From Planctomycetota bacterium (GTDB lineage: Bacteria; Planctomycetota; UBA8742; UBA2392), in assembly GCA_020845475.1 (NCBI GenBank), contig JADLFN010000018.1:1-64000 (forward strand): DNA of 64,000 bases, read 5' to 3'. A program made the translations under genes and the position numbers. Below the pieces are notes generated by a model. The model searched no databases. It worked only from the letters and a program-made list of their open reading frames with translations, and was not told the DNA's origin. Below, one piece after another: positions 1 to 64,000 of the stretch. The first letter of the stretch is position 1, and the number at the start of each line of letters is the position of its first letter.

Positions 1-629
1 CAAGGACATCAGCTTGAATCAAAAGTTGCGTTCCCGCGTGTCTGCCGTTGTTGTGCGCTCAATCGGCAAAACGACGAGACGCGAAGACTCTGAGTTGCGC
101 CGAGGAAAACCCGGTTTTCATCTGACCAGGGAATCCAGACAGGCTCGAGCCGCCAATGCGGTCGCACATTTCTGTACGCGGCTTGCTTTGTCCGTCTCGT
201 CAACTCGTGCACGCCCGCAGGCAGTTTGTTCGTGCGCTTTGGGAGCTTTTCTCGGCGTCTCGGCGATTTGCTTTATGGGCCATCGCATTGCGAACCCGGC
301 CTCGCGCCCACCACCGAGCGGCCCTATTCGCGTCGCTTTGCGCGCGCACCCGAGCGCTTGCGCGTGCATGGCTTTCCCGCCTTGTTTACTTGGCAAGCTT
401 GGCGTACTTGGCGGTAAACGCCGGTGCAGTATCGGTTTTCGCGGTCTGGGCAAGGCCACGGCCCATGCACCGCGCCCGGCTTCCTGAAATCGCGTCGCGT
501 TGTCAGGTTCGCGCCCGTTGGTCGCTGGGCCGAACGGCCAACCGCAAACCGCTCTCCGCCCACCGCAAACCCGCCCACCGCCCTGATTGCCTCTTGGTTC
601 TTCTGGAATGAGCGTTACGAATCAGGCCC

Positions 630-1430
630 TTGGTGCGTATTAAATGTGAATATCCCTTTTACCCTTTGGAGATTCCCATGTTCAGGGCATTGGCCGCGCT
701 TGCGGTGGTTGGCGTTTTGGGCTTGATGGGCGCTGGGCGCGCGAGTGTGAGTGACGCCCAGGAGGCGCGGCGCGTTGCGGCCGGGCCGATCATCGTAGAG
801 ACTGAAGAATCTGAAGAAGTGCAGCAGCGCGGCCCCGAGTTCGCACCGCCGCAGCCGGGGCGCGGACGCGGCCAAGGGCAGGGACAAGGCCCCGGCATGC
901 CCGGCGGCCCCGGAATGCCCGGCGGCCCCGGAATGCCCGGAATGGGTGGCTGGTCGATCACGGACACGCGCCAGGGCGCGATTTTGCTCAACCAGATGAC
1001 TGGCGAGTCCTTTATTCTGCGCGACGGCAAAGAGGGCATGCGCTGGCAGCCCATTGAGCGCCCGGGCATGAACCGGCCTGACATGCCGCGCCCGCCGCGC
1101 GAGCCCCAGCCGCGCGCGGATCGTCCCAACCAGCCGCGCGAAGACCGCCCGAATCCCGAAGAGGCGCGCAAGCGCATCGAGGCCGAGATTGAGAAGATGC
1201 GCGGCCACCTTGAAGAGAAGCTTGACGGCCTGCGCGCGAAGTTGAAGGAGACCAAGAACAAGGAAGACCGCCGCAAGATCGCCGAGGCAATCGATGAAAT
1301 CGAGGGCGCGCTCGAGCGCATCGAGGAAAAGCGCGACGAAGCGCTGCGCCGCTGGAAAGAAGAGAACCGCAAGAACGGGCCTGATCGCGATCGCGACGAA
1401 GAGACCGAGGACAGCGAAGACGAAGAATAG
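630..1430 (+). CDS. Hypothetical secreted protein with GPGMPG collagen-like repeats and a charged coiled-coil C-terminus
   Basis: ORF with N-terminal hydrophobic segment (MFRALAALAVVGVLGLMGAGRA; start probably 679), GMPGGPGMPGGPGMPGM repeats and Glu/Lys/Arg-rich C-terminus; followed by a terminator hairpin. Confidence 0.7.
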   Translation: MVRIKCEYPFYPLEIPMFRALAALAVVGVLGLMGAGRASVSDAQEARRVAAGPIIVETEESEEVQQRGPEFAPPQPGRGRGQGQGQGPGMPGGPGMPGGPGMPGMGGWSITDTRQGAILLNQMTGESFILRDGKEGMRWQPIERPGMNRPDMPRPPREPQPRADRPNQPREDRPNPEEARKRIEAEIEKMRGHLEEKLDGLRAKLKETKNKEDRRKIAEAIDEIEGALERIEEKRDEALRRWKEENRKNGPDRDRDEETEDSEDEE

Positions 1431-1451
1431 GCACGATTCACCAGCGACCAC

Positions 1452-1486
1452 CGGCGCGCCTTGCGCCGGTGGTCTTTTTATTCATC
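1452..1486 (+). terminator. Rho-independent terminator
   Basis: ACCACCGGCGC-GCCTT-GCGCCGGTGGT followed by CTTTTTATT, just after the 1430 stop. Confidence 0.75.
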
Positions 1487-1996
1487 CAGCACTTCGCGCT
1501 CGAAATCGTCGATATCGCCGATTTCGTCGAGCATTTCGCGCTCGATGCCGGAGAAGTGTTCGCGCTTCATCGGCTCTTTGGTTGACTCGGCTTCGCGCGC
1601 CGAGACCTGCGGCTTGGGCGGCGTGAGCATGTGGGCGAAATCGTCGCTCTTGAGCAGTTTGGCGCCTTCGCGGCGGCAAACGCCGCGCACTTCGCGGTCG
1701 TTGCTGACGACGACGAGTTTGTGCGGCTCGCGTGCATCCTCAACGTAGCGGCAGATGGCAGTGTCGGCGCTCTGGTTGTCCGGCCCGCAGAAGATCACGC
1801 GCACGCCGGGGCGGTTGAATTCGCTGGGCGCGGCCTGGCCCGAGGTGCCATCAAAGAAGCAGATCACGGCGCTGCTTTTGCGCCGCGAAAACTCGCTGAG
1901 CATGGCGAGCATCTGCAGCCGCGCGAGGTCGTCCACGGCGGCGCGGCGATGGGGCTTGAGGACGTGAAGCAGGTTGTAGCCGTCAATTAGGTACAC
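1478..1996 (-). CDS. NYN-domain (YacP-like) predicted RNA-binding/nuclease protein
   Basis: MYLIDGYNLLHVL..., ICFFDGTSG, VVVSNDREVRGVCRREGA motifs typical of YacP-like NYN proteins. Confidence 0.85.
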   Translation of the reverse strand: MYLIDGYNLLHVLKPHRRAAVDDLARLQMLAMLSEFSRRKSSAVICFFDGTSGQAAPSEFNRPGVRVIFCGPDNQSADTAICRYVEDAREPHKLVVVSNDREVRGVCRREGAKLLKSDDFAHMLTPPKPQVSAREAESTKEPMKREHFSGIEREMLDEIGDIDDFEREVLDE

Positions 1997-2265
1997 GAGG
2001 ACAGTGTGAAGCGCGCGGGCACGGGGGGCAACCGCTAAGCCAAGGCTGTTTCATGTAGAACTGAACATCCGGTTAAGAGCGTTGCAAGGCTAGGTTAGTT
2101 CAGTGCTTAGGCGCGAAAGCCAAGTGCCGAGTGAATTTGGGCGACAGCGCGGGTATCGTTGTGTAATATTATTGACCAATTAACTGGATTGTTAGACGGC
2201 AAACCCCTTTTACGACTGGCGAGTCTGGCCGGGTTTGGTGCTTCAACACTTCTGGAGGAGAAGAA

Positions 2266-4746
2266 ATGAAGATTCTTGGGCGCTCCCTTGCGCTTTTGAT
2301 GTTGTGTGCGTTGGCATGTGCGGAATTGCATGCTCAAACCACGGTGACTTGCAATGCTGTTAGTGCCTCGCGTGCCACGGGGACATGCACGACTTCGGCT
2401 ATCACCCAAACCAGCTTGGCACAGGCACTAGGTGGCACGAGTCATGGTTGGATGCAATTCGACATTTCTGCTGTACCAGTTGGCGCGAACGTTTCGAACA
2501 TCGAATTCAATGGATACGTTTACCAAACCTATTACCCCTTCTGGAGCATTACACCTGTAACAAGCAATCCGCTAACCGCCGCCGCCGCAACGCTCTATGC
2601 CGATATTGAGGCAGAAGCGATCACGGGGTACTATCTCTACCAAAACGAGAACAGTTCTTACGCCGCCGGATGGAAAGTTCACAACTTGGTGGGCACCGCC
2701 GCGAGCGACTTGGGAACGGCCCGGTCCAGCGGGACTACGTTTACACTGGGAATAGCGACCCGTGACACCGTTACAAGCTACTACAACTACTTTCATGGTT
2801 ACGCCGACGCGAACAAGCCGTACATTCGTGTGACCTACACAGGCGGTGGCCCTACGCCCACCATCAACGTGACTTCTGCGGCCAACCCGCTGAACCTTGG
2901 CACCACGCCGCAGGGCACCGCCGGTACTCCCGCCAGCTACACGGTGTCCGGCGCTAACCTGGGTACAAATAACATTGTAATCACTGCGCCGAGCACCAGC
3001 GTTCAGCTTAGCCTTACCTCCGGCGGGACTTACACGGCTTCGCTCAATCTGACGCCGTCCGGCGGCACGGTGCCTTCTACGACGATATACGCGCGCATTT
3101 CCGCAGCGGCTCCCGTGGGAGCAGTTTCAGGCAACATCTCTCACACCAGTACAGGGGCAACTACCCAGAACTTGCCTGTCACCGGAACCGTCACCACGCC
3201 CGTGCCGACCATCCTTATTACGTCGGCGACCAACCCGCTGAACCTGGGCACGACCATTACCGGCACGGCGGGCACGCCCGCCAGCTACACGGTGACGGGC
3301 GCAAACCTGACTGCCGATATCGTCGTCACCGCACCCGCCAACGTTGAGCTTTCACAGACGGGCGCGGCTGGCGCCTATGCCAACGCACAGACGCTTGCCC
3401 AAACAGGCGGCAGCGTGAACGCGACGATTCATGCGCGCATTACGGCAGCCGCGCCGGTGGGGGCGATCAGTGGCAACATCACCCACACCAGCACGGGCGC
3501 CACGACGCAGAACTTGGCCGTGACCGGCAACGTGACGGTGCCTCCGCCCACGATCAACATTACGGGCGTCACGCCGCCCCTTGCACTGGGCACGGTGTTT
3601 CAGGGCACGGCGGGCACGCCCGTCAGTTATGGAGTGTCAGGCTCCAACCTGATTGCCGATATCGTGGTGACGGCGCCGGCCAACGTTGAGATTTCGCAGA
3701 CCGGCGCAACGGGCCCCTATGCAACGTTGCAGACGCTGGCGCAAGCGGGCGGCACCGTGACGGCTACGATCTTTGCGCGCATCGCGGCTTCGGCCTCGGT
3801 GGGTGCAGTGACGGGCAACATCACCCACACCAGCACCGGCGCAACCACGCAAAACGTGGCGGTCAGCGGCACCGTCAACCCGACAGCACCGGACATGACA
3901 GCCGCGCGCGGCGCGACCAACGTGGCTGACGGCAGCACCGATTCGCTGGGTAACCGTCCCTTTGGCGTCGCGACCTCGTTGACCTACACCATTGGCAATG
4001 CGGGCACGGCGGCCTTGAGCCTCTCCGGCACTCCGCCCGTGGTTGCAACGGCTGGAACGAACTGCACGGTGAACGTGACGACGCAGCCCACGCCCACTTC
4101 GGTGGCGGTGGCTGCCACGGTGACCTTCGTGGTTGCAGTAACCCCGACTGCGGCCGGCGCGTTCAACTGCACGATTTCGATTGCCAACAACGATCCCGGT
4201 GCGGGCAAGAACCCCTACAATTGGACGATTGACGGCACAGGTGTCACTGCGCCCGCCATGACGTTGAGCCGCACCGCGGCCATTGCTGATGGCGGCACTG
4301 ACGCTATTGGCACGGTCTCGACCACGATTCCGCTGACTTTGACCTACACCGTTGGCAACACCGGCACCGCGACGTTGAACCTCAATGGTACGCCGCGCGT
4401 GGCAGTCAGCGGCCTGACGAACTGCGTGGTGAGCGTAACGACGCAGCCGGCGGCAACGGTTGCGGTGGCGGGTTCAACGACGTTTGCCATCAGTGTTCGC
4501 GCCACGAACAGTGGAGCCATGAGCTTCACGATCTCCATTGCCAATGACGACCCGGTTGCCAACCCGTACAACATTACGGTCAACGGCACGGGTGCGGGCG
4601 GTGTGGGTGGCGGCGGCGTGGGTGGCGGCGGTGGCGGCGGCGGCGGCGGTTGCCAAGCCGGCGATGCCTCGGCTGTGCCGGCTTTCCTGGCGCTGCTTGC
4701 AGTCATGGCCGCGCTGATGTTGGGCGCGCGCCGTGTTCGCGTCTAG
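2266..4746 (+). CDS. Large secreted repeat protein (choice-of-anchor-type beta-sandwich repeats) with Gly-rich/Cys C-terminal membrane tail
   Basis: Signal peptide, repeated PTINVTSAANPLNLGT...GTPASYTVSG units, C-terminus GGGGGGGGGCQAGDAS-hydrophobic-RRVRV. Confidence 0.85.
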   Translation: MKILGRSLALLMLCALACAELHAQTTVTCNAVSASRATGTCTTSAITQTSLAQALGGTSHGWMQFDISAVPVGANVSNIEFNGYVYQTYYPFWSITPVTSNPLTAAAATLYADIEAEAITGYYLYQNENSSYAAGWKVHNLVGTAASDLGTARSSGTTFTLGIATRDTVTSYYNYFHGYADANKPYIRVTYTGGGPTPTINVTSAANPLNLGTTPQGTAGTPASYTVSGANLGTNNIVITAPSTSVQLSLTSGGTYTASLNLTPSGGTVPSTTIYARISAAAPVGAVSGNISHTSTGATTQNLPVTGTVTTPVPTILITSATNPLNLGTTITGTAGTPASYTVTGANLTADIVVTAPANVELSQTGAAGAYANAQTLAQTGGSVNATIHARITAAAPVGAISGNITHTSTGATTQNLAVTGNVTVPPPTINITGVTPPLALGTVFQGTAGTPVSYGVSGSNLIADIVVTAPANVEISQTGATGPYATLQTLAQAGGTVTATIFARIAASASVGAVTGNITHTSTGATTQNVAVSGTVNPTAPDMTAARGATNVADGSTDSLGNRPFGVATSLTYTIGNAGTAALSLSGTPPVVATAGTNCTVNVTTQPTPTSVAVAATVTFVVAVTPTAAGAFNCTISIANNDPGAGKNPYNWTIDGTGVTAPAMTLSRTAAIADGGTDAIGTVSTTIPLTLTYTVGNTGTATLNLNGTPRVAVSGLTNCVVSVTTQPAATVAVAGSTTFAISVRATNSGAMSFTISIANDDPVANPYNITVNGTGAGGVGGGGVGGGGGGGGGGCQAGDASAVPAFLALLAVMAALMLGARRVRV

Positions 4747-4769
4747 CCTGAAACAGACTCGCAAACAGG

Positions 4770-4798
4770 AGCCCGGCGCAGGCCGGGCTCTTTTGTTT
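4770..4798 (+). terminator. Rho-independent terminator
   Basis: GAGCCCGGCGCAGGCCGGGCTCTTTTGTTTT after the 4746 stop. Confidence 0.75.
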
Positions 4799-5088
4799 TG
4801 GTGCGTGAGGAAAGCGGTGTTTGGCACACAACGGAAAACAAGAGTGTTCCGGTATGTCTTGGCTTGGCCTTCACAGAAAAACGAAGGATTTTTCTTCTAT
4901 TTCGATTTCGTTAAGGCACACTGCGCCTAACTACCCAGTTGGTGACACCCGTTTGACAGATGGCATTATTCGGAGCTGGGCTTCAGTATTCTGACCACAA
5001 TTCTGCTTTGAGCGCCGCCGCGTACGGGGCTTGAGGCTTGGCGAGAGTTGGCTTGGGGGCCGGCATCTCGTCCTTCATGGAGCCAGTC

Positions 5089-8000
5089 ATGCTGCGTTAC
5101 GGTACCCTTGTTGTTCTTGCCGTTTTTTCTGGCGCGCTTTGGGCGCAGACGCCCCCTTACGGCGGCTATCAATTGGCCCAGTACAGTTACACCGGTGCCA
5201 CCGGAGACTACATCAACAATTTCTGGCTAAAGCAGGGTTCAACAACCCTGATGCAAAACCTGAATACCGGCGAGTCAAGTCTGGTTCCGAAGAACGAGTA
5301 CTACGGCGGCATCACGCCAGCTCAACTCAGCCCGGGCACGCTATACACAATCGAAGTGCAAACAGGCTCTGCGACTTACCCACAAGGATTGACGTGTTTC
5401 GTCGATTACAACAATGATGGGGACTTTGCAGATACAGGCGAGACCATCGGCTACTACAATGGCACGGTTACCAGCGCCACGATCATGTCCATTCAGTTCA
5501 CGCCGCCCGCGGTGGGCGGTGTTCTACGTATGCGTTTGCGGTGTGTGTATTACGTATCAGGACCGTTTGATGCAGTAACGAGTCAGAACTATGGAGAAGC
5601 CGAAGATTACCTTGTAAACCTCGGGTTCTCGATAACCACGACTTCGCCCCTCCCAGCGGGCGCCGTCAACATACCGTACAGCACAACCATCACCGCGGCT
5701 AACGGCACAACGCCATACAACTGGGTAACGCCCGTTTCACCCCTGCCCGCCAATTTGTCGGCTACGCAACAGGGCAACAACTTGGTGATTTCAGGTACGC
5801 CCACTGTTGCGGGCACGACCAACTTTACCGTGACGGTGAACGACAGCTCCTCTCCTTCCAAACAATCGCAAAAGGCGTTCTCGATCACGATCGTACCGCC
5901 GCCCGCTGCCATGCCGTTCACGGACAACTTCGGCACCGACAAGGGCTGGCAGTACGGCACGCACTGGACGCGCGGCACGGCCACCGCTTACTCGAACACC
6001 GGCCCGCCGCGCACCGAGCCGGGCACGGATAACACCACCAGCACGACCGACAACCAGATTCTCGGCACCAACATCGGCGCGGATTATCCCACCGGCATCG
6101 GCACCGCCACATGGGCGATTTCGCCCATGGTGAACTGCGCCTCCGCGGCCAACGTGCGCGTGCGCTTTGCGCGCTGGCTGGGCGTCAGTATCGGCGACGT
6201 GGTCAAAGTGCAGGTCACGAACAACGGCACCAACTGGGTGGACGTTTACACCAACCCGACCACCAGCAACGTCAACGACACGGCCTGGACCGTGCTCAGC
6301 TACGACATCTCGGCCACGGCCGCGGGCAACGCCACCGTGCAGGTGCGCTTTGGCCTGGGCCCGAACACCGGCACGGTCGTCAACACCGGCTGGTGCATCG
6401 ACGACTTCGAAATTTTCGAAGCCGGCCCGGACATGGAAGTGCGCGAAGGCGGCGTCACCGGCACCCTGATCAACGATAACCAGACCGTGGGCGGCCTGCG
6501 CAATTTCGGCAGCGTAACCATCGGCCAGCAGTCCACGCCGCTGACGATTGCGATCACCAACAACGGCACCTCCTCGATCACGATTGGCGCTTTCACCAAG
6601 AGTGGCACCAACCCCGCGGACTTCACCTACCAGGCGGGCTCCATGACCAACCCCCTGCCCGTGGGCCAGACCACCACGTTCACGATCATTTTCTACGTGG
6701 CCACGGGCGGCACCCCCGGCACCAAGTCCGCGACCATCAGTTTTGCCCACAACGCGCCCAGCCCCGCGGGCGGCAGCTTTGAAATCAATGTAACCGGCAA
6801 CGCCGTCAGCCCCGCCCCGGGCGTGATTCAGGTGCGCGAAGTTTCAGCCACCGGCACGATCGTGACGTTCCAGCAGGCGGCTGCGGGCACCGCCCGTGAT
6901 TTCGGCAACCGCGACATCAACGCGGGCCCCACCGCCACCCTGACAATTTTCGTGGTCAACACCGGCGCGGGCAACCTGACGCTTTCCCTGCCGGTCATGG
7001 GCGGCACCTGGTGGAACCAGTACGTGCTCGACACCACGGGCTTCTCTACTTCGCTTGCGCCCGCCGCCAGCACCAGCTTCACGGTTGCCTTTGACCCCAA
7101 CACCGTGCAATCGCCCTGCGACGCACTGGTTCGCATCGCCCACAACGACACCACGCAAACCACGCCCTTTGACGTGCCTGTTACCGGCAACGGCACCACC
7201 ACGCCGACGACGCCCACGCTCGAGGTTCACCAGGGCACGGCCACGGGCCCGACGATCAACCACAATGATCCCGCCGCCACCACGCCGCGCGATTTCGGAA
7301 ACCAGGTCGTCACCGCCGGCCCCACAGCCGCCATCACCATCACCATCGTCAACGGCGGCACCCAGACCCTGACGCTGTCCACACCCACCAAGGGCGGCAC
7401 GCAGGCCGGCGAGTTTGTGCTGACCACCACCGGCTTCAGCACCAGCCTCGCGGGCGCGGCCAGCACCAGCTTTACCGTGGCCTTTGACCCGACCTCCACG
7501 GGCGCCAAGACCGCGACAATCAACTTCACGCACAACGACACAACCAAGACCAGCCCCTTCATTATTAACGTGATGGGCAACGGCGTGACCAGCGCGCCGA
7601 TCATCGGCGTCAAGATCGGCGGCGCCACCGGAACCACTTACACCAGTGGAGCACCCGCCACCGGCGCACTTGATTTCGGCAACCGCGACATCGCCGCGGG
7701 TGCCAGCACCGCCGTGCAGATTTACATCGAGAACACCGGCACCGTGGCCATGACCCTGGGTGCACCCACGCTCGGCGGCACCGCAGCCACCGAGTTCGTG
7801 CTCGACACCACCGGCTTCACGACCAGCGTGGCCGTGGGCGCCAACACCAGCTTCACTGTGGCCTTTGACCCCAGCACTGTCGGCCTCAAGAACGCCAGCA
7901 TCAGCTTCACGCACAACGCCACGGCCAGCGCCACTTCGCCCTTTGTGGTCAACGTGCGCGGCACCGGCATTCTCAACTCGCCGGTGGTTGAAGTCCGTGA

Positions 8001-8763
8001 AGGCACCACCACCGGCGCGACTGTGGCCAGCAGCGCGGCTGCAACCGCCGGCGGCGGGCGCGACCTCGGCTCGATCGACGTGGGCGCGGGCGCAACAGCG
8101 GCCAAGACGATCGTGATCCTCAACACCGGCACGCAGAGCCTCACGCTCGGCACGCCCACCTTGACGGGCGCCGACGCGGCCATGTTCACACTGAACACCA
8201 CCGGCTTCACGGCCACCGTTGCGGCGGCGGGCAACACGCAGTTCAGCGTGACCTTTGACCCCACGCTCGTCGGCATCCGCGACGCAAACATCCAGTTCAC
8301 GCACAACGACACCAGCGCACCCTCGCCTTACATCGTGCCCATCCGTGGCGAAGGCACTTCGGCCACGGGCGTAAGCATCTCCACGTCATCGCTGCCGGCA
8401 GGCGACGCGGGCAAGATTTACAGCGCCGCACTCGCGGCCACACAGGGCACCGCGCCTTACACGTGGTCGCTGCGCTCGGGCACGCTGCCATCGGGCCTGA
8501 CACTGGGCACGGCCGGCGACATCACCGGTACGCCCGCGGCGGGCGGCATCTTCAACATCACGATTCGCGTGACCGACGCCGGCGGCAACACCAACGACCG
8601 CGCCTTCACGCTCGCTGTCAACGGCGGCACGCTGTTCAAGAAGAGCACCATCGGCGGCGGCTCCTGCGAGGCCAGTAACTCCGGCTCGCCCGCCCTGCTG
8701 GCTTTAGCCGCGCTCGCGTTGGCGGCACTGGGCATGCGCCTGCGCAAACGCACAGCGCGCTAA
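5089..8763 (+). CDS. Giant secreted GEVED/choice-of-anchor-D/putative-Ig repeat protein
   Basis: Frame of ORF 5038-8763 with likely start at MLRYGTLVVLAVFSGALWAQ; FVDYNNDGDF...YGEAEDYLVNLGF; multiple TPRDFGNQ...FTVAFDPTSTG repeats; C-terminus GGGSCEASNSG-hydrophobic-RLRKR. Confidence 0.85.
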   Translation: MLRYGTLVVLAVFSGALWAQTPPYGGYQLAQYSYTGATGDYINNFWLKQGSTTLMQNLNTGESSLVPKNEYYGGITPAQLSPGTLYTIEVQTGSATYPQGLTCFVDYNNDGDFADTGETIGYYNGTVTSATIMSIQFTPPAVGGVLRMRLRCVYYVSGPFDAVTSQNYGEAEDYLVNLGFSITTTSPLPAGAVNIPYSTTITAANGTTPYNWVTPVSPLPANLSATQQGNNLVISGTPTVAGTTNFTVTVNDSSSPSKQSQKAFSITIVPPPAAMPFTDNFGTDKGWQYGTHWTRGTATAYSNTGPPRTEPGTDNTTSTTDNQILGTNIGADYPTGIGTATWAISPMVNCASAANVRVRFARWLGVSIGDVVKVQVTNNGTNWVDVYTNPTTSNVNDTAWTVLSYDISATAAGNATVQVRFGLGPNTGTVVNTGWCIDDFEIFEAGPDMEVREGGVTGTLINDNQTVGGLRNFGSVTIGQQSTPLTIAITNNGTSSITIGAFTKSGTNPADFTYQAGSMTNPLPVGQTTTFTIIFYVATGGTPGTKSATISFAHNAPSPAGGSFEINVTGNAVSPAPGVIQVREVSATGTIVTFQQAAAGTARDFGNRDINAGPTATLTIFVVNTGAGNLTLSLPVMGGTWWNQYVLDTTGFSTSLAPAASTSFTVAFDPNTVQSPCDALVRIAHNDTTQTTPFDVPVTGNGTTTPTTPTLEVHQGTATGPTINHNDPAATTPRDFGNQVVTAGPTAAITITIVNGGTQTLTLSTPTKGGTQAGEFVLTTTGFSTSLAGAASTSFTVAFDPTSTGAKTATINFTHNDTTKTSPFIINVMGNGVTSAPIIGVKIGGATGTTYTSGAPATGALDFGNRDIAAGASTAVQIYIENTGTVAMTLGAPTLGGTAATEFVLDTTGFTTSVAVGANTSFTVAFDPSTVGLKNASISFTHNATASATSPFVVNVRGTGILNSPVVEVREGTTTGATVASSAAATAGGGRDLGSIDVGAGATAAKTIVILNTGTQSLTLGTPTLTGADAAMFTLNTTGFTATVAAAGNTQFSVTFDPTLVGIRDANIQFTHNDTSAPSPYIVPIRGEGTSATGVSISTSSLPAGDAGKIYSAALAATQGTAPYTWSLRSGTLPSGLTLGTAGDITGTPAAGGIFNITIRVTDAGGNTNDRAFTLAVNGGTLFKKSTIGGGSCEASNSGSPALLALAALALAALGMRLRKRTAR

Positions 8764-8775
8764 AACGACCCTTAC

Positions 8776-8816
8776 CGGCACTCACCGGGTGGCATATTTG
8801 CCGCCCGGTGAGTGGG
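8776..8816 (+). terminator. Strong hairpin after the 5089-8763 gene, likely terminator
   Basis: CACTCACCGGGTGGCATATTTGCCGCCCGGTGAGTG; no clear T-tract. Confidence 0.45.
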
Positions 8817-9085
8817 CGCGTACAATTCCAAATTGTAATACTTGCTTAGCGCTTGATGCGTAGTAGGCTTAGTTGCGCGTAGATCTCCAAGCTTAGAGGC
8901 TGAACTTCACCAAGTGCAAAAACTTGGGCGTAGAGGCACGCCCGTTGCGCTTGGAGGCATGCAATTTCTTCGCGGGTCCAAGCGTTGAGGAGCGCGCCGC
9001 ACTGATGCACGCGGCAGGATCGGCAGGAGATTTCAAGCCTGCGGGAACACCAGATACCTACAACGGTACCGGAGGGGAACTCACC

Positions 9086-12000
9086 ATGAAGTTTTCGCTC
9101 AGCACTATGCTTGTCACGGTCGCCCTGCTTGTTGGCGCGGCTGCGCTTGAAGCACAATCACCGCCCATGGGCGGCTACAACAACTCGCCGTATTACTACG
9201 GCACGTCCTATGGCATGAACTTCTCCAACGTGGAGATCAAGTTCGGGACGCAGACGCTGCTGAGCAACGCCAGCGGCGCGAGCGCCAGCCCGTTCAACAC
9301 GTTCTTCAGCGCGGTGACACCGGCGAACCTGATTCCCGGCCAGTCACACGACATCATCGCGACGATCGCCGGCCCCTACCAGTGCGGCGTGTGCGTGTGG
9401 ATTGACTACGACAACGACGGCACGTTCAACGACACCAACGAGCGCGTGTGCTTCACGAGCACCTCGGCCACCGGCCCGATGACGATGTCGTTCACGCCCG
9501 CGCTGGGTGTGGGCGGCGTGCGTCGTTTGCGCCTGCGTTCGAACTACTATTCAGCCGGCGCCCAGGTCTGCTACGCCCAGTACAGCTACGGTGAAGCCGA
9601 GGATTACCTGGTGAACCTCGGGTTTGCCATTGCCACGGCCAACCCGCTGCCCACGGCCGCGCAGGGCTCGGCCTACAGCCAGACAATCACCGCCACCAAC
9701 GGCACCGTTCCTTACACCTGGACGCTGCCGGTCACCGGCCTGCCCACGGGCATGGGTGCGGCGGCTTCGGGCAACGATCTGGTCATCTCGGGCACGCCCA
9801 CGGTTCCGGGCACGTTCCAGTTCACGCTCACGGTCACAGACAGCAAGACGCCCACGGCCGACCAGGCCCAGCGCCAGTTCCAGATTACGGTGGTTCCGCC
9901 GCCGGCGGCCATGCCCTTCATTGATGATTTCTCGACGGACAAAGGCTGGCAGCTCGGCACGACCTGGAGCCGCGGCCCGGCCACGGCCTACACGCCCAGC
10001 ACTTCACCGCCGCGCGCCGAGCCCGGCACGGATTATTCCTCCACCACGGACAACAACATCATCGGCGACGTGATTGGCGGCGACTACGCGCTCAATCAGT
10101 CCGCCACGCAGTGGGCGATTTCGCCCATGGTGAACTGCAGCACCGGCACCAACGTCAAGTGCCGCATCCGCCGCTGGCTGGGCAACGCGATTGGCACTTC
10201 CGTGTTCGTGCAGATTTCGAACAACGGCACCGCCTGGACCACGGTGTGGAGCCAGTCGCCTTCCACGGGCCAGAGCACGATCCGTGACACCTCGTGGCAG
10301 TCGATCACCTACAACATCAGCCAGTGGGCCAGCGGCTTTGCCACGGTGCAGATGCGCTTTGGCGTCGGCCCCACGGGCAGCACGGCTCACACCGGCTGGT
10401 GCATCGACGACTTTGAAATCTATGACGCGCCCACGCAGCTTGAAGTGCGTGAAGGCGGCGTTGCCGGCGCGATCATCACCAGCAACCAGGCCGTCGGCGG
10501 CCTGCGCGATTTCGGCAGCATTCCCGTGGGCCAGCAGTCGCCCACCCTGACGATCGCGGTCATCAATAACACTACGGCCAGCATTTCCTTTGCCTCGCCC
10601 TTCACCAAGAGCGGCGCCAACCCCGGCGACTTCTACATCAGCGCCGGTTCGTTCACCAACCCCGTGCCCGTGGGCCAGAGCACGACGTTCACGGTCACGT
10701 TCTATGTATCGCCCTCGGCCTCAACGGGCGTGCGCACCGCATCAATCACGCTCACGCATAACGCGGGCGGCGGCGCGATTAACCAGCCCTTCGTGATCAA
10801 CGTTCGCGCTACGGCCGTTGCCGCCGCGGGCGGCGTGATCGAGGCCCGGCTGAACAACTCGACGGGCGCGGTGATTGCGCATCAGTCCGCCGCCACGGTG
10901 GCCAACTCGCGCGATTTCGGCGACCAGGATCCCAACGCAGGCCCCACGCCCTACATCACCATCTGGGTCACGAACACGGCCGCGGGCACGCTCTACATGA
11001 CGCCCCCGGACATGGGCGGCACTTGGTGGACGGAATTCGTCATCGACAACACCGGCTTCCAGAACACCCTGGGTACGGGCCAGAGCACCACGTTCAAGAT
11101 TGCCTTTGACCCGACCTCCAACGGCGTCAAGGACGCCGAGATTCGGCTGCCCTGCACGGACCCGGCTTATCCTTCCACGGGCACACCCGGCTACTTCGCC
11201 ATCCCCGTCAAGGGCAACGGCGTAACGCCGCCCGTCACGCCGACGCTGCTCGTCAAGGAAGGCGGCGCCGCAGGCCAGGTGTTGCCGCACAACGCGCCGC
11301 CCATCGGCACGCCCCGTGATTTCGGCAGCCAGTTGCTGACCGCCGGCCCCACCGCCACCCTGACCATTTACATCGAGAACTCCGGCGGCCAGACATTGAC
11401 CCTGGGCACGCCCACGCTCACGGGCACGGGCGCCAACCAGTTTGTGCTCAACACGGCCGGCATTTCGCTTTCACTTGCCGCCGCTGCCAGCACCACCTTC
11501 ACCGTGGCCTTTGACCCCACCACTACGGGCCAGAAGGACGCCCAGGTCACCTTCACCCACAACGATTCCACCAAGACCTCGCCCTTCCTGATCAACGTCA
11601 CCGGCAACGGCATCACCAATGCCGCGTCTCTGACGGTCAAGGCCGGCGGCCAGACCGGCACCACCCTGACCAACGGCGCCGCGGCTTCGGGAGCCACGAA
11701 CTTCGGCAACCGTGACATCGGCGCGGGCCCCTCAGCGGCCGTGCAGATTTACATCGAGAACCCGGGCAACGCGAACCTGACGCTGGGCACGCCCACGCTG
11801 GCCGGCGCTGCCGCTTCACAGTACGTCCTGAACATCACCGGCTTCACGACCACAGTCTTGCCCGCGGGCAACACCAGCTTCACGATTGCCTTTGACCCCA
11901 GCACCACCGGCACCAAGAACGCCAGCATCAGCTTCACGCACAACGCCAGCAGCTCCACGACGTCGCCCTTCATCATCAACCTGACCGGCAACGGCGTGCC

Positions 12001-12781
12001 CAGCGGCCCGATCGTGGAAGTGCACGAACAATCGGCCACGGGCACGGCGGTGGCTTACAACCAGGCCGTGACCGCCGGCGGCGGACGCGACTACGGCTCC
12101 CAGGACATTGCGGCGGGTGCTACGGCGGCCAAGCTGATCTTCATCGTCAACAGCGGCACGCAATCCATGACCTGCGGCCTGCCCACCATGGCCGGCCCCG
12201 ATGCCGCGCACTTTGTGCTCAGCACCGCGGGCTTCACCACCACGATTGCGGCGGGCGCGAACTCCTCGGTCTCGATCACCTTTGACCCGAGCTCCGTGGG
12301 CGTGAAGGATGCGTGGCTGGAGTTCACGCACAACGACACGCTCGCGACTTCGCCCTTTATCGTCAACCTGCGCGGCACGGGCACTTCGGCCACGGGCGTG
12401 ATTCTCACCACCACCACACTGCCGGTGGGCAGCGTGGGCACGCCTTACTCCGGCGCCACGCTGGCGGCGGCGCAGGGCACCGCACCGTACACGTTCTCCA
12501 TCTACAGCGGCGCACTGCCCGGCGGGCTCTCCCTGACGCCGACGGGCGATATCTCCGGCACGCCCACCAGCGGCGGCTCGTTCCCGGTCACGTTCCGCGT
12601 TACCGATGCCACGGGCGGCACCAATGACGCCGTCATCAACCTGGCGGTCTCCAACGCGCCCGGCCTGAGCAACCCGCGCGGCGGCGGCTGCACCAGCAGT
12701 GACGACGCCTCCTCGTGGCTGCTGTTGCTCGGCGTTCTGGCCGCGCTGGCGGTTGGCGCTCGCGCGCTCAAGCGGGCGTAG
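9086..12781 (+). CDS. Giant secreted GEVED/choice-of-anchor-D/putative-Ig repeat protein, tandem paralogue of 5089-8763
   Basis: RBS GGAGG at 9071, start MKFSLSTMLVTVALLVGAAALEAQ; same domain order as the upstream gene; C-terminus GGGCTSSDDAS-hydrophobic-RALKRA. Confidence 0.88.
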   Translation: MKFSLSTMLVTVALLVGAAALEAQSPPMGGYNNSPYYYGTSYGMNFSNVEIKFGTQTLLSNASGASASPFNTFFSAVTPANLIPGQSHDIIATIAGPYQCGVCVWIDYDNDGTFNDTNERVCFTSTSATGPMTMSFTPALGVGGVRRLRLRSNYYSAGAQVCYAQYSYGEAEDYLVNLGFAIATANPLPTAAQGSAYSQTITATNGTVPYTWTLPVTGLPTGMGAAASGNDLVISGTPTVPGTFQFTLTVTDSKTPTADQAQRQFQITVVPPPAAMPFIDDFSTDKGWQLGTTWSRGPATAYTPSTSPPRAEPGTDYSSTTDNNIIGDVIGGDYALNQSATQWAISPMVNCSTGTNVKCRIRRWLGNAIGTSVFVQISNNGTAWTTVWSQSPSTGQSTIRDTSWQSITYNISQWASGFATVQMRFGVGPTGSTAHTGWCIDDFEIYDAPTQLEVREGGVAGAIITSNQAVGGLRDFGSIPVGQQSPTLTIAVINNTTASISFASPFTKSGANPGDFYISAGSFTNPVPVGQSTTFTVTFYVSPSASTGVRTASITLTHNAGGGAINQPFVINVRATAVAAAGGVIEARLNNSTGAVIAHQSAATVANSRDFGDQDPNAGPTPYITIWVTNTAAGTLYMTPPDMGGTWWTEFVIDNTGFQNTLGTGQSTTFKIAFDPTSNGVKDAEIRLPCTDPAYPSTGTPGYFAIPVKGNGVTPPVTPTLLVKEGGAAGQVLPHNAPPIGTPRDFGSQLLTAGPTATLTIYIENSGGQTLTLGTPTLTGTGANQFVLNTAGISLSLAAAASTTFTVAFDPTTTGQKDAQVTFTHNDSTKTSPFLINVTGNGITNAASLTVKAGGQTGTTLTNGAAASGATNFGNRDIGAGPSAAVQIYIENPGNANLTLGTPTLAGAAASQYVLNITGFTTTVLPAGNTSFTIAFDPSTTGTKNASISFTHNASSSTTSPFIINLTGNGVPSGPIVEVHEQSATGTAVAYNQAVTAGGGRDYGSQDIAAGATAAKLIFIVNSGTQSMTCGLPTMAGPDAAHFVLSTAGFTTTIAAGANSSVSITFDPSSVGVKDAWLEFTHNDTLATSPFIVNLRGTGTSATGVILTTTTLPVGSVGTPYSGATLAAAQGTAPYTFSIYSGALPGGLSLTPTGDISGTPTSGGSFPVTFRVTDATGGTNDAVINLAVSNAPGLSNPRGGGCTSSDDASSWLLLLGVLAALAVGARALKRA

Positions 12782-12798
12782 TTGAGTCTGTATCCACA

Positions 12799-12836
12799 AA
12801 AAAACCAGCCGCTCGCGCGGCTGGTTTTGTTTTGGC
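12799..12836. terminator. Bidirectional terminator between convergent genes
   Basis: AAAAAAACCAGCCGCTCGCGCGGCTGGTTTTGTTTT. Confidence 0.8.
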
Positions 12837-12845
12837 TTCTGCGGC

Positions 12846-14135
12846 CTACTTGTCTTCGTCCTCGATCAGGATCTCGATCTTGGTGATCACGACCACCTTG
12901 TTGGGCCAGCCGTCGTACTGCTTGATCTCGCCCGAGACGCGCACATACTTGCCCGCGTACTGGGAGAGATCGCCCTTGTCCCAGCGCAGGTCATAGAGCA
13001 CTTTGTCGTCGTCGCCAAAGAGGCGGTGCGAGGCGGGCGTCTTGGCCAGCTTGCCCGTGGCGCCCACGGTGCCTTCGGCCAGCCACGTCACCGGGCCTTC
13101 CTCGACAGGCTTCTTCTCCAAGGCTTCCTTCTTGATGCGCTCGACTTCGGCGTCGCGCTTGGCCTGTTCTTCGGCCAACCGCTTCTTCTCGGCTTCGATC
13201 AATTTGTCCGCGGCGTCAATCTTGCCGATGATCGTCTTGGCCTCGGCGCGCAGCTTTTCGTCAAGCGCGAACTCGGCGTACTGCTCGAACATCTTGCGCA
13301 GGCTGGCCAGCTTCACCTGGGCGGCCGGTTTCTTCAATTCGTCGCGCAGCAGGTTGCGCAGCTCAGCGAACGTCGCGGCTTCGTCGGCCAGTTCTTCCTT
13401 GGTGGGTGCGCGCTTGGCCTCGGGCTGTTTTTCGGTTTCCTTGGGCGGAACCACGCTGCCGCCCTGCACGTCGGGCTTGGCGGTTTCGCCCGAGCCGGGC
13501 TTTTCCACCACGGCCTTGGGATCGACCTTGCGCTCTTCCTTCTTGGCCGGCTCGGCGTCGGGTGCCGGCGCCTTGGTTTCAGCGGGCAGTTTTTCGGGCG
13601 CAATGTCGCGCACTTTCTCCACAAAATCCGCCGCGACAAAGCCGTGGGCCTCGGCGGGCGCGATCACGCGCACATAGGTTTCCGTGGCCATGGCCTTGCC
13701 GCTCTGGCCGTCAATCACGGCCGCCAGCGTCGCACCCTTGCGCACCTGGCCGATGGGGAAGCTGGTCGTGTCGGCCGAGCCGCGCAGGTTCACGCGCTCG
13801 CCCTTGACCGTGTAACTCTTGCCGTCAGCGGCGATCGTTACGAATTCCGCGGCAATCCAGCACGGCGCGTTCTTGGGCAGGCGCACTTCGGCCCAGTTGT
13901 CCTTGACGCCGACAACCACGACTTCTTCGTCCTTCTCGAACACGTAAATCGGCGGGTGATTCGTGCCTGCTCCCGTGCGCAGACGCACGCTCTCGCCCTT
14001 GACCTTGCCGGCGTAGGGCTTGAAGTCCGCGGCTTGCGCCAGCGCCTTCTCGTCGGCCTCATGGGCCAGCACAACCACAGACATGGGAGGAGCCACCAGC
14101 GCGGCCAAAAGTGCAACCCGGGCAAAGTAGGTCAT
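12846..14135 (-). CDS. SH3b-domain secreted protein with coiled-coil
   Basis: Signal peptide MTYFARVALLAALVAPP; VKGESVRLRTGAGTNHPPIY and VKGERVNLRGSADTTSFPIG SH3b repeats. Confidence 0.8.
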   Translation of the reverse strand: MTYFARVALLAALVAPPMSVVVLAHEADEKALAQAADFKPYAGKVKGESVRLRTGAGTNHPPIYVFEKDEEVVVVGVKDNWAEVRLPKNAPCWIAAEFVTIAADGKSYTVKGERVNLRGSADTTSFPIGQVRKGATLAAVIDGQSGKAMATETYVRVIAPAEAHGFVAADFVEKVRDIAPEKLPAETKAPAPDAEPAKKEERKVDPKAVVEKPGSGETAKPDVQGGSVVPPKETEKQPEAKRAPTKEELADEAATFAELRNLLRDELKKPAAQVKLASLRKMFEQYAEFALDEKLRAEAKTIIGKIDAADKLIEAEKKRLAEEQAKRDAEVERIKKEALEKKPVEEGPVTWLAEGTVGATGKLAKTPASHRLFGDDDKVLYDLRWDKGDLSQYAGKYVRVSGEIKQYDGWPNKVVVITKIEILIEDEDK

Positions 14136-14254
14136 TTCATTCTCCGGCGACAAAGCGGTGCGCAAAGCGCGCACAATCAGCGGTGTATCGGCGCGCCAGG
14201 CGCCGCAAGTTGAGCGAAAATGGGAAATGGCGGCAGCGCCGCTATGATGCGCCC

Positions 14255-14947
14255 ATGTTTGCCGCCAAAATCGCGATCGACTGGAACAGCATTTTCGCGG
14301 GGCTCGCGTTTGCCGCCGCCGTCGCCATGGCCGTGGCTGTGGTGCGCCTGCTGCGGCGCGTGAGTGCCTCGCGCAAGCGGGCGCGCGAGGTTCTCAAATG
14401 GGTCGAGTTCCCCGGCAAGCGCGGCTTGGCTCTGGCCCAAAGCATCGAGGGCAGCGCGGCTTACGATGGCGTCGTCGAGGGCCACAAGGTGGCGCACATG
14501 CGCGGTGCAAAGTTCGATCTGCCCGATGACCGCAAGCGCGCGCCCTTGGAAGATCGCTACGTGTGCGTCGCGGCCCAGTGCCAGGCACCGCAGCCCGTGG
14601 GCCTGCAGTTATGGAAGGAAACGGCCAACGACGAAATCCGCAAGGAAACGCGCAAGCTAAATGAAGTCATCATCGGCATTGAGGAACTGGATCGCGCGCT
14701 GATCATCCGCGGCAAACAGGCCGCTGAAATCCGCGCCCTGCTGGGAAAGCCCGAAGTTTCACAGGCACTGCTCGCGTTCTTTGGAGATTGGCCCGAGAGC
14801 ATCGTGAGCGATTACTGGGTCAAGTGCGAAGCCGACCTCGCCAATGAAAATCCGCCCGCCCCCGAAGCCATGCTGCACGCGGCTTTGCACCTGGCCAAAA
14901 CCCTGGATCAGCACGCCAAACGTGCCGGGCGCCAAAGCGCGCAATAA
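14255..14947 (+). CDS. Hypothetical single-pass membrane protein
   Basis: ORF start MFAAKIAIDWNSIFAGLAFAAAVAMAVAVVRLLRR. Confidence 0.7.
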   Translation: MFAAKIAIDWNSIFAGLAFAAAVAMAVAVVRLLRRVSASRKRAREVLKWVEFPGKRGLALAQSIEGSAAYDGVVEGHKVAHMRGAKFDLPDDRKRAPLEDRYVCVAAQCQAPQPVGLQLWKETANDEIRKETRKLNEVIIGIEELDRALIIRGKQAAEIRALLGKPEVSQALLAFFGDWPESIVSDYWVKCEADLANENPPAPEAMLHAALHLAKTLDQHAKRAGRQSAQ

Positions 14948-14989
14948 TCCTGACCCCTTTTGGGCAGCAGGCGGCACTCCTAGGCTGTC

Positions 14990-15499
14990 ATGCTCATGGC
15001 CGCCGATCCGAAACTCGAGCTGGAACAGCTCGTGGAGACCCACCAGCACGGGGTCTGGCGCTACCTTCGTTTTCTGGGTGCGAGCGAAGCCGAGGCCGAT
15101 GACCTGACGCAGGAAACGTTCCTCGAGGTCTGGCGCAAACCCTTTGAGCAGCTTTCGCGGGCGGCCACCGCGGCCTATCTGCGCAACGTGGCCAAGAACC
15201 GCTTTCTCATGTTCATCCGCGCGCGCGGCCGTCGCCCCGCGGTGATCGACCTGGAGCAGGCCGAGCACGACTTCGCCCAGTTCGCCCGCGTTGACGGCGG
15301 TGACGCCCAAGTTGAAGCGCTCAACGATTGCATGGGCAAGCTCGATGGCCGCGCCAAACAGGCCGTCGATCTGTTTTATCGCGATGGTCATTCGCGCGAA
15401 GAAGCCGCGCGGCTGATGAACATCAAGGAAGAGGGTTTCAAAACACTGTTGCGGCGCATCAAGGAAATCCTGCGCGAGTGCATGGAGAGCCGTAAGTAG
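14990..15499 (+). CDS. ECF-type RNA polymerase sigma factor
   Basis: EADDLTQETFLEVWRKPFEQL (region 2) and HSREEAARLMNIKEEGFKTLLRRIKEILRE (region 4). Confidence 0.88.
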   Translation: MLMAADPKLELEQLVETHQHGVWRYLRFLGASEAEADDLTQETFLEVWRKPFEQLSRAATAAYLRNVAKNRFLMFIRARGRRPAVIDLEQAEHDFAQFARVDGGDAQVEALNDCMGKLDGRAKQAVDLFYRDGHSREEAARLMNIKEEGFKTLLRRIKEILRECMESRK

Positions 15500-15523
15500 G
15501 GGCGACATATATGTCGCCCCTAC
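15496..15523. repeat. 28-bp dispersed palindrome, copy 1; TAG stop of the sigma gene lies inside it
   Basis: GTAGGGGCGACATATATGTCGCCCCTAC, perfect palindrome. Confidence 0.95.
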
Positions 15524-15543
15524 GGTGCAGGCCGGAGAAAAGC

Positions 15544-17025
15544 GTGAACGACAATCAAGACCGCCTGATGGACCAGATGATTGAGGAAGCCGCGCGCAAG
15601 AACGGCCCGCCGGATCTGCGCGCGAAAATCATGGCCGCCGCAAGCAACCAGTCTGCGCCCCGCAATACGGGCAAGCTCATTGCCCTGCCACAGCGCCGTG
15701 TGCGCGTGCTGCCGATAGCCATCACCGCCATTGCGGCGCTGATTGTGCTGACGGTGCTGGCGAACATCGATTTCGTGCGCGATCTCGTAACGCGCGCCAA
15801 TAACGGAACAAGAGCCCAGAGCGCAAGCGCCCCTTCGACGGGTTCAGGGCCGGCAGGATTTTCGGGCAACGCACCCGCGCCCGCAGAACCCAAGTCTGTC
15901 AAAGCGCCTGACGTCAGCGACGGATCCGCATTCCCGCCCGCAAACGAGTCACCCCAAGAGCAACCAAAGCCGGATCAGCCCAAACCCGACGAGCCCCTCA
16001 AGCCCGACGAGGTGAGAAAGCCCGAAGAGAAACCGCCCGAAGAGCGCAAGCCCGACGGCGAAGTGGAAAAACCCAGGCAGCCCGAAGAAACGCAACCCAA
16101 GGAAACTCCGCGCAAGGAGCCCGCCGTCATCGCCAATGTGCTTGGCAAACCGAAACTCAAGCTGCGCTACGCCGAACATGAAGCCTGGAGCGAACACGAT
16201 GGCGCCGCTTTGAAGTCCGGCGTGCAGCTTCAGGCGCGCGGCTACGTTGACCTCACGCTGACCTCGGGCGCGCTCATGCGCATCAGCGGCGAGGTTGTGC
16301 TCAGCGGTGATGGCGGCAAGCTCGAATCCTCGATGCTCAAGGACGAACTCTATTTCGACAATCGCGGCTGCAACCAGCCCCTGACGATCATCAGCCAGAA
16401 GCTGCGCGCGGAGCTGAAAGACGGCGCAGCCCTGTTCTCGGAATCACCGGGCGCGCTGGAGATTGCCTGCCTCGACGGCGAAGTCAGCACCAGCGCGGGC
16501 GTGGTTGCGGCGGGCAGCATGAAACGCCTGACGGCGCGCGGATTGGGCGCGGCCAAGCCCTTTGCCATGGATCGCACACTGACGGAAATTCCCGCGAGAG
16601 TGCTGCTGCGCGAGGACTTTGATCAGGAACCCAAGGGCGGCCTCTATGGCGGCGTGATTGAAAAGGGCGTGGCCATGGCCAAGGGCCACGCCGAATTTGT
16701 GGCCTTCCGCTTCAATCCGACGTTGACCGTGCTGCCGCGCATGGCGCTGCGCTTTTCCGTGCGCTGCTCCAGGGCCAAGCGCCTGCAACTGGAACTCTTC
16801 GAACAGGGCAACGACCAGCCCTGGCTGATTCACCTCACGCCCAAACAGGGCGAGTGGGTGGAAGTCACCGTGAAATTCGACGACCTGCGCCTGCGCGACA
16901 AACCGGCTGCGCGCCTTGCCGCCGACACGCTCTTGCGCAACTTCAAGCTCTATGTCGAAGGCGAAACAGACGCCTCGCTGGAAATCGATTGGGTCGAGTT
17001 TGTTCGCCTCGGCCCGGGGGAATGA
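15544..17025 (+). CDS. FecR-like / anti-sigma-type membrane protein
   Basis: One TM segment after a short cytoplasmic N-terminus, Pro/Lys/Glu-rich linker, FecR-like domain (ALKSGVQLQARGYVDLTLTSGALMRISGEVVL); directly downstream of the ECF sigma gene. Confidence 0.7.
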   Translation: MNDNQDRLMDQMIEEAARKNGPPDLRAKIMAAASNQSAPRNTGKLIALPQRRVRVLPIAITAIAALIVLTVLANIDFVRDLVTRANNGTRAQSASAPSTGSGPAGFSGNAPAPAEPKSVKAPDVSDGSAFPPANESPQEQPKPDQPKPDEPLKPDEVRKPEEKPPEERKPDGEVEKPRQPEETQPKETPRKEPAVIANVLGKPKLKLRYAEHEAWSEHDGAALKSGVQLQARGYVDLTLTSGALMRISGEVVLSGDGGKLESSMLKDELYFDNRGCNQPLTIISQKLRAELKDGAALFSESPGALEIACLDGEVSTSAGVVAAGSMKRLTARGLGAAKPFAMDRTLTEIPARVLLREDFDQEPKGGLYGGVIEKGVAMAKGHAEFVAFRFNPTLTVLPRMALRFSVRCSRAKRLQLELFEQGNDQPWLIHLTPKQGEWVEVTVKFDDLRLRDKPAARLAADTLLRNFKLYVEGETDASLEIDWVEFVRLGPGE

Positions 17026-17031
17026 GAAACC

Positions 17032-18924
17032 ATGAAATACGCAAGCATTGCACTGCTGGCACTGACACTCGCGGCCTGCGCCGGCGGCGGGGGCTCGGGC
17101 GGCGTGGGATTGCCCGGCGCGCTGGCCATCACGACCGCGAGCCTGCCCGGCGCGACCGTGAGCACAACTTATACGCAAACGCTGCAGGCCAGCGGCGGCA
17201 CGGCGCCCTACTCGTGGCTGATCACGACCGGCAGCCTGCCCGGCGGGCTGACTCTTGACACGTCAACAGGCATTATCGGCGGCATTTCCACGGTGCTGGG
17301 CACGAGCAATTTCACCGTTCAGTGCACCGACAGCGCGGCAACACCCGCTGTGGTCACGCGCGCCCTGAGCATCACCGTGGCACCCGCGGGCGGCGCGCTC
17401 AGCATTACAACTACAAGCCTGCCCGCCGGTGCGCAGGGCAGCGCCTACTCGGCCACGCTCGCGGCCACGGGCGGAACCACACCGTACACCTGGAGTATTA
17501 CGTCAGGCACGCTGCACGCAGGGCTTGCGCTCACACAATCCACGGGCGCGATTGCAGGCACGCCGACCGCGACCGGAACCAACAGCATCACTTTCATGGT
17601 CATGGACAGCGGCACGCCCGCTCAGACCGATACCAAGGTTCTGCCGCTGGCCGTAAACTCAAGCGGCTCGCAGTATGACCCAAGCTGGGGCAGCAACACG
17701 CCGGTCTCGACGATCAATTTCAATTACAACTCCGGCCAGACTTCGGAACAAAACTGGTCAGCGCTGGCAACGGCAATGAACGCGCTCACACCGGGCCAGA
17801 AGCTGGTGATCGGCGCGGGCACCTATACCAAGACCAGCTTTTTCAATCTCACGTGCAGCGGCAATGCCACTGCACCCATCTGGATTGAGGCGGCCAGCGG
17901 CGCCACGGTGATCATCAACCACAGCGGCACGAGCCAGAACATCATCAACGTGGGCTCGGGCAGCCCGGTGCGTTATCTGGCCATGCGCAACATCGAGTTC
18001 ACCGGCGGCAGCCATGGCGTGCGTTTCTACGACTGCCAGAACGTGTGGTTTGACCGCAACAAGGTGCATGGCACGGGTGACGCCGGCATTTCAACGAACA
18101 CCAACAACACCAGCTTCATGTACATCACGCGCAACGAAATCTACGACACCGACGGCACCGGCGAGGGCATGTATCTGGGCGCGAACAATGGCGCGGTGAT
18201 CATGAGCCAGAGCATCATCGCGCTCAACCACGTGCACGACACGAACAAGGCCACCGTGAGCCAGGGCGACGGCATCGAGCTCAAGCAGGGTTCATGGGGC
18301 AACCTGATCGCTGAAAACCTCGTGCACGACTGCAAGTATCCCTGCATCCTCGTTTACGGCACGGCGGGCCAGGCGCAGAACATCGTCGAGCGCAACACAT
18401 GCTACAACTCCGGCGACAACGCCATGCAGATCCAGGGCGAGTGCATTGTGCGCAATAACCTCGTCATCAACGCCACCGGCAGCGCCTTTGCCTCGCAGGT
18501 TCACCAGGGCAATCCCACCAACCTGCAAGTGATGCACAACACGTTCATCAATTCAGGCCGCGCCGTGAACCTCAGCGCGTGGCAGGGTGCTTCAAACATG
18601 GTGTTCGCCAACAACGTGTGCTACAGCCAATCCAACGACGCGATCCGCTTCGCCACGGGCAACACCGGCGTAACCTGCGTGGGCAACGTGATTGCGGGCG
18701 CGCTCGTGACTGTGCCTGCGGGCGGCACTGTGGCCACCAGCAACACCGCCAACCCGCTGCTTGATTTTACGAGCCTCACCTGGAACGCCACCTCGCGCAA
18801 CGCGCTGCCCGTTGCGGGCTGCACGATCATCGGCGCGGGCAACGCCACGCACGCCGTCAGCAACGACATCACCGGCGCCACCCGCGCAAGCCAGCTCGAA
18901 AGCGGCTGCTACGACCGGCCGTAA
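17032..18924 (+). CDS. Lipoprotein with putative-Ig repeats and right-handed parallel beta-helix
   Basis: Lipobox ALTLAACAGG; GGTAPYSWLITTGSLPGGLTLD repeats; NIEFTGGSHGVRFYDCQNVWFDRNKVHGTGDAGIS beta-helix. Confidence 0.8.
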   Translation: MKYASIALLALTLAACAGGGGSGGVGLPGALAITTASLPGATVSTTYTQTLQASGGTAPYSWLITTGSLPGGLTLDTSTGIIGGISTVLGTSNFTVQCTDSAATPAVVTRALSITVAPAGGALSITTTSLPAGAQGSAYSATLAATGGTTPYTWSITSGTLHAGLALTQSTGAIAGTPTATGTNSITFMVMDSGTPAQTDTKVLPLAVNSSGSQYDPSWGSNTPVSTINFNYNSGQTSEQNWSALATAMNALTPGQKLVIGAGTYTKTSFFNLTCSGNATAPIWIEAASGATVIINHSGTSQNIINVGSGSPVRYLAMRNIEFTGGSHGVRFYDCQNVWFDRNKVHGTGDAGISTNTNNTSFMYITRNEIYDTDGTGEGMYLGANNGAVIMSQSIIALNHVHDTNKATVSQGDGIELKQGSWGNLIAENLVHDCKYPCILVYGTAGQAQNIVERNTCYNSGDNAMQIQGECIVRNNLVINATGSAFASQVHQGNPTNLQVMHNTFINSGRAVNLSAWQGASNMVFANNVCYSQSNDAIRFATGNTGVTCVGNVIAGALVTVPAGGTVATSNTANPLLDFTSLTWNATSRNALPVAGCTIIGAGNATHAVSNDITGATRASQLESGCYDRP

Positions 18925-20112
18925 TCACGGAATCTGCCGGCGGGAGAACAAAGCCGCACCCGCCGGCAACAGCGCCAGCGCAAGCAGCAGGCGCAGCAGC
19001 GCGGCTTTCGCGTCATCAAAGTGCGCGGCTTCGCCTGCACCCACGCGCTCAAAGTTGGCGGGCTCATTGAGGGGCGGCAACCCGCTCAGGGATTCAGCGA
19101 GTAACTGTGTGGCGCCGGGCTGGGCGTCCTTTTCGCCTTGAACGTCGCGGCGGCGCGCGCGCGCCGCAGCATCGCCCGGCGCGAGTGCCGGCAACAATGT
19201 GAGCGAAGCGAGCACGAGCGCGCCGGCCAAGGCCGCCGTCGGCGCTGTGGAAAGCGAGCGCACAGCAAGCGACACGCCCGCGCAAAGCAACGCGCCGCAG
19301 GCGCCAATCAACGCCAGCCAGGTAATGCTCGCCAGTGGGTTTTCGCTGCCCTGAACCAGCCGGCACTCTTCGCGCTTCATGCCCACACTGAGCGCGGGGT
19401 CGATGGCGCGGCACACCACGGTGATGCGTTTTCCGCCGGGGTGCGGGGCGCTGAAGGTGGCGCGGCGGCGGGCTTCCGCGTGCGTCGATGCGATTACTTC
19501 GCGCTCGCCTTTCAGGCGAATCTCCAGCGGCACGCCGCGCTCGGGCGCCTGTTCCATGGTCCAGGCAATTTCGAACTGCAGCTTGCCGTGAATCGTTTCC
19601 CCCAGCTCTTCGCCATCGAAGCTGAACTCGAGGCGCTCGTCCTTACGCAAGATGAACTGGCGCTCGGGCTTTCCTTCACGCGGGCCGAAATACGCCATGG
19701 CCGAGGCGTAGCGCACGCGCTCCAGGTTCGCCACATCGCCCGCCAGCGGCGAAGCCAGCACGCCGCCCAGCGCCATCATCGCGCCAACCGCGGCCACGAA
19801 CGCAAAACACGCCAGCGCCGATCCGGCAAACCACTCTGAACGCCGCACCGGCAGAATCGACCAGCCGCGCCTGGGCGATGGCCGGATGATGTAGGCCGCG
19901 CCCACCAGCGCCGCAAGCGGCAGCAACAGGCGCAGGCCCTCACTCACCAGCGCACGCGAGAGCCACGCGCGAGAAGCCGCGTCGTCGCCGCCAAAGGCCA
20001 GCGTAATCGCCGGGTTGGCCACAACCAGCGCGAATGCGCCAAGCCACGCCAGGGGCGAGCGCAGGGCTTCGCGCAGATGGGCGAGAAATACGGCAAGTAT
20101 GCGGCGCACCAT
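18925..20112 (-). CDS. Multi-pass membrane protein, possibly ABC-2-like permease
   Basis: Hydrophobic segments at both ends with a soluble central domain; long ORF. Confidence 0.55.
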   Translation of the reverse strand: MVRRILAVFLAHLREALRSPLAWLGAFALVVANPAITLAFGGDDAASRAWLSRALVSEGLRLLLPLAALVGAAYIIRPSPRRGWSILPVRRSEWFAGSALACFAFVAAVGAMMALGGVLASPLAGDVANLERVRYASAMAYFGPREGKPERQFILRKDERLEFSFDGEELGETIHGKLQFEIAWTMEQAPERGVPLEIRLKGEREVIASTHAEARRRATFSAPHPGGKRITVVCRAIDPALSVGMKREECRLVQGSENPLASITWLALIGACGALLCAGVSLAVRSLSTAPTAALAGALVLASLTLLPALAPGDAAARARRRDVQGEKDAQPGATQLLAESLSGLPPLNEPANFERVGAGEAAHFDDAKAALLRLLLALALLPAGAALFSRRQIP

Positions 20113-20209
20113 GGCCCCAATCTACAAGTTCCCGGGCGGCATTCCGCATATGGCCAAAGCCGGGCCGGCAATGTAGGCTCACCACTCCCCCACCAGACGG
20201 AAGTTGACC

Positions 20210-21064
20210 GTGAAAGCACTCTATTTGACAGCGCTGGTCGCGCTTTCCGCACTGGCGGCCGGCTGCTCTGCTCCGCAGGGTCGCAGCGGCGACAACGACA
20301 GCTTCAGCTCTTCCGTTGAGCGCGACACCTACCTGCACGGAACGCGCGGCTACACCATCTCGCGCACCTATAACAAGGCTGAGTTCCGCGAGAAAATGGC
20401 GGCTGAACCGCAGGCCGACAACGTTCTGGTTGAGGAGTTTTTCACGGTGCGCGTGCTGCGCGACCATAACCGCCGCGACCTGTTGACCGATTCCGGATAC
20501 GCCCGCCGCCGCCTTGATCGCGAGAGCGGCGCGCATTTCTATGAATTCTTCGATCTGGGCTGGAAGCTGATTGCCTATCTCGACGCGCGCGGCGAACTGC
20601 ACGTTCCCAACGCTGCGGGCAAGTCGGAGGCGCTGGGGCGCTACCAGGTGGATGACGCGCTGATTCTGGTTTACGGCGCGCGCGGCGGCTTCACTTACGA
20701 CCAATCGCAATACGATGAAAGCCGCGCCAAAGCGGCCGTGGTGGAATCCGGCGAGGGCGACACGACAGCCGCCGAGCTGCGTTCACGCTCGCCGCGCGAA
20801 CGCGGCGTGTATCTGCGCGCCGCCCGCGAAAACGGCCCGGTGGTTGAACTGCGCCGCTACCGCCCCGTTGAAATCGCCGCGCTGGCCGACGGCTTCCGCA
20901 AGGAGCGCTTCGACGCCAACAAGGAAGAAGAACTCAAGCAACTGCGCGCGGCACGGCGCGGTACAGAAGCGCCCGACGGCAGCTACGGCGGCCTGGAATT
21001 CAAGGATGGCCAGCCGGTGGATGCCAACGGCAATCCCATAGCGCGCGGCTCCGCCGCCAAATAG
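20210..21064 (+). CDS. Hypothetical lipoprotein
   Basis: VKALYLTALVALSALAAGCSAPQ lipobox; GTG start. Confidence 0.7.
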   Translation: MKALYLTALVALSALAAGCSAPQGRSGDNDSFSSSVERDTYLHGTRGYTISRTYNKAEFREKMAAEPQADNVLVEEFFTVRVLRDHNRRDLLTDSGYARRRLDRESGAHFYEFFDLGWKLIAYLDARGELHVPNAAGKSEALGRYQVDDALILVYGARGGFTYDQSQYDESRAKAAVVESGEGDTTAAELRSRSPRERGVYLRAARENGPVVELRRYRPVEIAALADGFRKERFDANKEEELKQLRAARRGTEAPDGSYGGLEFKDGQPVDANGNPIARGSAAK

Positions 21065-21144
21065 GAAACAGGGTCATGACCCTTTTCCCGGTCTCCCGCT
21101 CCCGACGAAACCTCGGCGAAGTCGGGTGCCTGAACCCTTTTCCG
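21063..21144. repeat. Imperfect inverted repeat (GGAAA-AGGGT-TCA family)
   Basis: GGAAACAGGGTCATGACCCTTTTCC ... GGGTGCCTGAACCCTTTTCC; starts at the stop codon of the upstream CDS. Confidence 0.6.
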
Positions 21145-21158
21145 TTCATGGCGAACCC

Positions 21159-21896
21159 ATGAGATTGACACGAACGAAACTCGGCCCGTTGCAATGCACC
21201 TGCGTGGACGCCGACATGACCGGCGCCAAGCCCAGTCAAGTTGTGGTGTTGTGCCACGGCGTGAACGCGCCCGGCGACGACCTTGTGGGCATTGGCGAAG
21301 AACTGCTGCAACTGGCGCCGCAGCTTGCCAAGACGACGCGCTTCTATTTTCCGGCCGGTCTCCATGACTCCGCGAAATTCGGCATGCCCGGAGGCCGCGC
21401 CTGGTGGGAAATCGACTGGGCCCTGTTCGCGCAGATGATGAACACAGGCGATTACGCGCCCATGCACCAGGCGCACCCGCCGGGACTCGATCAAGCGCGC
21501 GCGGCGCTGGAGGCGTGCCTCGCCGACATTTTCAAAGAGACAGGTCTTGACGCGTCAAGGCTTGCGCTGGGCGGGTTTTCGCAGGGCGCGATGCTGGCCA
21601 CGGATACGGTGCTGCGCATGAAGAGCAATCCGGCGGCGCTCGTCGCGTTCTCGGGCAGCCCGTTGTGTGAAAACGAATGGCGCGAGCTGGCGCCCGCGCA
21701 CAAGGGTTTGCGCGTGCTGCAAAGCCACGGTCGCCAGGACCCGGTGCTGCCCTTTGAAGGCGGCGAAAAGCTGCGCGATTTGCTGGCGCAAAGCGGCGCG
21801 AATGTGGAGTTCGTGCCCTTCAACGGCCAGCACGGCATTGCGTTTGAAGTGATCCAGAAACTGGCGCAACTGCTGGAGCGCGAAGGAGCCAAGTAG
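21159..21896 (+). CDS. Phospholipase/carboxylesterase-family alpha/beta hydrolase
   Basis: VVVLCHGVNAPGDDL, LALGGFSQGAMLATD (GxSxG), SHGRQDPVLPF, NGQHGI. Confidence 0.82.
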   Translation: MRLTRTKLGPLQCTCVDADMTGAKPSQVVVLCHGVNAPGDDLVGIGEELLQLAPQLAKTTRFYFPAGLHDSAKFGMPGGRAWWEIDWALFAQMMNTGDYAPMHQAHPPGLDQARAALEACLADIFKETGLDASRLALGGFSQGAMLATDTVLRMKSNPAALVAFSGSPLCENEWRELAPAHKGLRVLQSHGRQDPVLPFEGGEKLRDLLAQSGANVEFVPFNGQHGIAFEVIQKLAQLLEREGAK

Positions 21897-22093
21897 CCAG
21901 GAACGGTAAAGGTTCAGTGCTTCGCGACTTCGTTCCTTCGTGTTCAAGCGGTTCGCTGTGCACTCGCGCACTTTTCAACAATCACTTCAACGTTGCCGCT
22001 AACTTAGCGGTCGCTATTATTTTGGGCCTCAACTTGCCCGCCCGGCTCGGTTGCCGTGCACCAATGTCTGGCGCGCACTCTTTGGGAACTACC

Positions 22094-23698
22094 ATGTCTC
22101 TCGATCTTTCCTATTTGGGCCTGGTCAATGTTGGCCAGGTGTACCGCAATCTCTCGCCCGCGCAGCTTTACGAAGAAGCCATCCGCCGCCACGAAGGCAC
22201 CATGGCCGCGCACGGGCCCCTGATTGTTCACACCGGCACCTACACCGGCCGCTCGCCCAACGACAAGTTCATCGTCAAGGATGCCGCCGCCGCCGACAAA
22301 GTCTGGTGGGGCAAAGTGAACCGCCCCTTTGAGCCCGCCAGGTTCGACGCGCTGCGCACGCGCCAGCTTTCATATCTGCAGGGCTGCGACCTGTTCGTGC
22401 AGGACGTTTACATCGGCACCGACCCCGAGTACCGCCTGCCGGTGCGCATCATCACCGAGAAAGCCTGGCACAGCCTGTTTGCGCAAAACATGTTCGTGCG
22501 CCTGGCGGACAAGAAAGAACTCGAGAACTTCGCGCCCAAGTTCACGATCATCAACACGCCGGACATGCACGCCGTCAAGGATATCGACGGCACCAACAGC
22601 GAAGCTTTCATCATCCTGAACTTTGAAAAGAACATGGGCATCATCGGCGGCACGCACTACGCCGGCGAAACCAAGAAGTCCGTGTTCAGCGTGCTCAACT
22701 ACCTGCTGCCGCAAAAGGGTGTTCTGCCCATGCACTGCAGCGCGAACATCGGCAAATCCGGCGACGTGGCCGTGTTCTTTGGGCTCAGCGGCACGGGCAA
22801 GACCACGCTCAGCGCCGATCCCAACCGCAAGCTGATCGGCGACGACGAGCACGGCTGGAGCGACAACGGCGTGTTCAACTTCGAGGGCGGCTGCTACGCA
22901 AAAGTGATTAACTTGAGCGCTGAAGCCGAGCCGGAAATCTATGCCACCACGCGCCGCTTTGGCACCGTGCTTGAAAACGTGGTCTTCGACACCCACACGC
23001 GCGAAGTGAACCTCATGGATGGCTCGCGCGCCGAGAACACCCGCGCCAGCTATCCCATCGAGTTCATCCCCAACTTTGAGCCCAGCGGTCGCGGCGGCCA
23101 GCCGAAAAACGTCGTCTTCCTGACAGCCGACGCTTTTGGCGTGTTCCCGCCCATCTCAAAGCTTTCGCCCGCACAGGCAGCCTATCACTTCATTTCCGGT
23201 TACACGGCCAAAGTTGCCGGCACCGAGCGCGGCGTGAAGGAACCTACGCCCAACTTCTCGGCCTGTTTTGGCGCGCCCTTCATGCCGCTGCACCCGGGCG
23301 TTTATGCCAAGCTGCTCAGCGAAAAAATCGCCAAGACCGGCGCCAAGTGCTGGATCGTCAACACCGGCTGGACCGGCGGCCCTTACGGCACGGGTTCGCG
23401 CATGAAAATCGCCTACACGCGCGCCATGCTCAACGCGGCTCTCGACGGCAAGCTCGATAAAGTTGCCACGGTCACGCACCCGATCCTTGGCCTGGAAGTG
23501 CCCAAGGAATGCCCGGGTGTGCCGGCCGAAGTGCTCGACCCGCGCGCGACGTGGAAAGACAAAGAAGCGTACGACAAACAGGCCAATCACCTCGCGAAGC
23601 TGTTCAACGATAACTTTGAACAGTTCCGCAGCGGCGTGACGCCCGATGTGCTGGCGGCGGCACCCAAGGTGCTGCAAGCCGTCGGCGCCGGGCGCTAG
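22094..23698 (+). CDS. pckA: Phosphoenolpyruvate carboxykinase (ATP)
   Basis: HTGTYTGRSPNDKFIVKD, MHCSANIG, FFGLSGTGKTTLSADPNRKLIGDDEHGWSDNGVFNFEGGCYAKVINLS, NTGWTGGPYGTGSRM. Confidence 0.97.
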   Translation: MSLDLSYLGLVNVGQVYRNLSPAQLYEEAIRRHEGTMAAHGPLIVHTGTYTGRSPNDKFIVKDAAAADKVWWGKVNRPFEPARFDALRTRQLSYLQGCDLFVQDVYIGTDPEYRLPVRIITEKAWHSLFAQNMFVRLADKKELENFAPKFTIINTPDMHAVKDIDGTNSEAFIILNFEKNMGIIGGTHYAGETKKSVFSVLNYLLPQKGVLPMHCSANIGKSGDVAVFFGLSGTGKTTLSADPNRKLIGDDEHGWSDNGVFNFEGGCYAKVINLSAEAEPEIYATTRRFGTVLENVVFDTHTREVNLMDGSRAENTRASYPIEFIPNFEPSGRGGQPKNVVFLTADAFGVFPPISKLSPAQAAYHFISGYTAKVAGTERGVKEPTPNFSACFGAPFMPLHPGVYAKLLSEKIAKTGAKCWIVNTGWTGGPYGTGSRMKIAYTRAMLNAALDGKLDKVATVTHPILGLEVPKECPGVPAEVLDPRATWKDKEAYDKQANHLAKLFNDNFEQFRSGVTPDVLAAAPKVLQAVGAGR

Positions 23699-23720
23699 AC
23701 GTTGCAGGCCAGCATCACCA

Positions 23721-23758
23721 CGCCGGCGCACCCTTGAACAGGTGCGCCGGTTCTTTCC
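23721..23758 (+). terminator. Rho-independent terminator of pckA
   Basis: GCCGGCGCACCCTTGAACAGGTGCGCCGGTTCTTT. Confidence 0.7.
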
Positions 23759-23775
23759 ACTCACGGGGAGAGGCC

Positions 23776-24297
23776 ATGTCTGAAATCGCCCAGTTGCTTG
23801 CAACCTGTGACGAGAACTTCGCCGCCACGTACGATTCCGTGCTCAGTGCCCTCAAGGGCGTGACCGCCAGTGAAGCCGCGTTTCAGCACCCGTGCTACGC
23901 GATGGTACCAGCCGATGCCAACATGCCGCCTGCGGGCACCATTCTTTGGCAGATGGCGCATCTTTCCGTGTGCAAGCAGACGTACGCAAAGATCCTGCAA
24001 GAGAGCCTCGGCCTGCAGGTGCCCGAGACCATTGAGCCGCGTAAACACACGGCGGCGATCCTGCTTCACGAGCTGCGCATCGCGCACTCGCGCCTGCGCA
24101 GCACGATTGCCGCGCTGCGCGACGAAGACCTCGCCCGCGAGCTGCCTGAATCAAGCGGCTATCCGGGCCGCGTCGATGCGTTCATTCGCACGATCAATCG
24201 CCACGATTCCTGGCACGGCGGCCAGATCGCGCTCGCGCGCCGGCTGTACAAGAACCCCGGCGTGCAAAAGCGCCCAAGCCTGGGCGGCAACGCGTAG
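23776..24297 (+). CDS. DinB-family protein
   Basis: ILWQMAHLSVCKQTYAKIL and INRHDSWHGGQIALARRLY metal-binding His pattern. Confidence 0.8.
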   Translation: MSEIAQLLATCDENFAATYDSVLSALKGVTASEAAFQHPCYAMVPADANMPPAGTILWQMAHLSVCKQTYAKILQESLGLQVPETIEPRKHTAAILLHELRIAHSRLRSTIAALRDEDLARELPESSGYPGRVDAFIRTINRHDSWHGGQIALARRLYKNPGVQKRPSLGGNA

Positions 24298-24325
24298 GGT
24301 TTCACTGCAAAGACAACGGCTTTGG

Positions 24326-24402
24326 AACCACAGATGAACACAGATGGACACAGGTAAGCTCCCCGCAGGAACATCTGTGTGAATCTGTGTCTATCTGTGG
24401 TT
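24326..24402. repeat. Imperfect inverted repeat, ACCACAGAT family
   Basis: AACCACAGATGAACACAGATGGACACAG ... CTGTGTGAATCTGTGTCTATCTGTGGTT, 24/28 arm match. Confidence 0.9.
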
Positions 24403-24461
24403 GCCCCGCAGTTGCAGTTGTCTTTGAATTCAAGGGCAGCGTTCTGTGGTGACCCGATCGC

Positions 24462-24983
24462 CTACCGGTCGCTCACCGTCACGCCCGTCAGCAAGCGATC
24501 AAGCAAGCCCGCCACCTCGCACGCGCCAATCAGCACGCGGTCATGGGTGAAACCCCAGCCCAGCAGAACAGGCCGTTCGCTGGGCTCGTTCAACGCGCGC
24601 GAATCTTGCGGCGTGCCGATGACGCACAACGCACCCAGCTTCTTGAGCGCATCGAGCTTCAGCGCGACCTGCGCCGCGAGCGCGTGCGAAATCAGCAGGT
24701 CGCCTTGCGTGTGCGCGATGGCCTCGAACGGGCAGGCCGCCATGGCCACCTTGCGCCGAGTCTGCGCGCGCGTCCAGAATCCGAGTTTTTCGGGCAACGA
24801 GCCGCGCGTCATTGCGCCGTGGTAATCGGGCAAAAGCCCCGTGAGGCAGGTAACTTCGTGGCTGGTTGCATTGACCGGCTCCACGGGCACGAGCGCAATC
24901 GTGCAATCGGCTTTGAGCGGCGCGCGCTCCAGCACGCTCAGCGTGAGGCCGGGAACGAAGATGATGATCAGGCGCTGGGGCAT
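24462..24983 (-). CDS. Conserved hypothetical protein
   Basis: ORF with start at MPQRLIIIFVPGLTLSV. Confidence 0.6.
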   Translation of the reverse strand: MPQRLIIIFVPGLTLSVLERAPLKADCTIALVPVEPVNATSHEVTCLTGLLPDYHGAMTRGSLPEKLGFWTRAQTRRKVAMAACPFEAIAHTQGDLLISHALAAQVALKLDALKKLGALCVIGTPQDSRALNEPSERPVLLGWGFTHDRVLIGACEVAGLLDRLLTGVTVSDR

Positions 24984-25020
24984 GGAGAAGTTGTCGATTT
25001 GCGCGGCGCGCATGTCAACC

Positions 25021-25048
25021 GTAGGGGCGACATATATGTCGCCCCTAC
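25021..25048. repeat. 28-bp dispersed palindrome, copy 2
   Basis: GTAGGGGCGACATATATGTCGCCCCTAC, identical to copy 1. Confidence 0.95.
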
Positions 25049-25065
25049 TTTGCTAGACTCTCGGG

Positions 25066-25542
25066 GTGAGCGATTCCTTCAGCATCCGGCTTTACGACCA
25101 CGCGCGCGATGCGCGCGATTTTGCCGCGCTCAATTACCGCACGTTCCGCGATTCCATCCCGCCCGAGGAACCCATCGACGAAGATTTTTTCCGCTCGCAC
25201 CATAAATGGCTGCTCGAGCGATACACGCCCTGGGATGGCGCCCGCAATACCATCCTCGTCGCTGAAGTCGGCGGCAGGTATGCCGGCCATTGCTGGATTT
25301 CAACGCAGACCGATTTTTTCACGCGCGTGGAAGAACCCTGGATTTTCGATATCTCTGTCATGCCCCCATTCCGCAAGCGCGGCTTGGGCAGCGCCATGCT
25401 CAAAGCCGCGCAGGATTTTCTAAAGGAGCGCGGCTTCAAACACGTGGGCCTGCAGGTAGTCGCCCACAATGCGGCAGCGCGGAAGATGTACGAGAAATTC
25501 GGCTACACGCCGCATGCGATTTCGCTGCGGCGGGCGCTGTAG
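25066..25542 (+). CDS. GNAT-family N-acetyltransferase
   Basis: ISVMPPFRKRGLGSAMLKAAQDFLKERGFKHVGLQVVAHNAAARKMYEKFGYTPHAI; GTG start. Confidence 0.9.
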   Translation: MSDSFSIRLYDHARDARDFAALNYRTFRDSIPPEEPIDEDFFRSHHKWLLERYTPWDGARNTILVAEVGGRYAGHCWISTQTDFFTRVEEPWIFDISVMPPFRKRGLGSAMLKAAQDFLKERGFKHVGLQVVAHNAAARKMYEKFGYTPHAISLRRAL

Positions 25543-25551
25543 GAACAACAT

Positions 25552-25618
25552 AGCCACGAATTTCACGAATCGACACCAACTGAAGCGAGCTTCGTGTGCA
25601 TTCGTGCGATTCGTGGCT
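25552..25618. repeat. Imperfect inverted repeat, AGCCACGAAT family
   Basis: AGCCACGAATTTCACGAATCGACAC ... GTGTGCATTCGTGCGATTCGTGGCT, 21/25 arm match. Confidence 0.88.
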
Positions 25619-25693
25619 CCAAACTGACCCGCAGTTCTCCTTGCGTAATCCCCCACGCGCGGTACGATTTCCGCATACTTTGCCGGACAGAGT

Positions 25694-26422
25694 ATGCCCC
25701 CAGTTCCACGACACATCGCCATCATCATGGACGGCAACGGCCGCTGGGCCGAGGCGCGCGGCTTGATGCGCATCCGCGGCCATGAGGCCGGCGTTGATGC
25801 CGTGCGCGCCGTAACGGAAGAATGCTCGCGCCTGAAAATCCAGCAGCTCACGCTCTACGCGTTCTCCGCCGAAAACTGGAAGCGCCCACGCCTTGAAATC
25901 GAACTCTTGATGCAACTGCTAAAGCGCTTTCTGGTGGCCGAGCGCGAAACGCTCGTGAACAACGACGTCAAACTCACCGCCGTGGGCCGCCTTGACGCCC
26001 TGCCCAGCTACGTGCTGCGCGAGCTTGAGCTGAGCAAGGAAGTCTCCAAGAACTGCCGCACGACGAACCTGTGCCTGGCGCTTAACTACGGCGGCCGCAA
26101 CGAGATCGTTGATGCCGTGCAGAAAATCGCCCGAGAGATCGCCGCCGGCCGCATGAAACCCGAGCAGATTGACGAGGCCATGATCTTCGCCAACCTCTAC
26201 CAGCCCAACATGCCCGAGCCTGACCTCGTCATCCGCACCGGCGGCGAGATGAGAATCTCCAACTTCCTGCTCTGGCAGATCAGCTACAGCGAGCTGTACG
26301 TGACCGACACGCTCTGGCCCGACTTCAAAGCCGAGCACCTGCACGCCGCCATTGCCGACTACAACACGCGCGAGCGCCGCTACGGCGGCCTCGTCGATCG
26401 CCTCAAAGCCCCCGCGACTTGA
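25694..26422 (+). CDS. uppS: Isoprenyl transferase (undecaprenyl diphosphate synthase family)
   Basis: HIAIIMDGNGRWAEARG, LTLYAFSAENWKRP, LALNYGGRNEIVDA, DLVIRTGGEMRISNFLLWQISYSELYV. Confidence 0.96.
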   Translation: MPPVPRHIAIIMDGNGRWAEARGLMRIRGHEAGVDAVRAVTEECSRLKIQQLTLYAFSAENWKRPRLEIELLMQLLKRFLVAERETLVNNDVKLTAVGRLDALPSYVLRELELSKEVSKNCRTTNLCLALNYGGRNEIVDAVQKIAREIAAGRMKPEQIDEAMIFANLYQPNMPEPDLVIRTGGEMRISNFLLWQISYSELYVTDTLWPDFKAEHLHAAIADYNTRERRYGGLVDRLKAPAT

Positions 26423-26514
26423 AAGGGGACTGGCTCCCGAAGGGTGCCTGTCCCCTTTCAAGTCGGGAAATGGGGTCAGGCACCGGAACTGCCCGGAGCC
26501 TGCCCCCATTTCCC
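26415..26514. repeat. Two adjacent hairpins; the first overlaps the uppS stop codon
   Basis: Perfect 16-bp arms CGACTTGAAAGGGGAC/GTCCCCTTTCAAGTCG, then GGGAAATGGGGTCAGGC/GCCTGCCCCCATTTCCC (16/17). Confidence 0.9.
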
Positions 26515-26572
26515 TCGCCAATTCCTGGCTCCTCGCCCGTAATATATGGCTCTGGGCTGAAACGGGGACCTC

Positions 26573-28306
26573 ATGAAGCGCCTTGCCGCCGCTGCCGTGT
26601 TTGCGTTTTGCTTCCTGCCTGCACTGATTGCACAGGCTGAAGAAGCCGCTGAAGCGCCCAAAGCCGCGACGGGTCTTACGCCTGCGGCGCGCAAATATCT
26701 GGTCGAGAAGTATTTTCCCGGCGCTGACGACAAAGCGCTCGATGAAGCCTGCGAAATCCTTCGCCTTCCCCAGAGCATGGCCGACGACGTTTCCAAACTC
26801 GAATGGGAAAAGGGCCAGCTCGAGCGCTTTGCGACGCCCAAACTTTTCTTCCTCGCAAAATGTCCCGACGGCAAGACCCGCGCGATCTGCTTCCGCAAAG
26901 ACGAACGCCGCAACGACCGCCTGCTCGATGACGCGCGCGCGCGCATCCTCAAACGCCTCTACAGCGACGCGGCTTACCAGGGCGAGGTCGCGCCCCCGTT
27001 GGCGAAGTGGCAGGAAAAACGCGAAGTAGCGCCCACCACGCTATTTTTCAGCGCCTGTACGCAGATGGAAAAGGCCGGCCTCACCCTTGACCAGGCCACC
27101 ATTGAGCGCGCCGCAAAAAACCTCAGCGCGGAAAAGACCCAACGCAACGAAATCGCCCGTGCGCTGGCCGCGCTGGCCGAGTGCGAAAACGCAGGCGCGC
27201 TGTGCCAGGCCGGCATCTGGCTGCTGTCGCGGCTGGATGCGATGCACTTCCATCGCGAGGACCGCAAGAGCGGCACTCCCGACCTTGAAGCCATGGACGC
27301 GCGCACGTTTTTCGAAAACGTGTTCTACGCCGTCAAGGCGCGCAACGAATTCCCCTGGGGCAAACAGGTCAGCGAGGCTGATTTCTTCCAGCACGTGCTC
27401 TCGCCGCGCGGCACGGGCGAACCGCTGCAACGCTGGCGCCGCCATTTCTACGAGGCGCTCGCGCCCGAACTCAAGGATGTCAAGGACGCCAAGGCTGCAA
27501 TCAACCTGGCCGTGACCGTGTGCTATGACTTCTTCCAATATGAAGGCGACACCACGTGGGAAGACTTCGGCATGCTTTCGGCGCTCGCGGTGCACGAAGG
27601 CCGCTGCGAGGATTGCAGCAACGTGGAGAACTGCCTGCTGCGCTCCATCGCTCTGCCCGCCTGCCAGGCGTTCACGCCCATGTGGGGGCATTGCGACGGC
27701 AACCACGCCTGGACGGAAATCCCCGGCCTGCGCGAGGTCAGCGGCGATGGCCAAAGCGGCGTCAAGATCTACATCAAGAACTGGGACGGCCTCGTTGACG
27801 TGACCGAGCAATACACGCCCATCACGCGCATCGAGCTTGCAACGCCGGGCAAAGGCAAAGCCTCGCTCAACGTGTTCAACGACGGCGAATGGCGCGTGGT
27901 CGCGCGCGCCGAGATCAAGGAAGGCAAAGCCGCGTTTGAGAAAGTGGGCTGCCGCCGCAATTTCGCGCTGGTCGTACGCGTCGAGGGCGAGAAAGACCGC
28001 CTGTTTGACGTGCGCACCGACAAGAGCGTGCGCGAGCTCAAAGGTGCTGCGCCCGAAGAAGGCCGCTTCGAGTGCAAGTTCGACAAGCAATCGCCGCTGG
28101 GCGAGTTCAAGCCGGATAAAGACTGCAAGGTCGAAATCTGGACGCCCGAGGGCTTCAAGGAAATCGAAAGCGAGCGCGTTTCAACGGGCGCCCTGAAATT
28201 CAACGCGCACGCCGATTGCATGTATCGCCTTGTAGGCGAAGGCATGAGCAGCCGCCTGTTCACCGTCGAGATGAAAGACGGCGCGGTCGTCACGCTGGTT
28301 CGCTAG
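26573..28306 (+). CDS. Secreted transglutaminase-like-domain protein
   Basis: Signal peptide; GRCEDCSNVENCLLRSIALPACQAFTPMWGHCDGNHAWTEI. Confidence 0.78.
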   Translation: MKRLAAAAVFAFCFLPALIAQAEEAAEAPKAATGLTPAARKYLVEKYFPGADDKALDEACEILRLPQSMADDVSKLEWEKGQLERFATPKLFFLAKCPDGKTRAICFRKDERRNDRLLDDARARILKRLYSDAAYQGEVAPPLAKWQEKREVAPTTLFFSACTQMEKAGLTLDQATIERAAKNLSAEKTQRNEIARALAALAECENAGALCQAGIWLLSRLDAMHFHREDRKSGTPDLEAMDARTFFENVFYAVKARNEFPWGKQVSEADFFQHVLSPRGTGEPLQRWRRHFYEALAPELKDVKDAKAAINLAVTVCYDFFQYEGDTTWEDFGMLSALAVHEGRCEDCSNVENCLLRSIALPACQAFTPMWGHCDGNHAWTEIPGLREVSGDGQSGVKIYIKNWDGLVDVTEQYTPITRIELATPGKGKASLNVFNDGEWRVVARAEIKEGKAAFEKVGCRRNFALVVRVEGEKDRLFDVRTDKSVRELKGAAPEEGRFECKFDKQSPLGEFKPDKDCKVEIWTPEGFKEIESERVSTGALKFNAHADCMYRLVGEGMSSRLFTVEMKDGAVVTLVR

Positions 28307-28347
28307 ATCTGGTTCAGGCCGTTTGACGCCTCGCCCCTGCATCTGCG

Positions 28348-28773
28348 CTAGTCACCGCGCTTGACCAGGATTTTGGGCGAGGCCTTGGTCTTTTCCGCTT
28401 TGGCCAGTTCGAGCTTGAACGTTTCGTTCGTGCCCAGCCTCAACTCATGGCTTTTCTTGGCCAAATCGCTGATCGAAGCGCGGCTTTGGATGCGCGCACC
28501 GTCCAGGTAGCTGCCGTTGTGCGAGAGATCTTCGATCATTACTTCGCTGCTGTCTTTGAAGCTGATGCGCACATGCTGGCGGCTGACGGTCTTGTAGTGG
28601 TCTTCCTTGGCGCCTTCGTCGTCTTCGCGGCCCTGCTTGAGCTCGCGCAGCGAGATATCGCACGAGCGCGAGCGGCCAATCACGCTGATCGAGCCCGGCC
28701 TGAGCGTGAACGACTCGCCTTTGATGAAACCCGCGATGCCTGTGAGCTTGAGGTGCAGCGCTTCGTCGGCCAT
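28348..28773 (-). CDS. FHA-domain protein
   Basis: SVIGRSRSCDISL..VSRQHVRISFKDSSEVMIEDLSHNGSYLDGARI. Confidence 0.9.
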   Translation of the reverse strand: MADEALHLKLTGIAGFIKGESFTLRPGSISVIGRSRSCDISLRELKQGREDDEGAKEDHYKTVSRQHVRISFKDSSEVMIEDLSHNGSYLDGARIQSRASISDLAKKSHELRLGTNETFKLELAKAEKTKASPKILVKRGD

Positions 28774-28785
28774 GGTTGCCTCACA

Positions 28786-28811
28786 CAGGGGCGACATGTA
28801 GCCGCCCCTAC
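28786..28811. repeat. Dispersed palindrome, copy 3 (diverged); overlaps the yebC stop codon
   Basis: CAGGGGCGACATGTAGCCGCCCCTAC. Confidence 0.85.
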
Positions 28812-29551
28812 AGCTGCGACATCAGCGATTCGGGGAGTTCGTGGTTGGCAAACACATGCTGCACGTCATCGAGCTCTTCGAGCAATTCGATGAGCTTGAT
28901 CAGCTTCCTGCCGTTCTCTTCGTCCACGGGCTTGGTCATCAAGGGCACCTGCACGAGCTCGGCCGATTCAATCTTGATCTTGCGGTCCTTGAGCGCCTTC
29001 TTGACGGGCTCGAACTTCGTGGGCGTGGTCTTGATCTCGTAGTATTCGCCGCTGGAGTCAAGGTCGTCAGCGCCGGCATCGGCCACCATTTCCAGCAACG
29101 CATCTTCGGGCGCTTTGTCTTTCTCGACAAGGATAATGCCCTGGCGCTCGAATTGGCGCGTCACGCTGCCCGTTGTGCCCAGGTTGCCGCCGTTCTTCTC
29201 GAACGCGTGTTTGACCGCGGGTGCGGTGCGCGCGCGGTTGTCGCTGAGCGCTTCCACGATGATCGCCACGCCGCCCGGGCCGTAGCCCTCGTAGGTGAGT
29301 TCCTCAGGATCCTGGCCCGCGATTTCGCCCGTGCCGCGCTTGATCGCGCGCTCGACGGTGACGGCGGGCATGTTCGCGGCTTTGGCCTCTTCAAGCGCAA
29401 AGGCGAGCTTGTAGTTGGCTTTGGGATCGCCGCCGCCGCCGCGGGCCGCAACGATGATGTTGCGCGAGAGAATCGACCACTCCTTGGCGCGCTTTTTGTC
29501 GGAGCGCGCCTTCTTGTGGCGAATCTGGTGCCATTTGCTGTGGCCGGACAT
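28808..29551 (-). CDS. yebC: YebC/PmpR-family regulatory protein
   Basis: MSGHSKWHQIRHKKARSDKKRAKEWSIL, NMPAVTVERAIKRGTGE, LTYEGYGPGGVAIIVEALSDNRART. Confidence 0.96.
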   Translation of the reverse strand: MSGHSKWHQIRHKKARSDKKRAKEWSILSRNIIVAARGGGGDPKANYKLAFALEEAKAANMPAVTVERAIKRGTGEIAGQDPEELTYEGYGPGGVAIIVEALSDNRARTAPAVKHAFEKNGGNLGTTGSVTRQFERQGIILVEKDKAPEDALLEMVADAGADDLDSSGEYYEIKTTPTKFEPVKKALKDRKIKIESAELVQVPLMTKPVDEENGRKLIKLIELLEELDDVQHVFANHELPESLMSQL

Positions 29552-29652
29552 GGTGGTTAGGTTAAGAGCCGGACAAGGGTTGCCAAGGGCCTTTACGCTG
29601 GGAGATTTTCGATTATGGATTGCCAATCTTCAATTGGCACTGTCGCGACAAG

Positions 29653-30444
29653 TCACGACACGCGAGGCTTGCGAATGCTGCCTTCGTCGAGCTTGAAGCG
29701 CTCGCCCAGGTATTCCTTGCGCACGATTTCATCGGCGGCGATTTCGCGCGGGGGGCCTTCCTTGATCACCTGGCCCTCGACGATGATGTAGCTTCTGTCG
29801 GTCATGGGCAGCACTTCATTGACGTTGTGATCGGTCAGCAAAATCGCCATGCCTTTGTTGACCAGCCCGCTGACGAGGCCGCGCAGGTCTTCAACCGCGA
29901 TGGGATCGACGCCGGCAAAGGGCTCATCGAGCAGGATCACTTTGGGCTCGTTGATCAGTGTGCGCGCGATTTCGAGGCGGCGGCGCTCGCCGCCTGAGCA
30001 GCGGCCCGCCAGGTTGGCGCGAACGCGGCCCAGGCCGAATTCCTCGAACAGTTCCTCAAGGCGTTTGGCGCGCTCACTGTGCGCGAGCTTCGAGTTCTCA
30101 AGCACGATGCGCAGGTTGTCCTCGACGCTGAGCTTGGCGAAAATCGTGGGCTCCTGCGCGAGATAGCCCATGCCCTTGCGCGCGAGCTGGTGCATGGGCA
30201 GGCCGGTCACGTCTTCACCGCCGAGCCAGACTTCGCCGCCCTCGGGCGGCACGAGGCCCGCAAGCATCTTGAACGTGGTGCTTTTGCCCGCGCCGTTGCG
30301 GCCCAGAAGGCCCACGATCTCGCTTTGGCCGACTTCGATCGAGATGCCGCGCACGACGGTGCGCCCGCCATAGCGCTTGGTCAGGCGGTCGCCGCGAAGC
30401 ACGGGTGTCTTGCGTTCAGGCACGAAGCTCTCTTGCTCGCTCAC
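29653..30444 (-). CDS. lptB: LPS export ABC transporter ATP-binding protein
   Basis: GLLGRNGAGKSTTFKMLAGL, SGGERRRLEIARTLINEPKVILLDEPFAGVDPIAVEDL, LLTDHNVNEVLPMTDRSYII. Confidence 0.92.
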   Translation of the reverse strand: MSEQESFVPERKTPVLRGDRLTKRYGGRTVVRGISIEVGQSEIVGLLGRNGAGKSTTFKMLAGLVPPEGGEVWLGGEDVTGLPMHQLARKGMGYLAQEPTIFAKLSVEDNLRIVLENSKLAHSERAKRLEELFEEFGLGRVRANLAGRCSGGERRRLEIARTLINEPKVILLDEPFAGVDPIAVEDLRGLVSGLVNKGMAILLTDHNVNEVLPMTDRSYIIVEGQVIKEGPPREIAADEIVRKEYLGERFKLDEGSIRKPRVS

Positions 30445-30480
30445 GATGCGGCTACAGGGGCCGCAGCCGTGCACTGCCGA

Positions 30481-31620
30481 TTACTTGCCGCCAAAGGCCA
30501 CCACCAGGCCGTAAACACCGCCGCACAGCGCCAGGATGCCCAGGATCAGCAGAGTGATCTTGATCCAGCTCAGCGGAGCCTGGCCCTGCACTTCGCCCGT
30601 CGCGCCGTTGATCAGCACGTTGTAGACCTTGTTGTTGAAGCGATACGCCAGCACGTAAAGCGGCAGCAGCGTGAGCTTGAAACTTTGCCCAAAGAAACTG
30701 GCGCGCACGTTGAGCATGCGCTGGGTGTCGCCGCCGACATCGCGCGAGCAGCGCGTGGTGACCTCGGCGTAGATGCCGTCTTTGGCGATCTGCCAGCCCT
30801 GCTTGAGATCGACGGAGTAGCGCTCGGCGCGGAAACCCGCGAGGAATTTTTCGTCAAAGGGCACGAGTTCACGCGTGGGGAAGGGCTCGATTTCCTCGAC
30901 GAGCGATTTCAGGCGTTCGCGCAACTGGCTGCTGGCGCACACCAGCCAGTCGTCAAAGTGGTCGCGGCGCGCGCCGGAAACCCAGGTCCAGCGCGTCTTG
31001 CGGACTTGTTTCGATTGGCGCTTGCCCTGGCTGTCCGTGTAATGCTCGGTTACGTAGTAATAGTCGCCGCGCTGGGCGGTCCAGAATGCCGATGTCTGGC
31101 TGTCAAAGGTCCAGTAGGGCGCGTAGATGCCGTTGAGTTCTTCGACCGTATTGCGCGACTTGAGCGCGTTGGGCCGAAACCACAGACCCTTGAGCCAGGC
31201 GCGGAACTTCTGCTCGGCTTCGGGGCTTTCAAAGCGAAAGGGCAGCACGCTGGCGGGGCGCAGCACTTGCGCCGGCATCTCGACTTGCAGCGTCTTGCGC
31301 GAGCCGCAGTAATCGCAGCGCGCCGTTTCTTCGCCCGCAGGCACGATGATTTCGGCGCTGCACTCCTGGCACTTGATCTGGCGCACGCCCGAAGGCGGCG
31401 GCACCTGCGCCTGGCCCAGGTAGCGCGCCATGGCGTCGTTGAGGTCGTACTCGATGACCGCGGCCCCGGCGGCAAACGTGATCGTCTGCGAATGGCCGCA
31501 ATACTGGCACTTGAGCGTGCCCTGGCCCGGCTTGAACTCAAGCTCGGCGCCGCACTGCGCGCAGGGCAGCGTGGAGGAAGTCGCCTGTTGGCCTTCGGCT
31601 TGTTCGTTGTCGTCGGGCAT
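30481..31620 (-). CDS. Zinc-ribbon membrane-associated protein
   Basis: CxxC pairs (LPCAQCGAELEFKPGQGTLKCQYCG; IKCQECSAEIIVPAGEETARCDYCG), C-terminal TM segment. Confidence 0.75.
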   Translation of the reverse strand: MPDDNEQAEGQQATSSTLPCAQCGAELEFKPGQGTLKCQYCGHSQTITFAAGAAVIEYDLNDAMARYLGQAQVPPPSGVRQIKCQECSAEIIVPAGEETARCDYCGSRKTLQVEMPAQVLRPASVLPFRFESPEAEQKFRAWLKGLWFRPNALKSRNTVEELNGIYAPYWTFDSQTSAFWTAQRGDYYYVTEHYTDSQGKRQSKQVRKTRWTWVSGARRDHFDDWLVCASSQLRERLKSLVEEIEPFPTRELVPFDEKFLAGFRAERYSVDLKQGWQIAKDGIYAEVTTRCSRDVGGDTQRMLNVRASFFGQSFKLTLLPLYVLAYRFNNKVYNVLINGATGEVQGQAPLSWIKITLLILGILALCGGVYGLVVAFGGK

Positions 31621-31723
31621 GGCGTGCGATTGTGTGTTGGCGGACAGGAAAGTCAAAGCCACGGTTTGCGCTGGGCAGTTCGCGGTTTACGGCCAACCGC
31701 CAACGGCGCACCGCAAACCCGCG

Positions 31724-33631
31724 TCATCTCCGGTGGAACACTTTCTCCAAGTCCGTGAACGGCACGCGATAGGTTGTCGGCCGGCCGTGCGGGCACGTGT
31801 ACGTGTGCGGCACGGTTTCGCCCAAACGCAGCAAATCGCGGATCTGCTCGGGTGTCAGCGCGTCATTGGCCTTGATCGCGGCTTTGCATGCCACCATCTC
31901 GACGAGCGACTTGCGCATCGTGCCCAGATCCGCCGGCTTGCGGCCCTGGGCGAGTTCTTCGCACAGTTCCACAATCATTTCAGCGTGCTTGCGGCGCACG
32001 CTGTATTTCGGCGCGGCTGTCAGCGCCAGCGAATCGGGCCCGAACTCCTCAAGCTCAAAGCCGAACTGGGCGAGCGCATCGCGCTGCGAAAGCGCCAGCT
32101 CGCGCGCGGCCAGAGAGAGATTCAGCGGCTGCGGCACCAGCAGGCGCTGGCGCTCCAGCGGCGCTTCGCGCAGCCGATGCTCCAGCAGCCAATACAGAAT
32201 GCGCTCATGGAACGCGTGCTGGTCGATAATCACCATGGAGTCGGCGAGCTCGACGATGATGTAGGTGTTGGCGACCTGGAAAAGTCCCTTCGCGCCGGCC
32301 AGCAGGCTTGGGGCGAACTCTGAATTCTGTGTCCTGAATTCGGAGTGTGCCGGTGCGGCAATGCTGACGGTTGCAACGGCGGCATCTCCCGCCGGCTCGC
32401 TTTTTTCATGCGCGGCCACGGCTACCGGAGCGCTGGGCATGGATTCGACCACTTGCGCCAGCACGCTGCGGGCATCCGCCCAGCGTTGCTCGGCGGCGCG
32501 TGCGCCGATCAATGCCTCGCCCGAGAACATCTGGCCCGGCGGAGGCGAAGTGAGTTCGCCCACGGGCTCAAAGGGTGAGTCGGGTCGCGCCTGCGGCCCC
32601 GCAAAGGGCATGCGGTTGACCGCAAACGAAATCTTCGGCAGCACACCCGAGCCGATCAGGCGCTCCGTGATGGCGCTCTTGATCAGGGCAAAGAGCCGGT
32701 TCTGCTCCAGAAAACGCACTTCCGTTTTGGCCGGGTGCACGTTCACGTCCACCGTGGCCGGATCAACGTGCAAAAATAGATAGGCCACCGGAAAGCGCCC
32801 CGGCGGCAGGAATTCACGATAGGCCAGCATCACCGCCTGCATCAGCGAGCGGTCGCGGATCGGGCGGCCGTTGACATAGAGCTGCAAGCCTTTGCCATTG
32901 GGCCGATGCGTGCCCGGCGGCGCGAGATAGCCGTCAAGGCGGGCGTAACTCTCGTGTTCGTGCAGTTCAAGCATGCCTTCCTTGAAGGCATCGCCATAAA
33001 GCGCCTGAAGCCGCGCCGCCTGGTCCTGCGCCGGCACGTCAATGGCAACGCGCGGCCCGTGGCTGAGTGTGAACGCGATGACGGGGTGGGCCAGCGCCAG
33101 CGTCTGCACCAGCTCAATAATATGCGAGAACTCCGTGCTGTCCGACTTCAGCCATTTGCGGCGTGCGGGCAGGTTGAAAAACAAATCGCGCACCTCAATC
33201 GTGGTGCCGTTCTGCGCGGCATTGGCGCGCAATTCGCCCAGTTGACCGCCGTCGCAGGCAAGCTCGCTGGCATGGACATCGGCGGCGCGCTTGGAGATCA
33301 GCTTCAGGCGCGATACGGAGGCAATGCTGGCCAGGGCTTCGCCGCGAAAGCCCATGGTTTCAATGCCAAACAGGTCTTCGGCGCGCGAAAGCTTGCTTGT
33401 GGCATGGGCGGAAAGCGCGAGCAGGAAATCGTCGGGGTGGATGCCCTTGCCGTTATCGGTGACGCGAATCAGCGTTTTGCCGGCATCGGTGAGCGCGATT
33501 TCGATGCGCGTGGCGCCGGCATCGAGCGCGTTCTCGACAAGTTCCTTGACCACGCTCGAAGGACGCTCGACCACTTCGCCTGCGGCGATCTTGTTGGCGA
33601 CGTCGGGCGGCAACAGGGCAATGCGCTCCAT
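31724..33631 (-). CDS. mutL: DNA mismatch repair protein MutL
   Basis: MERIALLPPDVANKIAAGEVVERPSSVVKELVENALDAGATRIEI, GFRGEALASIASVSRL, ACKAAIKANDALT. Confidence 0.97.
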   Translation of the reverse strand: MERIALLPPDVANKIAAGEVVERPSSVVKELVENALDAGATRIEIALTDAGKTLIRVTDNGKGIHPDDFLLALSAHATSKLSRAEDLFGIETMGFRGEALASIASVSRLKLISKRAADVHASELACDGGQLGELRANAAQNGTTIEVRDLFFNLPARRKWLKSDSTEFSHIIELVQTLALAHPVIAFTLSHGPRVAIDVPAQDQAARLQALYGDAFKEGMLELHEHESYARLDGYLAPPGTHRPNGKGLQLYVNGRPIRDRSLMQAVMLAYREFLPPGRFPVAYLFLHVDPATVDVNVHPAKTEVRFLEQNRLFALIKSAITERLIGSGVLPKISFAVNRMPFAGPQARPDSPFEPVGELTSPPPGQMFSGEALIGARAAEQRWADARSVLAQVVESMPSAPVAVAAHEKSEPAGDAAVATVSIAAPAHSEFRTQNSEFAPSLLAGAKGLFQVANTYIIVELADSMVIIDQHAFHERILYWLLEHRLREAPLERQRLLVPQPLNLSLAARELALSQRDALAQFGFELEEFGPDSLALTAAPKYSVRRKHAEMIVELCEELAQGRKPADLGTMRKSLVEMVACKAAIKANDALTPEQIRDLLRLGETVPHTYTCPHGRPTTYRVPFTDLEKVFHRR

Positions 33632-33717
33632 GCGGCAATCATAGAGTGCGGCGCGACAATGCAAGGCCTGTGGGTACTTTGTGCAGCGTTGTTCACGACG
33701 CCAATCCGGACGCCCGA

Positions 33718-34203
33718 TCAAAGCCCGGCCTGATCGAGCGCGTCAATCACCTGCTGGGCGTGGCCCCTGGCGCTGACCTTGCTGATCACCGCGCGGATCA
33801 CGCCCTTGGCGTCGATCACAAAGGTGACGCGCGCGGGCGCGAAAAAACCATAGACGCCATACTTCTTCGCGACCGATTTGTCCGTGTCGCTGAGCATCTC
33901 CATGGGCAGAGCCTGTTCTTTGATGAAGCGCTGCATGGTCGCGACATCGCCATAACTGATGCCGACCACTCTTGCGCGGGCGCGCAGGTCGGCGTCCCTG
34001 TCACGCAGGGCGCACATCTGGATCGTTCAGACGGGCGAACTGGCGCGCGGGTAGAACACCAGCACCAGCGGCTTTTCGCCCAGCAGATCGTGCAGAGCTG
34101 TTTCGCGGTTTTCGTGGTTGCGCAGCGAAAAATCAGGCGCGCGATCGCCTGCTCGCGCGCCTTCAATGGGCTTGTAAACGCCGATGCCGAAGAGTTCGAG
34201 CAT
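33718..34203 (-). CDS. BCP-type peroxiredoxin, predicted selenoprotein (in-frame TGA at codon 59)
   Basis: MLELFGIGVYKPIEGARAGDRAPDFSLRNHENRETALHDLLGEKPLVLVFYPRASSPV-U-TIQMCALRDRDADL...DALDQAGL; U59/C64 spacing matches the BCP peroxidatic/resolving Cys pair; no frame change on either side of the TGA (34027-34029). Confidence 0.8.
33992..34013 (-). promoter_or_regulatory. Candidate bacterial SECIS hairpin
   Basis: RNA GCG-CCCUG-CGUGA-CAGGG-A-CGC beginning 13 nt after the UGA; apical loop begins 21 nt after the UGA with G as its second nucleotide. Confidence 0.6.
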
Positions 34204-35402
34204 TACTTGATCACGTTCACGACCAGCTCCACGCCCTTGGCAATCACGCCATCGCCGGCGTCAATCGAGATGAAGCCCACGCTCTGCGACAGGCTGGTGA
34301 TGTTGCCGCTGCCCTTGAACGTGCTCCAGGCCAGGTCGTTTTCGTCGATGCGCACGGGCACAAGCTGCTGCTTGGTCTTGTCCTGTTTGATTTCGTGGCC
34401 CAGCTTGGCCGCGCGCCGCGCCTTGTGGTGGTCGTCGGTGTGAGCAAGCCTGCGCACGGCGGGCGCCAAAAACAGCTCGGCAGTCAGCAGGCAGCTTGTG
34501 GGATAGCCGGGCATGCCAAACACGCCGCACTTGCCCACCGTGCCGAACAGTACCGGTTTGCCGGGTTTGATCGCCACGCCACGCACGTAAACATCACCCA
34601 GTTTGTTCACCACCTCAAAGCCGAAATCCTTGTTGCCCACGCTCGTGCCGCCCGAGAACACGATCAGGTCGAACTTCCTGGCGCTCTGTGAAACCACCTT
34701 CAACAGCGCGGCCTGGGTATCGGGCACGTTGGCCTTGTAAGTAACGTTTGCGCCCGCGCGGCGCGCAATGGCCATCATGGCGAAGCTGTTGCAGTCGTAG
34801 ACCTGGCCGTTTTTCAGGGCCTTGCCCGGCGCTACCACTTCGTCGCCGGTGGTGAAGATCAGCACCTCGGGCTTGCGGAAGACCTTGATGCGCGGCCGCC
34901 CGCAAATCGCAATCGCCGCCACCTGGCCCGGGCCGAGCAGCGTACCCTTCTTGACCACGACTTCGCCACGCGTGATGTCTTCTCCGCGGCGCGTGATGTT
35001 GTCGCCCACGCGTGCAGCCTGCTTGCACTGCACCGCCTGGCCCACGACCTGCACGGTCTCGACCATGACCACGGCATCGCAGCCCTTGGGGATTGCGGCG
35101 CCGGTGGCGATCTCGATGCACTCGCCGCGCTTGAGCGAGCCCTTGAAGGGCTTGCCGGCAAATGCGGCACCGACGATCTTGAGCATGGCCGGCTCATGGA
35201 GGTCGGCGGCGATGACGGCGTAGCCATCCATGGCGGCGCGGTCAAAGGCGGGCACGTCCATGGAACTCTTGATGTCTTCGGCAAGCGCGTAGCCGCTGGC
35301 ATCTTTAAGGTCGATGGTTTCGGTATCGGTGATCGGCTTGAGTTTGGCGAGAATGAGGTCCTGCGCGTCATCGGCGCTGACAAGTGATCCAAAGAGATTC
35401 AT
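34203..35402 (-). CDS. moeA: Molybdopterin molybdotransferase MoeA
   Basis: PAFDRAAMDGYAV, GAAIPKGCDAVVMVE, VLIFTTGDEVV, FSGGTSVGNKDF, FGMPGYPTSCLLTAELFLAPAVRRL. Confidence 0.93.
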   Translation of the reverse strand: MNLFGSLVSADDAQDLILAKLKPITDTETIDLKDASGYALAEDIKSSMDVPAFDRAAMDGYAVIAADLHEPAMLKIVGAAFAGKPFKGSLKRGECIEIATGAAIPKGCDAVVMVETVQVVGQAVQCKQAARVGDNITRRGEDITRGEVVVKKGTLLGPGQVAAIAICGRPRIKVFRKPEVLIFTTGDEVVAPGKALKNGQVYDCNSFAMMAIARRAGANVTYKANVPDTQAALLKVVSQSARKFDLIVFSGGTSVGNKDFGFEVVNKLGDVYVRGVAIKPGKPVLFGTVGKCGVFGMPGYPTSCLLTAELFLAPAVRRLAHTDDHHKARRAAKLGHEIKQDKTKQQLVPVRIDENDLAWSTFKGSGNITSLSQSVGFISIDAGDGVIAKGVELVVNVIK

Positions 35403-35448
35403 GGTTGCTCCGTTTGCTACGCGAGGCGCGATACGCGCCGTTGTTTGT

Positions 35449-35473
35449 AGCACGGGCCTCCCGGCCCGTGTGC
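35449..35473. repeat. REP-like hairpin
   Basis: GTAGCACGGGCCTCCCGGCCCGTGTGC. Confidence 0.6.
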
Positions 35474-35510
35474 TGTTGCCCTTCAAGCGCCGTTGAACAG
35501 ATGTCGCGGG

Positions 35511-36581
35511 TTAGCGCGCCGTGTTTTCTCTCACCGTCGATAATGCTCGTTCAAGGGCCGCAAGAACGGCAGGGTCGTCTTCTTTTTCGAGCACGTCATT
35601 CAACGCTCCGAGTACGTGCCGGCCGTCTTTTTCAAACTCGAACGTCAAGGCTTCGCGACGGTCTGTATCTGTCGCCGATGCGATGGATTTCTTGTATTCC
35701 TTGTTCCGTTCGATCATCCAGTTCGCAATACAAGTTGCCGCCTGCGCACACACGGGAGCGACGGGGTGCTTGACGTACCGTTCAAGTGCCAGTCGCGAAT
35801 CTCTCGAAACAACAATTGCGCATACCTGAACAGTCAGCCTCAGACGATTGGAATCGGAAGGCCAGCGATCGTCGCCGTAGAACTGGCCTATTGCCCATGC
35901 CACACACTCCTTCCTGCCAGCCGCGCTTCCCTTCAAAGCATCCCGCGCGGCATCGCGCACGAAAAAGGCTGCATCTTCAAGCAACTCAATCAGGCGTGCA
36001 ATCGCTTTCTCGTCCTCGTAATTCCCCAGCAGCGGGACGATGCGCACTTTCAGGCGTTCGGCCAGCGGCTCCTGCTCTTGCGTTACGCGCGTGCATTCGA
36101 TCAGGGGGTCAAGCGCTGTGGGTTCCTTCCAGCGCGCAAGCGTTTGCAGGTGGCCCACCTTGCAGCGCAGGTCGCTTTCCTTCTTCAAGTGCTCGACCAT
36201 TTTCGCAGCCGCGCTTTTGTCGTCGATCACGCCAAACATCGCGGCCACGTTGCGGCGGACTTTGACGTCCTCGTGACCCATGCGTTCCAGCAGGCCCGGC
36301 AGGGCCTTGGCGCCGAAGCCTTTAAACACCGCCTCGATGCAGCGGTACTCAAGGCCGTCGCTGCTGCCCAGTTTCGTGAATGCAAAGGCGAGGCCGGCGT
36401 CGCCCGCGGCTACGATTTCTTTGCGCGCGGCTTCGACCTTGGGAATGTTGTCGCCGACCTGCCAGAGCGAGCCGGTCTTCCACAGTTCCTCGAGCTTGGC
36501 GTTCTGGGCGTCGTCGGCTACGGCCAGGCCGGGAAGCGCGAGCAGCATCAGCAGGGCCAGGCTGAAGGTGAGTGGTCTCAT
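35511..36581 (-). CDS. Secreted HEAT-repeat protein
   Basis: Signal peptide MRPLTFSLALLMLLALPGLAVA; LPGLLERMGHEDVKVRRNVAAMFG HEAT-type repeats. Confidence 0.75.
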   Translation of the reverse strand: MRPLTFSLALLMLLALPGLAVADDAQNAKLEELWKTGSLWQVGDNIPKVEAARKEIVAAGDAGLAFAFTKLGSSDGLEYRCIEAVFKGFGAKALPGLLERMGHEDVKVRRNVAAMFGVIDDKSAAAKMVEHLKKESDLRCKVGHLQTLARWKEPTALDPLIECTRVTQEQEPLAERLKVRIVPLLGNYEDEKAIARLIELLEDAAFFVRDAARDALKGSAAGRKECVAWAIGQFYGDDRWPSDSNRLRLTVQVCAIVVSRDSRLALERYVKHPVAPVCAQAATCIANWMIERNKEYKKSIASATDTDRREALTFEFEKDGRHVLGALNDVLEKEDDPAVLAALERALSTVRENTAR

Positions 36582-36652
36582 TGTGGATAACCGTCACTAC
36601 CGTGGACCGTTCATTCTAGCGGCAAATCAGCGCGAGCCAAGCGGAACATCGC

Positions 36653-36735
36653 AATGAGCCCCGCGCGGGAGCGCGGGGGCCGGGAAACGCGACTTCTACG
36701 CACCTCGGCCCCCGGACTGCCGTCCGGGGCTCATT
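36653..36735. repeat. Paired REP-like inverted repeat
   Basis: AATGAGCCCCGCGCGGGAGCGCGGGGGCCG ... CGGCCCCCGGACTGCCGTCCGGGGCTCATT; each arm also forms its own hairpin. Confidence 0.8.
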
Positions 36736-36747
36736 ACGAATTCTGAA

Positions 36748-36780
36748 AACACAACCGGCCGCGCGAGCGCGGCCGGTGGG
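36748..36780 (-). terminator. Terminator of the HU gene
   Basis: On the minus strand: ACCGGCCGCGCTCGCGCGGCCGGTTGTGTTTTC. Confidence 0.7.
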
Positions 36781-36800
36781 TGAATTCATGGGGCAACGAG

Positions 36801-37097
36801 TTACTTCTTGCCCTTCTTGTTCACGTCGTCCTTGAATTCCTTGCCGACCTTGAAGCCGACGGTCGTGAAGGCCGCGATCTTCATGGGCGCGCCGGTCTGG
36901 GGGTTGCGGCCGTTGCGCGCGCCGCGGGTGCGCTTGCTGAACGTGCCAAAGCCGATGATCTGGGCGCGGCCGTCCTTGGAAACGCCTTCCTTGATGGCGC
37001 CGATCACGGCGTCAAAAGCGCGTTCCGCACCGGCCTTGCTCTCAAAACCGGCTTCCTTGTTCTTGAGCAGAATGTCAACGAGTTGGGCTTTGTTCAT
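36801..37097 (-). CDS. HU-family DNA-binding protein
   Basis: MNKAQLVDILLKNKEAGFESKAGAERAFDAVIGAIKEGVSKDGRAQIIGFGTFSKRTRGARNGRNPQTG. Confidence 0.95.
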   Translation of the reverse strand: MNKAQLVDILLKNKEAGFESKAGAERAFDAVIGAIKEGVSKDGRAQIIGFGTFSKRTRGARNGRNPQTGAPMKIAAFTTVGFKVGKEFKDDVNKKGKK

Positions 37098-37574
37098 GTC
37101 ATCTCCTGAATAGAAAACGGAAAAGAAAAGTCATGCCCGGGAACATCCCGGAAACAGTTTGCAGCGGGTGGAAAACTACTACCCATTGTGTGTCAGAAAC
37201 AATTGTGACGGTTCTTGCCGCTTTGGGTAGTCTGGAATGCCGAGAAACACGGGGGTTGGGGACATACCTCGCAAACCCGCGTACTTTCGCACCACAATCC
37301 CTTGCGACACGGGGAAGATAGTGCGCACGCAGCGCCAAATCAAGCGCCCTTTCAAAAAATCAACGCATGACCAGGCTGCAAAGCCGCTTGCCAAGCGGGT
37401 TTGAGCTTTCCACATCCGCACATTCCGCTTGACAGGCGGCTTCCAGGGGATTATTGGCGCGCCCGCCTCCAAGGCGGGTTGCAAGCCACACCCCGCGCCA
37501 AAGCCCCAAGCCAAGCCGGTGCGCGTCACATGCACGCGATCAAGCGGCCTGCCCGGCACGAGATCACGCAAACG

Positions 37575-39527
37575 CTAGGGCAGCTTGATCGTGCCGCTGG
37601 CGGTCACGTTGATTTCGAAGGGCTTGGACTCTTCGCCGATGAGGCAATGCAGCGTGTATTTTCCCGTGGGAAGCCAGCGCACCAGCGCCATACCGCCGCG
37701 GTCGAAGCTGACCGTTCGCGTGCCGCGTGATCCCGCTGCGTTCATGTAGGCGCTTTCTTGCGGCATGTATTTTGACGCGTCGATCGTGACCTCGTGGTAT
37801 TCCGGCAGCGAGACTTCGAGGTCTTGCTGGTCCTGGCTAACCTCGAATTCTGCGTTCACGCCGGCCACGTCGCCCAAGTTGCGAAAACGGACGGTGACCG
37901 CGTACTTTCCCGGTTGCAGTCCCTGCGCTCGGAAAATGAGCGCGCCGGCTTTGTAGCCGCTATTTTCGACGTAATGGCCGTGGTAACCGTAGTAGTCCAT
38001 CTGCGCCAGAAGCGCCGCCTCTAAACTGACGAAGACCTGGCGCTTCAACTCATCGGGTACGCCCTTGATGATGATCCTCGCGCCAAGCGTCCTTTGAAAT
38101 GTTACGAGCACGTTGTCGTGCAGTGACCGCGTTGCGACCTGCGCGGTGCCGTAGCCTTGAAGGCTCACAATCAAGGTGCCGGGGAAGTCTTTGTTGTCCT
38201 TGGGCCGAGGGCCTACCCATAGCCGGTAGCGCGTTGACGACTCCTTCCAGACTACAAAGCGGTCAAAGCGCGAGCCTTGTTGGCCGCGCCAGTAAAACTG
38301 CGGGTCATCACGCGGCTGGCCGTCTGGCAGATAGAGACTGACGACGAGGCATTCCTCTGCCGTCGGGCCTGAAGCGGTGAGTATGACTTCCGGGCTCTCG
38401 GGCGAAGCTACATGGCGGGTCGTGGCGAGGATCTTTTCGCCCACCTTGAGCGCGACCAGATACTCGCCTGGCGAGGGATCTTGAAAGCTGAAGCGACTGC
38501 CTCCGTAAAGGTCGCACGTCAACTGCTCGCGCGCGTTGCGCGTTTCCAGTAGCGCCTCATCGTTCAGGCCGTGTCGCGCCTTGATGGCGATGACCTGTGC
38601 GCGCAGGGGTGAAGACCCGGAAAACCTCACCTCGCCCCACAGGCGCGGCATGAGCTCTACATCCAGCGAGACGGAGAGCTCATGCTGACCCAGCTTGATC
38701 TCGAACTCGCAAGGCATCAATTGAACGCGCCGGTCTTTGCAATGGGTCCGCGCGGAATAGGTGCCCGGCAACAGTTTGATGTTTGCACTTTGTCCAAGGT
38801 CGCATTTGAGTTGCCCGCGCCGGCCGCGAGGTTCGTTGATGAAGATATCGACGGCTAAACCCGCAGGTGCTGCGGGGCAGGAAACCGAAATCGTGACGTT
38901 GCAGGGGCGCGCCAGCCGCAATTCTGCCTCTGACCCCGGCAGCGCGCCAACGGACTCGGAACCGTCAGCTCCGATGAGACGGAGTTCGGGGTGTTCAATG
39001 AACAGTGATGCGCCTCGAGGGGGGATGCCGGTAAACGACACAGAGCCGTTGGCGTCAGAGGTCTGCGATCTGGTGGCATTGTCGGTGCGCTTCAGTGAGC
39101 GCAGGTAGTAGCGCACCAGTGCTTCCATGTAGAGCGCGCGATCGTCATCCGCACTCTTCAAATAGGGGTGCTTGTCTTTGTCGTCGTAGGTGTACCAGCG
39201 GCAGAAGACCTTGATGCCCGGCATAGCCGCGCCGTTTTCGTCCACGACGCGCGCGGTGACTGTGCCGCTGTGCTTGTCGCTGTCGATCTGTCCTTCAGCG
39301 TACCACTTCTCCATCAGGGACTTGAAATCGAACGCCGGCGCGGGCTGAGGGGTGTGCTCGGGTGAAGGTGGTTTCTCTGCCGGTTTTGGCTCCGGTACGA
39401 CTGTTTCGGCGGGCTCGTGCGAGACGCGAGGCGCGGGTGCCGGCTGAGACCATTGACTTGCGAGCCATCCAACAATGGTTCCAAGAATCAACGCCAGCAG
39501 CACCAGCAGGTTTGGCTTGAAGTTCAT
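37575..39527 (-). CDS. Membrane-anchored carboxypeptidase-regulatory-like/beta-sandwich repeat protein
   Basis: N-terminal TM, Pro-rich linker, GTVTARVVDENGAAMPGIKVFC carboxypeptidase-regulatory-like unit. Confidence 0.65.
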   Translation of the reverse strand: MNFKPNLLVLLALILGTIVGWLASQWSQPAPAPRVSHEPAETVVPEPKPAEKPPSPEHTPQPAPAFDFKSLMEKWYAEGQIDSDKHSGTVTARVVDENGAAMPGIKVFCRWYTYDDKDKHPYLKSADDDRALYMEALVRYYLRSLKRTDNATRSQTSDANGSVSFTGIPPRGASLFIEHPELRLIGADGSESVGALPGSEAELRLARPCNVTISVSCPAAPAGLAVDIFINEPRGRRGQLKCDLGQSANIKLLPGTYSARTHCKDRRVQLMPCEFEIKLGQHELSVSLDVELMPRLWGEVRFSGSSPLRAQVIAIKARHGLNDEALLETRNAREQLTCDLYGGSRFSFQDPSPGEYLVALKVGEKILATTRHVASPESPEVILTASGPTAEECLVVSLYLPDGQPRDDPQFYWRGQQGSRFDRFVVWKESSTRYRLWVGPRPKDNKDFPGTLIVSLQGYGTAQVATRSLHDNVLVTFQRTLGARIIIKGVPDELKRQVFVSLEAALLAQMDYYGYHGHYVENSGYKAGALIFRAQGLQPGKYAVTVRFRNLGDVAGVNAEFEVSQDQQDLEVSLPEYHEVTIDASKYMPQESAYMNAAGSRGTRTVSFDRGGMALVRWLPTGKYTLHCLIGEESKPFEINVTASGTIKLP

Positions 39528-39630
39528 GATGCTTTGAACGAATGGGACGAACTTCCGATTCGGGAAAGCGGGATTTCGTCACGGTGCAACTCGTTGCGGC
39601 TCTGACTCACGGTTGCTTACCTCTCATCCC

Positions 39631-40056
39631 ATGGACATTGAAACCTTGAAGGGTCCGCTTTTGGGCGGCCTGATGATTGGCGCGGCTACGGGTGGCTGGT
39701 TCCTCTTGACCGGCAAGACTGCGGGTTGCTCGGGTGCGATTTATGGCGTGATGGTTGGCGAGAGGGGCGAGGCGGCCTGGAAGTTTGCGTTCCTATTTGG
39801 CTTGCTTCTCGGCGGCGTTGGTCTGGCGCTCTATATGCCCTCGGCCTTGCCGGAGTCGATTCACTCATCCTATGTGTTGATAGCGGCCAGTGGTTTGCTC
39901 GTGGGCCTGGGCACGCGCATGGCCGGCGGCTGCACCAGCGGCCATGGAGTTTGCGGCATAGGCCGCCTTTCGCGGCGTTCGATTGTGGCCACCTGCACTT
40001 TCATGGCCACAGCGGCCGCCACGGTATTTATCGCGCGGCATGTGGCGGGGGCCTGA
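39631..40056 (+). CDS. YeeE/YedE-family transporter half-protein
   Basis: [54 protein letters not shown]. Confidence 0.85.
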
Positions 40057-40057
40057 C

Positions 40058-40486
40058 ATGAAAATCATCGCGGCGCTTTTGCTGGGCGTTGTGTTTGCCC
40101 TTGGCCTAGGCCTTTCGGGCATGACCCGGCCCGAAGTTGTGCTGGGTTTTCTCGATTTCGCCGGCGCCTGGAACCCGGCGCTCATGTTCGTGATGTGCTC
40201 GGCGATTCCGGTCTTTCTTATTTCATGGAAGCTGCGGCCCGGGCCGCGCCCGCTTCTGGGCGGTGCGTGGCCCGATGTCGTGCGCCACGACCTTGACCGC
40301 CAGGTATTGCTGGGCTCTGCGTTGTTTGGCATCGGCTGGGGACTGGCGGGCGTTTGCCCGGGTCCGGCGATCACGATTTTGGGCCGCCCGACCGCGGGCG
40401 CGGCCATCTTCGTGGCGTGCATGCTGGCGGGGATGTTTGCCTACCGGCTGCTCGACGCTCGCCGGGCAATGCAAGATCCGGCCTGA
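40058..40486 (+). CDS. YeeE/YedE-family (DUF6691-like) second half-protein
   Basis: [46 protein letters not shown]. Confidence 0.85.
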
Positions 40487-40615
40487 CCTGCGGGCCCTGA
40501 TCGGTGTTATGACTGTGCAATTCACTTTACATGTGCAATTTGCTTTGGCATTGTGCCCCACTTCACTTTTGGGTCGTTGCCATACTGAAGTTCCTCGACC
40601 GCAGTGAGAGACACG

Positions 40616-41050
40616 ATGAAGCGCCGTACCAGCCACTTGTCGCGCGCACTTTTGGTCGCTGCAAACCATCAGGCTTCCGGGTTGTGCCAGCGCCTGGCCG
40701 ATCTGGCTGACGTTCAATGCCGCGCCGTGGGCACCCTTGAAGAAGCCGAGGCAGTCGTTGAGCACAAGCCGCCCCACGTGATCATCCTTGATTACACGCT
40801 GTGCGGGGCCGCCGGCATCGAGAATCTGGGCATGTTCATGGATGCGCTGCACGCGCGCACGATTCCGCTGATCCTGATTACGCCGCCGGTCAGCGACTGG
40901 GAGCTGGAACAGTTCGACCAGCTTGGCGTTTACCAGTCCATGGCCAACCCCTTCCGTATGAGCGAGCTTGCCGTGCACGTCAAAGAAGCGTGCAAGCGCA
41001 ACTCGGCCAAGAAAAAGACCGGCTCGGGCGAATTGCCCGCTTTGCGCTAG
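40616..41050 (+). CDS. Response-regulator receiver-like protein (degenerate)
   Basis: PPHVIILDYTLCGAAGIE...PLILITPP...ANPFRMSELAVHVKEA; N-terminal acidic pair replaced (LLVAANH). Confidence 0.65.
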   Translation: MKRRTSHLSRALLVAANHQASGLCQRLADLADVQCRAVGTLEEAEAVVEHKPPHVIILDYTLCGAAGIENLGMFMDALHARTIPLILITPPVSDWELEQFDQLGVYQSMANPFRMSELAVHVKEACKRNSAKKKTGSGELPALR

Positions 41051-41139
41051 CGCACTCTCACATTGTATCTGATTGAATACGCGCAGATTTCGCGGGCATT
41101 GCCGCGCTAATGGCAAACTTGTGACATAGCGGCCCGGGG

Positions 41140-42819
41140 GTGGGCGTGCTGCGTTTTGGGGCAATCTTTGCCGCAACTTTGCTGCTGGCGCTTGCGCCCA
41201 ATGAAGCCGCGTTGGGACAGGAGATTGTGCCCTCGGGCGACGTGCGCGGCGATCTGGCCCGCATTGACAGCTACAAGAGCGACGCCGAAAAGCAGGACGA
41301 GCGCATTCCCCTGATGCGCCAGCTTGCCGCCGTTGGCGGAAACGATGTGGCGGCCAAGTTTGTGGCCCTGCTCAACGATGAATTCCTGCATGTGCGCGAG
41401 GAGTCCGAGGTTCTGCTCGCCGGCCTCAAGGGCGATGGTGTCAACGAAATCCTGGTCAAGCAGGGCTTGGGCTCTAAAGAAGACGACACCTGCCGCCGCT
41501 GCGCGCTGGTGCTGGGCGCGCGCAAGTGCGAGGACGCCGTGGCGCCGCTGTTTGGCATCCTGCGCGGCCAACGCAACGCCGATGTGCGCGTGGCCTGCGC
41601 CCTGGCCCTGGAGAAAATCGCGAGTGAAAAAGCGCTGCGCGCGCTCAATGACGGCATGAACGCCCGTGGCGCGGCCGGCGGTGCTTGCGCCGCCGCGCTG
41701 GGAAGGCTGGGCCGGCAGGAATCGGCCGCGAAGATCGAGCGCCTGCTCAGCGACAAAGACGGCCTGTGCGTGGCGGGCGCGGCCGATGGCCTGGCGGCGC
41801 TGGGCCCCGATGCCTGGGTCAAGAGCCTGTGCCTGGCCTCGGATCACAAGGACTACCGCGCGCGCATCGCGTGCGCGCAGGCCTTGGCGAAGCTGGGCGC
41901 CGAAGCGGCAAACGCCGCACAGAGCGCGCTTGCCGCGCTGTTGAAAGACGCGGATTGGCGCGTGCGTCGGCGCACCATCGAGGCGCTGGTCGATCTCTGG
42001 CAGCCGCTGTGCGTGGATCTGCTGCTGGCGCGCCTGCCGCTCGAGAAGGGTGCGTTGCGCTATGATCTGGTGCACGCACTCGAGGATCTCACCGGCGAGC
42101 GCAAGGGCTACTCCGCCGATGCCTGGAGCTTCTATTGGAACGAGGTCGGCAAGGCGCGCGGCCCGGCCAAGAAGCGCGAACGCCCCTCTGGAGGCTGGCT
42201 GCGCTCGCCCAGCGCCAAGCTGGTTTCTGAGGGCGGCGACGGCGACACCGGCGTGCTCTTTGAAGTTCCCGTGCTCAATCAGGATTCCTGCTTCGTGATC
42301 CAGACCACGGGCACGATGACCAGCCCCGTTGCCAATGACACGCGCACGCGCTTTGTGCTCGCGCGCGACGAAATGCGCAACACCTTCAAGGGCCTGGGCA
42401 AAGACTCCAACTTTCAGGTTTTGACATACCGCTACGTTTCCAACTTCCCGCCCTTTGCGCAGCGCCAGGCGGCCTTTGAAAAAGGCGTTCAGCCCGTCAC
42501 GCCCGAGAACCTCAAGATCGCCGAGGAGTGGCTGGCCAAGCGCGACGTGTTTGGCCTGTGCGCCTGGTTTGAGAACGTCGCCGCGGCACTCGAAGACCCC
42601 AAAGTCCGCGCCGTTTATTTTGTCAACGATGGCGCGTTTCAGCGCGGCATCTCAACGAAGCTGCCCAGGATCCGCGAGCTCTACCTTGAGGCCACGCGCT
42701 ACCAGCCCATCAGCTTTTTCAATATCGGTCTCGACATGGGCTACCAGCACACGCTCGATATGCAGGCGTTCACGGAAAGCATCGGCGGCCGGTTTCAACT
42801 CGCCAAGTGGGGCAAGTAG
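41140..42819 (+). CDS. HEAT-repeat protein with C-terminal vWA-like domain
   Basis: Repeated ...RVACALALEKIASEKALRAL..., C-terminal CFVIQTTGTMTS...AVYFVNDGAF. Confidence 0.7.
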   Translation: MGVLRFGAIFAATLLLALAPNEAALGQEIVPSGDVRGDLARIDSYKSDAEKQDERIPLMRQLAAVGGNDVAAKFVALLNDEFLHVREESEVLLAGLKGDGVNEILVKQGLGSKEDDTCRRCALVLGARKCEDAVAPLFGILRGQRNADVRVACALALEKIASEKALRALNDGMNARGAAGGACAAALGRLGRQESAAKIERLLSDKDGLCVAGAADGLAALGPDAWVKSLCLASDHKDYRARIACAQALAKLGAEAANAAQSALAALLKDADWRVRRRTIEALVDLWQPLCVDLLLARLPLEKGALRYDLVHALEDLTGERKGYSADAWSFYWNEVGKARGPAKKRERPSGGWLRSPSAKLVSEGGDGDTGVLFEVPVLNQDSCFVIQTTGTMTSPVANDTRTRFVLARDEMRNTFKGLGKDSNFQVLTYRYVSNFPPFAQRQAAFEKGVQPVTPENLKIAEEWLAKRDVFGLCAWFENVAAALEDPKVRAVYFVNDGAFQRGISTKLPRIRELYLEATRYQPISFFNIGLDMGYQHTLDMQAFTESIGGRFQLAKWGK

Positions 42820-42821
42820 GA

Positions 42822-43637
42822 TCAGCCGGCCAGCCTGGCCATGGCTTCCTTCAAGCGATTGCGCCGCGCCTGTGCGGCACCGGGTACGGGCTTGACCGGC
42901 AGGCGCTTCTCGATCAGCTCCAGCTTGCGGCGCTCGCTGTCCTGCATGCGGCGCACGATGGGCTCATTGATAATCGCGCGCACGCGCTTTTCCATTTCAT
43001 CCTGCCACTGCTTCTCGTGCATCTCCGGCGGCTTGTCCGCCATGTATTGCTCGTAGGTCAGAGGCTTGTGCACGACAATTTCCTGGCGGCGAAAGAAGCG
43101 CGGCCGCCACGCATGGCGCGGCCAGAACTCGCCGGTGGTCACCATCGTCACCGGCAGAATCGTGGACTTGGTGGCAAAGGCGGCGCGCAGTGCGCCGGGT
43201 TTCCACTCGCCCATGAGCTGGCCGTGGGTGCGGCTGCCCTCCGGAAATATGCCCGCCGCGCCGCCCTGCTGCAGGATGCGCAGCAGCGTTTGATAGGGCC
43301 CGCGGCCGGGGTTGGCGCGATCGACGGGAAAGGCCTTGTAGGCCTTGACCCAGAAACTGACCAGCGGCACGCGAAAGAGCTTGTCCCAGGCCATGATCGA
43401 AAGATCGCGCTGCGCGAAGTAGATCATCATGCCCACGAGAGTCGGCGGGTCGAGGTAACTGGGATGGTTTGAAATCACGATCAGCGGGCCCTGGCGCGGG
43501 ATGTTCTCCACGCCCGTCAGCTTCCAGAAAAACAGCACGCGCCACAGCCCCGCCGCGATGTGCACCGCCGCGTGATAAAGGAAGCCGCGCCAGCCTTTCA
43601 GCGGTGTGAGATCCACAAGCATGCGCTCGTCGCTCAT
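42822..43637 (-). CDS. 1-acyl-glycerol-phosphate acyltransferase (PlsC-like)
   Basis: PLIVISNHPSYLDPPTL (NHxxxxD-like), GIFPEGSRTHGQL; overlaps the upstream ORF stop (ATGA). Confidence 0.88.
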   Translation of the reverse strand: MSDERMLVDLTPLKGWRGFLYHAAVHIAAGLWRVLFFWKLTGVENIPRQGPLIVISNHPSYLDPPTLVGMMIYFAQRDLSIMAWDKLFRVPLVSFWVKAYKAFPVDRANPGRGPYQTLLRILQQGGAAGIFPEGSRTHGQLMGEWKPGALRAAFATKSTILPVTMVTTGEFWPRHAWRPRFFRRQEIVVHKPLTYEQYMADKPPEMHEKQWQDEMEKRVRAIINEPIVRRMQDSERRKLELIEKRLPVKPVPGAAQARRNRLKEAMARLAG

Positions 43638-46600
43638 CCCATCCTCCGGCGCGGCTTGGCGGCGAGATATTGGTTGGGCCAGGGCACGTCCACGTCGTAG
43701 TGCTCGGCCGCGTGCAGCGTGAGGAAGGGATTCGCCAGGTGCGCGCGCGCCAGCATGCACAGATCGGCGCGGCCGGCGGCCAGAATGGTGTTGCACTGGT
43801 CGGCGTTCTGGATGTTGCCCACGGCCATGGTGGGCACGCCGGCTTCGTTGCGGATCTGGTCGGAGAACGGCACCTGGAACATGCGGCCGTACACGGGTTT
43901 TTGCTGCGGCACCACGCCGCCGGCCGAGCAATCAATGATATCTGCGCCGTTCTCGATCAGTGCTTGCGCGATGTAAACGCGATCGGCGTCGCTCAAGCCG
44001 CCCTCGGCCCACTCGGTGGTGGAAAGCCGCACGGAGATGGGTTTTTCCTCGGGCCACACGCTGCGCACGTCGCGCAGGATTTCGAGCGGCAGGCGCATGC
44101 GCTTTTCGAGCGAGCCGCCGTATTCGTCGCTGCGTTGGTTGGACAGCGCGCTGATGAATGAGTTGAGGAGATAGCCGTGGGCGTAATGCAACTCGAGCCA
44201 GTCAAAGCCCGCGGAATGCGCGCGCGAGGCCGCGGCCACGAAATCGGCGCGCAGCTTCTTGATGTCATCGTGAGTCATTTCGCGCGGCACGGGATAGCCG
44301 GAATCATAGGCAATGGCGGAAGCGGCCACGGTTGGCCACGCGCCTTCCTTCAGTGGCTTGCCGCCTTTCCAGGGTAGGTCGCATGAGGCTTTGCGGCCAG
44401 CGTGGCCGATTTGCAGGCCGATCCTGCCGGTGCTGTGGGCGTGGACGAAATCGACGACGCGTTTCCAGGCGGGCACGTGCTCATCGCGATAAATGCCCGC
44501 GCAGCCGGGAGTGATGCGACCCTCGGGCGCAACGGCCGTCGCTTCCGCAATGATCAGGCCCGCGCCGCCAATTGCCCGCGATCCCAGGTGAACAAGCGTC
44601 CAGTCGCCGGGCATGCCATCGTTGTAGGAATACATGCACATGGGCGAAACGACGACGCGGTTGGGCAAAGTGCAGCCGCGCAGGGTGAAGGGCGTAAACA
44701 CCGGTGGCGGAACATCAGCGCCCGTATTGCTGACTTTCTTGAGGCGATCCGAGACAGGCTTGACGTCAGGCGGCGCATCGGTCGTTGGTGGCGCAGGCAT
44801 CTTGCCTGCGGGCGTCCGGGCATCTTGCCCGGACGAATCGCCTACCCAAGGCCATTCTTTGAGTCCAGCCTTCACCGGATTGGATAGCACGTAAGCAATG
44901 CCGCGTGCAAACTCTCCCTCATCGCGCACGATGTGATCGTACGCTTCACTCTGCCAGAATGTGCCGCTACGTCCCAACACGCGATTGCACTCCTTGGCTG
45001 AAAACGATTTCCAGGAGTGGATTATCTCGCTCAACTCGTGACCGGTCATGGGTGTCAGGACAACGTGCACATGGTTGGGCATGACGCACCACGCGTGAAG
45101 GGAGTACCGCGCGCCATCAAAGTGCTTGATAGCGTTGGCAACAATCTCCGCGCATCGCCTATCTTTGAGCAAGCACTGACCATGGCCATTGTCGAGCAAC
45201 TGTTCGATGCGTTCTGCTTTGGCAGATGCGATTTGCCGGGCGAGATCCTGCGTGTTCTTTGGATTGCCGATCGCCTTCAGTTGTTTCTCCAGCTTACGCA
45301 ATTCAGCTTCAAGCGCGCTCAGCTCACCGCTTGATAGCGCATCGGCCAGCCGGAACGTCACGAAGTAGGTCGCTCCGTCCTTCTTCCAGTGTGGCAGGTA
45401 GCCTCGATTGTGCTTACCGATTTCTTGCGGGCGAGACGCCCGCAAGCCCGCAGGCGAGACGCCTGCGCCACTTGTCCACTCTTCGGTCACGCGGCGCACC
45501 AACTCGGGGTCGCGCAGCCTCAGGTTGTCGTAGGTGATGCTTTTGCTGCGCGTCATCAGCGAAAACGTGAGCTGCAATGGCGTCATGCCCATGTAGCGCT
45601 GCGTGTTCTCGAACCACTCCAGGCTGGTTTGCGCGGTCTTTTGCAGCCGCTCAACTTCGGGCCGGCGGCGCTTTTCGTACTCGGCCAGAATTTCGGGTAC
45701 TGGCTTGCCCTTCAATTCGCCCAGGCACTTCGCCAGTTCAATCGCGTCTTCCATGGCGAGCTTGGTGCCGCTGCCGATGCTGAAATGCGCGGTGTGCACC
45801 GCGTCGCCCACGAGCACGACGTTCTCGTGGTGCCAGCGCTCGTTGCGAATCGTCGGGAACGTGCGCCACAGCGAGCGATTCGTGAGCAGCCTTGCGCCCT
45901 GCATGTCCTCGGCGAACAACTTCTCCATGTACGCGACCGTCGCCGCTTCGTCGGCCTTGTCGAGGCCGGCTTTCTTCCAAACCTCTTCGCGGCATTCCAC
46001 GATGAATGTGCTGGTCTTGTCGTCAAAGGGGTAAGCGTGCACCTGGAACAAGCCGTGCTCGTTCTCCTTAAAGATGAACGTGAACGCCGGCAGCTTGCGC
46101 GAGAGACCCAGCCAGCAGAATTTGCATTTGCGCCAGTCAAGCGAGGGCTTGAACGTTTGCGCGTACATGTCGCGCACGCGGCTGTTCACGCCGTCGCAGG
46201 CCACGATCAAGTCGGCGTCCTTGAAGCGCGCGAGATCGGTGACTTCAACGAGGTGCTCAACTTTCGTGCCCAGCTTTACGGCGCGGGCTTCCAGGATTTG
46301 CAGCAGCTTCACGCGCGCCAGGCCGCAGAAACCATGGCCCGTGCTGCGGATTTTCTCGCCCTTGAAGAAAACGTCGATGTCGCTCCAGTAGGCGAAGTTG
46401 CGCCGTACTTCAGCCATGCTCTCGGCGTCGGCGGCTTCAAAACCGCCCAGCGTTTCGTCGGAGAAAACCACGCCCCAGCCAAAGGTGTCATCGAGCCGGT
46501 TGCGCTCGTAGACCGTGATCTGGTGAGAAGGGTCCGCCTTCTTCATCAGGATGCTGACGTAAAGCCCAAAGGGCCCGCCGCCGATGCACACGATTTTCAT
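43634..46600 (-). CDS. Anthraniloyl-CoA monooxygenase / salicylyl-CoA 5-hydroxylase-type FAD monooxygenase-OYE fusion, interrupted in frame by a RAYT
   Basis: N-terminus MKIVCIGGGPFGLYVSILMKKADP...GFGWGVVFSDET-like FAD domain; C-terminus FTPFTLRGCTLPNRVVVSPMCMYSYNDGMPGDWTLVHLGSRAIGGAGL OYE domain; continuous frame through the transposase. Confidence 0.85.
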   Translation of the reverse strand: MKIVCIGGGPFGLYVSILMKKADPSHQITVYERNRLDDTFGWGVVFSDETLGGFEAADAESMAEVRRNFAYWSDIDVFFKGEKIRSTGHGFCGLARVKLLQILEARAVKLGTKVEHLVEVTDLARFKDADLIVACDGVNSRVRDMYAQTFKPSLDWRKCKFCWLGLSRKLPAFTFIFKENEHGLFQVHAYPFDDKTSTFIVECREEVWKKAGLDKADEAATVAYMEKLFAEDMQGARLLTNRSLWRTFPTIRNERWHHENVVLVGDAVHTAHFSIGSGTKLAMEDAIELAKCLGELKGKPVPEILAEYEKRRRPEVERLQKTAQTSLEWFENTQRYMGMTPLQLTFSLMTRSKSITYDNLRLRDPELVRRVTEEWTSGAGVSPAGLRASRPQEIGKHNRGYLPHWKKDGATYFVTFRLADALSSGELSALEAELRKLEKQLKAIGNPKNTQDLARQIASAKAERIEQLLDNGHGQCLLKDRRCAEIVANAIKHFDGARYSLHAWCVMPNHVHVVLTPMTGHELSEIIHSWKSFSAKECNRVLGRSGTFWQSEAYDHIVRDEGEFARGIAYVLSNPVKAGLKEWPWVGDSSGQDARTPAGKMPAPPTTDAPPDVKPVSDRLKKVSNTGADVPPPVFTPFTLRGCTLPNRVVVSPMCMYSYNDGMPGDWTLVHLGSRAIGGAGLIIAEATAVAPEGRITPGCAGIYRDEHVPAWKRVVDFVHAHSTGRIGLQIGHAGRKASCDLPWKGGKPLKEGAWPTVAASAIAYDSGYPVPREMTHDDIKKLRADFVAAASRAHSAGFDWLELHYAHGYLLNSFISALSNQRSDEYGGSLEKRMRLPLEILRDVRSVWPEEKPISVRLSTTEWAEGGLSDADRVYIAQALIENGADIIDCSAGGVVPQQKPVYGRMFQVPFSDQIRNEAGVPTMAVGNIQNADQCNTILAAGRADLCMLARAHLANPFLTLHAAEHYDVDVPWPNQYLAAKPRRRMG
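44788..44836. repeat. REP pair, 3' side of the RAYT
   Basis: GCAGGCATCTTGCCTGC and GTCCGGGCATCTTGCCCGGAC. Confidence 0.9.
45424..45471. repeat. REP pair, 5' side of the RAYT
   Basis: CTTGCGGGCGAGACGCCCGCAAG and GCAGGCGAGACGCCTGC. Confidence 0.9.
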
Positions 46601-46730
46601 GCCGGTCTCCCCGCGCAAACTAACCGCGCCGCCGCCACAAACGCAATACTTCCATTTGCCCGCGCACTGCTATACTTCCTGGCGCGTACCTTCCACACAG
46701 CTTGGGGACGGCGAGCAACCGAGAAACGGT

Positions 46731-47972
46731 ATGTCCATGCGCGCTTTGGTCCTGGCTACATTCATCTTAGCGGCGTTCTCGCTGGCGGCTTGCGGCGGAG
46801 GTGGTTCTTCGGGATCCTCGGGTTCAGGCGGGTCTTCGCCGCCGCCTCCTCCACCTCCTCCGCCCACTTACCTGCCGCCGCTGATTTTCATCGCTGATAA
46901 AGACACCGCGGGCGTGAACGAACTTTACCGCGCCGACCAAAGCGGCGCTCTCAACACCAAACTCAACGCCGCACTTGTTGCCGGCGGCAACGTAACCGAT
47001 GCGCAATGGTCACCCGACGGCACCAAGGTGGCCTACCTCGCCGACCAGGATACCGACGAGACTTTCGAACTCTATGTGGTCGCCTCCACCGGCGGCACGC
47101 CGCTCAAGCTCAATGCCGCGCTGCCCACGGGCGCAGACGTGAAGTCCCTCGCCTGGGCGGGCAGCGCCGCCGTTTGCTTTATCGCTGATGCCAATACTGC
47201 GGGCGTTGATGAACTCTTCAAAGCCGACGCCGCCACGGCCGCCCTGACGCCGCTGAGCCCCGCACTGGTTGCAGGCGGCGACGTGCTGAAGCTTGCGCCA
47301 TCGCCCTCGGGCAGCAGCGTTTGCTACCTCGCCGATCAGGCTATCGACGAGACCTTTGAGTTGTTCGTGGTGTCCAGCGCCGGCGGCGCGGCAACCAAGG
47401 TCAGCGGCAGCATGGTTGCCGGTGGTGACGTAACGGTGTTTGCCTGGTCGCCCAACAGCACGCGCGTTGGCTACATCGCCGATGCCATGACGAACGATGT
47501 TTTCGAACTCTACTGGAACGCGCCGTCCGGCGGCACGCCCACCAACCTCAGCAGCAATCTCGTGCTGGGAGGCGACGTGGCCGAGTTCAAGTGGAACTAC
47601 AACGGCTCCCAGGCGGCGTTTTTGGCCGACAAAGACACCGATGATGTCGTCGAGCTGTACATGGCGACGGTGGGCGGCGGCGTGCTCAAACTCAACGAGC
47701 CGCTTGTAGCGGGCGGCGACGTAACGCTGTTTGACATCGCGCAAAGCGGCGCGAAAGTTTCCTTCGTGGCGGACAAGGACTTTGATGACGTCCAGGAGTT
47801 GTTCATCGTGGGCAGCGGCGGCGGCATGAACGTGAAAAGCTGCCACACGCTGCCCGCCACCGGCGACGTGGTTGCCATGGCGTGGTCGCCTTCATCGGCC
47901 TGGGTGGGCTACATTGCCGATGACCAGGTGGATGGCCAGTTCGAGCTGACGGCAATTACCGAACACGGCTGA
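46731..47972 (+). CDS. TolB-like beta-propeller lipoprotein; frame continues past an in-frame TGA to 48197
   Basis: Lipobox LAACGGGG; repeated VAYLADQDTDETFELYVVASTGGTPLKLNAAL units; same-frame continuation GTLRLSGTLPAFASVSDFIWYKDGTAMAYRVD. Confidence 0.75.
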   Translation: MSMRALVLATFILAAFSLAACGGGGSSGSSGSGGSSPPPPPPPPPTYLPPLIFIADKDTAGVNELYRADQSGALNTKLNAALVAGGNVTDAQWSPDGTKVAYLADQDTDETFELYVVASTGGTPLKLNAALPTGADVKSLAWAGSAAVCFIADANTAGVDELFKADAATAALTPLSPALVAGGDVLKLAPSPSGSSVCYLADQAIDETFELFVVSSAGGAATKVSGSMVAGGDVTVFAWSPNSTRVGYIADAMTNDVFELYWNAPSGGTPTNLSSNLVLGGDVAEFKWNYNGSQAAFLADKDTDDVVELYMATVGGGVLKLNEPLVAGGDVTLFDIAQSGAKVSFVADKDFDDVQELFIVGSGGGMNVKSCHTLPATGDVVAMAWSPSSAWVGYIADDQVDGQFELTAITEHG

Positions 47973-48193
47973 GGCACGTTGCGCCTGAGCGGTACGCTCC
48001 CGGCCTTTGCGAGTGTCTCCGATTTCATCTGGTACAAAGACGGTACGGCCATGGCCTACCGCGTGGACGCGACCAACGACAATCTTCCTGACGTTTACGG
48101 TCGCGGCGGGCCCTATCCCGCCTACACCACCGCCAAGCTTAACGGCAATATGACCGCAGGCAGTGCCGTGAGAAGCATGTATCGTTATCGTCC

Positions 48194-49429
48194 TTGAACC
48201 CGCGCCTGCTTATCTATGCCACCGCTTTTGCGCGCTCGCTGGCCACGAGCATGGGCGCCGTGATGCTGGGCGGCCAGCTTGCCCGCCTGGAATTTGCCGA
48301 GGGCGAGATCGCTTTTGTAGTCGGCATTGGCCTGGCAGGCGCGACACTCGCCGCCATCGTGGCCACCTTCCTGGGCGACAGGCTGGGCCGCCGCGCCCTT
48401 TTGCTTGAACTCTCGCTGCTCATGGCCGCGGGCGGCGCCACCATTGCGCTTTCATCAAGCCCCTTCGTCATTGGCGCGGCTGCGTTTCTCGGGTTACTCA
48501 ACGGCATGGGCCGCGATCGCGGAGCCTCGCTGATTCTTGAGCAGGCCATCTTGCCCTCGCTGACCAGCGACGAACATCGCACGCGCACCTTTGCCTGGTA
48601 CAACGTCATGCAGGATTCCGGCGGCGCATTGGGCGCGCTGGCTGCGGGCCTGCCACTGTTGTTTGCGCAGCAGCGCGGCATAGCGGAACTGGCGGCGTTG
48701 CGCGGCGGCTTTGGCGCTTACGCGGGGTTGCTGGCGTTTTGCGCCCTGCTCTACCTCTTCCTGCCGCGCAGCGTCGAGGCGGAGAAGCCGCGCGGCTTTG
48801 CGGTCACGCCCCACGCCCGGCGCGTGGTGTTCAAGATCTCGGCGCTGTTTTCGATTGATGCGCTGGGCGGCGGGTTCATCACGCGCACGCTGATGGTGAT
48901 GTTCTTCGTGACGCGCTTTGGCCACGAGGGCGTCAACGAGGCCACCGTCGGCCAGCTCTATTTTTTCGCGCTGATTGCGAACATTGTTTCGCACTTCGGC
49001 GCGGCCTGGCTGGGCAAGCGCATCGGTCTGGTGAACACCATGGTGTTCACGCACATACCCTCAAGCCTGTTGTTGATCACGGTTGCGATCGCGCCCAGCT
49101 TCTGGATTGCGGCGGCCCTGTTGCTGGTGCGAGAGAGCCTCGTCGAGATGGATGTTCCCACGCGCCAGAGTTACGTGATGGCGGTGGTCAAACCCGAGGA
49201 ACGCACCTTTGCCTCGGGCGTCACGGGCATTGTGCGCATGGCGGGCTGGGCGGTTGCAGCCAGCTTTGCGGGAGTGCTGCTGCGCACGCTGGAACTCTGG
49301 ACGCTGCTGGTGATCGGGGCGGGCATGAAGATCTTTTACGATCTTGCGCTGTGGTACAGCTTCCGCCACCTCAAGCCACCCGAGGAAAAGGTCTCAACTG
49401 GAACGCAAGACACCCAAGTCACGAAGTGA
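48194..49429 (+). CDS. MFS transporter
   Basis: About 12 hydrophobic segments; ATFLGDRLGRRALLLE motif; TTG start overlapping the TGA at 48195-48197. Confidence 0.85.
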   Translation: MNPRLLIYATAFARSLATSMGAVMLGGQLARLEFAEGEIAFVVGIGLAGATLAAIVATFLGDRLGRRALLLELSLLMAAGGATIALSSSPFVIGAAAFLGLLNGMGRDRGASLILEQAILPSLTSDEHRTRTFAWYNVMQDSGGALGALAAGLPLLFAQQRGIAELAALRGGFGAYAGLLAFCALLYLFLPRSVEAEKPRGFAVTPHARRVVFKISALFSIDALGGGFITRTLMVMFFVTRFGHEGVNEATVGQLYFFALIANIVSHFGAAWLGKRIGLVNTMVFTHIPSSLLLITVAIAPSFWIAAALLLVRESLVEMDVPTRQSYVMAVVKPEERTFASGVTGIVRMAGWAVAASFAGVLLRTLELWTLLVIGAGMKIFYDLALWYSFRHLKPPEEKVSTGTQDTQVTK

Positions 49430-49473
49430 AAAACGCACAACAGGCTGTGGCGCCTGCAACTGCGCAAAGGCAG

Positions 49474-50067
49474 CTAACACTTGTCGGCGGGCAGAAGATC
49501 AAAGAAGTGAAACGCCGGGCAATAGGGATCGCCCGGGCCAAAGTTGTCTTTGCTGATGCGCGTTATTTTACCGCCCTTCTTTGCAAACACGCTCACGCCC
49601 GGCCATGGGCCCTCCCACTTGTCGCCGGGTTTGCTCCAGAACCCCATTTCTTTGGCGAACCTGCCGTCTTCGTCGCTGACGAACGTGAACTTCCAGCCAC
49701 GCTTCTTGGCGGCATCCGCGAGCACTTTGGGCGCCTTGGGCGCCGCTACGGCAAACGCGGCCTTCTTCTCGATGAAGTAGCCTTGGCCGTTGTAGCCGTC
49801 GGCCCAGAGCGTGCAGTACGGGCACTGCGGCCCCATGTGATGCACGAGGATCAGATGGTCATGCTTGCCAAACAGCTGCGAAAGCTTGACCTTCTTGCCG
49901 GATGTCGAAGTGAAATGAACGTCGGCCACGGGCTGCGAAGGCAGCTTGCGGCGCATCGCGGCCATCTTCTCGCGCAACTTGAAATACTCTTTTTCGGCGG
50001 TTTCGAGTTCTTTTTGCAGCTTGGCGGCGTCGGGCATGGGTTCCTCCGCAGCGCATGTTACTGCCAA
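49474..50067 (-). CDS. DUF899-family thioredoxin-like protein
   Basis: LFGKHDHLILVHHMGPQCPYCTLWADGYNG; PGVSVFAKKGGKITRISKDNFGPGDPYCPAFHFFDLL. Confidence 0.82.
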   Translation of the reverse strand: MAVTCAAEEPMPDAAKLQKELETAEKEYFKLREKMAAMRRKLPSQPVADVHFTSTSGKKVKLSQLFGKHDHLILVHHMGPQCPYCTLWADGYNGQGYFIEKKAAFAVAAPKAPKVLADAAKKRGWKFTFVSDEDGRFAKEMGFWSKPGDKWEGPWPGVSVFAKKGGKITRISKDNFGPGDPYCPAFHFFDLLPADKC

Positions 50068-50103
50068 TGCGACGGTCGGAACACAATTTCACGGACAGGA
50101 TTG

Positions 50104-50421
50104 CTACTTCTGCACGGTAGTTGCCGAGACGCCATGACGGGTTTGCCAGCCCTCGCTGCCTTCGCGCCACTTCCAGCCGAAGCGGTTGGGCAGGATGATG
50201 GCGAGGTAATAGGGATCGCTCAGCGCGTCGGTCTTGTCCTGGATTTCGCGGGCCTTCTCCCGCTTTGTTTCGAGTTCCTCATCGAGCCTTTGCGCGCGTT
50301 GCGTCAGCAACTGGTGCTCCTGCCATGCGGGCACGATGCTCTTGGACGCGACGATGCCGAAGGCCGCCAGCATCAGCGCCACGATCAACCACGAGCCGCG
50401 CGAATGGCGGCCGGAAAGCAT
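50104..50421 (-). CDS. FtsB/DivIC-like septum-formation-initiator protein
   Basis: Single TM followed by coiled-coil AWQEHQLLTQRAQRLDEELETKREKAREIQDKTDALSDPYYLAIILPNRFGW. Confidence 0.6.
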   Translation of the reverse strand: MLSGRHSRGSWLIVALMLAAFGIVASKSIVPAWQEHQLLTQRAQRLDEELETKREKAREIQDKTDALSDPYYLAIILPNRFGWKWREGSEGWQTRHGVSATTVQK

Positions 50422-50551
50422 CAAGGATGGACGACGCAGGGACACGCAGCCTCCATGCGTGTATCGGCTGTTGAGCACCCCAGGCTTGAGCGGCAATCCC
50501 GCGCCCCCTTGCGTCGTCTGGCACCCGTCCTTATCGTTCCGCTCCGCACTC

Positions 50552-50667
50552 AGCCGCCAACGGGCACAGACCATGTGGAGCATGCGAAAGCGAAAGTAAC
50601 CTGCCTGCTTTGCAGGTCGGTTTCGCTTTGCATGTTCGCTTGACGCGTTCTGTCCCCGTTGGCGGCT
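50552..50667. repeat. Nested long inverted repeat upstream of lysC
   Basis: Outer arms AGCCGCCAACGGGCACAGA/TCTGTCCCCGTTGGCGGCT (18/19), inner arms CATGCGAAAGCGAAAGTAACCTGC/GCAGGTCGGTTTCGCTTTGCATG. Confidence 0.85.
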
Positions 50668-50736
50668 TTGCGTTTATGGTCAGGATTGGCGGTTTGCGGA
50701 ACGTATCAGAGAGGCCCTGGGCCCAAGGATATTGTC

Positions 50737-52059
50737 ATGCTGATCATGAAATTCGGTGGTTCAAGCGTCGCGGACGGCAAGCAGATCCACAAGGTCTATG
50801 AGATCGTCAAAGGCCGCCTCGCGCGCAAGCCCGTGGTCGTGTCCAGCGCGCACAAGGGCATCACCAACGCCCTGATTGCCTGCGGCAAAGCCGCGGCGCA
50901 GGGCAAGCCCGACGCCACGCCCGTGATCAACCGCCAGAAAGAAGTCCTGATCCAGTGCGGCTGCAAAGACTACATGCTCAACGCCTTCTTCCGCGAGATC
51001 GAAGACCTGTTGCGCGGCATCGCCCTGGTGCGCGAATACAGCGCGCGCACCAACGATTACTTGTCGGGATTTGGCGAGCGCATGAGCTGCCGCGTGATCG
51101 CCGACTACTTCACGCGCACCGGCATTCGCGCCGAGTGCTATGACATCAACGAGCTGGGTTTCATCACCGACGACAAATTCGGCCAGGCCAGGCCCGTCAA
51201 GGGTTGGGAGGCCGGATTCAAGGCCGAGTTCGAAAAACGCGTGCCCAAGAACACCGTTCCCGTCATTACCGGCTTCATCGGCAAGACGCCCGCCGGCGAC
51301 TGGACGACCGTGGGCCGCAACGGCAGCGATTTTTCAGCTACGCTCGTGGCCAGCGCCATTGACGCCGAGGAATGCGAAATCTGGACCGACACCGACGGCG
51401 TCATGACCGCCGACCCCAGCATGATTCCCCAGGCCAAGAGCATCCCGTTCATGAGTTTTGCCGAAGCCAGCGAACTGGCCTATTACGGCGGCCGTGTGCT
51501 GCACCCGAGCACGCTTCTTCCTGCGATCACGCACAATATTCCCGTGCGCGTGCTCAACACCAACAAGCCCGACCACCCCGGCACCGTGATCACCGAATAC
51601 GGCACCGATGACGAACGCCCCGTAACCAGCATTGCCTACAAAGAAGGCCAATGCGTGGTCACGATCGAGAGCGAGCGCATGCTCGGCCAGCCGGGCTTCC
51701 TTGCCAAAGTGTTCGACGTAATGGGCAGACACGGCGCGGACATCGACATGGTGACCACGAGCGAGATCAGCGTCTCGATGACCTGCAACGAACTCGACAA
51801 ACTCAACACGGCCGTCAAGGACCTGGAAGCCTACGGGCGCGTCACCATCACCACGGACCGTGCGATTGTCTGCGTCGTGGGCAAGAATGTGAAGTTCCAG
51901 CGCGGCATCGCGGCCAAGATTTTCGCCTCGCTGCGCGACGCCGAAGTGAACGTGGAAATGATCTCCCAGGGCGCGAACAAGATCAACCTGAGCTTCCTGA
52001 TCGCCGACGAAGACATCAAGAAGGCGATTCCGGCCCTGCACAAGGCGCTGTTCGAATAG
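50737..52059 (+). CDS. lysC: Aspartate kinase
   Basis: [73 protein letters not shown]-terminal ACT domains. Confidence 0.95.
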
Positions 52060-52082
52060 CCTGCCTCGCAGAATGACTTCCG

Positions 52083-52109
52083 CAGGGGCGACATACATGT
52101 CGCCCCTAC
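52083..52109. repeat. Dispersed palindrome, copy 4; overlaps the rsmH stop codon
   Basis: CAGGGGCGACATACATGTCGCCCCTAC. Confidence 0.92.
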
Positions 52110-53125
52110 ACACGTTGCACCCAGAACAGCCGCGCCGAGCGTGACCGCGGATTGTTGTAGATTTCGTCGCGCGATGGCCCAGCGCCCTCGGTGTCGCCCT
52201 TCTCATACAGGCCGCTTGCCAGGCCCGCACAAAGCGCTTCGCGCACGCGCCGCTCTTCGCCGCTGTGAAAAGTAATGATCGCCGCGCGTCCGCCCTCATT
52301 GAGCACGTAGGGCAAATTGCGCAGCAACGACTCAAGATTTTCTGTCTCTTTGTTCACCGCCATGCGCAGCGCCTGGAACACACGCGCAGCCGGGTGTGTT
52401 TCGGCCGCTGATTTCTGACGATGGCGCGGCGCCATGCCCTTGGTGCGCAGCACCAGCACGGTCAAATCGTTCGCTGACTTCGGCGGCTCAGCTTTCAACG
52501 CGGCCGCGATCTTTTCGGCCTGCGACTCGTCGCCCAACTCGCGCAGAATCGTGGCTATCTCTTTCTCCCTCAGCGCTTCAAGCAGTTGCGCCGCCGTCTG
52601 GCCGCGCGAGCGATCCATGCGCATATCCAGTGGCCCGCTGTTCTTGTACGAGAAGCCGCGCTCGGGGCGGTCGAGCTGCATCGAGGAAACGCCAAGGTCG
52701 GCGAGCAAAAGATCAACGCATTGCAGATTCTCGGCCTTAAGCACTTTGGCAATGCCCGCAAAGTTCGCGTGATGGGCGGAGATTGCAACGTTGCGCGCTT
52801 GGAGCCGCGCTACAGTGCGCGACTGTTCTTCAGCGTCCACATCCAGCGCGATCGTGCGCGCCACGCGCGGCGCAATGGCCTCGGTGTGGCCGCCAAAGCC
52901 CAGCGTGCAATCGAGAAACGTCTGCCAGTCGTGGGGCTCAAGCGCCTTGAGCACCTCTTGCAGCATCACGGGCACGTGTGTGCCCGCGGGCGTGCGGCCC
53001 TGCGCGCGGATTTTGGCCGCCTGCTCGGGAAAGCGCGCGGCTTCGAGTTCCTTGTAGCGTTCCTCAAAGCGGCGCGGGTGCGTGCCGGCATAGCGCTTGC
53101 GGCGGGGAGGCTTTTCGTCGGGCAT
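52106..53125 (-). CDS. rsmH: 16S rRNA (cytosine(1402)-N(4))-methyltransferase
   Basis: GTHVPVMLQEVLKAL, FLDCTLGFGGHTEAI, LLADLGVSSMQLDRPERGFSYKNSGPLDMRMD, FQALRMAVNKETENLE, ITFHSGEERRVRE. Confidence 0.95.
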   Translation of the reverse strand: MPDEKPPRRKRYAGTHPRRFEERYKELEAARFPEQAAKIRAQGRTPAGTHVPVMLQEVLKALEPHDWQTFLDCTLGFGGHTEAIAPRVARTIALDVDAEEQSRTVARLQARNVAISAHHANFAGIAKVLKAENLQCVDLLLADLGVSSMQLDRPERGFSYKNSGPLDMRMDRSRGQTAAQLLEALREKEIATILRELGDESQAEKIAAALKAEPPKSANDLTVLVLRTKGMAPRHRQKSAAETHPAARVFQALRMAVNKETENLESLLRNLPYVLNEGGRAAIITFHSGEERRVREALCAGLASGLYEKGDTEGAGPSRDEIYNNPRSRSARLFWVQRV

Positions 53126-53184
53126 GGTGTGAACATACATGATTCGCGCGTGATTCGTGTGCGCGGCGTTGCCACAATCGGCCC

Positions 53185-53805
53185 ATGCTCGGACACATCA
53201 TCTTCCACGCGCTGATCGAAGTCTGGAAGGGTTGGGACGTGCGGCGCGCACTCAAGCGCTGGATAGCCGCGCGCGAGTTCACCGAAACAGCCGATCCGCC
53301 GGGCCAATACGACGGCTACCAGACGCGTGTGGTGGCAGGCCAGCACCTGAACCACACCTACGATTTCCATGTCACCATGTCGCATGGCGCGTATTGGCAA
53401 GGCGTCTTTCTCGCCGCGTCTGAAGCGCCATGGAAACCAAAGGCGGGCCTCGAACCCGCGCCCACAGGCGACCCCGATTTCGATGGAGCTGTGCAAATAT
53501 GGCTCGAACCCGGCGTGACGCGCCCTGAGTGGCTGTTGAACCCGGACGTCCAGCACGCCCTGGGCACGCTTTCCGACCACGCGGCATTTGTGGTCGAAAG
53601 CCAATTCGCGTTCTTATGGGTGAAATGGAACATCGAGCATCCGGATTTCGTGGAAGAGGCCATGAAGTCCGTGCTCAATACATCGTCACGCCTGTGCAAT
53701 ACGCTCAACGCGGCCATCAAGGGCGAGCCGATTCCCTCGTTCCTGGAACACAAGAAACCCCAGCCAAAACAGATCAAGCTGCCCGCCAAGCGCAAATCCC
53801 GGTGA
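53185..53805 (+). CDS. Conserved hypothetical protein
   Basis: Long ORF, GC-rich codon pattern. Confidence 0.6.
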   Translation: MLGHIIFHALIEVWKGWDVRRALKRWIAAREFTETADPPGQYDGYQTRVVAGQHLNHTYDFHVTMSHGAYWQGVFLAASEAPWKPKAGLEPAPTGDPDFDGAVQIWLEPGVTRPEWLLNPDVQHALGTLSDHAAFVVESQFAFLWVKWNIEHPDFVEEAMKSVLNTSSRLCNTLNAAIKGEPIPSFLEHKKPQPKQIKLPAKRKSR

Positions 53806-53882
53806 GCACCGCGCGTTGATGCCGCGCATTGGTACATCACTTGCGGTGTACGGGGAACACGCAAATGAACGGAGCCAGCCCG

Positions 53883-54902
53883 ATGCGCTACTTACTTGTT
53901 CCAGCCCTGATGGCTATGTTGCTCGCCGGCTGCGGGGACGGTGATTCAGGGGGCGCTGCGCAGGGCGGTTCGGGAACAGGCGGAAACCCGGCGGCTCTCG
54001 CCATTGTTACCCCAAGTCTGCCCAATGCGATTCAAAACGGTTACTACTACGCGCAGATTCATGCTGCCGGGGGAACTGCGCCGTACACGTGGACATTGGT
54101 GGGTACGCCTGCGACCGGTCTTTCCATGACCCAATCGAGCGGCAGCTTTGCAGTGATTGAAGGCGTGCCTCCGTATTACACGTGGGAGTGGCTCGGCGGT
54201 GCCGCTCCTCCCCCGCCTCCGCCAAACACTGAAGGCGCATACCGGTTTGCGTTGCAGGTCACGGATAGCGCTGGAAGCACCTTGGGGCGCGAGTTCCTGG
54301 TTCGCGTAGATCAAGCTGCTGCAAGCAGTGTGGCGGTTCGCGGCATCACGGATTCCGCGGTCGGATGCGAATTTGCAGCGCGATTCAACGCTGTGGGCGG
54401 ATTGACGGGAGCTTACAGCTGGGCCGTGGTCAGCGGCGCAATGCCGCCCGGCCTGGCCCTTGGAAACTCCTCAGTAGCGGAAGCCGTCGTATCTGGCGTG
54501 CCCTCTTCGGCGGGAACCTACAGCTTCAGCGTACAGGCCAGCGATTCTGCAGGCGTCGTGGGCGTGGCGAATTGCACGATGACCGTGTTTCCGGCAGGCG
54601 AGTCCTTGCGCATTGAGCCGTGGGGAGCGTCGTCCAATGTCAACTTCAACCTCTGGCCGACGACTACGTACTCCGTCGAGTTGAATGCGTTGGGAGGAAG
54701 AGGCGGCTATGAATGGCGCCTGAAGAGCGGCGCATTGCCGCAGGGTCTATTCCTGCATCAAGACGGTGAGCAACACGCGTCGATCGCCGGCAGGATTACA
54801 CAGACGGGCACCTATGTGTTTGAGTTGCAGGTCGTTGACCGCAAAGGCAATCGTTACACTTCGGCCATCACACTCGACGTCGTTGACATCGTACCCCCCT
54901 GA
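53883..54902 (+). CDS. Lipoprotein with putative-Ig repeats
   Basis: MRYLLVPALMAMLLAGCGDG lipobox; GGTAPYTWTLVGTPATGLSM-type repeats. Confidence 0.75.
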   Translation: MRYLLVPALMAMLLAGCGDGDSGGAAQGGSGTGGNPAALAIVTPSLPNAIQNGYYYAQIHAAGGTAPYTWTLVGTPATGLSMTQSSGSFAVIEGVPPYYTWEWLGGAAPPPPPPNTEGAYRFALQVTDSAGSTLGREFLVRVDQAAASSVAVRGITDSAVGCEFAARFNAVGGLTGAYSWAVVSGAMPPGLALGNSSVAEAVVSGVPSSAGTYSFSVQASDSAGVVGVANCTMTVFPAGESLRIEPWGASSNVNFNLWPTTTYSVELNALGGRGGYEWRLKSGALPQGLFLHQDGEQHASIAGRITQTGTYVFELQVVDRKGNRYTSAITLDVVDIVPP

Positions 54903-55036
54903 TCGCCCGAGTTTCTGTTCTTCCGGTTGGGCAAACCGGCAGACGGAGTTCAGAACCAGGCTGCGTGCCAGGTGGAGTAGGACGCATTTTCCGCTCTTCC
55001 GCCACCCATAGCCCGCGCTCGCAGGCAAAAGCACCG

Positions 55037-55060
55037 TGGCTGGCGACGCCCGTCGCCAGC
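55037..55060. repeat. REP-like palindrome
   Basis: GGCTGGCGACGCCCGTCGCCAGCC. Confidence 0.75.
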
Positions 55061-55110
55061 CATTCAATTTCCAGTTCAGCGCAGCAGCGCCATGTGCAAG
55101 AATGTTTTCC

Positions 55111-55260
55111 ATTCAAGCACAGAGCATCATTACCGGCCGCTCCGTTTTTGCATTCAGGCGCGGAGTTCCGTCATCGAAAGCACCGTTCTTGCATTGAAAC
55201 GCGAAGAGCCGCCATCGGGCGCACCGTTTTTTGCCTTCAGGCGCGGAGCGCCGCTATCTC
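55111..55260. repeat. Degenerate ~41-bp tandem array (about 4 units)
   Basis: Unit starts at about 55111, 55152, 55193, 55235: ATTCAAGCACAGAG / ATTCAGGCGCGGAG / ATTGAAACGCGAAG / CTTCAGGCGCGGAG. Confidence 0.7.
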
Positions 55261-55326
55261 ATTAGCCACCGCCGTAAGGCGGTGGAACCCAACGCACCCA
55301 GATCCCGAGCCGCGTAGCGGCGGCAC
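55236..55326. repeat. Left REP-array inverted repeat of the TnpA element
   Basis: TTCAGGCGCGGAGCGCCGCTATCTCATTAGCCACCGCCGTAAGGCGGTGG ... GAGCCGCGTAGCGGC. Confidence 0.9.
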
Positions 55327-55337
55327 CGCGTGCACGT

Positions 55338-55787
55338 TCAATCCCAGAGATACTTCTCGTCATATTCAATCTTGTGCAACCGCAACAACGCGCGCAGCTC
55401 ATCTTGAAACCCCGTCTTCCGATGATGCGCTTCCTGCGCGTGAATGTATGCAATCACGTCATCAGCCTTCGATTGGCTCACGGAAAACGAACCATAGCCG
55501 CGCTGCCACGCGATGCGCGCGCGCGGATGTTCCGCGTTCCACCAGCGCGAAGCATTGGCCTTGAGCTTGCCGATGAATTCGGCAAGCGCGATCGAAGGAT
55601 GCAGATCGGCCAGCACATGCACGTGATCGTCCACGCCATTGATTGCCAAAAGCGGCGAATCAAGATTCTGCGCAATGCCAATCATGTAAGGAAACAGCGC
55701 GGCCCGGACGGGCGGCGTCAGCAGCGCGCGGCGATCCTTGGTGCTCGTGACGATGTGGATCAGATTACGCGTATGGGTGTGGCCCAT
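55338..55787 (-). mobile_element. tnpA: IS200/IS605-type TnpA (Y1 HUH transposase), no TnpB
   Basis: NLIHIVTSTKDRRALLTP, GVDDHVHVLADLHPSIALAEFIGKLKANASRW, WQRGYGSFSVSQSKADDVIAYIHAQEAHHRKTGFQDELRALLRLHKIEYDEKYLWD. Confidence 0.95.
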
Positions 55788-55800
55788 GGCTGTCTCAAGG

Positions 55801-55890
55801 TGTCGCCGCTACGCGGCTAGGGTTCTTTGGATCACGCGTACCACCGGCTTGCGCCGGTGGCTAATGAAATACCGGCGCTCCGCGCCTGAA
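55801..55890. repeat. Right REP-array inverted repeat of the TnpA element
   Basis: GCCGCTACGCGGC ... CCACCGGCTTGCGCCGGTGGCTAATGAAATACCGGCGCTCCGCGCCTGAA; 45/50 match to the left end in inverted orientation. Confidence 0.9.
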
Positions 55891-55920
55891 AACAGAATGG
55901 CCTATCGGCATCCGAGCTGA

Positions 55921-56262
55921 TCATCCATCCCAGGTTCCCGGACGCAGGAAGCTACGTCCGCACGAAGTGCATGAATCCGGTATCCATGGGAATAGGTCGC
56001 TTTTCGTGAATCGGTCTTTGCAATAGGGACAACGGGCAACACTGCGCAAATAAATTCCGGCCGGAAGAATGAACACAAAGGGCAAGCTCAGCCACACGAA
56101 GGGCATCGGTGCCCAACTCCACGAACTAAGCAAGGAAATCAGCACGGCCGAGAGAAACGCAGTCACAAGGAAGGCCAACATGCTGCCGTAGTAGATTAGT
56201 AAACCGCGCCCCAGTTTCTTTCGGAACGCCTGCACGAGTGCTGCATGTTGGTCAGGGCTCAT
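55921..56262 (-). CDS. Small membrane protein with C-terminal zinc-ribbon-like cysteines
   Basis: Two hydrophobic segments; RCPYCKDRF...DSCTSCGRSF. Confidence 0.6.
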   Translation of the reverse strand: MSPDQHAALVQAFRKKLGRGLLIYYGSMLAFLVTAFLSAVLISLLSSWSWAPMPFVWLSLPFVFILPAGIYLRSVARCPYCKDRFTKSDLFPWIPDSCTSCGRSFLRPGTWDG

Positions 56263-56307
56263 GTTCGATCCCGCGCGTTTATCGGCGCGCCACTTTACCC
56301 GCTCACA

Positions 56308-58323
56308 TCAGCTTCCGATCGTCTGGCCGAGTTTGATGTCGCATTCGTAGTAGCTGCCGTTGCGCCAGAATTTGAAGTGGACGATGTCGTCCTTCTTTTT
56401 GGTTTGCAGCCATTCGTAGAACTTCGCCGCTGTGGTTTCGGCTTCGCCGGCGATTTTGCCGTCGTATTCGATCATGACGTCGCCGACTTTCACGTCCTTG
56501 TGGTAGGCGTCGAACCAGGGGCTTACGCTGGTTACGTACAGCCCCTTCTCGATGCGCGTATCCACTAGTTTGTCCTGCACCCAGAAGCCGGCGATGATCG
56601 AATTTTTGCCGATCGTCCTCGTGCCGAGATTCGTGGCCGGCCCCTCGGGGTAGTTCACCGCGTAGATCGTGACCTCGTGCGTTTTGCCGTCGCGCACGGA
56701 ATCCGGCGGCATGATTCTGATGCCGTGCTCGGGGTTGGGTGCGTAGCCGGTGCCTACGAGCGAGTTATCCGGCGCGTCGGCCTTCACGCGCGTCCAGAGT
56801 TTGCCGTCGATGTAGATTTCAATGTCGCAGGGTTCCGTGCCCAGGTCGGGGTCGGCGGCCCAGCCGCGCAGCCATTGCTCGTCGGCGTGCCAGTAACTGC
56901 CCATGGGCGCGGAGTTTTCTTCTTTTCGATACGTGCGCGGGCTGCCCTGCAATTCAACTTTCACGCCTGCGGGCGTGTTGAGCGCGTAGGCGCGAATCGT
57001 GTGCGTCTTGTCGTCAAGCAGCGTGCCGGGCGTGGTCAGCGTCCAGCCGTGGTTGGGATCGGGCGTCACTTTGCTCCAGGCCAGGCCGTCGCGCTTGGAG
57101 CTGGCCGCCACCGTGGTGAAGAGCAGATCATCAATCCAGATTTCGACCTGCACGGCGGAACTGGGCGCATCTTCATCCCAGGCCCAGCCGGCAAGCACGA
57201 CCTTGTTGCAGATGTCGAAGGCGCCAATGGGCGCCTTGTTGGCCACGCCGCCGCGGTCTTCAATCACGCGCGGCGAGCCGGGCAGCTCAACTTCCGTGCC
57301 CGTGGCGAGATCGACGGCCAGCGTTTGTACGGTGTGTTCGCGACCGTCATCGAGCACGGCGGGCCAGTCAAGTTTGAAGGCGCAGACATCGTTGGGCGCG
57401 ATCTTGCGCTTGAGCAGCAGTTCGTTCTTGACGCTGGCTTTGATTTCCGCGATGGGCTCGCCGTCGATTTTCACGCGCACCAATACGGGCGTCTTGGCGT
57501 CGTCGGGATCCCAGGCGTAGCCGGAGATGCCCTTGTCCGGCGAGGCTTCTTCCAGCTTGCCCGTGGGGAACGAATTGAGCTTCACGTCGCGCGGCGACCA
57601 GCGCAGCTCTTTGCGGCCGGGCTTATCTTTGCGAAACGCATAGGCGCGCACGCGGTGCTGCTCGTTATCTTGTAATCCGTCGGGCAGTTCCTTGGCAAAG
57701 CGCCAGATGATGCCGTGGTCTTTGTGTTGCTCGCGCGTTTCGCATTTCAGGTCAAAGGCCTTGGCCTCGTCGATGAAAATGGAGACGTGCACCTCAGCCT
57801 CGCGCTCTTCGGCATCAAAGGCGAAGCCGTCAATTTTCGCGGGCGTGCAGGTGAGCAAGTAGCCGTCGAGGGTGGCGTTGAGTTGCTTGCCCTCCTGCGT
57901 TTCGACGGCGGGCGGCGGCTCGGGGCCTTTTTTCTTGGGCTTGGTCTCGGCGGGTTTTGTTTCGCCGGGCTTGGCGCCTTGGCCTGCTTTGGAGGGGTCA
58001 TTCTTTGCTTGATTGCCGCTGTTGGCGCCGTTCGTTCCCTTGCCAGTGCCCTCGGGCCCGGCCTTTACAGGCTGGGCTTCCATGGGTTTGCCGGCGTCGG
58101 CCTTGCTTGGGTCGGCCGAGGTCACGACTCGGGGCTGGTTGCCGGCTTCACTTGGCGTGCCGCTGTCTTCTTCTTCTTTGCCGCCTGCCGCGACGCGGCT
58201 TCGCTCGCTTGCGCTCTCGCCGCCAAAGCCGGGCATCAGCGGCAGCCAGGACTGTCGCGTCAATGTAGCCGCGACACCCAGACCCAGCGCAACGAGCAGC
58301 AATGGCAGCAACAGGCGTTTCAT
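56308..58323 (-). CDS. Large secreted multidomain beta-sandwich protein with C-terminal PDZ-like domain
   Basis: TM/signal MKRLLLPLLLVALGLGVAATL; repeated GWAWDEDAPSSAVQVEIWIDD units; C-terminus LYVTSVSPWFDAYHKDVKVGDVMIEYDGKIAGE. Confidence 0.72.
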   Translation of the reverse strand: MKRLLLPLLLVALGLGVAATLTRQSWLPLMPGFGGESASERSRVAAGGKEEEDSGTPSEAGNQPRVVTSADPSKADAGKPMEAQPVKAGPEGTGKGTNGANSGNQAKNDPSKAGQGAKPGETKPAETKPKKKGPEPPPAVETQEGKQLNATLDGYLLTCTPAKIDGFAFDAEEREAEVHVSIFIDEAKAFDLKCETREQHKDHGIIWRFAKELPDGLQDNEQHRVRAYAFRKDKPGRKELRWSPRDVKLNSFPTGKLEEASPDKGISGYAWDPDDAKTPVLVRVKIDGEPIAEIKASVKNELLLKRKIAPNDVCAFKLDWPAVLDDGREHTVQTLAVDLATGTEVELPGSPRVIEDRGGVANKAPIGAFDICNKVVLAGWAWDEDAPSSAVQVEIWIDDLLFTTVAASSKRDGLAWSKVTPDPNHGWTLTTPGTLLDDKTHTIRAYALNTPAGVKVELQGSPRTYRKEENSAPMGSYWHADEQWLRGWAADPDLGTEPCDIEIYIDGKLWTRVKADAPDNSLVGTGYAPNPEHGIRIMPPDSVRDGKTHEVTIYAVNYPEGPATNLGTRTIGKNSIIAGFWVQDKLVDTRIEKGLYVTSVSPWFDAYHKDVKVGDVMIEYDGKIAGEAETTAAKFYEWLQTKKKDDIVHFKFWRNGSYYECDIKLGQTIGS

Positions 58324-58398
58324 GGCGCGGATTATAGCGCGGACCAACCGCCCAAAGTAAACCGTTCATTGTTTACCTTCGAACGATTGAGGACTGCC

Positions 58399-59196
58399 AT
58401 GAAGACCCTGGTTGCGATTGCGCTCGTTGCGCCCCTGCTGTTGGTTGCGCTGTGGATGCCGACATCCGGCCAGAGTGCCGAGCCGGCCATTTCCGGCGCC
58501 GTGCTCGAGTACAAAGACGGCGAAACCGTGTGCGAGGGCTACCTCGCCTCGCCCAAAGATGACGCCAAGCGCGCGGGCGTGTTGATCGTGCACGACTGGA
58601 TGGGGCCGCGCCAATTTGACAAAGACAAGGCCGACGCGCTGGCCAAGCTCGGCTACGTGGCGCTGTCCGTGGACATGTACGGCAAAGGCGTGCGGCCAAA
58701 GAACGTGGACGAAGCGCGCCAAAGCGCCATGAAATTCTACGGCGACCCCAAGGCGGCGGTGGCGCGTATCCGCGCGGCTTACGACACGCTCAAGGCGCAG
58801 AAGAACGTCGATGCCAAGCGCATTGCCTGCATGGGTTTCTGCTTTGGCGGCTCGATCACGCTTGCACTTGCGCGCGACGGCGCGGAGCTGGCGGCGGCGG
58901 TGAGCTTCCACGGCGGCCTGAAGAACATCCAGGGCAAGAGCGAAGTCAAATGCCCGGTGCTGATCCTGCACGGCGCGGATGATCCGTATGTGCCGGCCGA
59001 GGACATCGACGCGACGAAGGAAGAATTCCGCAAGGGCAAGGTGGACTGGCAGTTCGTGGAGTTCGGCAACGCGGTGCACAGCTTCACGAACCCCGATGCC
59101 GGCTCGGATAACTCGAAGGGTGCCGCCTTCAACGAAAAGGCCAACGCGCGCTCGTGGGAAATGATGAAGGACTTCTTCGTGGCGGCGCTGAAATAA
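58399..59196 (+). CDS. Dienelactone hydrolase-family protein
   Basis: VLIVHDWMGP, RIACMGFCFGGSITLALA (GxCxG), LILHGADDPYVPAEDI, FGNAVHSFTNPDAG. Confidence 0.9.
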   Translation: MKTLVAIALVAPLLLVALWMPTSGQSAEPAISGAVLEYKDGETVCEGYLASPKDDAKRAGVLIVHDWMGPRQFDKDKADALAKLGYVALSVDMYGKGVRPKNVDEARQSAMKFYGDPKAAVARIRAAYDTLKAQKNVDAKRIACMGFCFGGSITLALARDGAELAAAVSFHGGLKNIQGKSEVKCPVLILHGADDPYVPAEDIDATKEEFRKGKVDWQFVEFGNAVHSFTNPDAGSDNSKGAAFNEKANARSWEMMKDFFVAALK

Positions 59197-59212
59197 CTGC
59201 TGGGCCGCGCGA

Positions 59213-61213
<2,001 letters not shown>

Positions 61214-61389
61214 GTAGTTGCCTATGTCATAACCGGGTGGTCAGCGAAAGCCGCGCCGCCCGGAAATCCTGAAAAATCTGCTTGCCCTCAAACCCGCGCC
61301 ACAGGCGGTTTTGCGGCCATGCGCGTTTTCAAGACCGCGAAAAATCAGCGCGCGCCTGTATCCAATTTTTTCAGGCATTGGAGGGACCC

Positions 61390-62772
61390 ATGTCCGATGC
61401 CTACACCCACGCGCTGTCCGTTGCCATCGACCACACCTCGCCCGCGGCCTTCAAGCGCGTGCCGCCTTTGGGCGAACTCTATGCCGCGCCCGAAAGCGAT
61501 GACGCGCGGCTGGCACTCGCCCGCTTCTGCCACGACATGTACGAAGGAAATCAACTTCGCCACATGCCGCGCCTGAGCGGCGAAAGCAGCCTCGAGTTCT
61601 CGCGCCGCCCGCACAAGTGCTTTCTCAACATCACGCGCGTGGTGATCGACGTGCTCTCGCAGCTCTACCGCCGCCCGGTCTCGCGCCGCCTTATGGGCGA
61701 CGACGCCGCGGCCAAGGTTATCGCCCGCGCGTTTGCAAACAATCCCACGGCGCAACTGATGCTCAGCGTTGACCGCATGGCGCGGCTGCAGGGCGTGTGC
61801 GCTCTGCGCGTGAGCTACCAGGACGGGCAGGCGCGATTCTGGCCCTGGCCCGCGCACCGCCTGATTGTGCTGCCGGATCCCGCGCTGCCATTGACTCCGC
61901 AGGCCGTGATCGCCTTTGCCGCCAGCGAAAACGGCCAGACGCCGCTGGCCCACGTATGGACGCCGCAGAAAGTGGCCACCGTTGCCCAGGGGCGCGTGAT
62001 CAGTGAAGCCGAGCACGGCCTTGGCCGCGTGCCCTTTGTGTTTTTCCACGATCGGCTGCCCACGGATGGTTTCTGGGTTGAGGGCCGCGGTCGCTCGCTG
62101 TGCCACGCCAATGCCGAGTTCAACGCCAAGCTGAGCGAACTGGCCTACACGATCGCGATGCAGGGCTTTGGCGTGATGGAGATCGTGAACCCTGACCCCA
62201 CGCGGAATATTGAGATCGGGCCCGGCCGCGCGATTGCGTTCAACGTCAGCGGCAACACGCCCTACGGCGTGGATTTCAAATCGCCGCACGCGCCCATTGC
62301 CGAGCTGATCACCGACCTCGAATTCTATTTGCGCACGCTATTGAAAACGCAGCGCGTACCCGAGAGCGTGCTGAGCGTCAACGTGGGCCAGAACGCCAGC
62401 GGCGTGAGCATTGTGGCCGCGCAATCGCCCGTGCTCGAAGACCGCGTTGAGCGCATGGCGCTGTTCCGCCAGGCCGAGCAGGATCTCGTCAATTGCACGC
62501 TCGCGGTGCTGCACGAGCACGAGGGCATGCGCGGCGACGTTCAAGTCGCGCTGGATTTCCCCGAGCCGCAGCTCGAGCAGAGTTTGACAGAGCGCATGGC
62601 CGTGGACGCCTGGAAGCTGCAGCAGGGCCTGATCACGCCGTGGGAAATCATGCTGCGCGACGACCCCGACGCATTCACCGACATCGAAGACGCCAAACGC
62701 CACTGGCTCGCCAAACGGGCGGAGATGCGTGAGGCGGGCTTCCCGCCCGCCATTCCCTCGCAGACCGCATAG
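61390..62772 (+). CDS. Phage portal protein-like
   Basis: RBS GGAGGG; KCFLNITRVVIDVLSQLYRRPVSRRL SPP1-like portal motif; followed by a capsid-like gene. Confidence 0.6.
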   Translation: MSDAYTHALSVAIDHTSPAAFKRVPPLGELYAAPESDDARLALARFCHDMYEGNQLRHMPRLSGESSLEFSRRPHKCFLNITRVVIDVLSQLYRRPVSRRLMGDDAAAKVIARAFANNPTAQLMLSVDRMARLQGVCALRVSYQDGQARFWPWPAHRLIVLPDPALPLTPQAVIAFAASENGQTPLAHVWTPQKVATVAQGRVISEAEHGLGRVPFVFFHDRLPTDGFWVEGRGRSLCHANAEFNAKLSELAYTIAMQGFGVMEIVNPDPTRNIEIGPGRAIAFNVSGNTPYGVDFKSPHAPIAELITDLEFYLRTLLKTQRVPESVLSVNVGQNASGVSIVAAQSPVLEDRVERMALFRQAEQDLVNCTLAVLHEHEGMRGDVQVALDFPEPQLEQSLTERMAVDAWKLQQGLITPWEIMLRDDPDAFTDIEDAKRHWLAKRAEMREAGFPPAIPSQTA

Positions 62773-62816
62773 GCGGCGTTGCGGCCCTGAAGGCCGCATC
62801 ACCACGAAAGACGACC

Positions 62817-63218
62817 ATGACCGACAAATCACTCACCGATCAACTCAAAGCCGCGCTGCCCCAGGGCCTTGCCACGGAGCCATCCGTTGCGACGGCGCTC
62901 GCGGGCATACAGGAACTGGAGCAGCGCGCGCAAACGCTCGCCTCGCAACACGCATTTCTGGAGCGCGCGCCGCGCGAGGGCCTGCTCTATCCCGCCGATG
63001 CGCTCAAGCTTGTCCAAGGCGCAAAGCTGGGTGAGCTCGATGCGCTCTATGCCGAGCTCAAGCGCGACAAGCCCTGGCTGTTCACCAGGCGCGAATCGCC
63101 TGCCAACGAAAAGCTTGCGGCGGGCACCCCTGACATCGACCGCCTGCGTCAGGCGGTCAAGCGCGGCGCGCTCTCGCGCGACGTGCAGAATTTCCGGCCC
63201 ATCAAACGGGCGCGGTAA
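62817..63218 (+). CDS. Small phage-module protein (possible scaffold/head-assembly)
   Basis: Position between portal-like and capsid-like genes; short helical protein. Confidence 0.45.
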   Translation: MTDKSLTDQLKAALPQGLATEPSVATALAGIQELEQRAQTLASQHAFLERAPREGLLYPADALKLVQGAKLGELDALYAELKRDKPWLFTRRESPANEKLAAGTPDIDRLRQAVKRGALSRDVQNFRPIKRAR

Positions 63219-63221
63219 CAG

Positions 63222-63305
63222 TGGCATGGATTGCCTAATCCATGCCCGAAAACCGCGCGAGCTGGCAGTTCGCGCAACTGCGCACGGGTTAGGCAACCCG
63301 TGCCA
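63222..63305. repeat. Pair of REP-like palindromes inside the phage module
   Basis: GGCATGGATTGCCTAATCCATGCC and CACGGGTTAGGCAACCCGTGCC. Confidence 0.85.
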
Positions 63306-63322
63306 CACAAGGAGAACAATTC

Positions 63323-64000
63323 ATGCCTTTCACCGGTAAAGCAACCTACGACGGCGGCGCGGCGCTGCCCGAGCTTGTGGACGATGTCAGCGACCTCGTG
63401 GGCCTGATTTCGCCCTTCGACACGCCGCTGCTCGATGCCATCGGCAGCCCGCGCTATTCGGCGAAATCGACGCGCCACGAGTGGTTCGAGGACAAGCTCA
63501 ACCCCAACTTCTCGCTGATCAACAACGGCGCCGGCTACAACTCCGCCGCCACCAGCTGGGTCGTTGACTCCGGCGCCGCCTTCCGCGTCGGCGACATCAT
63601 CAAGCCCGAGGGCAGCAACGAAGTCCTGCAAGTGACGGCCATTGCCACCAACACGCTCACCGTCACGCGCGGCTACGGCGGCAGCACCGCGGCAGCCGTG
63701 GTGGACAACCAGAAAGTCAGCGTGATCGGCCATGCGGCGCTGGAGGGCGAAGACGCGCCGGCAGCCGCCTACCAGAACCGCGTGCGCAAAGAGAATCTTT
63801 CGCAGATCTTCACCGAGAGCGTGATGATTTCGGGCTCGCTCGATGCCGTGGGCCTGCACGCGGTCGAGCGCGAGTTCGATTACCAGGTGATCCAGCGCCT
63901 GCGCGAACTGCTCCGCTCGCTCGAACAGAGCGTGATCAACGGCTTCAAGGCCTCCAGCAGCGGCGAAGGCAGCGCCTCCGTGCGCCGCACCATGGGCGGC
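63323..64000 (+). CDS. DUF5309/SU10-type major capsid protein-like (truncated at window end)
   Basis: MPFTGKATYDGGAALPELVDDVSDLVGLISPFDTPLLDAIGSPRYSAKSTRHEWFEDKLNPNF...DIIKPEGSNEVLQVTAIATNTLTVTRGYGGS. Confidence 0.75.
   Translation, partial: MPFTGKATYDGGAALPELVDDVSDLVGLISPFDTPLLDAIGSPRYSAKSTRHEWFEDKLNPNFSLINNGAGYNSAATSWVVDSGAAFRVGDIIKPEGSNEVLQVTAIATNTLTVTRGYGGSTAAAVVDNQKVSVIGHAALEGEDAPAAAYQNRVRKENLSQIFTESVMISGSLDAVGLHAVEREFDYQVIQRLRELLRSLEQSVINGFKASSSGEGSASVRRTMGG

Follow-up and report, generated by a model that had tools for sequence, protein, structure and literature searches.

A RAYT transposase with its REPs read in frame inside a bifunctional monooxygenase gene, and comparable insertions in other bacterial genes

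Inteins with homing endonucleases are in-frame guests of conserved genes, where they recur at the same sites and are patchily distributed between sister species. Palindromic DNA can also lie within genes. In the portions of Di Nocera 2013 used here (PMC3733652), coding REPs of the GTAG/GTGG type are described inside ORFs, for example in Opitutus terrae, whose GTAG-20 elements have a GTGG-type foot; the hosts include tRNA synthetases and repair enzymes, and the inserts are about 20-80 aa long. The Rickettsia palindromic elements (RPEs), as cited in the same portions (PMC3733652), are short and non-autonomous, without a transposase of their own. REPtrons, or RAYTs, are described as separate, extragenic, single-copy genes (Nunvar 2010, PMC2817692; Bertels and Rainey 2011, PMC3116915; PMC8266576), and are apparently unable to self-mobilise (Bertels and Rainey 2011, PMC3116915).

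Here we describe a RAYT that lies inside another gene. In the window, by which we mean the whole stretch of 64,000 nucleotides that was analysed, a single ORF of 988 aa (43634-46600, minus strand) encodes an FAD monooxygenase, a REP-flanked RAYT and an Old Yellow Enzyme (OYE) domain, in this order and without any stop or frameshift (Table 1). This is what a first-pass annotation had claimed, and the ORF check, Pfam and NCBIfam all agree with it. Despite the insert, NCBIfam assigns the fusion ORF to PRK08255, bifunctional salicylyl-CoA 5-hydroxylase, with 1084.3 bits (cut-off 1078). Both domains are present and the family score is reached, while the enzyme activity is predicted. The fusion of FAD monooxygenase and OYE is typical of this family (salicylyl-CoA 5-hydroxylase / anthraniloyl-CoA monooxygenase-reductase); what sets the window enzyme apart is a 228-codon insert between the domains. 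Directly downstream is a PF01553 acyltransferase gene (42822-43640, minus strand), which overlaps the stop of the enzyme and is probably part of the same operon.

Table 1. Positions of the host and insert features in the window.
Feature	Position	Strand	Evidence
Host N-terminal part, FAD monooxygenase domain of salicylyl-CoA 5-hydroxylase/oxidoreductase-type enzyme	45473..46600	-	FAD_binding_3 (PF01494), aa 3-320; NF006101, 1084 bits
5' terminal REP pair, in-frame translation SGAGVSPAGLRASRPQE	45422..45471	-	inverted repeat I1; DNA folding z -6.4
RAYT core, Y1 HUH transposase	44849..45421	-	Y1_Tnp (PF01797), aa 482-551; NF047646; start/stop table
3' terminal REP pair, inverted copy of the 5' pair, translation SSGQDARTPAGKMPAPP	44788..44837	-	inverted repeat I1; folding z -8.3
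Host C-terminal part, Old Yellow Enzyme (Oxidored_FMN) domain	43634..44787	-	PF00724, aa 634-967

The insert is recognised by NCBIfam as REP_Tyr_transpos (NF047646; 82.2 bits, cut-off 80), and its core matches the structure of TnpA-REP (PDB 4er8, E 6e-7). Both catalytic motifs are intact, as first reported: HVH is encoded at 45065-45073 and the catalytic-type Tyr at 44891-44893. The terminal inverted repeats of 50 nt are 84% complementary and span 684 bp. Each arm contains two hairpins behind a GTGG foot (folding z -6.4 to -8.3), with stems of 8 bp and 10 bp in the 5' pair. The first-pass annotation had described a REP-bounded element of 684 bp at 44788-45471; the inverted arms agree with this span, but the insert is in codon phase at 44789-45472 and out of phase at 44788-45471.

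Further, the start/stop table confirms that this RAYT has neither an ATG or GTG start nor a stop of its own. Inside the element, a TTG 8 codons before the core is the sole in-frame start ahead of it; past the core, no in-frame stop is reached until that of the enzyme, 404 codons on. RAYTs have been described as immobile, domesticated genes that stand alone in extragenic space; the window RAYT does not stand alone, as it reads into the host on both sides. However, its Y1 HUH domain with the HuH and Tyr motifs, and its inverted REPs with hairpins and a tetranucleotide foot, still place it in the RAYT family despite the genic position. In-frame palindromes like those of coding REPs and RPEs are also present, both as terminal REPs and as solo REPs, with dN/dS pointing to a functional host. 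An IS200/IS605 insertion sequence, which would occur in near-identical multiple copies, was considered and rejected, as identity to the nearest genomic copy is 49%. REP copies without a RAYT are present elsewhere in the window genome. Two of them lie in long frames (L297, G000:C46:176808-176857, and L299, G000:C49:100916-100973) and share the reading frame of the window 5' REP, with the peptides AGAPPAGLQASRLQE and AGVPPADIRASRPDE.

RAYT-free orthologues of the monooxygenase-OYE enzyme were found across the Planctomycetota family and phylum, and the orthologue in the congener G002 (L047, JABARW010000019.1) is 84% identical. Compared with G002 and the second congener, G001 (L048, QEVF01000036.1), both host domains have dN of 0.10-0.13 and dS of 0.9-1.0, giving a dN/dS of about 0.1 (about 0.14 for the Oxidored_FMN part). 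Among 171 columns that are invariant in 13 outside orthologues, five are altered in the window host, and three of these five are common to both congeners. The window host enzyme is shown by this to be intact and under purifying selection, with no excess loss of conserved residues.

The AlphaFold model of the window fusion, a check suggested in the first-pass annotation, has mostly high confidence in both host domains, and the insert starts right behind the final FAD-domain helix. The RAYT part is poorly modelled because no RAYT rows could be aligned. Together with the uninterrupted orthologues, the confident host domains and the position behind the FAD helix support the earlier proposal of a coding insertion tolerated at an interdomain linker.

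A search for the empty site gave a mixed answer. An ordinary linker is seen in the monooxygenase-OYE enzyme of G004, the next relative, but a clean empty linker at the window site was found in neither congener. Both hold in-frame REP remnants there, GQDAKAPAGKMPAPP in G002 and RAPAGKMPATP in G001, against which the window sequence aligns as GQDARTPAGKMPAPP. These remnants prevent a base-exact placement of the insertion point. They also imply that a REP-bearing element already occupied the site in the ancestor of the genus, or came in repeatedly.

The remnants bear on two other explanations. The source (G000) is a Planctomycetota MAG with a completeness of 77% and 4.27 Mb of sequence in 94 contigs, and an assembly or binning artefact could have joined a transposase contig into the gene. 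This is strongly disfavoured, to the point of being barely credible, as the REP remnants occur at the same site independently in the congeners, and equivalent insertions are found in many independent assemblies, including that of an isolate, Lamprocystis purpurea DSM 4197. Alternatively, the RAYT might be a recent chance insertion, in frame by luck (about 1 in 18, considering orientation, frame and length), in a dispensable gene heading for decay. The enzyme is not essential, the RAYT core is found in it in one MAG only, the window genome, and the two congeners have REP remnants only, which would fit. On the other hand, the small number of altered conserved residues does not suggest decay, and the same pattern is seen again in alanyl-tRNA synthetase (AlaRS), in FabZ and in many other genes. 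We therefore consider chance insertion unlikely.

In the 16 genomes of the Planctomycetota family, a RAYT search combined with ORF context identified 31 RAYTs of the subfamily, 15 inside host genes and 16 intergenic. The hosts are the monooxygenase-OYE enzyme (one), AlaRS (four genomes) and a FabZ-like dehydratase (ten genomes). Every one of the 15 genic RAYTs is open from the core into the downstream host, with at least 50 codons to a stop, while all 16 intergenic ones have their own stop 3-16 codons past the core (Fisher p 3e-9, relatedness ignored). Other stop-free in-frame RAYTs, which the first-pass annotation had proposed to look for, thus exist both in this family and, as described below, in other phyla. 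Judging from these frames, frame retention is a repeated property of the RAYT subfamily and not a single accident.

AlaRS, an enzyme of the essential type, is encoded at a single locus in all 16 family genomes and is uninterrupted in most of those that lack the RAYT. The AlaRS RAYT of G004, G007, G009 and G014 immediately precedes the CGGTHV motif; the sole AlaRS of G004 (1170 aa) and that of G007 (1209 aa) hold it in an open frame. A solo in-frame REP (SSGAGVPPTQQ) occupies the same site in G011. The AlaRS of G009 is frameshifted upstream of its RAYT, and the only AlaRS of G014 (L283, G014:C1) is broken at several places, the RAYT included; these breaks may be sequencing errors or real decay. 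For L283, this would mean either long-read error or an enzyme that is genuinely split. Several family members also have a variable AlaRS insert of up to about 90 aa near residue 290 (L215-L220). It was considered as a REP insertion and dropped, as it contains no REP peptide.

All ten RAYTs in the FabZ-like gene (10/16 genomes) are in one loop, and G010 has a solo in-frame REP at this site. An AlphaFold model of FabZ-RAYT, built with 9 sequences, has a mean pLDDT of 55, with 75-92 in the RAYT part and a poor FabZ part, and was set aside. In two genomes, G007 (L176) and G006 (L180), the linkers of the FabZ-RAYT contain in-frame tandem REP-like peptides, with units DAGQRPALP and RDVGVPPAA.

Such recurrence at one site of a conserved gene resembles inteins and group I introns, and strong REP hairpins are present on both sides of the insert. 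The insert could then be removed before the mature enzyme is formed, by protein splicing, by RNA splicing as in IStrons, or by translational bypassing. We found no Hint, splicing or other intein domain in the insert with Pfam up to E 10, and no group I, group II or IStron RNA family with Rfam up to E 1 in 44300-46000. Further, RNA removal or bypassing would put no pressure on the frame to stay free of stops, so the restriction of read-through to genic copies argues against both, and the solo in-frame REPs show that translated residues are tolerated. Removal in any of these forms is accordingly quite improbable. The earlier description of the insert as intein-like holds for its lifestyle (conserved genes, recurrent sites, turnover of occupants) but not for an intein or intron signature, of which none was found.

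Among the RAYTs themselves, all 28 complete sequences have the catalytic H, H and Tyr without exception. The closest pairs of FabZ RAYTs have dN of 0.19-0.30, with dS above 1 or saturated. In a phylogenetic tree the RAYTs of AlaRS and FabZ group in one clade (support 96/96), which includes one intergenic copy (L267), and a second clade (97/96) is intergenic throughout. The window RAYT is outside the AlaRS/FabZ clade, close to a RAYT that lies in a methylase.

Occupants of the FabZ site are out of step with their hosts. The sister species G009 and G014 have diverged by 4% in the monooxygenase-OYE enzyme, while their FabZ RAYTs are 31% apart. For these two RAYTs a common origin is rejected (p-AU 3.8e-5), as it is for the FabZ RAYTs of G005, G013 and G015 (p-AU 2.7e-6). 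The site has therefore been re-occupied, or its occupant replaced. A Mantel test of RAYT against species marker gives r 0.41 (p 0.008), indicating that a partial vertical signal is left at this site. Part of the RAYT divergence could also result from fast evolution or recombination.

To cover other phyla, one genome per species was scanned with conserved peptides, which brought in 39 RAYT loci, about 17 of them in long frames flanked by host sequence. As these examples were spotted by their long frames, they show breadth, and the in-frame rate among them is biased. The hosts, by profile search, are AlaRS, FabZ, PurH, a DinG-type helicase, LeuRS, ValRS, CarB and isochorismate synthase, and further an FAD oxidoreductase, DUF1156 and Eco57I-type methylases, HsdR and GH38. 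Carriers belong to Verrucomicrobiota, Lentisphaerota, Armatimonadota, Myxococcota, Hydrogenedentota, Entotheonella and the gammaproteobacteria; in L. purpurea DSM 4197 the host is an Eco57I-type methylase. Insertion at the same site recurs across phyla in the DUF1156 methylase (L183 and L107) and in the Eco57I-type methylase (L099, L103 and L110); LeuRS has insertions at three separate positions. No RAYT is present in the longer-than-usual homologues L059, L064 and L067. In the DUF1156 methylase ORF L183 (G381), extra in-frame REP-derived peptides (AQASSL...RQDACAT) are found beside the RAYT, and this one gene has therefore taken several insertions.

The diversity of hosts also bears on whether the RAYT has been domesticated, so that it aids the host function, for example by binding nucleic acid and thereby regulating the enzyme. 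Its conserved catalytic residues and low dN/dS, and the long occupation of the FabZ site, could be read in this way. However, the hosts are unrelated (a tRNA synthetase, a dehydratase, a purine enzyme, a methylase, a helicase, a mannosidase), members of one genus differ in whether they have the RAYT, and one occupant can replace another. The functional fusion first suggested for the window, if taken to mean that RAYT and host share a biochemical role, is for this reason unsupported, and we regard domestication as very improbable.

We instead favour, at roughly 80%, that the REP-RAYT mobile unit is translated and left unspliced, as a guest domain of host ORFs whose loops and linkers permit the insertion. 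Both the translation and the activity of the RAYT fusions are here presumed from sequence. Weighing against this reading are the disrupted AlaRS frames of G009 and G014 and the single MAG in which the window insertion occurs. By analogy with the biochemistry of other RAYTs (PMC8266576), the HUH nuclease would cleave at the terminal REP hairpins, and the unit would insert as single-stranded DNA. Insertions out of frame or in a folded core would be purged, while those in frame in a loop or linker would persist. The ribosome would then read through to give one polypeptide, with the RAYT as an independently folded domain between flexible linkers encoded by the REPs. Because its expression would depend on the host gene, the element would need neither a start nor a stop codon, and since any frameshift in it would also destroy the host protein, it would be protected from inactivation. 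Were the RAYT lost, an in-frame REP would stay behind.

A broader proposal is that genic RAYTs have given up their own start and stop and persist, translated and unspliced, inside conserved and often essential host proteins, with homing-like re-targeting of a few loop or linker sites and with REPs as both landing pads and scars. We put this forward tentatively, at a little under even odds. There is a real chance that genic RAYTs merit a class of their own. In the open-access literature we found no report of whole in-frame RAYTs in host genes, and priority is therefore not claimed. Occupied, REP-only and apparently empty alleles of one site exist in close relatives, which makes the mobility of the RAYT testable. 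If the proposal is true, the hosts are a natural catalogue of sites that tolerate insertion, in AlaRS, LeuRS, ValRS, FabZ, CarB and PurH. Fusion proteins of this type may also be misnamed by annotation pipelines.

In relation to known systems, the window element shares with stand-alone REPtrons and RAYTs the core between inverted REPs and the HUH and Tyr motifs, but genic RAYTs lack their own start and stop and have repeatedly inserted into host ORFs. With coding REPs, as these are presented in the portions of PMC3733652 used here, the window REPs have in common that they are palindromic and translated in frame in diverse proteins; a whole RAYT in frame and turnover at its site are not described for coding REPs in those portions. 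RPEs are likewise mobile palindromic DNA in frame within functional genes, going by the same portions (PMC3733652), but unlike them the genic RAYT element has its own HUH enzyme on board. It would thus be a self-carrying counterpart to coding REPs and Rickettsia RPEs. The resemblance to inteins is in the conserved hosts, the recurrent sites and the patchy presence among sister species. The difference is that we find no splicing domain, and that the guest is a Y1 transposase which most likely stays in the protein; if so, genic RAYTs are a splicing-free analogue of the intein lifestyle.
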